A stretch of 64,000 bases of DNA, from the NCBI RefSeq assembly GCF_024713975.1, contig NC_091113.1, positions 13,032,501-13,096,500 on the forward strand, in the 5' to 3' direction. A program made the position numbers and the translations under genes. The notes under the pieces are model-generated. The model was not told the origin of the DNA, did no database searches, and saw only the letters and a list, made by a program, of their open reading frames with translations. Source of the stretch: Paralichthys olivaceus (Eukaryota > Chordata > Actinopteri > Pleuronectiformes > Paralichthyidae). Each line of letters starts with the position of its first letter. The stretch's first letter is position 1. Shown in pieces: positions 1-64,000 of the stretch.

Positions 1-3531
<3,531 letters not shown>

Positions 3532-3989
3532 AATTCCTTTCTTTAAATGAATTACAATAAAAACTGGGAAATATCACGATATGCTGTTATAATCTTCTAA
3601 ACAACACCACGAAAATGAACTAGAGCTCACGCTGAGGGTGTCCAGAGTTAATAACGTTATGATCCAGCGTGCAGACACTAGAGATGTCTCCGTGGCTTTA
3701 ATCTTGCCCTTGATAATAGGTTCCTACAAAGGAAATTAAAGAGTCCTCTGATGTGTGACGCAACTTTCGTCACAGATAAGTTTATATTCAAAAGATAGCA
3801 TCTGAATTCAGCTCATGTCACGTGGATGTATACATTTAAAAACACACACTGTGTTATACTACGTCACCACTACCAACTGTTTACTTACCAGCATCGAACC
3901 TCGTCCCTCTGCTCAGACAGAGTCCCTGGAGGGGAACAACGACCATGTTGACTCTGTTGATGTTAGCATGCTAACCAGCTAGCCCCGTC

Positions 3990-4215
3990 TCATTATAGCA
4001 CAATGAAACAGTGAGTCCATGGAGGATCCAATCTGTCCTCGGTCCGTTACTATAGTGTCCGCTATGCAATGACAGATGACATGTCTGCTCCCCAAAGTAA
4101 AGCCTAAGGTCTCGATCATCACCTGGTGGCTGACTACAGTACAGGTCATAAACCCCACCTCCTCCATGTTGGTGGGTCTGATATGGAGCAAACTAATAAA
4201 TCAGAGTCCACCTAA
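3990..4215 (-). repeat. Remnant of a MITE-like element (family copy A)
   Basis: Shares the blocks 'aaggtctcgatcatcacctggtggctg' (shortened here) and 'cataaaccccacctcctccatgtt' with the complete copy at 35323-35671. The terminal inverted repeats are not recognisable, so this is a decayed or truncated copy lying just upstream of the poly(A) polymerase gene. Confidence 0.7.
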
Positions 4216-4549
4216 AACAAACGTTTCTGTCAATTAATTTTCCAATACCTTTAACTTAGATTTGTTATTTGATGCTATAGAAACAATATAAAACATCCCC
4301 ATATACTTCTGCTCTAATTAACCCAGCTTAAATGTTGCAACATAGAAAAGAAAAATCTTAACTTACACTTATATATATACTTGTTTACACTTTCATTTGA
4401 ATAACAAAACAAGATACTGGGTCAGGATCAAGAAAGGGCCAATGTACTTACATGATAATCTATCTATTACACCTGTAAGAGAAACATGTAACATGACCTC
4501 CATCATTAAAATGGTCTGTAGAAAGAAATCAACTACAGTTGTTTCCAGA

Positions 4550-4735
4550 CGTGGCAGCAAAGGTATTCAAATTCTTTACAACAAGAAAAAAGTACAGATA
4601 CTTCTGTCAAAGGTGACTCAAGTAAGGGTATATGTATTGATTCATTATATTTACTCTAGTAAAATAATAAAAGTAAAGGATCTTAAATGTACTCAAAGTA
4701 TGAAAGTAAAGAGTAAACCTCTGAGGACTATTTCT
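4550..4735. repeat. Dispersed repeat rich in AAGTAAA/TACTCAAGT motifs
   Basis: Runs such as 'aaaagtacagatacttctgtc', 'actcaagtaagg' and 'aaatgtactcaaagta' recur in the same style at 53770-54230. From memory this resembles a common teleost intergenic repeat whose consensus reads like 'tactcaagtaaaagta'. No coding capacity is seen; the open frame across it is fortuitous. Confidence 0.55.
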
Positions 4736-6271
4736 ACCCACTGAATCTGTAAGAAGCAAACTGAGACTCCTGTCATAGTTCAATGACCATCTAAACGAAA
4801 TAAATCTTTGTTCAAATCAAGTATTTAGAGTGGAATCTATGCCTCCATATTGATAAAACAAATCGTCTGTGACAAAAGAGCACTTCAAAGTGAATTTATT
4901 TTACTTTATCACTAACACAGGTCTCAACACATTCCACTGATGTCAAAACAGATCAATATTCATATACATGTATACGCGCACATATGTATAGTACATGAAT
5001 AAGTAATACTTTTATGCATATGAGATTGAATCTGATACACAGCACATTGTGTGTGTGTTTATGGAGGGTCTAGACTGCAAAGATTATTTTTGAGTTAGGG
5101 GAAGATATTGAGAGAAACTTTCATTTGATGGTGAGAATGTGTCTTCACATCTTTAGCCACTATCTCCTACAATACAATGCATGAGAAGATGGACACTATG
5201 CATGACTGAGGCCTTTGCATGTTACATTTAGGCAATGAAACAATAGAAATTAACTATATGTTATTGTTGTGTATTGTATGCACAGTATACCGAATTCACA
5301 GTGCTGATAACAGGCAGAGTTGAGGGCTGCAAGGATTTTTGCCCTGGGGCCCCCTGGTGGGTTAATCCAGCCATGGTTGTGGTCCTTTGGGAACCATACC
5401 AGCACTGCTCAGGTTTGATTCTTAATAGAACATATGCTCCTTTGGTCTTATCCCCAAATGTTATGATTCAGTGATGTTGTTATAAATCAGCAATGCAGGT
5501 TTGAGAAGCCTCACCATTTTTTTAAAGCATGTAAACACATCAATGGATGAGGCAACATACAAAACATTAGGACTGTACACAATGTCTGCAACAATTAAAC
5601 TGTCAGAAAGATGCTTCATGAGATTTTAGTCACATGTGAATAGACTTGTTATTGTAATCTGTTCCTACCAAAGTTTTAATTACCCAGATTGTTAAAATGC
5701 ATGGGCAGAGGACCTGTGAGGCCTTGAGACCATGTGTTTGTATACAATTTATAGATTTGATATAGTTGGTACCTTCTAACAAAACCTGTGACCTGTTGAA
5801 TTACGCCAGTTTACAAATATTTTTAATCTTATTAGCGGATTTTAAACACTTCAATGAAAAATGGCCTGAATCAAACAGTTTTAGGATTGACAATAGTATA
5901 GATGTCATTTGCTCTTCTTCAGGAATCTCTAGATGCAGTATCCAACTTTTACCCACTGCTGACCTAAAACAGATTTGCTTCTGTCCTTTACTAACTGCTT
6001 GGACTCCATGAATAATAAATGGGCAAAAACAGTTTATTCTAAACTGTAGCATGGAATAAAACACAAAGCCAAGCATAGACTGTTTTTAAGGCCTGTTTGT
6101 AATCTGTTTACAGTCAATGAAGCCAAATTGCAGGGAAATGTAAGAGAGCAGGTTTTTTGAACACAGAAGCATGATGCTGCTTCCAAATACAGACAATACG
6201 TGACACTGTCAAACAATATTGATCTATTGATTTCATTCTGTTTCATTTTTAGGAAAAACTGAAGTTTGATA

Positions 6272-6954
6272 GGTAAAGATGAACCTGTGAGTAAGGATGA
6301 ACATATTAAGGAGCAGTTTTATCAATATAGAACAAAAAGAGTTTCGATGTTAAGGGGATTTCTTTTCAAACAGGCAATTCCTCTTTTATAAGAGACGTAC
6401 AAAACTGGGCGGATTTTGCACATTTCCACTGAAATGCTTCATTTAGTGTGTAGTTTACTTTTATAGATCTTGATATGTACTCATCAAGAACTGAAGAAGG
6501 TTGAAGCTGATGAATGTTGAAGTGCAAGAATTGGACAGGAGGTTGAAAACTCAAAGAATGAGGCTGCAGCCGGAGTTCACACCAGGGAAATTGGTGTGAA
6601 GGAATTTCTGAGTGACCAAACAGCCAACGAGGAGTGACAGGACAGGCTCTCACTTGATTTAGTGAACTTTAATTCCTGAATGAGCAAATTAAAGCAAATC
6701 ACACACATACAGCAGCCTCCCAGGGTTTGTGTCTCCCTCTTCGGTCTGCAGCACCTGAAAAGTTGCTGGTAAAGATGAACCTGTGAGTAAGGATGAATAT
6801 ATTAAGGAGCAGTTTTATCAATATAGAACAGGCTCTCACTTGATTTAGTGAACTTTAATTCCTGAATGAGAAAATTAAAGCAAGTCACACACATACAGCA
6901 GCCTCCCAGGGTTTGTGTCTCCCTCTTTGGTCTGCAGCACCTGAAAAGTTGCTG
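6272..6954. repeat. Duplicated block upstream of ep300
   Basis: Two units are each present twice. Unit 1 (about 62 bp, starting 'ggtaaagatgaacctgtgag') is at 6272-6334 and 6769-6830. Unit 2 (about 126 bp, starting 'acaggctctcacttgattta') is at 6642-6768 and 6828-6954. The copies differ by only a few substitutions, so the duplication is recent. The order is unit 1, spacer, unit 2, unit 1', unit 2', which fits a tandem duplication followed by loss of the spacer from the second copy. Confidence 0.85.
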
Positions 6955-7229
6955 GACTTGTTTAATTTGCAGAATTGATGAACACTTTGATAAATTGCAT
7001 TTAAGATAAGTCCTGAACTAATCCAACTTTAAGTTTAGTAGCCAAACCTCTACGAAAAAACATCAGATGCTCATGATCCTGCATGGGCCACTTTCATCAA
7101 ATATAACTTTTTCTCTTTTACATGCAAAGCCACAGCCAATACTCCATCTACAGTTGTGCAATTGTCAGCTTTATGATCAGTGTTTTTATTTATTTGCATC
7201 CCCTCATCCTCGGCCACCAGCAGCCCCAC

Positions 7230-7686
7230 CATCACTTCGCAGGCAAACAAGCGCTCCCTGCCCGACATTATCTTCCTCCACCTCCGCTGGAAAAGGAGGC
7301 TGAAATGACGGATGCAGCCATGGGAGTGAGACCCGGGCACGGTTTATTTACATCTGAAGAGGCAGTGGAAGTTTAGAGGGAAGCCGCAGCGTGTGTCTCC
7401 CCCTTTTTTTTTTTACTTTCGCCGACCCCCTCCTCCTCCGCTGGCAGAAATTTATAAAGAACAAAAAATCCGACGAGGGAGGGAGGGGGGTTGATATACG
7501 CCGAGGCTGAAATCGAGAGGCGAACCCAGGGAAAGAGGAGTAATCTGCACACGGGACTTTCCCCCTCTTAGTCCCCCAAAAGGAGGGGGAAAAGTCGCAA
7601 TATTGGACGCGAAGAGGAATGAGCTTCTGACGGCGTGAAAACGTCTGCAACTGTGGATACTTTATATATTTTTATTTCGAAAAAAT
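7230..7686 (+). promoter_or_regulatory. ep300: ep300 promoter/5' UTR, GC-rich
   Basis: From about 7230 the base composition changes from AT-rich to GC-rich with many CpGs (for example around 7380-7640), and this continues into intron 1 to about 8100. Polypyrimidine and G-rich tracts ('cccccctttttttt', 'gggagggagggggg') precede the start codon. No TATA box is obvious. This is the expected form of a housekeeping CpG-island promoter; the exact start site cannot be read from sequence. Confidence 0.6.
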
Positions 7687-10600
7687 ATGGCCGAGAACGT
7701 TCTGGACTCTGGCCCGCCTTCAGCCAAGAGGCCTAAACTCTCCTCTCCGGCACTTTCCGCCTCCGCCAGCGATGGAAACGGTGAGTATTCGTCAATGATA
7801 TCGTTTGTTACGGTGGGATCGGTCCAGCTCGGTGGTTTTCTGCGTGTCTGCTTCACTCGAAAGAGGCAGAAGACGCGGGATTACTCCTCTGTTTTTGTCG
7901 TAGCTCGCTAGCGTTAGCGTGCTAGCAGCGAGTGTTTGTCGGACGCGGAGAGGAGCTCCCCTCTCGCTAGCTCGCATGCTAACAGCCATTTTAGCCGGAG
8001 GTAGCGCTGTTAGCCACTCGGCTAACGCTAGGCGAGAACCGAATGCGGGTCCTCAAGCTTGGGTGTCCCGTGTCTAATGGCTACTCCAGCCCGGCTCGTA
8101 ATAAGCCCTGAGCCGAGCCAAGTTGGGATAAAGTTTTTGGGGTTCTACAGATGTGGCAAATTGACAGTTAGCTACAACCATCCATACCGTGTTACCCGAG
8201 TTTTAAAGCCTCTCACATCTGAAACAATCTGTTGTTTTGCCCCATCATAACTCGGACCCTCTCCCGACAAGCCGTAGCCAGCGTTATTAGTGTTAGCCAA
8301 AAGCAGAGGTGGCCCACGGTGCTAGCCCTGTTGGAAGGCTCAATGTAGGCCCACAGGTCCCACTGATTGTTAAGCTCAAATTGCCATTGTTGGTGTGTGT
8401 GTTTGTGGATGGCGTGTGGCAGCAGCTGGAATAGAGTGGCCTGCGAACCAAACTGTGGAGCATGGACAGCGCCATGTCCAGCCACTGCGAAATGAGGCGG
8501 CGAGTGAAATGAGCCTGTAAAATGCTGCTCCGAGCACGAAACGATCACCTAGATTTCATCACTTGAGCGTCCATTCAATCGCTTTACAGCCAGCAGCTGT
8601 GTGCAGGGTGACAGCGAGCCCCCGTGGAAAGGGACTTTTAGCATGAAATCACCCAGACGTCGCACACATCTACGTTACCTTGCCTGATTTATTTCGAGGA
8701 TCAGTGCAGTGCTGTCAAGGAAAGGACCCGTCAATGAGGATGCAGTTTATTGCGTCCAGATTTATTGTCTTCCAATATAATTTGTGGCACTGGTGTGCAG
8801 CGTGTTTACATTTAATTAGAGGAATAAAAGCATGTGACAAACAAATTGGTATAGGTTCTTTGCATACTATTATTTATTGTGTTCATTTCAATATACATTG
8901 GTGTTGCTGCTGCCGTCTCCAATATGGTAGTTTTCAGTTTATTTAAGGGTTAGAATTGCAACTGGTTATTTTCATTGTGGACAGATCATTTCACATAGTC
9001 ACAGTACACCAACATGTAAAGAAACAAGTGACCAGTGTCCTGAGTCTGAACCAAAAATCCCCCAAATTCCGTTTTTTGTTTAAATGAACCACCTCAATCA
9101 CTTTTGTTATCAGTAATTAGTAAATGTCTTGCAACCTGGCATATAACTTGAAAAACGAATTGATGTATAAATGTCTGAGTGAGTTAGACAGTATTGGGTT
9201 CCTTACTGTGTTATAACAAACAGATTATTGGAAGAACAGGCGTCACAACATTTAATCTTTAGTATGAGAAATTTGGGTGTGTGTGGATTTTGGTCTTGAT
9301 GTCCTTTTTAAAGATTCAAGATGTTGGTTGTGTCTCTTTCTCGGCATTACTGTATGAGTGCCTCTTCGACTTCTTTCTCTATTTTGTAGTTTTACTGTCA
9401 TTTAGCGGACAGGGGTCTGTGTGCACGCAGACCAGGTTGGCATTTATGCTTGCAAAAGTCTGAGAAACGCTGGTCGTAGTTGACTTGTTGGCCCCACTGT
9501 ATGTTTGTGCATGCAGCTACACACACATGTGCCAGCTACACACATGTGCACATCAGACCTGCAAATTCTTCTGGATTTCAACTCTACTTTTAGTCCCATT
9601 TGTTTTGTTCTCACTGACATGATAATTTCTGATGGAAGAAAATTGGTGATACACCTGTAAAAAATGTTTTCACATGTCAAGCATGCAATTGCATTTTTAC
9701 CCAGTCATGCTGATAAATTAAGGATTATAACAGTTTAACCTGGCTCTGGCCCTTATTGTCCTCCTCACGCTTTCCTTCCTCCCATCTCATTGTCTCCTCT
9801 TCCTAAACTTTGCATTACTTTTCCATTTCAGATTTCAGCTCACTCTTGGAATTGGAGCATGACCTTCCAGATGAGCTCATCAGCTCCAATGAACCAGGCC
9901 TGGTCAATGGTGGGGACCTCAACCAGCTGCACACCACTCTGGGAGGAGGACCTGCAGGGCTAGGTCCTGGAGGGGCAGGAGGAATGGGTCTTGGTCTTGG
10001 CCCTGGAGGGGGCGTTGGTGGAGGCCAGGATGCAGTGGCCAAGCACAAACAGCTGTCTGAGCTTTTGCGGTCAGGGGCGCCCACTTCAGCCCAACAAGGA
10101 CACCAAGGAACCATGGGCAGCCCAGGAGGTCCCACTACCATGGGGCAACACTTGGCGAACATGAAAGCATCCCCTGGTCAGGGACCTCAGCAGATGATGG
10201 GCCAGGGGCAGCAGCAACACCTCTCCCCTCAACAACAGGCCAGCATGATGCAGCAACAACAAAATGCTGCAGCTGGAATGATGGGTGGCATGAACAGGGC
10301 CATGATGGGAGCACAGCAGAAAGGCAATAATGGACAGCAGCAGCCAGGAATGATTGGGAACCAGGTGATGAATGGCTCCCCTAGGATGGGATTTGGAAAT
10401 CAGGGGATGGGTGGCAACAGCAACCTGTTGGCTGAGACGCTACAACAACAGGGAGCTGGTGGACAGGCCGGGATGAGAGGCCAGCAGCCTGGAGCAATGA
10501 ACAAGGTAGCGTGTATAGAAATGTTTTTCTCTCTCTTTTGACATCATTTCATATTCCATATCCAGCATTTCAATATTTTGTCATTGAAATGTAATAGAAT

Positions 10601-13600
10601 TTATATGAAGCAGAAAGTTGTCATTGGTGAAAATATAATTCTGTATTTCAAGGCAATGTTATTTTTCAGTTAATGGTCAGAATCCTTTAATATTATTCAA
10701 AAGCTTTATGGACAAAGTAAGACCAGCTTAGGTTCTTTACTTAATTATTTCAGGAAACATTTCTTATTGTCATGATTAAGTAAATTCATTAAGTAAAAGT
10801 TTGCAGCACTACATTTTTTGAATGAATGATGATGAACGTTAAGACCATGTGCAACAAAAATCTTATGTGCAAAACCTATTTACAAATTGTATTTTTATTC
10901 TTTTTCGTTAACTTTCGTTAACGAGTTTCCTTTGCCAAAATTACACTTTGGGTCAATGGATTTTTGTATCCATTTATGTATTTTAGTATCACTAAGGCAA
11001 TATACAGCAAACTTAGGCTTTATCTTGTAGTTGAATTGGCAAAAACTATGCTCTGCTTATGTGATTGACGGACCCACAGGAGTGACAGTAAAATGCTGCT
11101 GTCAAAGGCTGATGTTGCTCAATTGATGTGATGTGCAGGATAGGCATAGAGAGCAGTAAAACCGAAATGTGCCTTAACTTGTGAAGGTGATGGAATGTCA
11201 GGAGCAGAGGAAAGAGACAGGGAAATGGATGAGGAGTTAATCAGTCTTTTAAGTTTAAATAACCACTTCAGTGTGCAGGAAGAAAAGGGGAAATATCAAT
11301 GTGAGATTGTTGTCACACAGTGCTGTGTATTGTTCCTGCGGAAGGTTAAATCATAATTTCTGTATGTTTATAGATGATTAGCTAATGACTTGAATGCATA
11401 TTATTGGACACAATTAACCGGTGAACTGATTGAGAAGTACGTCATCTCTATCACGTGGTCTGTGACATAACTGCTCGTGAGAAATAGGAAATGCTAGTTT
11501 ATTATTTGACGCACTTTTGACTATCGGGAGATGAAAGTGTCCCATTAACACAGACTCTAACAGTTTACATGTGCGAGGAAGTATCCACGGATCCTACTTG
11601 TTAAACACCTATGATTTACAAGTTTGGGGAGACACTGCTGTTACATGTACAGTTCAAATGCTGTCTTTAATACCGTCGATGTAATGTGGTTTCAACTACA
11701 TAGTTTATTCTAATGTTTTTTCTTGTCCTTTTTGCTGCTAGATGGGAATGATGGGGAACCCAGGGGGCCCTTTTGGAGGTCCGTATGCAGGGCAGGGGAA
11801 TCAAGGTCTGGGAGGCGCAGGGCTGGGCCCTCAGCTCCAGAACAAGGGCCCCATGGCTAACAGCCTGGCCCCGTTCAATGTAGACAAGAAGAACCAGCCG
11901 CTGCAAGGAATGGCTGCTATGGTAGGGAGCAAGTACAACTGACAACAAAATGTTTGTCATTTACAAAAATACAAAAGTTTCCCCTCATCTTTTCCCTCCA
12001 ATCTCAACATGTGCTTCCTTCCATTTGACCCAATCTTCTTTGTTGAACTCTCCTCTTACTGTTAAGTCACCACCCCTTAATCTCTACTTATTATCTTCTT
12101 CCTCTCACCCTCCTCACTTCTTACTCACCTTCTCCTAATTCCTGTTGGTTCACTCTTTGTCTCATCCATGCTACATCTTCTTATTCCCTCCCACTTTACT
12201 TACCAGGGCTCCCAGCAGTCGCAGGCAGGAGTGGGCGGTCCCTCTGGTGCACCTGTGGGAGGGGCCCCAGGGATGGTGCCCAACGCTCAGGCAGGTCTAG
12301 TTGGTCCTGGTGCACAAGTTTCTGCAGCATCTGCTGCAGCTGGTGCACCACCCACAGCTGACCCGGAGAAGCGCAAGCTAATCCAGCAGCAACTGGTACT
12401 CCTGCTCCACGCACACAAGTGTCAGCGGAGAGAACAGGCCAACGGTGAAGTCCGACAGTGCAACCTTCCCCACTGCCGCACAATGAAGAACGTTCTCAAC
12501 CACATGACTCACTGCCAGGCTGGCAAGTCCTGTCAGGGTGAGTAGAAGGGATGCTACACGCTCCTACACTCAGTTTATAGGTATAATGTGTCCCTGTGTT
12601 CGACAAGCAGGCAGCCTTGTTACAGTGCACTCCTGTCACATACACATACAGAGCCTGACTGACAGGTACACAGAGAAGATCAGTATTATGCCGAGTTCTA
12701 CCAGTTGAGGATGGTACAAAACTTCTAGATTTTGAGTTTGAGTTTTTTGGTTCATATGAAACAGTGGGAAAAATTATATAGGTAAATAATGGAAAATGCT
12801 GTTGTGGCTTTAGATCTCAATTTTGATTGTCAAAAAGCATTTAAGCATTTAAGCGTTGTATCAGGGGACATAATCTTTGACTACAATGGACTTGCCAGTG
12901 CAGTTTTTTCTGAAACAACACTGTGATGGCATTTTTACTTTCTGTGATATAGCACTGTTCTTCTTGCATGCTCAGTCATGAGGTTTTGTGTTTACACTGC
13001 TAACCAGCCATACAAACTGATGGAAATTTACTACACTAGCTGTTTGTATCCTAATGAATGTAGATTATTCCCAGTGTAACACTGTAGCAGGTGCATTGGA
13101 GGCATAAGTGCACGTCATGTTTTGGCTCCACAGACGATGCGTTGAAATAGATTTTATAGTTTTTAGTGTACTCATAACAACAATCAAGCGACACCAAACA
13201 CCAGATTGTCTCACTGTTTTTAGCAACTTTTTTTATTTGTGTAACTTGACATCACTTTATTTTTTCTTTGATCGTCTCCCTTGTTACCGTCCTATCATCT
13301 AACTCTGTGTTTCCCAACTCTTCTTGTCATTCTCCCCCCTCTTCTTCCTCAGTTGCTCACTGTGCATCATCGAGGCAGATCATCTCTCATTGGAAGAACT
13401 GCACGCGGCACGACTGTCCCGTCTGCCTGCCACTGAAGAACGCTGGCGACAAGAGGAACCCGCAGTGTGAGTGTCTGTATCTGACCAAACAATGCTTTAC
13501 TTGTGCACTCCTGTTGATTCTCTACTGTACATCCTAATCATATTATCATATCAAGTCATTGTTACACTATCATCAATCTGACTTATTCTATGTGATTTTG

Positions 13601-16600
13601 TAAATATATAAATTGCTATTCATATTTGTGATGTGAGTATTGCCTTGGATTGCTGGATTATTCTGGATTGAAACCCACAACTTTGGCAGTATTTACAGTA
13701 TAATTCGGATGATTTTGCCATAAGTTATGCATAACTATTGTTTTCTTTTTTCTTAATATATCCTCGAGCAGACCAGATGTATTATAAACCTTTGCTCTCT
13801 TCTTGTTATGTTCCCACAGCTCTACTTGGTGCGGCCGCTGCAGGTCTGGGCAGCTCTCTTGGGGCTGTAGCCGGTGGCCAGCCAAGTGCTCCGAACCTCA
13901 ACCCACCGAGCCAGATTGACCCCAGCTCCATAGAAAGAGCCTACGCAGCCCTGGGCCTCACCTACCAGGGCAACCAGGTCCAAGTTCAGACTGCCCAACC
14001 CAACATGCCCAACCAAGGCCTGCAGGGCCAGACCGGCATGAGGCCTCTGAATCCAATGGGTTAGTTTAAGTGGCCTTTCAGTAGTTAGTTATTGTCAGCT
14101 ATGAAAATTTAAAACTTCCAAGGACACAAGGTAGAAAAAAAAGATAAAGGAGCCCTGTTGAGGCTGTTGAAGCTGCGCCCAAGAATATGCTTTTTATTTT
14201 ATGAAACTCAAAGAAGACACAAGATCCAGAGCAGGGTTTGGGGAGTAAAAACTTTTGTCTTGTCTTTTTTTACATGTGTAGGTACAAATCCCATGGGAGT
14301 CAATGGCGGTGTGGGAGCTGCATCTCAGAGCCAACAAGCCAGTCTGCTACAGGATACCATGATGCACCTGAATGTGACCAGCCAAGGGTGAGAACGAACA
14401 CAAAGATAACGTCCCATACGGTGGATGTCTTGATTAGAAGCAATTAATGCTCATTTCCACCATTTTATTCAATTCTGCATCAGAACGAGGCACACATCCA
14501 TGTTTTTAATCATTAAAACTCTTCCCACTACTCTCTCACAGTCTGATGAATGATGTTGGTGGGGTCGGCTCCTTGCCCACAGCAGCCCCGCCCTCTGCTG
14601 CAGGCATGAGGAAAAGCTGGCATGAGGACATCACACAGGACCTACGAAACCATTTGGTACACAAACTGTAAGTGCTGAACAAGAACCTCAAATGTTTGTT
14701 TTCACTGTACACTATCACATTTGTATTGGTGTATGTTATATAATAAGTGATCTATCTTTTTCAGACAATACACAATATGCATTTAACCCATTAAGACCTA
14801 AGCATTGTTTAAAAAAAAAAACCAACCATCTAGTGTTTATAAAAGTTTGTCAGCTTCTAAAACAGATGGACATGAAATAAAACATCTGCGTCAATATCAC
14901 TCCTCTTGCTTATTGTCTCAAACGCTACTAAAAACACTAACAAAAAAATGCTAACAAACAAACTACATTCACCGCTCCTGTGACAATTTCAGCAAATCAC
15001 GATGTATTTGATCAGTCACATTCCTTGAAAATGACATTGTCAGGAGAAGCACCCAAACTTTGCACCCGGTCTTAAAGGTTTATATGTTGCATCAGGTCTG
15101 TATGGTTTAAAACATTGAATCACCAGTTTGGGCCTCTTACTGCTTGTACCGTAGTAAGTCAACAAAAGATTAATTCCACAACTGCATCAAAATACACAGC
15201 TTATATCTAGCAGTTAACTCAACCATATATTCATGTTTTAATAAGAGTTTAAGTGCTGTAGAACATTAATGTTTTCTTCCCCACAAAAACTCTCAGACTA
15301 TGACTATTTTTAAGCACCAGGTAGAAACTAGAGTTGTGACGGATATCCACACAGAAAATCCCTCAAATAATCACATGAGGGATTTAAGGGTTAAGGGTTT
15401 AGATGCCTTATCAACACAAAGAGATTCTGTTTAAGGAATTCCTTGACTGAGACGCCGTCAGTAATCAAATACCTGTTCACCTTCTTCTCTCCCTTATTTT
15501 CCTTCCCTTATCTTTTTTGTTCACCCATCCAGTGTTCAGGCCATTTTTCCAACTCCAGACCCTGCTGCCCTTAAGGACCGGCGGATGGAGAACCTGGTGG
15601 CCTATGCCAGAAAAGTTGAGGGGGACATGTATGAGTCAGCCAATAGTCGAGTAAGTTTCTCTCTCTCTCTCTTTTAGCTCAGTGCGTTGCTCCGAAAGGA
15701 GGAACCTTGTGGAAACCATTCATTTAGCAGCTATAGCCAGCTAATAATTCATTCTGCTGGTTTCAAAAGTAAAAAAATTCACAGCATATGCCATTACAGG
15801 ATGTGTCTGTAAACCTAGAGCACAAGAGCCTGACTCGTGAATTACCAGGTTTAGTTTACTGCAGTGTATAAAGATTTGTATCATCAAAGGACCTGCACTC
15901 ATGAATTATGACTGGCTTTATATGTAATCCCTGGTGCTAATTTGTCATTTTTCATTATTTATTAAACTTGAAAATCTAATTAGTTTGCAGCAGTAGATAT
16001 ATAGCAGTATTTTAGTTTTTTGGCTTATATTCTTCTGGATTTTTAACCCCTTTCACTTGTTTACCCTCTTGTTGACAGGCTGAGTACTATCACTTATTAG
16101 CAGAGAAGATCTATAAGATCCAGAAGGAGCTGGAAGAGAAGAGGAGGACCCGGCTTCAGAAGCAGGGCCTTGGCATCGGGCCTGCTGGTTTGGGTCAGCC
16201 CTCCACTGGACTGCCTCCAAGTGAGTAGATATGCAGCATATGCAGCTAATGATATTCTGAGCAGCACACATTCATGTGAATGATAATTTAATCAGATGGA
16301 GAGAATTGTGATATTTCAGCATTGTTTTTTATCTTAGCTCATGCATTTGATTTGTAGCGGCTAATGTTCCTGAAATATCTTAATACAATCCATTTAACGC
16401 AGAATATCATGATACACAGTAAGAATTGTGATCTTTTGAAATGTACTGATGAGACTATCCGGACTCATACCAGCCTGTAGACTTATTTACCATTTAAAAC
16501 ACACTGCATTTGAGTACCTGACAGATTATACTGTGCATTCACAGTGATCATCAGTGTCAAGTCCCACTTTGTCCACAGCTTTGAACTTTTATTTTTTCAA

Positions 16601-19600
16601 CTGATCTCATGTGTTAGTCGACGATAACTGTTTATTTTTCTGGATATTGCAAGATGCAGCTATTTGGGTTAAACACTCCTAAAGGTCCCCAAAAGATGCC
16701 TCTTTTTAAGGTGGTTGAGATTTTGCCTCCAGAAGTGTCAACCGTTGCCCAACAAAGTTTACATTGCTATATTTTTGCTTTTTGAACCCTCTCACATACC
16801 GATGGACCGACGCACATTAAAGATCCAGCGTCAAAGTTTCCTGTCTCAGTGTCCTCCCTCGACTCCCCGCTAACCTGTGTTCACTTTACGCTTAAACATA
16901 AACACAGACACTAATCACAAGTTATTGGGAACTGAACAGTACTGAAGTTTACTTTGTGTTTGTTAATCCGCTTTAGAGTTTATAGGGCACATATTTTTTA
17001 AACATATACGCACCATGCGCATGTAGCTCACCTGCGACACAACACAAGACAGCAGGAACTCATGGTTAAAGTGACTGGAACGATCCGGATTCATAATCCG
17101 ACACCATTGATAAGTAATTACATGTGGTTTTTGTTAGTGACAGAGACGGACAGAAACACACAGAGAAGTACTTCCCACAGATTATCCCACAATGCTGAGT
17201 TTTTTTCTTGCAGAAGAAGCGACGCCACATTTATCTAGGGACATAAATATCAATTCAGCAGATTTTTATTAAGATCAGTTCTAAGTGTGAGTGACTAGAA
17301 AAGAGTCTCTTGTTGATCTTTGGACTATTGTGCCATCCTGATACAGTAAACCCTAAAGATGTCAAATCAGTGTGGAGAGCACTGACCACTGTCATAGACA
17401 TACTTTTGTCTGTTGTAGACTTTATTTTTTAAATTACAGCACAATTGTAATAAAAGTCTAAACAAAATATAAAAATCTAAACAGCCTAACAGTCTAAAAT
17501 AATTTTTTAAAGCAGAAGAGTGAAGATGTGCACCTTTAGTAGTTAGACAAGGTAGTCACTAGCCTTATGTGCTTCTTGTGATAAAAAAATAAATCATATA
17601 TAGAAACAAAATTCTTTGATTTATCGAGATTCATAGAAGCCCTCTGAATCGTAATCGAATTGTGAGGTGCCTAGAGATTCCCACCCCTAGCTTGTATACA
17701 TCTATGTTTAGTTGCAAATGTATTACCACATTTTTTTTGACAAGGCGAATCCCAATTCCTTTTCATTCCTGTTACTTTTGCTATTCATTTGACCATGTAA
17801 ATTTTTCCCCACGTGTCCAAATGCCAATGATCTTTCCCAAACAAACAAACATGGAAAAGGATGAAACATTCCACAGTTTATACAAACCCTCTTCACATGC
17901 TTGTTTAGGGCAGTTCCTCCTCTCCTTCTATCCTGTGCACAGATGACAGGCTGATTTTCTTCATTTCCTGACTCTGTTTTTATAGATGGTCCCCTCCCTG
18001 ACCCATCTCTGGTGCGACCGGCTGGACCAAATCAGATGGTCAATAGGATGCAAGGCCCAGGTAAAGAGACGAGAAAACTTTGTCACAGGAATGGTTTATA
18101 GTAAGACTGTAGGCATGTGATATGTTTTTACTCTGGATTTGACACTGCATTGTGTTTAGGACACTTTTTGAATATATATATAGACATACTATAAATAAAG
18201 AAAGAATCCATACACAAAATATAATGTAGTTTCCACATGAAATGCTATGTGTTGTATCATAACTGTCATTGTGTTTTTTTCAAGGTATGAATCAGTTCAA
18301 TCAGATGGGAATGCAGTCTATGGGCCAGAGGTCCACGCCTCCACTCCCAATGGGAGCATCAGGCAACCAGGTCTGTATTGAACACACTGTATATCACCAG
18401 TCAAAACAATTTCAATTAGGACATAATCATATAAGCTTAGCAGAATTATTTTTTAAGAACCCTATCAATGTCCTTTTACATATGTAGATCGGACTGGTTG
18501 GATCCAGGATGGCACAACCCAATGTCAACCAGATACAGAACCAGTATCTGCCCCAGGGACAGTTCCCTGGATCAGGACCAGGTGTTGGTACAGCTCAGCC
18601 CGGTATTGCCCAGCCCGGCACACAGGCAGGCATGGCACAGGTAAGTTGGCCTAGAGTAACTTAATCTGTAGATTAAGTTAATTTTAAGCACACAAATTAT
18701 ATATATATAAAAAAATATATATATATATAATTTTGAAAAAATGATAATAGTACTGTGAAACAATTAAATTTAGTGTAAAATGCAGTCAATGATGCAGTAC
18801 CACACACCCTGATAATTCTTTAATTTAACTGAGATCTCTTCCTTGGGCATTAATGTAGTGTAGTCCTAGCCTACCAATTTGCAAATCATGAATTTGTATA
18901 GACACTAAAGAACAATCTAATGTCATCCATGCTGGTTTTCCTCTTGAATTACACCTTTTTAATTCACCCTGCTTCTGTGTACCCTTTCTATCGTCATCCT
19001 TGTCTCTCTACAGACGCAGATGGGCACGCCTCCTTCTCTTCCAGTTGCTAGTCCTCTAGCGCAGCCCGGTTCAGCTGGTGGTCCCAGTGGCGTCTCTTCA
19101 GTGGGGCCAATGGGTCCCCAGAGCGTGGGCAGCGGAGGTCCCAACTTAGTTGCTGGAGCCCCTCCTTCCTCAATGACTCCAACTAACGTGAACCAGCAAC
19201 CCAACTCCATCCCCTCCCATCTGGGAGCCATGCGCGGCAGCTCGCCCTCCCCTGCTCACAGCCGATCCCCTACCCCTCACCAAACACCCCCCAGACTAGC
19301 TGGGTCCCAGACCCCACAGCCACACACCCCGAATGCATCACAGCTGGTTCCACCCCCGGCCTCCCAGCAAAACCAACTTGGCCAGGGCCAGGGCCCGGGC
19401 TCTAACAAGTCTCTCCAGCAGCAACATATAGGGCCAGCTGGTTCGACCACTCCATCTCACCCTGGACTTTCCTCAAGCTCAACGCCGCATGGTGCTCAGC
19501 TGCCTCGCACTCCGGTCAGTAAAATCTTAGCATCATGAACATATTCTATTGATCCTGTAACAGTAATTTATGTCCTCCAGGATTATTTTTAACACCTGCC

Positions 19601-22600
19601 TTTCTATGTATAACTTTGTCTTTTTCATGTGATCAAACATTTCCTAACGTTTTTTGAGCCATATGCTATACCAGTAAGTTCCACGATATACTTGATGTTT
19701 AATCACACGTATTCGTAGACAGTCAGCTGTGTAGGGAACGTTATCTTTCATGTACTTGCGCGTGGTACTGGAGGATTCCAGTAGAGGGCACACCACAGAA
19801 CTCTAAAGAGACTAAAGATTGTAGACCATTCAGCTATATTATCTTTGGATCAGACCAATTTTTCTGCCACTTCCAGATTTGCATGCAGTAAACACATTAA
19901 CAGAAAGTATTTTCTGACCCTAAGACTACTTAGGACCTTCATCTCGTCAGTGTATCTTGTCATTTAATTGTTTGTTCAACTCATTCATCACTGTCATGTT
20001 CACCATCTCTTTTCCTAGTTGTCCCAAAAGGGTTCATTCCCCGTGGATAGCCAGGCCCTGACTCCAGCCTCTGTCAGCAGCCTGGACACTTCCTCGCAGC
20101 AGCCGCATTCAGACACCAACCTCGACCCCAAAATGGAGGTCAAGCAGCAGGATGAGGAGGAGGAGAGCGATGCTGGCAGCTGCTCCAAAGGAGGGAAGCT
20201 CAGCAACTTCAAAATTGAGGAGAAGCCCATCAAATTAGAACTGAAGAAGGAGGAGTGTTGTGGAGAGGGAGGTAAAGGTGTTCCTATGGATACATCGTCA
20301 ACAAAGCAGATGTCCAGTGTGAAGACGGAAGACAGGAAACCAGAGGTGAAGAAGGAGGTGAAAGAGGAAGAGGATACGTCGGACTCAGCTGTACAGCAGG
20401 CCTCAGCGAAAAAGAAAAGTAAGGAGGACTTGTGTTTTTACTGGAATACATAAACATCTGAACTATATATGCTATATTTTAGAATTTCTCTGTATTTTGT
20501 TGTTGATCTTAATTTTTTAAAGGTTTTGACATGGAATACAAATGGTGAATGGAAGCAGTATAACTGTAACAACCTTTTGATTTTCCTACTCTCACCTTCC
20601 TCTCTTGCCAGTCTTCAAACCTGAGGAGCTTCGACAGGCCCTGATGCCGACACTCGAATCACTATACCGTCAAGATCCAGAGTCGCTGCCATTCAGAATG
20701 CCTGTTGACCCGCAGCTGCTGTGCATACCTGTATGTAACCCCTGCTCGAGTCTTTTTGTTCCTCTGCCATGTATAAACAGCACTCTCCTTGTATGTGTTC
20801 TTTCTATGAACTTAAGAAGTCCATTGTCTCCTGACAGCTCCTCTTGCTTTACCTGTTTATGCCATTAACTCACAGAAGTTTTAGTTTTGACACATTTACC
20901 TTGTGATCTTGCAGGACTACTTTGACATAGTGAAGAACCCCATGGACTTATCAACAATCAAGCGAAAGCTCGACACTGGTTAGTACTTGTTGCCAATTCC
21001 TGGGAAACAAAGTGGACCCAATTATCTTTGTATCATTACAAATAGAGATGAAACAGTGTGACGGTCACAATTATAGTGTCCAAAATTATCATGGTTATCA
21101 GTATTATCGCAGTATTCTCTTAAATGGGAAGAAAATGTTCAATTTATTATTGTTTTTATTTATTATCAATGACATTGACAATATTTTAATTTTCATCAGT
21201 AGGGAGGAGAGAAGCTTTACTGCTCATTAAATTAAGTGTAGACTCCAAACGTCAGAATCCTGACAAAATATCAGCATTGCATGCAATACATGCAATTTGG
21301 CCATGGTGGATGCTTGCATTTTCGAGCTATGGCCAGAGCACTAGCAGCTCCCCTGAACTTAAAGCTCTTACCCTGCTGCTCCCTCCTCTTGGTTTTTATG
21401 ACATACAACAGAGGTTGCTTGCTGCACCTTCCTGGTTGATGCTGGACAGTATCAACCAAATCGTCATGGTAATTAATAATTTGGTGCTACAACTAACCCT
21501 TGAAGATTTTTACCACGGCATATGTTAAACCAGTAACAATTATCCCGATTAGTCCTGAAAGTCTTCTTAATCCTTCATGCTGCACTTTGTGTTTTGGTTG
21601 TAGGTCAGTACCAAGATCCCTGGCAGTACGTGGATGACATTTGGCTGATGTTCAACAACGCGTGGCTGTACAACCGTAAAACATCCCGAGTGTACAAGTA
21701 TTGCTCCAAGCTGGCCGAGGTTTTCGAGCAGGAGATCGACCCCGTCATGCAAAGCCTCGGCTACTGTTGTGGCAGGAAGGTGAGTCAAAGTGCTGCAGAA
21801 CTGGCTATATGGGTGGAATTGGGAAATGAATGTTGTTGAGGGGTGATGCGAAATTGTGGAAGGTGAAGCCACATTTTGAGGCAAAATGTCAGCTGACTTA
21901 CTTTTTATGTTAAACATGTCATAGACTACCCTGCCACTATACTACATGACACTTGCTATTGATAAAGTTTGAATCCAGGAGAGTTGTAATTGTCAGTACA
22001 TTAGCCCCATTTACAACAGGTGAACAGAGACTTTGTATCAAATGCACCAATCTTTATTTATTTATTGAAAATAAGTCTCTTAAGACAATATGTCTGGATA
22101 TGTATGGATAAGGCGGAGTGCATGAATGGTGCATGAATGTTTTAGATGAAGACATTAACTCCCCTCATTCACATCTGAAAATGGAAGCAGTGAAGTGGCT
22201 TCATAGCTAAATTTGTCCTTGGGCATACCGCTGCCATATCACATATCAGCTCTCATTAGACTCTGCTATTTTTGGTTTTGCAGACAAATAACAAAACTGA
22301 TTGGGCCTTATTATGGGAGGCTGGCTGATAGTTTGACTTCTGACAATGAAACAAAACAAAGTAGCCCTTGATGGTAGCTGTAATTCGTTGTTTTTTTTAC
22401 AAAACAAAGCCAAGCAGAAAAGATCTCAGTTCAGCTCCACCGGGGAAGTTTTTATTGCTGCAGCGTGGATGTAAGGTTGTGTCTCAGAGTAGGACTTGCA
22501 ATGTTCTTGTTAATATATTGCATTTTCCCCGTCATTACACAATTAATAAATAAACACGAAGTATTGAGATTTTTTTTCATTTATTATCGTGATATATGAT

Positions 22601-25600
22601 AAGAAATAATCAAAGTGTCGCAAATTTGACAAAACTAAAATTTCATATGTTACATGTTGTGAAAGCCATGTTTGTTCCACTTGAAGAAATAAAATGTACT
22701 GCTGGTTAATGTAAACTAACACTGGGAGCTCAGTACTTAAAGGTGTTCCAATACCATTTCCCCTTCCGACACTGATTCTGATACCTGATATCGGCTGATA
22801 CAGAGTGACTATCCGATACCAGTGTATACCATAATAGCTGTATGCTACTAACCTTGAATGGAATCATCCCTTTTACCTTATCCTTGGTGAAATCGCGGTG
22901 CTCTTTTGTGTGATGGTTCTTCAAATGCTTTATGAGATAGATAGTGTTGTAATTGGCAACACTAGTGCCACCCATTGAAACTGATGTCCTGCACACGTCT
23001 TGCGTGGCCATTTTAACTAGTTCCAGCTAACACTACACTACCAGAGATCACTTCTTTGCCGTTATAAAAACAGTTTGCCAGTGGCAGCACATCGCAACTG
23101 CTGTTTTGGAGCGATGAAAAAATGATTTTAAGGAAAAGAAAATTGCAGTTTTATGTGTGTGAAACTAATATACCTTAAAGACATGGTATCAGATTGGTAA
23201 ATAGATTTGCATACCTGCCAATGCGTGACATTTTACGCAGTATTTGAGGCATTTCCAAAGCTGATATTGGTATCGTAACGTCTACCACTAACTTATTCAG
23301 TCTGTTTACTCTTGATCAGCCTAGTCGGGTGTCACTGAAATACCTATTGCTGTGGTGAAGAGATAAACATATTCTAACCTGTTTCTTTGTTTCTGTCCAT
23401 CAGTTGGAGTTCTCTCCTCAGACACTGTGCTGCTATGGAAAGCAGCTATGCACTATTCCCCGAGATGCTGCTTACTTCAGCTACCAAAACAGGTATGGAG
23501 AGAGGGAAACACCAATATAATAACGGTTGGAGGGACATCTAGATGGATGGAAGTGTTAGTAATAATAGAAGGGATTATAAATATGATGTTGAATTGAATA
23601 TGAGGTAGATTATGAGGTGCATTTCTTTTATCAGTGTACCTTTTATGAAATTGATTTCCCTAAATGCTTCCCATCACTTCATTTCCCCCATTTTTATACC
23701 TTTAAGTAGTTCCTAATGCACTGGCATTTTAACAGTCTGCCCTCTCCTCACATTCCTTAAACCGTTCATTGTTTCATTAAAGCATCTTTTTTTTTAAATA
23801 GTATTAGTTGGTACATACAAACCAATTGTCTTGTTTCTCTGGAGCTAATTGAGATGTTCATATTTTGAACACTCCACAATAAATTGGCATTTTTTTAGGA
23901 AGAAGTAGTGTTTGTTCCGATATGTTGACCTGAGACTTTGTTAATGTATAAAGTTCACATTACTTCTTTTGATATTTTATCCTTGTCCTCTGTCTTAGAA
24001 CACACCAATAAAAACTTACTGGAATGTGAAAGGACAGGCTTTAAAATGAACTGCTTAAATAGACAGCTAAGCAGTTGTCTGTGCTTTTTGTTCATATTTG
24101 TCCCACGTCTGTATGATGTCTTGTGCTACAACATCCTGCTCCTGTCCCCTTCTCCCGTTGACTCTGCTCCTGCTCTGTTTGCTGTGATGGTGGTTGTTGC
24201 TCATCCTGTCGTGTCCAAATTGCTAATCTGTGCTTTGCCTCGGCTCTCTGCTTTTTGTTGTCTTTAATGTTCGTCTCGTCCTGTTCCTGGTCCATATGAC
24301 TTGTCTGTCCTCCCTTCCAATGGCTGTGATGTCAACATTGGCTTGCTTTTGCCTTGACCAACCATGCACCTACAAAACCCACCCCCCATCCTCTCACCCT
24401 CACCCCTCAAAATTATGACTGGCTGTTCTGATGACGACTTCCTGCTGTCCTGCGCTCCTACTTCCTGCTTGCTCCGCTTGTGGCACCCTGACTTGCCCAT
24501 ATCCTGTACCATTTGGTGACTGCCCTCCCATGCGCTGTCTTGACTGTGCTGTGCGGAACGGTGTAGTTCACCAAAATTTGGGCTTGTTGCTAACAGGTAC
24601 CACTTCTGCGAGAAGTGTTTCAACGAGATCCAGGGGGAGACGGTTTCCCTGGGCGATGACCCCACCCAACCACAGACGTAAGTATTACTGCATTTTACAA
24701 GGAAGCTAGTTCCACATAACAATTGACTTGAGAAGTAATCAAACGGATATTTTGAAATGCAATTTCTACTCCCTAAAAGCTCCAGTGAGCCTCAGCCAAG
24801 ATAAAGAAACTTAGTGACTGTTATGAAGAAAAGCCTGATGAATTTGAAACTAAACTTACCTAGTATGTCTTGTCAATTTCCTCATTTCTTTTTTTGACGC
24901 ACTCCCTTGTAATTTTAGATCGATTAACAAGGATCAGTTTGAGAAGAAGAAGAATGACACACTGGACCCTGAACTGTAAGTTAACAACCTGCTAATGTCA
25001 CATATTTGCTGTGACAAAGAAGAATGAAATACATTTCTTTCAAGGGTTTCAACATGTAATTGTAAATTTATATCATTGTTTTCAGCCTTGTTGAATGTTT
25101 GGACTGCGGCCGTAGGATGCACCAGATTTGTGTCCTGCACCATGAAACAATCTGGCCATTGGGGTTAGTAGCTTTTCCTTATTCCAGTCATTCTCAGTAT
25201 TCATTATCTTTTATTATGTAATTTGACTGACTTAACCACGTTTCTCTTTGCTGTACCTTAGTTTTGTGTGTGATGGCTGCTTAAAGAAGACAAATAAGAC
25301 AAGGAAAGAAAACAAGTATTCTTCCAAAAGTAAGGGACAATGCTTCTATCCCAGTTAATCACAGTGTCCTGTTTTGTACTTGAATATACTCATATACTCA
25401 TTATTTCATCGTGACATTTAATCCAATTTGACCCACTCATGAGACCACTGACCCATTTTAATCTCCTGTTGTCACCATTAACTGACTCAGACCTGTAATT
25501 TGAAACTGTAGTTCCATATGTACAAGTGGTTATCAAAAAAATATTGCAAACACAATTATACTTTTGACCAATTTTCCAGTGACATGCCAGCTTGATTACT

Positions 25601-28600
25601 TTCTGATTTCGGTAATCAGCTCCTCATATGTAGCTTTAATTCATATTTCCCCCTGCTGTTTTTACAGTTATGATACTACCTAAACTGAAACATAAAATGT
25701 TTTCCATGGCTTTCTCCTACACAGGGTTGCCCCAGACAAAGCTGGGCTATTTCTTGGAGACGAGGGTGAACGACTTCTTGAAGCGTCAGAGTCACCCGGA
25801 GTCCGGAGAAGTCTTCATTCGTGTTGTCCATGTCTCTGATAAAGTGGTGGAGGTTAAACCAGGCATGAAGTCCAGGTACAGGAAGTAGAAACAGCCACAC
25901 TTAAACTAGACATCTTTGTTTTCTACTAGATCTTTGCAAAAAAAATTAGCTTATAGAATTTTCTATAAGATCTACAAGATTTCATGGAATAAGAAGGTGA
26001 CACACATGAGTATCACTTGTTAGAGTTCACAGAGAACAGCATGTAAAGACGTTTGTTACAAGTCACAGACAGTAATACAAATACTGTTTCTCTATTTTAC
26101 AGTTGGTAAATTTACACACCCTTATTTTTGCCTTCAGATTTGTGGACAGTGGAGAGATGTCGGAGTCTTTCCCATACAGGACAAAAGCCCTTTTTGCATT
26201 TGAAGACATTGATGGAGCAGATGTCTGCTTCTTTGGTATGCATGTTCAAGAGTATGGATCCGACTGTCCTCAGCCCAACCAGAGGTAAGGACATCATTAA
26301 TATATTTTATTATACTCGGGCCATTTGTCTTTAGAACATTTGATATTTTTTCTTAAAATAAAATGTAGGCAGTTGTGATATTTGTGTATGTATTTATATT
26401 TCCTCTTTCATCCACTTAGGCGAGTATACATCTCCTACCTGGACAGTGTACACTTCTTTCGGCCTCGTTCTCTAAGAACAGCAGTTTACCATGAAATCCT
26501 CCTTGGGTACTTGGAATATGTCAGGAAGTTGGGGTGAGTGTTCCTGCTCAAAGAATTACTAGTCTTGAATTACCATTCAGGTACTCACAAATAAGTACCT
26601 TAATGTAGTTTTTATTCTGTCCACAAACTTACTTCTGCTAGCCTATAAATTCATCATGCTCACTGTTTATGGTCCGTCATCCTCAGCTACACCACTGGCC
26701 ACATCTGGGCCTGCCCACCGAGTGAAGGGGACGACTACATCTTCCACTGTCACCCTGCAGATCAGAAGATCCCAAAGCCCAAACGTCTTCAGGAATGGTA
26801 CAAGAAGATGTTAGACAAAGCTGTGGCAGAGCGGATAGTGCACGACTTCAAGGTAAAGAGGCAGCATTTGCCTTTATTCTTGCTTAATGGTTTTCAATTT
26901 AACATGTATTTCATCATGTGTGCTCTTTTTTTAGCTTTTAAGTTTAAACTACATAATTACAATCAGTACAGCTACTAAGATGAACATCAGTGTACAAACA
27001 ATGTTACAGCTGCTGAAAATAAGTGATTCGAACTGTATCCATGCAAAACACTAACTTTGATTTTAATGTACCCCTAAAGGATATTTTCAAGCAGGCAACA
27101 GAGGATCGTTTGACCAGTGCCAAGGAGCTGCCTTACTTTGAGGGTGACTTTTGGCCCAATGTGCTGGAGGAGAGCATCAAAGAGCTAGAACAGGAGGAGG
27201 AGGAGAGGAAAAGAGAGGAGAACAGCACTTCCAATGAGAGTATTGATGTAAGAATGCCATGATTTATTGACATGGCCCACAAGGTATTGTTGATTAGATG
27301 ATCTCTGATGGTCTCCCTCCTCTTTTGTGCAGGAGACAAAAGGTGACAGTAAAAATGCAAAGAAGAAGAACAACAAGAAAACGAGTAAGAACAAGAGCAG
27401 CTTGAGCAGAGCCAATAAGAAGAAGCCAGGGATGCCGAATGTCTCCAATGACCTTTCACAGAAACTCTATGCCACTATGGAAAAACACAAAGAGGTACAA
27501 GAAAATACTTACTAAAATACCTGTATCTAATCACACGTTACTGTAGGAGTGGAGTGAAAAATTAAATGGCTTAGCTTTTGACTTTGTTTTCCAAATTTTA
27601 CTTTTTGCAACTCTGGCATCAGTGCACAAAGATGAATTTGTTATAAAAGACTGTTCTCTCCTTTTTCCCATCCTAGGTGTTCTTTGTGATCCGACTGTCC
27701 GCAGCCCCCATGGCAAATGCCTTGCCCCCTATTTCAGACCCAGATCCCCTGATGGCATGTGACCTCATGGATGGCCGTGATGCTTTCCTGACATTAGCCC
27801 GGGACAAACACCTGGAGTTCAGCTCGCTAAGGAGGTCCAAATGGAGTTCCATGTGCATGTTGGTGGAGTTGCATAACCAAAGCCAGGACCGCTTTGTCTA
27901 CACTTGTAACGAGTGCAAACACCACGTGGAGACTCGTTTTCACTGTACCGTCTGTGAGGTGAGTTAGGGAAAGGTTATTTTAGTGTGTCTCATTTTTAGT
28001 TACATATATAATATTTGAAGAATACAAAAACTATGTATATGTGGGATGTTACTGTTACTGTAAAACCTGCTACATATCACTTTCTAACAATCTCATCCAT
28101 GCCATTCCTCACAGGATTACGACCTCTGCATCACATGTTACAACACTAAGGGCCACGAGCACAAGATGGAGAAGTTAGGCCTCGGTTTGGATGATGAAAG
28201 CAGCAACCAGGCCGCCGCTACCACTCAGAGCCCTGGAGACTCTCGCCGCCTCAGCATCCAGCGCTGCATCCAGTCCCTTGTCCATGCCTGCCAATGTCGA
28301 AATGCAAATTGCTCTCTGCCGTCCTGCCAGAAAATGAAACGGGTTGTTCAGCACACAAAAGGCTGCAAAAGAAAAACCAATGGTGGTTGCCCCATCTGCA
28401 AGCAGCTCATCGCGCTTTGTTGCTACCACGCAAAACACTGTCAGGAGAACAAGTGCCCAGTCCCGTTCTGCCTAAATATCAAGCACAAGCTCCGCCAGCA
28501 GCAGCTGCAGCACAGACTGCAGCAAGCCCAGATGCTAAGGAGGAGGATGGCCAGCATGCAGAGAGTGGGCCAGCCTGCTCCTGGAGGAGCTCCTGGGGGC

Positions 28601-30061
28601 AACGGTTTACCCTCTCCAGGAGCAAACAATGGAGCAACTGGTCCTGGTACCCCTACTTCTGTGGGCACTCAGCCTCCTACCCCACAAACACCGACCCAGG
28701 GGAACATGCCTGCGCTCCCACAGCAGCAGGGAGTTGGGATGGGGGGAATGGGAGTGCCAGGCCAGCAACAGCAAGTTCCACAGCAAGGTGGTCCCATGCC
28801 CCCCCAACACCATCTCCATCAGTTTCAGCAGGTGGGTGGAGGAGGTGGAGGGGGGATGATGAATTCTCCTCAGCAGCAGATGATGCCTCAGCTCCAGCAG
28901 CAGCAGCCTCCCAATATCCAGCAACTCCAGAAGCCACAGCACCCTGGTGGTTTGCCTCCATACAACCCCAGACCTCCTGGAGCCTCTCCTCTCCACCAGT
29001 CACTGGGCAAACCTGGACTTGGCCCAGCCACCCCACCCCAGCAGCAGCAACAACCCAATCAAGGACAAGGGTCCATGCCTGTACAAGGCCAACAGCAAGG
29101 CCCCCCTTTGGCTGCTGTAGAGACAGCTCTAAAAATTCAGCGCCTAGCAGAGACCCAGAGACAGATGGCCCAGGCCCAAGCCCAGATCCGTGGGTTGGGA
29201 CAGGGTGGCATGATACCCCCACATCCTCACCACCAGAACAACCAGGCCCAGATGGCCATGCCCCACATTGGGGCCCAAGGCATGCCCCCACAGGCTCAAG
29301 GAGTTGTTGGAAGGACTATGTTAGACCCACAGCAGCAGGGAATGCTAGCAGGGATGCAACAAGGTGGCCCTCAGACGCAGTTGCCACCTCAAGTTCAGCA
29401 GCAGCTCCAACAAGTTCAGCAGGCAGGTGGTGGACAACTCCAGTCAACAAACCAGCAGTGGGGTGCTGGGGGACCAGCCATGAACCCTCAACAACGGCCA
29501 GTCATGATGGGTCACATGGCACCACAGCAGCAGCCAGGAGCTGCTCAGCAACAGCAGCAGCCGATGAATCAGCAACAACCTCAACCTGGAAACCGTGGGA
29601 TGATGCAGGTAATGGGTGTATCAGGAGGGGCAGCTGGGGCACCTAGTCAGATAGCAGGTGCAGCTGGAACAGGAAACTTACCCCAGGCAGCTTTACAGGA
29701 CCTCCTGCGAACTCTGCGCTCCCCTAGCTCACCTATTCAACAGCAGCAAGTCCTCAACATCCTTCGTTCCAACCCAACCCTCATGGCTGCTTTTATCAGG
29801 CAAAGAGCAGCAAGATATCAAGGAGGTCAGGGGGGTCCTGGAGGACCCGGAGGGCCTCCACAAGGGGCCCCTGGAGGTGTGAGGTTCCAAGGCGCTCCTG
29901 GGGGGCTTCCGGGTGTAGGAGGACCCGGGGCTAACCAGCTTCCTAACATGGAAGGACAAACACAAGTTAATGTGAACCAGACAGGCCAGCCAGGGATGAA
30001 CATGGTTCAGGGTGGAGCACAGGGAGGGAATATGCCCACCATGGCTCAGCTTCAGCAGTTA

Positions 30062-30094
<33 letters not shown>

Positions 30095-31363
30095 CGCCCA
30101 ATGTTGCCTGGGAATCTCCAGCAACAGCAAATGGCTGCATTGCAGCAACAACAGCAGCAGCAACAACAACAGGGAGGAATGCAAGCCGGGCAACAGGGCA
30201 GTATGACAACACAGTTCAGAGAGATGTTGATGAGAAGACATCTGCAGCAGCAGCAGCAACAACAACAGCAGCAGCAGCAAATGGGAAACCACGGGCAGTT
30301 CCAGCAGCCTCAAGGACTTCAGCAGCAGCAAGGCCAGCAAGGCTTCATGCAGCCTGGCCAGGGACAGCCAGGGATACCCCCTTCTTCCCAACCCCAGTCA
30401 GGTGGTGGAGGGGTTGGGGGGCCCCAGCAGCAACAAGGAGGGCCACAGGCTGGGCCAGGACAGCCAGGCCAGCAGCAAGGCTACCCCAATTCCATGTCAC
30501 AAGTAGCTGCAGCACTCCAGCAAAGGCTCCAGATGCAGATGCAGCAGCAGCAGCAGCAACAACAACAACAACAACAACAGCAGCAGCAGCAGCAGCAAAA
30601 TCCAATGGGTGGACTTCAAGGACAAGACGGAGGGCCCAGTGGAGGAGGAGGACCTGGAGGACCTCCACTTCAGGCTGGACAAGTTGGACCAGGGCAGGGA
30701 CAACAACAGCAAGGTGGAGTCGGTGGAGGGGGTGGTGGACCCCCATTGTCACAGACATCCCAAGGTATGCTTCACCAGAACATCCACCAGAGGCTGCTGC
30801 AGCAGCAGCAGCAACACCTTGGGGGTGGCTCTCCTGCCCAACATAGCAGTCCAATGAGTCCTCAACAGCAGATGGCTCAGTCTCCCCACCACCTGCAAGG
30901 ACAAGGAGGACTTGGTCCAGCAGGGTCCCTCAGCAGTCAGGTGAGGTCGCCTCAGCCCTCACCGAGACCGCAGTCGCAGCCCCCTCACTCTAGCCCGTCC
31001 CCACGCATGCAGCCCTCCTCCCAACCTCAGCCCCAGCCCTCACCTCATCGCATCTCTCCACAGACCCAGACTGGCTCACCCCACCCAGGCCACTTAAGCC
31101 AACATCACCCCAGCATGGCGTTGCCCCAACCTCCACAACCCCAGCAGCAAGTGTTACCTCAGCAGCAGCCAGGTGGTTCAGTAGATCCCAGTCAGTTCAG
31201 CTCTGACCAGAACTCCATCATGTCCCAGTTGAGTGGGATGACTGGGATGCACGGTGGACAGGGCGGACAGTCAGACATGTTGGGTGGGAATAATAACAAC
31301 AGCAGTAACAACAATCAGGAGCTGGGAGCGAACATTAACCACAACAGTTTAGACCTTATGTAG
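7687..31363 (+). CDS. ep300: Histone acetyltransferase p300, complete 31-exon coding sequence
   Basis: Nuclear acetyl-CoA-dependent lysine acetyltransferase and coactivator. Exons: 7687-7780, 9832-10505, 11742-11921, 12207-12537, 13353-13466, 13820-14059, 14282-14387, 14542-14667, 15533-15650, 16079-16220, 17986-18060, 18285-18370, 18488-18640, 19014-19514, 20019-20418, 20612-20730, 20915-20978, 21604-21779, 23404-23492, 24597-24677, 24919-24975, 25086-25163, 25262-25329, 25725-25875, 26138-26284, 26420-26533, 26687-26852, 27080-27247, 27333-27494, 27677-27958, 28115-31363; all phases agree, 2836 aa. Domains (approximate residues): NR box [11 protein letters not shown]1 368-462; KIX 601-685; bromodomain 1115-1225 with [16 protein letters not shown] 1226-1345; HAT 1355-1735 with [15 protein letters not shown] and EWYKKML; ZZ 1738-1775; TAZ2 1791-1905; NCBD about 2278-2325. 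The N-terminus ([20 protein letters not shown]) and the post-HAT segment resemble EP300 more than CREBBP. Human p300 is 2414 aa; the excess lies mainly in Gln/Gly-rich C-terminal sequence. The a or b paralog cannot be told. Confidence 0.97.
7781..9831 (+). other. ep300 intron 1
   Basis: The 5' half is GC-rich and continues the CpG-rich promoter region; the rest is AT-rich. No exon, transposase or RNA gene is recognisable. The intron has a canonical gtgagt donor and a pyrimidine-rich acceptor (ttccatttcag). Confidence 0.6.
10506..11741 (+). other. ep300 intron 2
   Basis: AT-rich intron. I see no coding or RNA feature in it. The donor (gtagcg) is weak compared with the other ep300 donors, but reading through it meets an in-frame stop soon afterwards, and splicing restores MGMMGNPGG, which aligns with human MGMMNNPNP. 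Confidence 0.55.
16221..17985 (+). repeat. ep300 intron 10, with a probable dispersed repeat at its 3' side
   Basis: The stretch at about 17560-17690 ends 'aattgtgaggtgcctagagattcccacccctagc'-like (shortened: gaggtgcctagagattccca), which from memory matches the end of a widespread teleost repeat read in reverse. The region 16800-17300 also looks repeat-derived but I cannot name it. No exon of ep300 is missing here: exon 10 and exon 11 join in phase. Confidence 0.4.
22730..23300 (-). mobile_element. hAT-like DNA transposon remnant in ep300 intron 18
   Basis: On the minus strand an open frame (22730-23011) reads [10 protein letters not shown] followed by [17 protein letters not shown]. This spacing of Cys, then NTxxLIKHLKxxH, is that of the BED-type zinc finger at the N-terminus of hAT transposases. 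Flanking sequence contains repeated 'gatatcggctgatac' and 'ccgatacca' motifs often seen beside such elements in fish. Only a fragment of the finger remains; no catalytic core is present. It sits in the intron between exons 18 and 19 and is not expected to affect the protein. Confidence 0.6.
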
Positions 31364-33700
31364 CCTTGGCTCCATGTTGTCTTTCTGTCTTGATGCTCTG
31401 ATGAGTTGCCCCAAATAACAAACTGCCATGAAAGGAGAGCAAGACTGGACTACGGCTTTGGGGTTTTAGAAGTTTTTATTTTTTATTTAAATATTTTTGT
31501 GATGTATAAATAAGAACTGAAGCTTCCTTCCTATGGGAGATAAATCCTAGAAGTCAATAAATGAATAAATTAAACAATGGTAAGTTATTGCTGTTAATAT
31601 ATATCTATATATTTTTGCCAATTGTGTACAAAAGGGTGGAAGGGCAGTGTTTCAGGTTGAAGATATTTCTTCCTCAAGTCTACGACACAATATTTTTGGG
31701 GACTGAGAATTTTGCCTTTTTATGAATATTTTTAAGATTTTAAATGTGGCTAAAAATTAAAGTGAAATGACACGATGTACCTTTTTTATCGTTTTGTTTT
31801 CCTCCTCAAATACCCAGTCATGATTGTATCTATTTTGCAGAGAGTAAGTATATTTTATTTCTGAATTTATAAATTTTTTTGGGGAGGGGGGGGTCTAAAA
31901 CAAGCATCGACATATCTTCCGTTACAGCCTTCTCTCAAAGCAATGTACATTTTACAACAACTGCAACAAGTCAAATACAAAGAATTTATTTTATGTATTT
32001 TATGTGGTAGGTGGGTTGAAGGTTGCGTTAAATGCAGTTTGATTTGTGACAACTTTCCTCTTTTTTAATTTCTGTCAGGGTCTATAGGTTTGAATTAAAC
32101 CATAACAGTGTTTTGGTGGGTGGGTGACACTAACGGTGCATCTGGTCACATTTTACTGCAGCCGTCGACCAGATCTGCAGAGCAGATAGAGATCTTTTAA
32201 CCCATGGGCCACCACTCTACCCTCCATCTTCAGTTTGCCTATGAATGTGCACACCTTCCTTACCCTGACACCAATCGCCGAAAAAAAATTTAAAAATGGA
32301 GGGGTGAACTATTGATGCCTGATCGTTCAGCTGAAGGCGTATTGTACCTCCGCTTTCAGCTGGTCATTGTTCAGCAGGTTGTGCGTGTACATATATTAAA
32401 ACCTTGTTTATGAACTGTGACATGGGAAAATGGTCGGTCGAGTTGTGTTTTTTGGGGCTCTAGACGTTTAAAGAAAATCCTGCCTGTATCCTCAACCCTG
32501 ACGATTTCCCCTTCGGTCGTCTTTTCTGTCCTTCCTCCCTCATGACTGCCTCTCAGCCACAAGGTTTCATTCTATGTTAGTACTGTACAAAGTAAGAAAT
32601 GGTGGACTTAGATACTGTTTTTGTAATGAAAGTCAGAAGTGTAAAAAAATAAGACATTGTACATACTTAAAAACCTTATGAGCAGAGAAGTTATTTTCTG
32701 CTGCTTTGTTCCCCTTGTTTGGTTGGATATTTGCTGTATCTGTTTAAAAAAAAAAAAAAAGAACAAAACAAAAATCTAAAGTACTCCTGAGCTACTGTAC
32801 AGTATTGAGATTTTTTCTAAAAGGGTACAGTATGGGGTGTAGTAGGTCACAAGCACCAATGCGCCTTTTTCTGTGTATTTTTGACAAGGTTTTAGGGAGG
32901 GTGGTGGTTATCGAAAACAAGTCGCACCTGAACAATCTCAAAACTTACAAAGTGAAACCTGCACGAAGAAGAAGTCGACTCTGGGGTTGATTGGAGGTGT
33001 GATCTGAATGAGTTTAAATTTGGTCATTTAGCTTTTTCTGGAGAGGACTGAAGACAATATTCACATGCTCACTATTTTTCTGAAAAAGGTTGGGCTTGCT
33101 GGGTATGGGGTGGGGGAACGCATCAGAACCAGGTGGCAATATATCATGAGACTTATTTTATAAGAAAAAAGCAAGGAAAAACTGTCTTTTATATATAGAT
33201 ATATTATTTAATTTTATTTTTTGGAAATAAAACTTGAAGCTACAGGAATTATTAGATTAATCATGTTTTGTTTTGTATTAAAGATGTTATGGTGATGCAA
33301 AAAGACACTGCAGACAGTCATTCAGTTTGCCCTGGGGAAGCTGTGGAGTGAAATTCAAACCATCCTTTTGAAGAAATGTTTCATGTACATGAATATAGTT
33401 GTAAACATGCTGAATCGCTGTACAGACTGATGGCAACTGAAAAAATGGTTTTGTTTTGATCATTTCTCCTAAAAAGAGACTGGAAATCAGACTATTTAAA
33501 TATTTGTTTAGTATTCAAATGGAATCTTTGACCACTTTTTTTTGTTCCTGTTAACAATTTTGGTGCTTGCTGAGAGAAAGCAAAAATAACTGTTGCTCCA
33601 TTTTCATTACTTTCTTTTTTTAAGTTATTTTGGTGGTCTGATTGTTTTTTTGCCAATAAATTAATTGTACAATAAAGTATGTTTGTACCATTGGAAAAAT
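31364..33700 (+). other. ep300: ep300 3' UTR with polyadenylation signals
   Basis: About 2.3 kb of AT-rich, non-coding sequence follows the TAG stop. AATAAA hexamers occur at 33226-33231, 33655-33660 and 33671-33676; the last two, close together, are the best candidates for the main 3' end near 33700. An earlier AATAAA cluster near 31556-31570 could give a short isoform. Long T and A runs and several 'tgtaaata'-like AU-rich motifs are present, as is usual for a long regulated 3' UTR. Confidence 0.65.
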
Positions 33701-34870
33701 ACTTCATTGTTGCCTAATTTTTTTTCCAGTAGAAATTCATGGTATTTCTAGATTGTAGAAGAGTTTTCAATATATTGTAGAAAAATCGTCAGACTGTTTG
33801 GAGCTGACAGGCTATGGCGACTCAGATAACCACCCTGATCGAGGTGGATAAACTTCAACAGCAAGTTCTGTCAGCCGTGAGCAGAAATCTAAGGCTGGAA
33901 AAACCCCTTATCTTCTGTTATGGGGATGTTAAAGTAATTCTGGAATTCTATTCCTTCATATCTGTTGTCCTTGACACAAGTCTTATATTTAATTCATTCT
34001 TAAAATGTTGAAACCTGCAGAGTCTTGTTCCAATCTGGGCTCTTGACAATCAATCTTTACATTTAACGCTACAGTCTGAGTATCGTCGCTGACCACGTTC
34101 AGGCCACAGTTTAAAATCGTTTGAGAATGCTCCACATCACAAATCAAAAGGTCTCAACTGAGTGAACTTCAGTGACGTCCCCCTTCACTAGATCTGATTC
34201 CAGTAGAAAACCTTTGGGATGTGGTAGAGCAAGAGATTGGCCTTGTGGAAACAGTGCCACAAACAACTGAAGCTGTTTGAGAGGCTTTGAGATCATTACA
34301 ATCTTGTCACCTCTGCAGTTTGTCCACCAGAGAGTGCTCACAAGTTTTCCAACTGTGATGTCCAGCTCCATACATTATGGATCTTAGTCACAATTCTCCA
34401 CAAAACTGATGCAGACCTGGTCTTCATACCTCACCGGTAGATTTTTAAATCTGAGCTGGCAACAATTTAGATGATCGCACTCTAGTGAAAACATCACTAG
34501 GATTATTGTCTATTCCATTTCTACCAATAGATCCCTTTCACCTAAATCTTATACACTGAACCTTCTAAGGAATTTCTTCACATCTGGTACAAATATTCAC
34601 TTGGGATTGAACTGATTAGATTTTTCTGGTCAAAGGACAGAGGTGACTTCATATGAATCTGGAAAACAAAAATTATGTCGGCAGAAACTGCACCGGTTGG
34701 TGGAGGCAGTGTGTTTTTTTTTTCTTCTTTTTATTAGGATCTTTGTCAGCTGAGCTGTTGAATATTACAAGTAGGCTGTTTCTATTTTCATTTCTCGAAA
34801 CTCTAAATCAAAGCCACGTCGGTTACTGTGAGGAAGCAGGACACATTCAATAAAAACTATTTCAAACATG
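33700..34870. other. Spacer between the 3' ends of ep300 and cbx7
   Basis: The two genes are convergent here. Apart from the decayed transposase fragment at 34190-34300, I see no gene in this stretch. The 65-residue open frame at 33814-34011 has no recognisable domain. Confidence 0.5.
34190..34300 (+). mobile_element. Decayed Tc1/mariner-type transposase fragment
   Basis: One plus-strand frame starting near 34193 reads DLIPVENLWDVVEQEI and then runs into a stop after about 34 codons. It resembles the DLNPIENLWDxxxxx segment at the C-terminal end of Tc1-like transposases, around the last catalytic acidic residue. No other part of the transposase and no terminal repeats were found, so this is a relic. 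The match is short. Confidence 0.5.
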
Positions 34871-35291
34871 AGCAACATTTATTTTTAGTATTACCATAGA
34901 AATATTCTATACACAGTGACACTTAGTAGACTGGAGCAGGTAATGTCACGATAAAGTGCAAGGTTCTTCGCTCGGTAAAGCAGCACAAGCGACCACGGGT
35001 AGACGACGTCAAATCCAGGGCGCTTGTTTTGTCACATTTAGATATAGCATCAAGCTCAGTGGTTATCACAAACCGTATAAAAACTATTCCATCATCTGCG
35101 TGACAAATACACAGGTATCTTTAAAGAATAAATATACATTCAGGTCAATGTAGAAAAATAAGGACTAAAAAATACATGTTGTCTCCCTATGTCCCCTTCC
35201 TCTTTTTCTTCCTCCTTTTTTAACGACTCCTCTGCAAGTCTTGTCAAGGTCATCGTACATCCAGACACACAGAGACCAACAACCTTTAACT

Positions 35292-35311
35292 GTGTGTGTG
35301 TGTGTGTGTGT
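35292..35311. repeat. (TG)n microsatellite
   Basis: An uninterrupted run of ten TG units lies directly left of the complete inverted-repeat element. Confidence 0.85.
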
Positions 35312-35322
35312 TAATATCATAT

Positions 35323-35671
35323 ACTGTATATAAAGATGGTCAACATGATTTCTTTCCAAAAGTGAAGCCAAAAGGTCTCGACCACCCCCCCGTTGGCTGG
35401 CTGCAGTATCTGTCATAAACCCCACCTCCTCCATGTTCGTAAAAGAGACACGGACAAGTGAAAATTAACTTTTTTTTGAGTTTTTGTCATTTCAGGAAGT
35501 TCAAAAACGTAGTAATGTGGATGTAGACTAACATTGACTTTCAATCCCCTGACACTACTGCGCAGAGTCTGGCTCCAAATGTGCAAGATGGCAGCGTTCA
35601 TATCCTCGATATTTTGGCTTCATTTCCAGATCGTGGGAAGAAGTGGAGAGACGTCCATCTTTATATACAGT
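35323..35671. mobile_element. MITE-like element with perfect 17-bp terminal inverted repeats (copy B, complete)
   Basis: The left end ACTGTATATAAAGATGG (35323-35339) is the exact reverse complement of the right end CCATCTTTATATACAGT (35655-35671). The 349-bp element has no coding capacity. Internal blocks such as 'cataaaccccacctcc', 'actgcgcagagtctggctcc' and 'gtgcaagatggcagcgtt' recur at four other places in the window. The form is that of a non-autonomous DNA transposon; the superfamily is not determined because no clean target-site duplication is visible. Confidence 0.8.
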
Positions 35672-36439
35672 CTATGGCTTGTGTGTGTAAAGGACAGAGA
35701 GGGAGAGAGACACATTAGCCCTAAAAGCTCTACAGGCAAAACAACAACAATGTTACGGAGCATCAGGCACTTTCATTCCCTGCAGCTTCACTATCACACA
35801 GACGCAGCTCTGGGATCATGAGACACTAACCCATCATCCTTAGTGTGGGATAAACAACCTGTGGACCAATGAGAGGCCACTGCGGGACATTCCACAGACA
35901 TGACTCATCACTTTAGCTCCTGTGTGCAATGGACAGGACGCCGGCAGGGTTACAAAGATATACTGGCGTCAGTTTGGGGCTTTTACTTTTTTTAAATTGC
36001 TAACAATGAATTTAGAAATTTTAAGGAGACTCTGTATATTGATGATCGAAAGCGGCAGAAACAGCTTCTAAACAGACCATGAGTTGAGACAGTTTTGTCC
36101 GCTGCTGTTTTTAAGCTGATGAATGAATTTGTACTTCTTCTTCATGTTACATCATCGAATGATAATTCAAAGCAAAGAGGGTCTTTCTGGAAAACTCTCC
36201 AAGTCAGTGCATTCCAGTGTTTTTTGGAACTGTGTGTTTAATTTGAATAATCTTTGAATTACTCATTTTCTTGTTATAAACAAGCCCACGTCCTGGTCAG
36301 GAATCACTGAGTTGATCCTTCTCACTGATTTGTTAGATTTTTACAACTACACATCTGAATATAATATCTTTTAACAGCCAAGTGGAATTGATGTTTTTCT
36401 GTTAGATGTGGTTTTATTGATGCTATAAACAGCAGGGTG

Positions 36440-36612
36440 AAACGTCATGATTGACAGCTGAGTATCGGCAGGACCTCGATACTGTGGCTCCACCCCCTGA
36501 CTCTGGCTCCAAATAAGCAAGATGGCAGCATTTGTATCCAGGATATTTTGGCTTCATTTCTGAATAGTGGGAGGAAGTGGAGATGCGTGGTCCGTCTTTA
36601 TAAACAGTCGAT
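36440..36612. repeat. MITE-like element, partial copy C
   Basis: Contains 'tgactctggctccaaataag', 'caagatggcagcatttgtat' and 'gatattttggcttcatttct' in the same order as the right half of the complete copy, ending in 'gtccgtctttataaacagtc', a mutated right terminal repeat. The left half is missing or diverged. Confidence 0.75.
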
Positions 36613-38002
36613 GCAATGTAAATACAGTGCAAACTCTTATTTCATTATATTATCAAGTCTACTTTTGGTACAAGACAGAGTGGTCACTTTTATGGTGATT
36701 TGTATATTTTGCGATGAGGAGCGAGGTGTAGGGATGAACAACACCATCTTAACACTGACAGAACTGTACGACTTCTCTAAGAGGGGGTTTGAAACGCATA
36801 CGAGACTGAGCCGTGTGCTGTACAGCGGCACAGGGCTGCATGTTAGTAGGGGACTTACAGCTGCGTCCACCTCCCTGTATTAAGAGTATGTACAGAATGT
36901 TTGAACGTTAGTGGCTGAGTTTACATGCACAGAGGACTCTTCTCTTGTTTTTGGTACTTATGTGTGCTGTATAGTGAACTTTAGGGTTAGGTTAGTAAGT
37001 TGTTACTGAGATACTTTTTACCTATTTGTCGAAATTCTCTTCATGTCCCAATAGCCATCAATAAATAACGCCAGAAAAAAAAGACGCTGTCTGAGTACCT
37101 GTCTGTCGGAAACTGTACCGGATGTACATTTTCAAAGAGTAACCTGCATATGCTAGCTTTTCTAGCATTACCAAGCCTAGCTTTAAGTGCAATTTTATGG
37201 AACTTGTTCTTCTCTCAAATTCTGACCTTTCAGAATCGTACCTTTCTACAACTCTTTTAAAGTTTAGAGAAGAAAGCTCTGAAAATGATTTTTCTGTGAA
37301 CTATCCCTTTAAGGTCCATGCTGTTGATCCTGCAAAAATAAGGAGCTATGGTCGATGGTCAAACTGGACCGACTCCTGCTAACCGAAACTGGTTCCTCAA
37401 GTCTGCAGCTTCAAAATCTACAAATGGGCCAGATCTGGTCCTCCAGTGTCGACAAGTGCTTCTCAGTGCATCAGCCTGGGTCCCACATTTTTTCTTCGAC
37501 AGACATTAACAGGCCAAAACAACAGAAGTATCAGTTTTTTAGTGTGGTGATATAATGTTACCTCTTCACTCGATGCTTCTGTTGGATCTCTGCTCTAATG
37601 AGCTACATTATTACTCTCTGTGGAGAATCGTTTGGGCTAATTAGCGACCGCAGTTAGCCGTCCATGTTTGTACATTTCCTTTGGTCGCCCATAGACGCCA
37701 CAGATCATTATAACTATCTAATGGCCTTTTAATTAGAGGCAATTCAGTCTAAATATATCAAGGGCGAACAGCTCAAACTAATTATAACCTTATATAACGT
37801 CCAGGTCAACAATACTTGAAGTTCTGCTTACACTCGGATGACTCTGTGCATGTAAACGTGCCACTGACCAGTCTCAGCTGGCAGTGGGGAGAGTGAGAGG
37901 TTGCAGAGAGGGAATGAAAACACCAACCTTGTCCCTTAACCATTTACACACTGTGATTAAAGCCAGTGCCTCCTACAGAGCCCCCCCGGACAACCACACA
38001 TT

Positions 38003-41000
38003 TCAGACCTCCAGGCCCCAGTGTCTGAAGAAGCCTTCGGCCACCCTTGACTCGCGGAAAGTCACTGTGAGGGACTTCAGGGTGACATCCGTGACCGTCA
38101 CCCCTCCCGGGCCGTGGACGGGCCTCCAGACGTTGTCCGGTTTCTCCGATACAGCGGTGACCTCGTCCGGTGCGATGTCGGAGCTCCACCGGTCTGTCCT
38201 CTCTTGTGAGTGAGGAGGGGACATGGAGAGTCAGTCAGACAGTGTTTCCATCAAGCGTATAACACATGTGTATTGTTCTTGAGTTAATCCCCCCTGCAGT
38301 GACCAGGGTTGATTATCTTGGTTGTTATAAACTGACAAAAGGCAGATAGGATGTATGTGGTGGGGACACACAGGGAGAACAGAGGTGCCCCATTCTGCAC
38401 CCAACATTATTACTTTGAGAAGAGATATCTCAAAATGTCTTTAAATGTATTTTTCTAAAATTATAGCAGGTGGAAGAATGACTTACCAGTTCAGTGTCAG
38501 TGGTTGGGCCAACAGAACAGCATAATAACAAGTATAGACTTTACAGCAAATACTGTCTCATATTTAAGTGCACATACAGACTTCAAATACTCTTTCATGA
38601 GTCTCTATTTTAATCCCTGCATCGTTCTTCTCTTTAATCAGCTCAGGATGGAGTTCGATACTCTTTGTTGCGTCCCCAGTGAAATAAATCCTGTGCATGG
38701 CCGTGCCTGTGAGGAGGTTCTCAAAGAGTCAAGTAAACTGGGTCGTGATGGTGATTAGAGCCCACTGGCTGACCGACTGACACACTTACCATTAAGAATG
38801 CCTTCTGTAGTCTCCCTCTGAGCCACCTCCTCCTCCCTATCCTCCTCGTCTTCTGCATCCTCCTCCCCTTCTTCTTCTCCCAGGCCTTCCCAGTCCTCTT
38901 GTGTTGGACTCGGAGGGTTTGAGTCCAGGCAGGTGAACTGCGAACTCCCAGGTTTGCATTTGTGGTGCTGCAGTTGTGGTACGTACGGCTCGTCCTCGTC
39001 CTCTGGGACCAGCGAGCGCGTCAGCGAGAGACGCAGGCGAGGCGGGGCACTCTCAGGGATCTTGTGAGCGCTGCGCAGGTCCATGGTGTAGACGGTGCTC
39101 TGAGTCCAAATCAGAAAAAGGGAAACGAATGAGTCTTTGTTCCAATAACTGTATGAAAGCATTTAACCTGGTCAGATAGTCGAGTAGGGCGAACTGAAGT
39201 GGAGAGTCTATTCAGTCAAAGGTCAAACACCAAACTTTACCTGCAGATCGAGTCTTTTGGTCTTTGACCCTTTCCTCCTGTGACCCAGAGCTCTGTCTCT
39301 CTGCTCTCTAGAAAAACCAAGCACATTAAGGTTAGTACTAATTATATAAAAATATTTGGTCGATATATCTGTGTCAAAACATTTTCTCTCCCTCACATCT
39401 GTATTGGCATCTGCCCAAAAAATCAGTCAGGCTCTAGTTTTCTTGTCAGTATTTACCACATCACACATCACGGATTATTAGTCCACTTGAATCATGGGAG
39501 CATTTCCCTGTTGGTTTAATCAAAGACTCAATCTGACTCTTTCTGTTTGCAGAGATGTGAATAAGTTACAGTAACTGTATGTCTTGCACTCTGCTCTGCT
39601 GTACTCTATTCTGCTGCACTCAGAAATGCAGCCAAATGTGAATATGATCACATTTGGAGATGATTTGGCAGCGAAACTTGTGCAGTTAGGATTTTACATG
39701 TTTTTCCAAATCCAATTACAATCCAACCACTAAGGACGGCTGCTAACACCAGCTAGAGAGATGTCTTGGTCTGCTGAGTCGTGATCTCTTTATGGTGAAT
39801 TTAACGGAAGAAGAAACTTGACTTATTCAAGCTCCACTTTGTGTCAAATACTTCTGTGCTTTCCTGGACTCAGGCACTGCTTCTCATCTGGCACAGGTTA
39901 CTGAACATGATGAGTGGAACCTTACTTCTCTTCATAGGCCTGCACCAAGCGCTGGTCCAGAATATGTTCCTCAGGTTCCCATGTACTGTATCTGCAAAAC
40001 AAAAAAGCATGAGCAAGCTTCCTTTTTTCTACTCACTTCCTTCATTCGCACATCATTGTATTTTATTGGATATTCAAATAGGTGTCTCTGTCTGTTACTG
40101 CTGTGTTGATTAACATTTACCTATAAAAAAACATTCATTTACTATGTGTTGATCGACAAAGGGTTCAACACAATGACTCTGTTGTCTATGGTTGCACTCA
40201 ACTGGTATGTTATATAATAATATGCTCAATATGCTGAGCAACAGTCAAATTCAATTACTTTTTTAATACAAAATGTAAATTACCGAAATCACCATTCTGT
40301 GTATTTATGCTGTGATATGTTATCTTTATTACAAAGCATTTTTTTGGTCAATTTTTTTCTATTTTGTTTGGCCTTTATTTTACAGAGCATGTTTTAAATG
40401 TATTTATTTTGGATATAGATATGACTTTTAAATATCTAGTGCATATGTCAATCTGAATGTAATGCACCTTTATATTTATAATCTGACAGTCCAGTATAAT
40501 CCATTCATCTCACACTTACTTTGGAGGCCATCCTTTCCACTTCAACAGATACTCCACATTCCCCTGCGAGGAGACATTCAGTTTAAGAGCAGTGCAGCCA
40601 AGACATTGATATCAATTAGAGAGCACACTGTGGCTTGTCCCACACACATTAAAATTAAAAACCATTTTAATGTGTTTAATGTGGCAGTGAAACTGTGGCC
40701 AAATGTTTAAGGAGTATTTACTGCAGGTCGTTCCCCCGACCATCTGATTCCGTTTCATGTCTCTACTTCAAATAGAGGCATTAAAACAATGACATGTGAA
40801 TTATCCTGATACTGGAGGTGCCACAAAATTTGAGATAAAATATCTTTCACATTTTCTTGCACATTTATTCAGATTAGGGCGTTAACAGACTGTATATAAA
40901 GACGGAACTACTGCGCAGACTCTGACTCCAAACGTGCAAGATGGCCGCGTTCGTCGGCAGGACATTTGGCTTCATTTCGTCATCTTTAATCTGTGGTTGT

Positions 41001-42140
41001 TAGGATCAAAGAGTCAAATTCTGAAAGCCCCAGACTGTTGCCACACTGATTCAGGGATGACGCATCTTGTTAATGTTTCAAATGTTTGCACCCAAAATCA
41101 AGGGTCACACAAAAAGCCAAACTTTCAAATTAAAGTCCAAGATATTACAAGATAGGACAAATCAGACTCATGGTAGACATCGATTGACTTTTGAGTTTTT
41201 GTGTAGGGTGATGTACCATCAAACAATAAATGACAGATATATCAATAACCGTCGGATGTGAAATGTACTGTATGTATTCCAGATGCCAGCCAAGCCTTTA
41301 ACAGTAAGTCTTCCTCTGTGACTCATTCAATAATAACTACCAGCTATTCTCAGCAGGTGAGGTCACCACTTTTCCCGACTTCATCTTACTCACCCAGTTC
41401 CCCACATACAGTAAACAGGGCATGCGATATGGGGGAAGAGTTAAAGTGTAGATGAACAGCATTGCATATGCTTGGTCTCTTAACCTAGATATCCACAATT
41501 CCAATAGCTTGCAGCGTAAATCCTTTAACACATGGTGCATGTAAATAGTGTGCACTACTCCTTAAGACATGAACGATATAAAGCATCAATGGGAAGATCA
41601 CTTCAACTCAACAGGCCTAGTGTCCTCAAGGAAGGTTTAAGTTTGGTGAAGCTGTGACAGCAGCTTCAGGTTCTATGGTGCCACACAATTCTTCAGAAAC
41701 TACAAAAGACAAGATCTCTGCATCACTTTTTCAGGAATTCACTAGAAATGTTAGAGAAAGTGGGAAAGAAATAGCTGGATCCATCCATGACCCTGAAAAA
41801 CATCCCTCCACCAAGTTTCCTGTTAACTCGTCCAGTAGTTGTTGCTGCTGTTCGAGCCCAAACAGTGAACAGGCCCAGAACAAGGTGGATCCTGCTCCAT
41901 CCACAGTGTTCAGGCTGGAGTACAACAACACACGCACGTTGTTAAAGGGACATCCTCCTGCATCCCGCCCCCTGCACACATGCAGCCTGCAGTTAGACAA
42001 CCATTTGTTCCATCTGCTCCCACCACAGCGTCTCCTCACGGTGTCCCGGGGGGGCAGCGGGCAGCTCTCACCTTTCTCACTCTCTTCTTCACGATCGATT
42101 CCACAGCGAACACTTGCTCTCCGATCGCTGACAGCTCCAT
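38003..42140 (-). CDS. cbx7: Chromobox protein CBX7, complete six-exon coding sequence
   Basis: Polycomb PRC1 subunit that binds H3K27me3 through its chromodomain and RING1 through its C-terminal Pc box. Exons in transcript order: 42072-42140, 40520-40563, 39926-39991, 39241-39307, 38790-39099, 38003-38202; 251 aa, the length of human CBX7. The chromodomain (residues 8-60) begins MELSAIGEQVFAVESI and continues through EYLLKWKGWPPK and YSTWEPEEHILDQRLV, keeping the aromatic cage (Phe11 and the two Trp of LKWKGW). The C-terminal box reads VTVTDVTLKSLTVTFRE then AEGFF. Exon 5 encodes YTMDLRSAHK, as in CBX7, then a linker with a very acidic run (EDWEGLGEEEGEEDAEDEED), which I do not recall from mammalian CBX7. 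The N-terminus and 'STVYTMDLRS' separate it from CBX2, 4, 6 and 8. The gene is convergent with ep300. Confidence 0.95.
40889..40985. repeat. MITE-like element, internally deleted copy D in cbx7 intron 1
   Basis: Starts with ACTGTATATAAAGACGG (one change from the complete copy's left end) and passes directly into 'actactgcgcagactctgac', 'gtgcaagatggccgcgttcg' and 'catttggcttcatttcg'. The middle part is therefore deleted, and the right terminal repeat is lost. Confidence 0.75.
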
Positions 42141-43120
42141 CACCGAGCACCGCCGTCAAAGTAGCGTCCTCCTCCTGCACTAACTCCGCTTCCCCCGTGT
42201 TTAGTCCTCACCCTCCCGGTTGTCCTCCCTCAGCAGAGTCGTTGTTCTGTCAGTTCAAGCGGAGCCACTTTCTCGTGCTGTGTGTGAGTGTGTGTGAGTG
42301 TGTGAGTGTGTGTGAGTGTGAGTCCAGTGACTTTACAAAATCTGCGACACATCTGCACACTGCTTCGGCGCGCGCCCGTGCTCCCAGAGCGCGCTCCGCG
42401 CGCCACCAGTCGCCTCGTGCCCCTCATCCTTCTCTCAATGTGGATGAGTAACACGAGGGGCGCTGATAGTAAAGCTTTACATTCAACCTTTAATATGTAA
42501 AGTTAACATTTCATATTTAACATTTCATAATTTGATTTAACATTTGGATTCAACATTGATTTACCATTTAAAGTTTAGATTGAACAGATTTAGATCTAAA
42601 ATGATCATTCAGGTGAAGATTTAACAAGAAAACAAAAGAAAAACTAAGTTCTGCTTCTCAAACTTGTTTTCTCTCTTTTTTTACTTTTTCCCCACACTTT
42701 GCTTTTTGTGTGTGAATCGAATGTTTTTAAGATTTCAACAGTGAAATAAATCCTGAAAATCACTGGTTTAATCCCTTATATACTAATCAAGGTTTTTATG
42801 TCTTCATGTAAATTCTTAATTTGACAGGAAACTAAAGTAACTGCAGCTGTCAAATAAATGCAGTTGTGTGAAAGTCCAATATGCACCTCCGAAATCTGAG
42901 GAAATTGGGATAGAAGTATGCAGAAGCTGTACGTGGGAAAACTCACAGGTCAAGGATGAGTACCTCAAGAGTGAACTGAAGTACAGTAATCGTATATAAA
43001 TATATTAGTTACATCAGATGGAATTGTCAAACATCAGGGTCACATTCTCAATAATGAGCCTTTCCAAGCAGTAACACACGCAAACACACACTGTAGCTTA
43101 TACATAAAGTGCCATTATAA
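42141..43120 (-). promoter_or_regulatory. cbx7: cbx7 promoter/5' UTR region and spacer to josd1
   Basis: Immediately upstream of the cbx7 start the sequence is rich in C and G, with a CpG cluster at about 42369-42420 (ggcgcgcgcccgtgctccca and following). A TGTGTGAG repeat lies at about 42279-42322. Beyond 42480 the sequence becomes AT-rich (ttaacatttcatatttaaca) and holds nothing I can identify. No TATA box is placed with confidence. Confidence 0.5.
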
Positions 43121-45463
43121 GCATTTTATTTCTATGCAAAAAAAAAAGTGACAATCAATATTCCTTAAGCAGGAACAGCTGAACGGATTGTCGAGCCAAA
43201 GTAAACAAACAAACAATTGAATGCAGTTGCGAGACACTGGTTATGATGTGAATGGGTCCACGTATCCCCTCTGATATTTCACTTGAATTTATTATGGCAT
43301 TGAGTGTGTAGACACACACTGGACTGGAATTGAAGATAGGACCTGCACCATTGAAAATCATGAGATATTAATGTTATATTTGAAATTATTCTGCTTCAAA
43401 TTTTTGTAAATAAAATAAAGTCCTTGGCTGCACAAGTGAAAAAAGAATCCTTACAGATGAGATCATCTGTGTATCAGTTGAGGATGAGTTGTTCCTCCTC
43501 TAAATTTAGGATAAAGTGGTGCTTTGGAATAAATCTCTTGAAATGTCATGGAACTGCACAGCCCCTCTCACTCTTTCAGAGAAACACACATATACATATA
43601 TTTGTTTTTCTAATGTAAACAAGTTAAGGCCAATATCGTCATAAACAGACAATCCTTGTATAAACATCTTAAACTGATAGATGTGAAAGCTACGACAGCA
43701 GACTCTTTTAAGGCCCATTTCACAATGACCAACCACAAACACACATCTGGTAAGACGTGTGGTCACTTCACTTACAGTTTCCTTTTCACGTTATAACTTT
43801 CTAGATTATTCACTACCCAGGCACGTTACGCTCCATCCACTGTTTCTCAAACTGACAACTTCCCTTCACAGAACCAACATCCCTTACACATTACAGATCA
43901 CCGCTGACTTGAAGCAGACTCAGTGGGTCAACGGGCAACATCCTGTCGGAGCAGAGTTTGGCAGGTTTGACAAGAGATTTTTGAGAGGAGGAGGAGGAGG
44001 AGCACCGGCGGAGCTCTTGTGCTACAGAGGGCTGCGGCGGTGGGGATCATTTGAAAAAGAAACAGGAACAGAATGAAATTTCACTCCTGTTCTGTGTTGT
44101 GTCTTTTGTTTAGTAATTATGCAAGAGTAGTGATATGGAGAAGTAAAACAATATTTCTTTACACCTATATGACATTTTTGTGAATAATGTGCTGAAACTA
44201 AGTCCACTCACTCTGGAGATTTTGACCTTTTCAAAATAGTCGTCAGCATTTTCTCAGTTACAACAGAAGTAAGGGTGAAACTTAGTGTCAAAACCAGAAC
44301 ATTTGATCTATTTACTTAAATGTTGATTTGAAAGATTTACTAATTTAACTGATTTATAAATGTAATTTACTGCTGATGAGTTGAAAGTTTAAACATCTAC
44401 ATTTCCATGACAACTGAGCCAACTTAATCTGCTGACAAGCACCATACAATTTGATCAAAAGCTTCACATCAAGCGAGTAAGAGGCCCTTGAGTTGAGATT
44501 AGAACTGTAGAAGTTAAATTCTATTAATTATTTCGATGTGCTGTTTCTTTATCGGCCTAACTTGATGATTGTTACAGTAAAATTCTACTAAGGATGATTA
44601 TTATTAGTATTTAATTACTTCTTTACTCTGTAGTAACCATTTGAATGTGAAAACCTTATAAAAAAGAGCAAGGAAGGAAACGGAGGTTAAGGATCCACTA
44701 GAGGGAGTGCATGGTCTGTGTGTTGCATTGCTTTGTTGCCATTATAAAACAGTTGTGTCAGCACAGCCTCTGCACCGTGCAGGCTCAGTCTGTACCAGAA
44801 ATGTCTGAAAAAAGGATGAAATACGAAGTTGGCAACGTGATCATTGACTTTGTCCTGTGATATGAACAAAGTGACATAGAGGAGAAATAAGATGGCGTCG
44901 CACTGAGGTAAGGGAGGGCACGCTTTGGTGAAAGTGAAGGATGGAGGAAACGGACAGCTTTTTCACAACGTACAGGGAGAGACAGGAACACGAAAACACA
45001 TGGGTGAACATCGTGACTGAAGCGGGGAGGATCGCCGATGGAGACAAGCAGATTAACACAGCTTGTTTTCAGAAAGTCTGAATTCCCCTCACTTTGGAAA
45101 CTTGAACAGTAAAAAGAAAAAAATAACAGCTCAAAAACAAACATTGAAAAATAGTCAATATATATAAAAACACAAGAGTAGCAGAAACAGAATAATAACT
45201 TGTCTTAAGTCTCAACTGTGATGTGAGAAAAGGACTGTGATTCTTTGATTCTCCCTGTAAAGTGTTTCCTTCACTGCTTTGCATCTTATTAGATAAGAGT
45301 CCAGCAAAGGCCGTGTAAACAAAACCCAAATAAAAAAGGAAAAAAAAAATACATCTTTAAGTGTGCATCCATGTGTTTGGCTGTGCACGACTCAACTTCC
45401 TCTTCCGTTCATTCTGACATTGGCTGTTGGCCCAGTTGGAGCTGTGGTTGGCTGGTTAACCCC
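43120..45463 (-). other. josd1: Probable josd1 3' UTR
   Basis: No gene is recognised between the josd1 stop and the minus-strand AATAAA at 43125-43130. The region is moderately AT-rich with several other possible signals, so the end point is uncertain. Open frames in the stretch (for example 44785-45144) have no domain. Confidence 0.35.
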
Positions 45464-48400
45464 TCAGCCATCGGAGCGCCACGTTTGCCGTGCCTCTACT
45501 TCCTCTGAGACGACCAATAGGAGTTCACAGTTCTTCCCTCGCAGCTGCTGGCGAAGAAACTTCCTAGGTTGCGGTGAAATGAAAAGCAAACAGGAAAGCC
45601 ACAGTTATGAAACTGAATAAAAAATTTAAAGGTCAAAAGAGACAATACAAATAGTAATTTAAAATAGGCAGACCTGCTCTAACCTTCTATTGATTGTTTT
45701 CTTTTGGCCACTTGAGGTCAGTGGAACAGGCTGTAAGCATGATACACACAAACTACACACAACACTACAACACTGACACACTGTCACAAGGAAATCTATA
45801 CAATAGCTTCATATGAAATGAAGCGTCATTTCAAGGCTTAACAACATTTTATACCAGTTTTAGAGCTTTTTAAACTACAACAGGCAGCAAACTTGGCTTT
45901 ACCAAAGATTCTTTAGAGAAACATCTACACTCTATCACTATTACCGCTACCAAAATGTGTGACACTTTCAGTTCTTACTAATGTCTTTGGTCATGTTCTA
46001 CATGTGTGGATCGAATAGGCTACACAGAAAATACAGTAAATGTTCTCAAATGAAATGAAATATTACAAAATATATAAAAAATTAAAAAACCTTAGGTCTG
46101 CATTGTTCTTATTAACTACACAGTGTCCATGTAGTACGGCAGTTACAACAACTGGGCAGTAAGGGGTGCTGCAGTCTCTTATACAGCCCTTCTAACGGCA
46201 GCCCTTGCCTGTTCCTGCTGCTACAGCACATCATCTGAACTGCTTTTCTTTTCTGTGTCATGGGGGCTTTGACAACTTGTGCGGCCAGATTATAAAACTG
46301 TTCTTGCAGCTGCTTCCCAGTAGAAAGACGCCTGTCAGCAGTGAAGGGATTTGATGGTTTTACTTTAAGAAAGCAGCTGGAACATAGTCAGAGGTTTGAA
46401 ACTTGGATTCTAAGCTTTATGACGACAGAAGAGAAAGACAGTTATAATCATAGCCGTCATGGTGCGCACATTTCCCCTCAACATAAACACATCACATCCC
46501 TCTAACCTGAGCTGTTCCGGGTTGCCGATGGGTTGAGGGCTACGCAGCTTGGAGTCCAGGTTGTAGTAGACTCCTCCCACCTCTCGGACTCCTATCCAGT
46601 GCTGGCGTTTGAGCGGCAGCCGCAGGGGCCCCCAGCGCAGGTTGGACGGCACATTCAGAATGAAGCCTGTCACATTGGAAAGCTCAATGCTGCCAACATC
46701 CCTGGAGGAAGAAAGGCAACATTTACCTTTTTTATCAACTTCACTATAGTTTTGCTAGAGAGACATAGTTTCACAAACACTATGGAGAAATGGGCGTATC
46801 ATATTTAAATTGGTACTAAACAATTTTCTCTTGCACACTTTATCTAAGGTTAGTTATAAACTCAACAGCCACTTCTCAGGAGTGGTCAGATTTCCTAGAT
46901 CACATTTAGCTGCTTTCAGACATGAAGTTTCCCTGATGTATGAGAAACGCAGCAGGAGATTGTCAGGGTCAGACGTGTTCACAACAACAGGACATTCAGG
47001 TGAGGGGTGGCGCCCGGGTAGAGCAGCAGAGGGGAAGGATATGCCGCAGAAAGCACAGGGTTTTTGTTACAACACATTGACGCCAGTGTCGGCCCTCAAT
47101 CCTCAAAAGATCTTTATCTCCACGTCTTTCCAAGTTGACATCTTCTTTGTGTGTAGCACACATCCCAAGATTGATGTATTCAGTCAGTTTTTGCGTCTGT
47201 TGTGGTATTTTACCATTTTACTAGCGGGCTAGTTTCTGAAAAAGTCTGGAGTAACTGACTCAGACGTCGTGTTCTCACATACAGACCCTTTTGGTGATCT
47301 TCAGAAAAATGGCTGAAAGCAGCTGATGTGTATGATACGCTGCCAAAATAACGAGCACATTGGAGGAAGTTCTGCAATTGATATTATGCTGAAACCAATT
47401 ATATTGTTTTGAGAACAAACAAACTCAAGTTGCATATTTATTTTCAAAAAGCAGAAACCCTGTTTTTTTACTGACATTCGAACGTTTCTATTGATGACAG
47501 TGATTAAAGCTCTGTCCTGTATAACAACACAGTATTTTAGACGAGGGTACAGTGGTTTCAATCTCGATTTCAGAATCAACATCTAGTCACTTCATTAGGA
47601 TCAACTCAGTATTGCAGTTTGTTGCATTGCTTGGAAGCCAGGTTTAGAGAGAGTGTGTTTTTTTTCCTTTTACACCTTTGCAGGAAATCGAAAGTATGTC
47701 TCATAGAGTTTAACTGCACTGTGAGATTTGAGGGGTGAACTTTAAGTTGTGGGGTTCTTTGCTTGGATTCTTTAAACATATTTAAACTACTGAACACTTA
47801 CAAACAAACTATATTTCATTAGATGCTACCGGGAGAGTTACCACTCTATTGTTTTTGTCACAAGCTTCAGAGTAGCTATGATTCTGCTCCTGTTTAGATC
47901 AAGAGAAGGACACAGGCTTTTCTGATAACAGTAACGTAATGCTGATAAAAACAAGTCCGTGACTTGTCAACAGTAATGCCAGACTGATATGGGGGAGGCA
48001 GGAATGCTGATAAAACCGTCTCAGACTTTGTCAGTTGATGAAACTGTTTCTGTGATGAGGTTGCTGAGGTGTCGAAGATAACACAGGAAGCTTTTTTTCA
48101 TAAACATGCGTCAATACATCTTTGCAAGACGCATATTGAGTGATTGTTATCAGCCAGCTGATAATTTGGTCAGGAATACCCTACATAGTCACAGCACTTC
48201 TTCAACCCTGGTCTGAAATGATCAATTTTAGCTCTTTGCCCACTTCCAAAAAAGCCAATTCTGCTCTGATTGGGCAGCTGACATTCTCTTGTGATTTGTC
48301 AGCTGCTTAGAGCGTGCGTTGAAAATGTCCCACCTCTTATCAAGATTCTTCCTGATCAGATGTAAAACACGACTAGAGCCACAGTCACAACGAAGTAAGT

Positions 48401-49351
48401 TCTTCTGTACCAATTCTAGCCAAACTAGCTGATTGGTGAGCATTTTTTAATTAGTGATGTATAGCTTTACGGAAAACAAGCCAGAAATGCAAATAAGAAA
48501 AAAAAGTCATGACACACTGAAGAGGAAAAAAAATCCAAAAGCATAGCATTGACACTTTAAGTGGAAGCTCCCATACTGCAAATATTACAGCTAACAATAG
48601 ATGTTTGATTTCTTCCTGTCACCCTGCACATTTATGAAAGATAACAGAATAATAATAAAGAAACATTGTACAAACACACTTTTGTTTTCTTTTGTTTTAA
48701 GCTGCTGACCCTCATTTTTTTCAATTTTTAGGGAAACATCTAAGACAACACTCGTAAAGTTTTCATTAGCAGTTCTACGTACCTTCTTTTATCCCACCAC
48801 ACTGCCTCAAACCCTCGGGTCTGCAGGGCTGCCATAATGACATTTACATCATAGTTCCCATTTCCCAGCATGCTCTTCTTATGGGGCGTCACCAGAGTGC
48901 TGGGAGAAAGCCTGCAACAGGTTGACAAGAAGGATTATCCACAACATTTCCTGTACACGTGATTAATATTGTTATGGCCTGGTGCTCAAGCTCACCTCTG
49001 GTATATCTCCTGCAAGGTGTCCCGACTGAAGGCTGTCCCGTCCTGGAAGACGTTATTGAGCGCGTGCAGGGCGCACAGCTCCCTTCGCTGCTTCTCATGA
49101 TAAATGGCTGGAGGTGTCAAAGAGGATTGGGGAGGCGCTGAAGGGGTGAGGGAGGAGGAGGAAGATGAGAGATCCTGCTGCTGTTGAGAGTCCCTGGGAT
49201 CCCTGCACCTCCTCTCCTCCGCTCCCACCACCACCTCTCCTCCTCCTCCATACTTCTGCTTGCTGACCTTCCAGGGCATGCAGCCCAGCTCCTGCAGGCC
49301 TCCTCGCCCCCTCCCCTTCCACTCGCCGGCCGGACACGGAGCGCTCCCCAT
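45464..49351 (-). CDS. josd1: Josephin-domain deubiquitinase JOSD1, complete coding sequence
   Basis: Ubiquitin-specific cysteine protease of the Josephin (ataxin-3-like) family, reported at the plasma membrane and in the cytoplasm. Coding exons in transcript order: 48996-49351, 48783-48911, 46507-46701, 45464-45563; 259 aa if the first ATG is used. The catalytic Cys is in [20 protein letters not shown], the His in [15 protein letters not shown] and the acidic/Asn position in [27 protein letters not shown] and [11 protein letters not shown] also match human JOSD1 (202 aa) closely. The N-terminus is longer than in human: a segment matching human SCVPWKGDK is read as GCMPWKVSK, so a second ATG at 49279 would give 235 aa. 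The upstream ATG has the better context (G at -3 and +4). A low-complexity stretch with Gly, Gln and Ser runs separates this from the Josephin domain. A clear donor at 50472/50473 suggests a non-coding first exon. Confidence 0.95.
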
Positions 49352-49952
49352 CTCGGCTTGTTCGCCTCCACCGCCGCTGCCCCCTCCTCTGGCCCCGCCA
49401 CTACCTCCACAGCTACTACCTTCAGGATACTACATCAGCATCATGGCAACCATTGCCATAGCAACCTCTCAGCCGCTTGGAAGAGAGGAGCTAGTGTGTG
49501 TGTGGTCGAGAGGGAGGTGGGGGTTTGCAAGGTAAATGAGACCTGTGGCTTCAACACAGCGACACCTGTTCTTGCTGAAGGATGCACGTGAGGAAAGGCC
49601 ACAAGGAGGAAGTGGAACTGAAGATGGGATATCCAGGAAGAACAATAATAATTAAAAAAAAATCAAAAACAAAAGACACTCCAGATGAAAATGCTGAAAG
49701 CTGCGTCGTGCATCAAACAGCCATCAGTTGCTCTCTGTGTGTTTCCACTTCCTCCATCCTCACTGCAGTGACAGCTCTTTCCATCCAGGCACCAGGAGCC
49801 TAAAGCTTAGCAGTTCTCCCCATCGCTGACCGTGAAGCGCCACTTCCACTGGGACAGATGCAACAGGAGCGGAGGAGGATGTCTGGAAAAACTCCTGGAA
49901 GAAAGAAAGACAGAAGGGAGAAGCTGTAGTGTCTTGATCTTTTTCTTGTTTG

Positions 49953-49999
<47 letters not shown>
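49953..49999. repeat. (CA)n microsatellite upstream of josd1
   Basis: About 23 uninterrupted CA units lie between the josd1 start codon and its probable first exon. Open frames across it are products of the repeat. Confidence 0.95.
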
Positions 50000-50001
<2 letters not shown>

Positions 50002-50472
50002 GTGACATCTGAAAAACCAAACAGCTTCGTTAAACTCTCCTCAAACAAGCCTCAGATGGCTGAGGGAGCGTGACAAGGCTGCCTTCACTGCCCCTCCTGG
50101 TCAGCAGCCCCCCACACAGAGCGGAGGGGAAACACTTCCAGCAGCTCGGGCTGGGTGGAGGAAGCAGGAGGCAGCTCAGTGAGCTAGCAAAACATGACAA
50201 CACACACATGCTAGCCAGCTAGCATTTAGCTCACTACAGGAGGAGGCAGAGGTGTTGCACTCTCAAAACCACACGTGTGCAGACGTGATGAATCCATGAC
50301 AGTCACAGATGGGTTGCGTTAGACCTGTGGCTGCTACGTGACCCCGCTGTCTGTCTGTCTGTGAGTCTGTCTGCCTGTCTGTGTCTCTGTCTGTGTCTCT
50401 GTCTCCACCACACACAGACACAACGGCTCCTTCACGACTCACAACTTGGTTTCCGTGTCTCCGGACACTCAC

Positions 50473-50740
50473 CTGGAGGGTTTTCCTGTCAGCGCCGACA
50501 CAGCTCCACTCTCACAACAGCGACAACTCTTCTCCTCCTCCAACAAACACTGCTCACTCCTTTGTCTCTGACACTTTTTCCTGTTGTCTCTCTCTCTCCC
50601 TCTCTCTCCCTCTCTCTCTCTCTCCCTCTCTCTCCCCCTCGCTCTCTTTCTCTCTCTCTCTCTCTCTCTCTGGCTGTGCAAACTCGGACATGCGCAGTAA
50701 CGTCCTCCTGGCTCCATGTTGCTGTCACCGCCTGCGTCAT
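50473..50740 (-). promoter_or_regulatory. josd1: Probable non-coding first exon and promoter of josd1
   Basis: On the minus strand, CCTCCAG|gtgagtgt at 50473/50472 is a strong splice donor. Upstream lies a CT-repeat tract (50588-50672 on the plus strand) followed by 'catgcgcagtaacgtcctcc', which contains a GCGCATG/NRF1-like site, and 'gcctgcgtcatcctcc', which contains a TGACGCA-like (CRE/AP-1-type) site on the minus strand. No coding frame continues through this exon. Assignment to josd1 rests on position and orientation. Confidence 0.5.
50588..50672. repeat. (CT)n low-complexity tract
   Basis: Nearly pure CT dinucleotide run with occasional CCC interruptions. It lies close to the inferred josd1 start site. 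Confidence 0.9.
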
Positions 50741-50815
50741 CCTCCCCGTTTAAAAAAAAACTACATTTCCTTCTGTGCTCTCACTTGTAAGAAGTAAACA
50801 CCACAGCAGTGATGA

Positions 50816-50908
50816 AACAAATCCATCCATCTATCAGTCAATCAACCAATCAACCAATCAATCAACCAACCAATCAACCAATCAACCAATCAATCAATCA
50901 ACCAATCA
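50816..50908. repeat. CAATCAAC/CAAT tetranucleotide-type repeat
   Basis: Irregular tandem array of CAAT, CAAC and CCAT units (atccatccatctatcagtca, then caatcaaccaatcaaccaat). First of three microsatellites within 400 bp. Confidence 0.85.
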
Positions 50909-50975
50909 TATTCACAAATCTCAATTTTTCTAATAGGGCTTAACAAGGTGTGACATCATCTGCCCTCTATCCTTT

Positions 50976-50977
<2 letters not shown>

Positions 50978-51013
<36 letters not shown>
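50978..51013. repeat. (TA)n microsatellite
   Basis: Uninterrupted run of about 18 TA units. Confidence 0.95.
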
Positions 51014-51015
<2 letters not shown>

Positions 51016-51069
51016 TAATCATTACTTTACTAATGTTTATTTTTGACTGCCCTCTTGCTGCGATAAAGG

Positions 51070-51200
51070 ATTATCTTATTTGATCTTATCTTGTCTTGTC
51101 TTGTCTTGTCTTGTCTTGTCTTATCTTGTCTTATCTTATCTTATCATATCTTCTCTTGTCTTGTCTTGTCTTGTCTTGTCTTGTCTTATCTTATCTTAAC
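51070..51200. repeat. TCTTG/TCTTA pentanucleotide array
   Basis: Tandem pentamers alternate between blocks of TCTTG and blocks of TCTTA, with single variants (TCATA, TCTTC). The block arrangement suggests repeated local duplication. Confidence 0.9.
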
Positions 51201-52657
51201 CCTCAGTAATAGAGGAAAAACTACCAACAAATCTTTCTGACTAACTAGAAACACTGCAGTCCAACCAGTGCAGTTTCTGTCTAGAGTGAATTCAGGTAAT
51301 ATGGGACATTGAGTAACGTGGGACACCTACACTTCAGTCCGTTTATTTTCCTGTTTTAACAAAAGCTATTAAACAGGACTTTCGCTACAGGTTAGTGAAG
51401 AAATTCCCCTGATCTTAACATATCATGTTCAAGAAAAACAAAGATAACTTGTGAGGCCATGTGACCTTGACTTTTCAGCTTTGGCTTTGGATTTTAGTAT
51501 CCAAGTACTTCTTGAACAGTAAGAAGTTCACCCACTTGCCCCAGCTCGCTCTGACAGAAATCCCAAGTTCTCCCTGACTGACTGAAAGACAATGGCTGCA
51601 TCTCCAATACTGGGTGAACTGTTCTTCAGAAAAGACCAGCGGGTGTTATTTTTATTTTCTTTACTGAGATATTTGCATTATCACATTACTTAAAACCCAA
51701 ATCTTCAGAACTGCATTTCTTTTTTTGGAACATATTTATTATTCAACACATAACCAACAATCAACATAGAGATGCTAATACACTTGCACTTGACATACAA
51801 ATATGATAATTACAGTATTCACTAAACATATTGTATGGTTTAGGTTAGGTTAGGTCTGGTTACTTTATTTTTAAGTAGATTTGCTTTGCAGCATAAAAAA
51901 ATGAGTTTAACCCTGAGACATAAAGTGTACCCGGAATAATAACAAATTAGTCAAAACAGTAACAATGAGATAAGCACATAAAAGAAAAGAAAAAGATGTG
52001 AGAAATCTGACAATTCTGCAAATGACGAGTTAGTAAATGAAAGTGTGTTTAAACATTGACCTGTTATTCTTATCTCTTGCCAATATATTAAAAATCTTCT
52101 CTGAACTCAGCTATATCAATACAGTCTGTAACGCCAGTAACTAAATTGAGAAATTGTTATATATTTGAACTAAATGTCATTTCAGAGGCTTCTGGACAAA
52201 GTGCACTAAGAACTGCTGCTGAACTGTAGTCCTGATGTGACCTCAGTTTATTTTCCCTGATCATCTTTAAAGTTTCATACCCTTCATACATTATAAAAGA
52301 TAGAGGTGGCCTCAGCACTGGAGTATGAAAACATGAGGCACAGGCTCATACTGAACAATATGCTGACATTCAAGAATTTCAATACATCAGAATAGGAAAA
52401 TAAGGTTTGTGTGACCATGAGATCCAACCAAAAGCATCTGTGGCATGTTGAAAACCAACCGGCCACCATGAGTAGTACATTCATTTGGACAGGGGTAAAC
52501 CAGCAGGGTGACAAAAATACCTCAAACAGGGAATCACCCTTACACTTAAAGTCAAGATTGCATGTTTAACACACAAAAGACTCTCTTCTCCTTATTTTGT
52601 CCACTGCCCTAGTAAGTGTTTCACACACCAACAACACTGAGGCTCTTTCTCCTTCAT
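51200..52657 (-). other. 3' flank and probable 3' UTR of the AIG1-type gene
   Basis: No coding exon is recognised. A minus-strand AATAAA at 51735-51740 (tttatt on the plus strand) could end the transcript of the AIG1-type gene, giving a 3' UTR of about 900 bases. A short 'ggtttaggttaggttaggtc' run at about 51838-51858 is a chance or microsatellite feature. Confidence 0.4.
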
Positions 52658-55600
52658 TCACATGTGTCCTAGTTTTCTTGCCAGTACAGAGGCCATGTCA
52701 GTCAGCAGCTCCTCCCTGATCCGGTCCTCCCTCCTCTGCAGCTCGTGGATGAAATGCCCCCTCAGCTCCATCATCTCCATCACCCGCCCCACCAACTGCC
52801 TGCGAGTCGCACTCTGTGCCTCTGGGGGGCAGTCTGGACTGTTGTCCACCAGCTCAGGCCTCTGGCCGCACAGAGACACAGCCCTTCTCAGAGTCCCAGC
52901 GTCCACATCCAGCAGCTGATCCACAGTGCGCCTCTGATCCAGGCCGTCTGCGTGGGTGAGCACTGGGATGATATGTCCCATGACTCCCTCCCCAAACAGC
53001 TCTAGCGTGGCTTTGATCGCCTGGTTAGCGTCTTGGCCGATCCCCAAGCTGGAGCCTGGAGCCCGGACCACCAGCAGGAATGCGTGTGGTCCAGGACTGA
53101 CAAGCTGAAGGCTCCTTAAAGCCTCCCTGGCTCTACTGTTGCTCCCCAGTGATGACCCAAGAAGATCCGGGGTGTCGATCACTGTAACCTCTCTACCGTC
53201 TAATACTGTCATCCCCTTGGAGCAATTTAAAAGGTGACCCACTGGGGCTTTTGTGTCACTGTTGCCCAACAAAGTATCAAGCAGGGTGGTCCGTCCTCCA
53301 CCAGCGGGCCCGATGAGGATCAGCCTCAAGCCTGGTTTGCTGGCTGGATTAACCAGTTCTCCATCTGTGGATGATCCTACAGAGGGGAAACTTCACTCTT
53401 AGATAAACAATCAAGCACTTTGCAGAGAAACTGTGATTGTATTGAGAATCAACAAGTGTTAGAAATAGTCTTACACAAGAAGGTCAGAAGTGTTGATGTT
53501 CTAAAATTCTAAAATTGATGTGGAATGAAAATGTTTGCTGCTGAAACAGCAGTCAGTTTAACCTCTAACTCAAAGGCCTGTGATTATAATGTATATCAAA
53601 TCTGCCCTAACCATAACCTGCTATAAAGAAAGAAAAACAGCTCTATTTATATAGTTTCTTATGCTTCTGATCTGTACTTTGATATTTCTTTTATTTCTGT
53701 AAAGCACATTGAATGGCCTCTGTTTATGATAATGTGCTTTACCAATAAATTGATCTTCATTTATTGTCCAGTGTTGGAGACAATTTACTCAAGTAAATAA
53801 ACAAAGACAAAAATGTACTCAAGTAAAGGTGAAAGTAACACATCAACCTTTTTAATGGAGTAAACGTAAGTAAGTACTTTTAAATGTACTTCAAGCATAG
53901 AAATACTTGCTGTGTGCAGCCTTTTCCTTGATCAAACAGTCTAAAACATCATTATGAGTCTGAGTCTCAGCTTCTTCAGAGTCTATTTCAGGTGTTTCTT
54001 CACCAGGGGTCGGGGTCTAATGTAGCCCTCCCCCTCTGATTGGATCAATGGACAGATTACCACTCGGGGTAGAGAGAAAAGATATTTGTTGATATATGTG
54101 GTGGAGTAAAAGTAAAAGTTCCAAAAAGCGCCCAAAAATAAATCTACTTAAGTAAATTACAGATACATGGAAAACGTACTTAAGTACAGTGATGAAGTAC
54201 ATTGTTACTTCATTTGTTACAATCACTACTGGGCCTTGCCTTAATGAGCCAAAGTCCCTTCTATATAGATAATACATTGGTGTCATGTGGTTGCTTGAAT
54301 TCTTGAGTCACCTCCTGTGATTATTTCCAAACTTACCCAACTGAGACTGTAAACATCTCCTGGCTTGTTTACCTTCCTTTAAAAAGTCAACATGCAAGAG
54401 AAAATCACATGCAGCTCACCTACGATAATCCGCCACATCCAGGACAGCCATTTAAAAAACCTCTGGATTCCTGAGACACAAACGGAAAAGTCAGTTTGTC
54501 TCTTCAGCTGAAATGTGTTTTTCTCTTTATTCTCCCTGGTCAGATATGAGGGGCACATTTTCTTACCACGCAGTGTTCGCACGAGGTGGCTCACCCAGCC
54601 CCAAAGAGCTGACAGGCCTGAGGCAAAAATATGTTATGTTATCATTTCAAATCACAGAAACACACACAGAAATCCTGTTGGGATATTGTTCTTATTTTGA
54701 TTTCACATGATCTCAGTAAACTCACCGGTTAAAGAGCAGAAGAGACGAATGGGCCATCGGATCAGAGCTGGGAGCGCTGCAGAGAAAACAGGAGGACCAC
54801 CAGTGTCACAGCAGGAGTCATGGTACAAAACTGATTATAACGTGGTGGTGAAAGAAGGACTCTTTCTTAATAGGGTATATTTTTATATATTAGTATAATA
54901 CTGTTAATGCTCATAACTTTTTCTATTCACTTATAAATTGCCTCAGGCCCCTCAGATGGATTTTAAAAAGTGTATTGACAAATATGTAAATATATCTATT
55001 GACATACATAGTATATAACATATTATATAGATTTATATAGGTTATAAATCCTGACTCCTCTATGTTTGTGGATGGGACATGGACCAAACTATAAAGTCTA
55101 ATTACACGACAAATACATTTTCTAAAATATTTTTCTGTCATTTAAGGTAGTTCTCATAAAACTTATATTTGTTCAAGTGTTAATTACTCTGGTAAGTTTA
55201 ATGAGCTTATTGATGATATAAAATATGACCATCATTATGTGAAAAGGGCAAGATGGTGGCTCCTCTATGTGGGACATTTTGGTTTCATTTTTGTGCAAAG
55301 GGAGGAAGTGGAGATGTGTTGTCCATCTTTATTTACACATATGTTCTTGACCAAATCTCGGAGTCAATCAGTAACAATATGTCAGAGGAGCTCTCTGTGT
55401 TTCCGAATGCGTGTGAACGTTTCTGTCGCCATGAGTGACTGACTCTGAGAGAATCTGTAGAGGAGATATCCGACCACAGCAAAACCTCCCATCTGGGCGC
55501 TGTTGCCGTTCAGCCACCAGCCTGAACAGAGAGGGAGAAGGGGGAGGACAGCGGGACATTAGTAATGCAGTGCTATTCAAAACTTATCATGTGCTTTACC

Positions 55601-56493
55601 TTTGACCCAAAGAATGACAAACTCTAAATCCTGGAAAACCCCTAATGCAAGTGTGCAGTGTGAAGGCTGACGTCACATTCTCTGTCATTCCAGGATCATT
55701 ACTTTGAAAACAGGAAGCAGTTTATAATGGCAGCTGTGGGGATTTATTATAACATTTATATACTGTATATTAATATTGTATAGACAACCACTCAAAGTGC
55801 TTTACAGCTCAGTTTTTCCATTCACAAACACATACAGTGCCTTTTGTGCAGCACTTCCTCTATCACACACTCACACTCTCCCATCAGGGGCAACTGTGGG
55901 TTCGGTATCTTGCCTATGAACACTTGGTCATGTGGAGCAGTGGAGATTGGGATTGAACCGCTGACCCCTGGTTAATGGATGAGTGGACGGAGGACAACCT
56001 CCAGAGCCACAGCCACAACACTGTGCTATAGTATCACACGGCACAATCACCAGTGATTAATTCACTCAGAATGTAGCACTATAGATGTTTTGTGTCCACA
56101 GTTAATTTAACACTGGTTGATCTGCTGCATACAAATCCTTTTTTGATAATTTTGTCAAAATTGTCGGAACTGAAATGTGACAAGATTGGTTGTGATTTTG
56201 TTTTAAATTTATTTTTGAAAAACGAACCATTAACTAATTGACTGCACAGCCTGCAAACGTATAGACCCAGTAATAAAATGACTTAAATATAGACTGATGA
56301 ACTTGTCATTAAGTTCTCATTTAGAATGCACTGTAACAGAAGAGACGTCAAAACACTTATAACCATCTGCATATTCTCTGGAATCCTGCCCACACTGTAA
56401 TGTCTTTACTGGTATGTAGGTAGGTTTGGTGAGTCTTTAAAATCCCCCCTTACCTGGAACAACATCCCCGTCCTTGTCACACTGGCACTCCAT
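52658..56493 (-). CDS. AIG1/GIMAP-type G-domain protein with tandem-repeated N-terminal exons
   Basis: Six exons join in phase in transcript order: 56454-56493, 55444-55521, 54726-54776, 54567-54617, 54420-54470, 52658-53376; 329 aa. The last exon encodes an AIG1-type GTPase domain: P-loop LILIGPAGGGRTTLLDTLLG, switch-region VIDTPDLLG, then SPGPHAFLLVVRAP, the G4-like LTHADGLD and a CGQRPELVDN segment, all in AIG1/GIMAP order. A short charged helix ends the protein. The N-terminus starts MECQCDKDGDVVPG, followed by a hydrophobic stretch (MGGFAVVGYLLYRF). Three 51-bp exons then each encode 17 residues: LPALIRWPIRLFCSLTG, LSALWGWVSHLVRTLRG and IQRFFKWLSWMWRIIVG. These look like membrane-seeking amphipathic helices. 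The P-loop Lys is Arg and the DTPG Gly is Asp, so GTP hydrolysis is doubtful. GIMAPs act in lymphocyte survival and vesicle traffic; the role here is unknown. The G domain is certain; the 5' exons rest on splice sites and phase. Confidence 0.8.
53770..54230. repeat. Dispersed repeat rich in AAGTAAA/AAGTACTT motifs, second copy
   Basis: Contains 'aatgtactcaagtaaaggtg', 'gtaagtaagtacttttaaat', 'agtaaaagtaaaagttccaa' and 'ctacttaagtaaattacaga'. Same style as 4550-4735. It fills the intron before the G-domain exon of the AIG1-type gene. Confidence 0.55.
55045..55340. repeat. MITE-like element, diverged copy E in an intron of the AIG1-type gene
   Basis: Shares 'aatcctgactcctctatgtt', 'gggacatggaccaaactata', 'ggcaagatggtggctcc', 'ggacattttggtttcatttt' and 'gtggagatgtgttgtccatc' with the other copies, in the same order. 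The right end reads ccatctttatttaca, a mutated terminal repeat. It is the most diverged copy and lies between coding exons 2 and 3. Confidence 0.65.
55785..56040. repeat. Dispersed teleost-type repeat in intron 1 of the AIG1-type gene
   Basis: The stretch from 'caaccactcaaagtgcttta' through 'ccattcacaaacacatacag', 'caggggcaactgtgggttcg', 'tcttgcctatgaacacttgg' and 'gattgggattgaaccgctga' is, from memory, very like a repeat found throughout percomorph genomes. No terminal structure was resolved. Confidence 0.55.
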
Positions 56494-57110
56494 TTTTTAT
56501 GCAGTTCCCAGACTCTCAGTCAGAGTCAAGGCAGTGAGCAGCGGGCGACAGCACTTCAGCTTCCAACTGTCAAAATAAAAGGTTGACATGTTTTTCATTG
56601 TGGATCAAATCTGTGGTTACATAAAGTTGCTTTTTATGCCACACTTCAGACTAACAAACATCAGCTAGATGTACAAAGTTTCATGACAGTAAACAAAATA
56701 AAACATGGACAACTCTATATGTACAATGTAATTTAAAGGCTTATTTTAACTCACATTTATGTTAAAAATGTTTCTTAAAGTTCCATTACCTGGTGTGTTG
56801 CCTGACAAACCTCCTCCAGGAATGCTGTGTGCTTTCAGCCTCTCAAAACCTGATATGACTCACACACACACGCTCCCACTTGCATGTGGTTCCTTCTTTC
56901 TGCTGTTGTAGCCTGAGCAGGACTGCCCTCACTAGAAACACTGGCTCTGTGTCATTGTGCTGTGTAGCCACACAACACACTCCGGTCCAGGTATGCTGAT
57001 AACACTGCACTTTGACTTTGGAAGGACACACCTCTCTCCTTGGTTCAAGAAGAACTGGAAATGCAGCACAGAATGTGATCATTCACTTTTTAAAATAAAC
57101 CAATGATGCA
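56494..57110. other. Spacer between xrcc6 3' end and the AIG1-type gene 5' end
   Basis: Should contain the promoter and any 5' UTR exon of the minus-strand AIG1-type gene. A possible non-coding exon end is not resolved. No other gene is recognised, and base composition is unremarkable. Confidence 0.4.
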
Positions 57111-57131
57111 GGGATGTAAAAAAGGTTTTGT

Positions 57132-57137
57132 TTTATT
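57132..57137 (-). terminator. xrcc6: xrcc6 polyadenylation signal
   Basis: AATAAA on the minus strand (tttatt on the plus strand) about 290 bases after the xrcc6 stop codon. This gives a short 3' UTR, usual for this gene. Confidence 0.6.
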
Positions 57138-57424
57138 CAAACGAATGAAAAAATTATCTACAAGCGACATTACTAGTCGTCATATTTTTATGACCATGTT
57201 CATGTTACAGTGTATTCCAGCACAAATGCATTTTTTAATAATCTAAGTATCCACATGTAATGTAATATGGGACTGACAAACAAAGTGTAGAAATTAGTAC
57301 AGAGAGGCACAGAAGCACACAGCCTTTAACAAAAGTAAAGCAACAGGTTTGATCGTATCAAGCGAAAAAGGAATGAAAAGTCATCAGCCGCTGATGAAAC
57401 ACAGACACAGATCTGAGGCAGTGT

Positions 57425-60400
57425 TCATGAGCCCAGCCGGTCAACCAGAGCATCGATCAGTTCCTGCTTCTTAGTACCAGTGGTCCGAATTCCAAACAGC
57501 TTACATGCGTCCTTTAGCACAGGCACGGTCAGCTTTCCCATGGTGCCGTTCTGCACGTGGGCCTTCAGCTCGTCTTCTGACAAGTCAAGCTTTGGCTTCT
57601 TCTCAGCTGCACCTCCGGTGTTTGCTTTAAGCACAGAAATGAGAAAACATTCAAAATGATGTTAAAAAACAAACACACAGCTTTCCCCCGCTGCACACTG
57701 GAGGATTTTCAAATCTTAACTGATTTAAAAAGCACAGGAGACCACAGACATTACAACAGTTTAATATTTAATTGTCAGAACGCACACACGAGACAATCCT
57801 GTTAAGATGCAAGATCACACTTGTGTTTAATCCATCCAGAACTACAGTGCCAAAAAGAAACGCGTGCAACAAACTTAATTTCCCACTCATATTGACATAA
57901 TGGGTCAAACAAACAGTTTCTAAGTAGTGATTTTAGAGACTAGGGAACTCACAGAAACTCTTGTGTTGGTGATGTTTCCCTGTCAGCTTGCTCTTACTCA
58001 TGGAATCAGAGTCTCGACTAGATTCTCCCCCAACTTGAATTCAGTCTCTGACTTCAGGGTTACCTCTGTAAACCCCTCACACTACAGGATCACTTTGCCA
58101 GATAATCTGTTCAGATGATGATCCTCTAGTGTGAGGCCAGCATTAGGTTCAGTGATGACTTGAGTTCTGACCTGTTTTGCGTTTGGCAGCTGGTTTGTTG
58201 TCTGGGTTGTAGTGGGAAGGGTAAACCAGGTCTTTAAACTCCGGCACCAAACGACCCAGACGATCGTCAATCTGTTCGTTCTTTGGCACTGAGACAGAGA
58301 TGGAGAGAGACGGGGAGAAAGTGTTAGATGAAGAAACAAGCAATGGTTGTACCACCCACAGGGGTAACCAGCATCCCTGCTTTTGTCTGCATCTTACTGA
58401 TTAGGTCCTCTGTATCTTCTGGAGCCATCATGTCCAGAGCCAAGGCCTCCAGGTTTCTGTAATGTTGCTGGATGACTGGGTTCTCAAACGCATCGCTCCT
58501 GTGTAAGATCACAAAGAACCAAAACATTTAACAGAAAGAAACTGATTACATTAACTCGATATGAAAGTTGCAATGTTTTATCTGAAATCTGTGTGAACAA
58601 CTGAATACGTGCAGCTACCTGTATTTGAAGCGGAGTTTGGAGATGATCTCCTTCATCTTATCCACCTGTGTTTGTGAGGCCAACGGGAACTGGGGAGGAT
58701 CCACCGTCCGTATATCATCAGCATATGGCAGGAAAATCATGTTGAAACCTGATACAGGCAAGAGATAATAAGTTGAAGTGAAGCTGCAGTACACTACAAT
58801 GACATTACCTGTAAAGTAGTCACAAGATAGATAAGCCACACAGTGGTGGGATTTAATCAAACAGTAAACTCCCGTGGAGTGCAGCAGTTTATCACCTGGT
58901 GGTACATTCTGTACTTTCCCCTCATCGATCACTTCTTTCTGAGGCACCAGGGCAACAAATCGTGGTGGGACGTTTCGGCGTGCGATGCAACGGCACAAAG
59001 CGAACAAGTTTCTCTCGCTACACTTTCTCAGCAACGCGGAGAACAGACATGCACTTCCTGAGGAGGAGAAAACAAAATGCATAAGAGCACAAAGAACAAA
59101 CAAGTTAGTGGGGCCAGCTCAATGAGACAGTTTTGATACTACATATAATATATATTGAAAAATAACCATCTATAACCATCTATCTACACTGATACGAACA
59201 CTAGCATGAATGTTAAACATTAAAACACACTGTAGGAGCACCAACTGTTAAAAAACAAAAGATTCTTATACTGCTTTTAGACATGAACTCCAGGAAAATT
59301 GGGTCTGGACACACACACACCTTTAACCACATCCTCCTCAGGATAGAGAAAGAGAGAAGGCCGGATATGGTGATGCAGTTTCAGACTCTCCAAGGGTTTG
59401 AATCCGAAGAGAATCAGTCCCGGATCATCAAACCTCTTGATTGCGGCCACCTCGTCCCTCTCCATCACTATCTTCTTTTTACCATACACCTACAGCAGAC
59501 ACACACAAACAAAGGGCTATGACAGAAATCACTGAATAAATCCTCTGATGTGTGATGCCATCATCCACTAAATTAGCATTACATTTAGCCTGGTCTTACC
59601 TGGGCTTTCTTTATCTCACTGGGCAGCAGCAGGCTGCCGGTCTGGGTATGGAAGGTGCGGGTTTTGCTGTGCACTGGCTCGTTGGTTTCCCTGTAAAGTT
59701 TGATGGCTCCAGGTTTTCGGGCCGTCACGGCAGTGGCATAAATCCCCACGGCTACTTTTAGGTCCTCACCCAGACACAGCTTTAACCTAAGGATGGCAGG
59801 GAGGAGGAAAGAAAAGACAGATCCGTACATTTTGAAAAAGGAACTGAGAAAAAAACAGGATGCAGGGTAGCATAAAAATATTAATTTGTCACTTATCTCT
59901 ACCTTGCGATGGCTCTCTTCTTCTGCTCCTTGGCGCGCACCCTCTTCTTGAGGTCCTCCATTTTTTCACACGGCTCCAGCTGCAACTCCAACTCGCTCTC
60001 ATCCTCTGGTGGACTTATAATGTCACAAAAGAAGATCGAGACATCGAAGCCGCCAGGTTTCATCAGGTGCATTAAATCAATGATGACACCTAAGGAAAAA
60101 GGGATGAGTCAGGTGAGGTCACACAGGCTGAAGATACCTACCACTCCAGTTTCAGGTATTGGGATACATCCATACCACTACGTTTAGGTTTGATAACAGC
60201 ATTTTCACAAGCTTTTAATTGATTTCAAATGTTACGTTCTAGACTGGAGGCTAATGCTGGTTGTTTTCTTCTGGAAGGAGTCATGTGATAAAAGCATGAC
60301 TAATAAGTGAAGGCTATGTCCGGGCTGAAAACACCCAATTGTTTTAACACGTCTCAATTTCTGCCCCTCGAGACTAAAGTCCATAGTTTTTAAATGAAAA

Positions 60401-61986
60401 CAGGCCCAGCAGCGTTTCCAAACTTCTCCCCTTCTGCAGCTCTAAAACTCCAGAGTAGTGGCCTTGTTATATCATTGCAGTCACTTCTTGTGCCATCATA
60501 TGGTTGGAGAAACCGCTAGTTATACAGCACATAAAAGGTATTACAGATGTGCGTAAAAGGCCAGCAGCCTTCACTTCAGACCCACCTGTCTCTTTGAGGT
60601 CACTGGCTTTGGTGCGAGCCTGTCGATCCTTTGTACTGTCGCCTCCATGCGGCTCATCCCTGCAGGTGAAGATCATGAGCCTCTTGTGTGAGAGGCGAAG
60701 CTTGATGTCACTGTAGAGGTTGCTGCAGCACCACAGCGCGTCCCCTAATGACGTCTCTCCACTGCCCATGGTCTCTGCTGCGAGCTTTGCCCCTTTGTCC
60801 TCCATTAGAGCGTCCACTTCCTGCACTCGCTTTGCACCTATGGAAAAGGGAAATGGAAAGCAAACATGTATGTAAGGAGACCAGTGAGGGAAAAAAAAAG
60901 AATGACTGGGTATGAAGGAAAGATACTTTTTAGAAAGTTAAAACATTATATTGATGGAAAGAATTAGCGTATCAGATATTAATGAAGGGAGGCTAGTAAT
61001 CTGCATTGTAGTACAGTTGATTTCTTACAGTAATAACAGTAAAAAGGTTACAAAGTTACATTTTCTATCTCTACACGTTAGAGTTATATTTGCAATTGCA
61101 GCAAAGCACGCTCGCTCTAAAATCTGACCATGTGTTGGTTTAAAAAAAAAGTGTCTCACCAGGTTCATTGAGGTCGTGGTAAACATACACGTGCTTGAAT
61201 GAGTTCCTGGGGTTTTTGCTTTGTTCTGTGCCGTAGAAAACTAGAGCCACCAGGTCCCTGTGACTACTGATGATCTTACTGGTGTACACACTGCGCACAA
61301 CCTACATGAACAGAAGACAGACACTTATTATCATGAGACTAATGAATGGAGTAGGGCATGTCTGAAAATAAAAACAACCAGTAATGTAATCGTATAACAC
61401 TGATATGCAGCAGAAGCTTGGGTGGTTTCTTATTTATTTTATGCCCAAATAGTTCATCTTACCTGCATGGTCATGTCAAAGTTGGATGGCTGTCCGTCTT
61501 CTCCTTTGATGAACATTTCCTTGGAGGCATCAACCAAGAACACCAAACTGTCTCTTCCTGTGACTTTGTACTCTCCTAACAAGGACAGAGAGCCCAGTTT
61601 GTTTTGGTTTAGTTTTAATGGGTCAGATACTGAACAGTTGATATCAGATGCCATAACAAATGTTAAATTACATGGTGAATTGTAGTGAAATGCATTGTAC
61701 TAAGATCAATGTTATTATAAAGTGTTCACATCAAAGTAGAATGTGTGAAGATTCTCAGTTATGTCATGATATCTTTTTAGTATGAAAAAACGGACAAACA
61801 AATGCAGATGAGGTAATGAAATAACTATAAAATAATACACTATGTATTATAATATACTATATAAATAATAATATGGCAGATCTGGCAAAATCAGAGTGCT
61901 GCTGTCATCTCACCTGTAGTTTGCTCTCCATCTTCCTGCTCTTCCTCTTCATCCTCGTTGTGGTAGTAGGCGTTCCACTGAGCCAT
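57425..61986 (-). CDS. xrcc6: Ku70, DNA double-strand-break end-binding protein, complete
   Basis: Ku70 pairs with Ku80 (XRCC5) to ring DNA ends and recruit DNA-PKcs in non-homologous end joining. Twelve coding exons in transcript order: 61914-61986, 61463-61575, 61160-61301, 60586-60837, 59903-60089, 59600-59786, 59321-59489, 58896-59057, 58619-58748, 58398-58498, 58172-58288, 57425-57624; all phases agree, 610 aa (human 609). An acidic N-terminus ([13 protein letters not shown]) precedes the vWA-like domain ([16 protein letters not shown]). The central beta-barrel/DNA ring has [20 protein letters not shown] and [20 protein letters not shown], and the C-terminal arm [17 protein letters not shown]. 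The protein ends in a SAP DNA-binding domain ([20 protein letters not shown]). The start ATG aligns with the human start region (MSGWESYY versus MAQWNAYY). A non-coding first exon probably ends at 62609. It is head to head with desi1, the arrangement seen in human. Confidence 0.97.
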
Positions 61987-62608
61987 TAGGACTTCTTCTG
62001 TCACAGGGGTTGAGAGCAGGAAAGAGCTTAAATACTGTTCAGTCATTTCATACTTAAACTGTGTGATATCACAGCATTCGGACAATGTCAGGCTTTAAAT
62101 CCAGCCTTTATTTACACAGGAAATCCACTTTCTGTTGCAGAGGCAGTCTGGTTACATACACAAAAATCCAAACGTTTAAAAACGCACATCGTGAGTTAGC
62201 TTAGCCAGTGTGCTGAGTCAGGATCAAGCTCGGACTTCTGATCGCAGCTTCATTTTTAGTATTATGGTGCAACATGATTGTCAGCGTTGCTATGACAATG
62301 CTTTGCTGCGCTCCTTCTGAACTTTCAGCCAATGCATTAACCCTCAAACCGACTTCGCGTGGCGCTAATCTAAAAAGAGAACAACAACTCTGTCAACACT
62401 TCGATGTTTAATCAATACGTGACTAATGCTCGGCTTCAGTCATGAGTGACGCTAGCTAGCTTAGCTTCTAATTAGCCACTGCCCACTTCTTAAGGTTTTG
62501 ACGTCGCTTCCTGAATATCTGTATGTTTCTAACTGAGCACGCACTCTCTCTATATTCGTCCTGAACAGAATAAGAACACAGACATTGAGTGAACTGCACA
62601 GAAACTTA

Positions 62609-63096
62609 CTGCTGAGTTTCTCTGTTGCAGCTTCACAAACCCGGACTACTTCCGTTTCAATGGCTGGCGCTGCCACACACGGGAGCGCGCACGCACACGT
62701 CGTCGTCTATTGGCGCTCGACTGGTGAGAAAAGATACTGACCAATCGTAGCGTGGTGGGCGGGGCCGACGTGTGCCAGAGAGGCTCGTCCCCGGAAGAAA
62801 ACAAAGTGTCTCCACGCGGCCGTGACAGAGATGTTGTTGTTTACAGTCCCACGGTGACACAGCACAACCAGGACGTCAGCGACAGATTCACTTTATCTTT
62901 AATGACATTTTTCAATTCAACTAGTTCAGATAGTCTCTCTTATAGTTTTATATCCCTGGTAGTTACAGCGATACGTGTTTTTTAATTCAAGTTTTGTGTG
63001 TATGTACCGGTAAGCTAGCTAACCGGCTATCTCTTGGTGGAAGTGAGTCAGCTAAAGTAAAAACCTAAGTGAACTGCAGTTGTCAGTTTTGTTGCC
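62609..63096. promoter_or_regulatory. Bidirectional promoter of xrcc6 and desi1
   Basis: A non-coding xrcc6 exon is suggested on the minus strand by CTCAGCA|gtaagt at 62609/62608, and the desi1 start codon lies at 63097. The interval is richer in CpG than the surrounding introns (for example gagcgcgcacgcacacgtcg near 62684 and ccacgcggccgtgacagaga near 62813) and contains the CCAAT-type box 'gaccaatcgtag' near 62740. No TATA box is seen. Both genes probably start within about 200 bp of each other. Confidence 0.7.
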
Positions 63097-63416
63097 ATGG
63101 ACCAAACTGGCTCCTTCCCGGTGAAGCTGTACATTTACGACCTGTCCAGAGGAATGGCCCGACAGCTCAGCGCTGTCATGCTCGGTGAGTTTCTGGCCTT
63201 CACGAAAGCCGCCGTGAGTGCACCCGAGCCCGCGAGAGAAAGCAGGAAAGAGTGGGGATGATACTCAGGCCTATGGAGCTATGGCTTTCTTTTCTGCTAT
63301 CTCGATAATTATTTGAGACGTACAAGGCTTCTGAATTAGATTTATTAACAACAAAACACGCGTCCATCAATAATTTAATGTGTTTTTTTCTCAGGGAAAC
63401 ACCTTGATGGGATATG
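63097..63416 (+). CDS. desi1: Desumoylating isopeptidase DeSI-1, first two coding exons, runs off right edge
   Basis: PPPDE-family cysteine peptidase that removes SUMO from selected nuclear/cytoplasmic substrates. Exon 1 (63097-63184) encodes MDQTGSFPVKLYIYDLSRGM and ARQLSAVMLG; human DESI1 has [23 protein letters not shown] at the same place. Exon 2 (63395-63416, only 22 bp) adds GKHLDGIW and splices in phase; the human sequence continues KQLEGIWHTSIVV. The catalytic His (in WHTSIV) and Cys (in NCNTFSNE) must lie beyond the window. The start codon has a good context (gttgccATGG). Only about 37 of some 168 residues are visible. Identity is supported by the sequence and by the head-to-head xrcc6 neighbour. 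Confidence 0.93.
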
Positions 63417-63468
63417 GTGAGAGCAGCTTTTTCATTTATACAATCCTTTTAATATTATTGTTAATACT

Positions 63469-63565
63469 ATTTCTACTTCTACTACTACTACTTCTACTAC
63501 TACTACTTCTACTACTTCTACTACTACTACTACTTCTACTACTACTACTACTACTACTAATAACA
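63469..63565. repeat. (CTA)n/(CTT)n trinucleotide array in desi1 intron 2
   Basis: Blocks of CTA interrupted by single CTT units, about 100 bp in total, start about 50 bp after the donor of the 22-bp exon. A run of leucine codons across it is an artefact of the repeat. Confidence 0.92.
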
Positions 63566-64000
63566 ATAATAATGAAAATAATAATAGAAATAATCTTTAG
63601 TTATATAACCCTTTTCACTAGAGGGGGCTGGTGTTAATAACAATAGGCGTAAAACACATTTCCATCAGTTGATATATATTGAAAATAAAATTGTATCACT
63701 GACTCCAAAGATGTCTTTATAAGACAATGACAAACAAATGAATGTACTTCAGGCTTAATGTTTTGCTGACTAACCATTAACTATTTATTACAGATGATTA
63801 TAAATAAAAAGAAAACAGAAATAAAAACCAAATATACAGAACATTTTTTGAATACATACAAATGTGCATATTTTCTGCATTGTTCTTTCTGTAAAATTAA
63901 ATTTGTCATATCTGTAACTCATCTACCAATGTGTCTGTCAATGATTCATACTATCTGCTAATCAATATACCAGCCGGGCTCTACTTTACAAAGGTTTGAT

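Follow-up and report, generated by a model that had tools for sequence, protein, structure and literature searches.

On the minus strand of the window, by which the whole analysed stretch of 64,000 nucleotides is meant, three small exons of exactly 51 bp were predicted one after another upstream of an AIG1 G domain. This raises the questions of whether the three exons are real, whether they arose as copies of one another by tandem exon duplication, as proposed in the preliminary description of this DNA, and what kind of GIMAP-like protein they would help to encode.

Gene model and genomic neighbourhood

Six exons on the minus strand can be read as one frame for a predicted protein of 329 residues. 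The splice sites of these predicted exons were scored with a vertebrate consensus matrix. Exon 1 (56454..56493) provides 13 whole codons from the ATG, with an in-frame TAA 6 bases 5′ of it (by eye), and ends in phase 1 at a donor of 7.8 bits. Exon 2 (55444..55521; 78 bp, phase 1-1) has an acceptor of 7.9 bits and a weak donor, GTCAGT, of -1.3 bits, and encodes a moderately hydrophobic peptide; it is a fourth phase 1-1 exon, which was overlooked in the preliminary description, and the frame survives its skipping. The three exons of 51 bp follow, all of them phase 1-1 and each with AG directly 5′ and GT directly 3′: exon 3, encoding repeat A (54726..54776; acceptor 6.7 bits, donor 7.1 bits), exon 4, encoding repeat B (54567..54617; acceptor 4.3 bits, donor 3.9 bits), and exon 5, encoding repeat C (54420..54470; acceptor 5.5 bits, donor 6.0 bits). 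The coordinates, lengths, phases and peptides previously given for these three exons match the sequence, and CAGCTCT does occur at bases 7-13 of exons 3 and 4 (by eye). Exon 6 (52658..53376; 719 bp) is entered in phase 1 at an acceptor of 6.3 bits and contains the AIG1 domain, in an intact frame of 238 codons, and the stop codon. All introns of the gene are in phase 1, and in the cell the transcript is presumably spliced at these sites.

Variant products can be read from the same exons. In exon 4 a second donor at 54594 scores 4.1 bits, compared with 3.9 bits for the donor used in the model, and splicing there would shorten the exon to 23 bp and shift the frame. The intron between exons 4 and 5 (54471-54566) is 96 bp long, divisible by 3 and open in frame, so that a transcript retaining it would encode 32 further residues in the same frame. 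Read-through of exon 2 (55521-55333) gives a 59-residue frame up to a TGA, with AATAAA at 55333 and the weak donor in between, so that exon 2 could be a composite terminal exon of a short isoform. A resemblance of this read-through product to HIG1-type proteins was rejected: it had no Pfam match at an E-value of 1, and its single weak match in the PDB was to a potassium channel (E 0.093).

The GIMAP-like gene lies just downstream of xrcc6 and on the same strand; xrcc6 was recognized by Ku domains in the frames 60470-60937 and 58618-59118 and, by eye, by a SAP-like end at 57428-57661. The frame at 46413-46754 looks Josephin-like and presumably belongs to josd1, which was named in the preliminary description. 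Additionally, a large frame at 28088-31360 has Creb_binding, TAZ and ZZ matches, and we take it to be the end of an ep300-like gene.

The AIG1 G domain

The three 51-bp exons were reported to join in frame to an AIG1 domain, and this is supported by a Pfam match of the predicted protein to AIG1 (PF04548; 85.4 bits against a cut-off of 27, E 4.4e-24, positions 1-195 of 212); the exon 6 frame alone reached 86.8 bits. The nearest solved structure is that of human GIMAP2 (2xtm, E 3.9e-19), and the solved proteins with a significant match to the G domain are GIMAP2, 7, 4, 5 and 1.

Several of the nucleotide-binding motifs are altered, and the G domain is degenerate, which the preliminary description had passed over. 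The G1 motif reads GPAGGGRT and departs from GxxxxGK[ST] by an Arg in place of the P-loop Lys. In 21 paralog domains of the same genome this position is occupied by Lys in 17, Arg in three and Gln in one (by eye), and two of the three domains with Arg are otherwise intact. At the G2 Thr, a Leu stands in the aligned place, compared with Thr in 17 of the 21 paralogs (by eye, in a loop of uncertain alignment). The G3 motif is DTPD instead of DxxG, the Gly being kept in 19 of the 21 paralogs (by eye), and GIMAP2 likewise has DTPD in G3. The acidic residue of G4 is kept (LTHAD). Due to the occurrence of Arg in 3 of 21 paralogs and of Asp in the G3 motif of GIMAP2, no single residue loss proves inactivity; taken as a whole, impaired nucleotide switching of this G domain is probable.

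Altered G1 or G3 motifs were also observed in other AIG1 domains of this genome (L031:152-1384, L016:4665-5276 and L026:6659-7492), where such degeneracy may not be unusual. In a tree of the GIMAP-like protein and 21 AIG1 frames none of the 19 inner branches was well supported; the branch of the GIMAP-like protein was the longest of 22 (2.38, followed by 2.19 and 1.82).

Properties of the N-terminal leader

The leader was previously described as cationic, hydrophobic and membrane-binding. Each repeat is in fact cationic, with net charges of +2, +2 and +3 for repeats A, B and C, and amphipathic, with hydrophobic moments of 0.47, 0.55 and 0.57 (shuffle P 0.027, 0.005 and 0.022); membrane binding would fit these properties. 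Basic residues (His included) are found at repeat positions 3, 6, 10, 13 and 16, and the moments of the three repeats point in similar directions (343, 310 and 316 degrees; agreement P 0.027). All 51 residues taken as one helix have a moment of only 0.10 (P 0.63). This near-zero value arises because the face rotates by roughly 100 degrees with each repeat of 17 residues. The 11-residue repeats of Perilipin 4 hold one face in line, whereas 17-residue repeats do not. Since the faces would be misaligned in this way, short surface helices hinged at Gly are more likely than one long helix.

The hydrophobicity profile permits a different topology. Only two 19-residue windows have a mean Kyte-Doolittle value of at least 1.2, residues 27-45 and 51-69, and both lie in the leader; the former straddles the junction of exons 2 and 3, and the latter, the most hydrophobic one (1.35), reaches from repeat A into repeat B. 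Both windows are also favourable on the octanol scale (-8.5 and -6.3), and so is most of the leader. A C-terminal hydrophobic segment was not found by the 19-residue Kyte-Doolittle window in the full predicted protein. The leader may therefore span the membrane by a helix at 51-69, perhaps with a second one near 27-45, instead of resting on it as three surface helices, and we regard this as a tentative alternative of some weight. The octanol scale is, however, not specific, as it also flags residues 176-198 within the G domain, and a helix that spans two units does not need each 51-bp unit to have an amphipathic moment of its own, with agreeing directions. From the sequence, attachment of the leader to a membrane appears better supported than the mode of attachment, and the case for a spanning helix at the A/B junction appears about as strong as that for surface helices.

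Similarity of the three 51-bp exons

The peptides of the three repeats were compared over residues 1-16 in register. The summed BLOSUM62 score was 38, compared with -40.8 ± 17.0 for shuffled peptides (P 0.0002), and the true register ranked first among 256 cyclic registers. When 84 other 16-mers that are amphipathic and cationic were pooled for comparison, the repeats were again more similar to each other than expected (P 0.00015). The pairwise P values were 0.002, 0.039 and 0.010. On the level of DNA, the three exon pairs are identical in register at 23, 17 and 18 of 51 positions (P 0.0065, 0.19 and 0.21), with offset ranks of 1 of 101 for the first pair and 9 and 6 of 101 for the others; only the A/B pair is above chance. 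The third 51-bp exon thus appears to be related to the other two at the protein level only. Introns and exon-plus-intron units showed no similarity (P ≥0.32 in 9 of 9 comparisons, made with introns 3 and 4 as a whole and with introns 2 and 5 represented by their 110-base ends). In the region 56453-53377 no further decayed copies were found with a profile made from the three exons themselves, the next score being 7.3 compared with 36-40 for the exons.

Some of the features first put forward for tandem duplication carry less weight than the peptides. The invariant Trp-7 is present in all three repeats, but it is weak support when taken alone because a column invariant across all three repeats arises in 12% of shuffles. 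The invariant Gly-17 is largely an effect of the splice sites: one study reports that proto-splice sites in phase 1 coincide with glycine codons (PMC1626468). Gly is found at four of the five junctions of the GIMAP-like gene (by eye), and Gly-17 should not be counted since the split G|GN codon is favoured at phase-1 junctions. Among the 24 AIG1 frames that passed a filter on score and start, out of 36 in this genome, the best upstream acceptor was in phase 1 in 19 and in phase 0 in one, while none above 2 bits was present in four. Since AIG1 exons in this genome are commonly entered in phase 1, the phase is not independent evidence of duplication.

Tandem duplication accordingly retains the equal length, the shared phase and the in-register peptides, and lacks agreement of the DNA in two of three pairs and of the introns. 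The exons could instead be real without being copies, their equal length and amphipathicity being due to selection for short membrane-binding segments and their Gly to the junctions. This would agree with the single DNA pair above chance, with introns and exon-plus-intron units that share nothing, and with the glycine expected at phase-1 junctions. Such an origin is nevertheless rather unlikely in view of an identical length three times in a row, a true register that is the best of 256, and a similarity beyond that of the 84 other amphipathic cationic 16-mers. Exons 3-5 are likely copies, whose duplication would have caused the three equal exons; since a single DNA pair is above chance and the introns are unrelated, any duplication must be old.

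Alternative exon structures

A further reading divides the locus between two products: exons 1 and 2 would encode a separate 59-residue protein that ends at the in-frame stop before the AATAAA at 55333, and the AIG1 exon would belong to another transcript or to a dying gene. The donor of exon 2 is weak, at -1.3 bits, and the read-through frame does stop after 59 residues and is followed by AATAAA. Against this, exons 3-5 have good sites and maintain phase 1 up to the AIG1 exon, whose frame of 238 codons is intact, and no Pfam family matched the 59-residue frame at an E-value of 1, so that we consider the two parts of this reading jointly improbable.

The reality of the small exons was assessed between 55440 and 53377. 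The acceptors of exons 3, 4 and 5 rank 1, 5 and 4 of 132 in this region, and the donors rank 1, 5 and 2 of 113. Candidate exons were defined by entry in phase 1, a length divisible by 3, the lack of a stop codon and a combined score of at least 8.1 bits. Four candidates were found, the three 51-bp exons and one of 198 bp composed of exon 4, the 96-bp intron and exon 5, compared with a mean of 0.03 in order-2 Markov simulations (n = 3000), none of which contained three or more, although these thresholds were chosen after the exons had been seen. The whole window contains four candidates on the plus strand and seven on the minus strand, and the 51-bp exons are its only candidates of the same length that lie no more than 600 bp apart. 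The G+C content of exons 3, 4 and 5 is 0.57, 0.65 and 0.45, compared with 0.32-0.41 in the introns. With Trp and Met codons excluded, 23 of 41 third positions are G or C (P 0.007 against 0.36); exons 6 and 2 have G+C contents of 0.64 and 0.68, respectively, over all third positions.

That exons 4 and 5 form a single exon of 198 bp, leaving one 51-bp exon and one larger exon, would be in line with the lack of a stop in the 96-bp intron, with the weak donor of exon 4 (3.9 bits) and with the score of the fused exon (10.2 bits compared with 8.1 bits for exon 4 alone). Both inner sites are present, however, at ranks 5 of 113 (donor) and 4 of 132 (acceptor), and both flanking peptides fit repeat A in register, which makes the fusion quite improbable. 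It is more improbable still that three spurious small exons lie in an intron by chance, a reading for which the dependence of predicted exons on a consensus matrix alone can be adduced and which is opposed by the absence of three such candidates from all 3000 simulated regions and by the G+C content and third-position bias of the exons.

Searches of the genome, databases and literature

The genome searched, presumably that of a teleost fish, comprises 588 Mb in 25 contigs and has at least 38 AIG1 matches. A search for the leader elsewhere in it gave five matches at E-values up to 10, all inside the GIMAP-like gene, and the DNA of the exon cluster matched itself only; exons of 17 residues are near the limit of such genome searches. 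Upstream of the AIG1 frames (2.0-4.5 kb), small candidate exons scoring 8 bits or more were present in 8 of 24 cases, and no Trp/basic-hydrophobic leader exons were seen by eye among the small exons listed for the 24 frames, at most six per frame. Elsewhere in the same genome, one uninterrupted frame of 1653 codons (L025:561-5519, minus strand) matches AIG1 close to each of its ends.

The leader alone had no Pfam match at an E-value of 1 and weak matches in the PDB, the best at E 0.23. The full protein had no relatives in viral contigs in a search able to detect close relatives only. A word search of titles and the starts of abstracts of open-access papers returned no protein of this architecture, which is not proof of absence.

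Comparison with known proteins

GIMAP2 shares the AIG1 G domain and the Asp in G3 (DTPD) with the GIMAP-like protein, but it keeps the P-loop Lys, which is Arg here. As far as the available text of PMC8201404 goes, the hydrophobic part of GIMAP2 attaches to lipid droplets; it is double and C-terminal, whereas the putative attachment of the GIMAP-like protein is N-terminal and exon-repeated. GIMAP1, GIMAP3 and GIMAP5 have an AIG1 domain on a membrane, as is predicted for the GIMAP-like protein, but differ by a transmembrane part that is C-terminal according to the same partial text (PMC8201404). Snail AIG proteins likewise combine the AIG1 domain with added membrane segments, carrying one to three transmembrane segments, and a repeated-exon amphipathic leader is not mentioned in the accessible part of that paper (PMC7053062). 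Perilipin 4 shares a repeated amphipathic unit for surface binding, as described in the portion available of PMC5889406, but it is not a GTPase.

Discussion

The best reading of the locus is an N-terminally membrane-attached, probably nucleotide-impaired GIMAP-like protein. In full, it would be a minus-strand gene with six coding exons for a divergent GIMAP/AIG1 protein with a repeated-exon N-terminal membrane leader and an impaired G domain, and to this complete model we assign an even chance. Exons 3-5 would descend from a single 51-bp phase 1-1 exon by tandem copying long ago. Each of them specifies an amphipathic segment of 17 residues that is cationic, contains Trp and closes with the glycine of the splice junction, and exon 2 would contribute a moderately hydrophobic part. 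The leader may rest on an acidic membrane surface in the form of short helices with hinges at Gly, and so keep the G domain at the membrane. Normal GTP binding and switching have probably been lost from the G domain, which could serve as a scaffold or partner other GIMAPs.

A bolder model is improbable in its entirety: an immune-type, catalytically silent GTPase whose membrane affinity is stepped according to how many phase 1-1 leader exons the transcript includes, with four interchangeable cassettes of 78, 51, 51 and 51 bp and a short isoform of exons 1 and 2, and with Trp/Arg segments that might even act on membranes of microbes living inside cells.

The GIMAP-like gene looks like a variant within the known AIG1/GIMAP family and not like a new kind of system. 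If the preferred model is true, a GTPase family in which the known membrane-bound members are anchored C-terminally has gained a modular N-terminal leader through exon repetition, and has gained it in a member that seemingly lacks nucleotide switching. Any of the leader exons can be dropped without a frameshift, and the membrane affinity of the protein could therefore be tuned by splicing.
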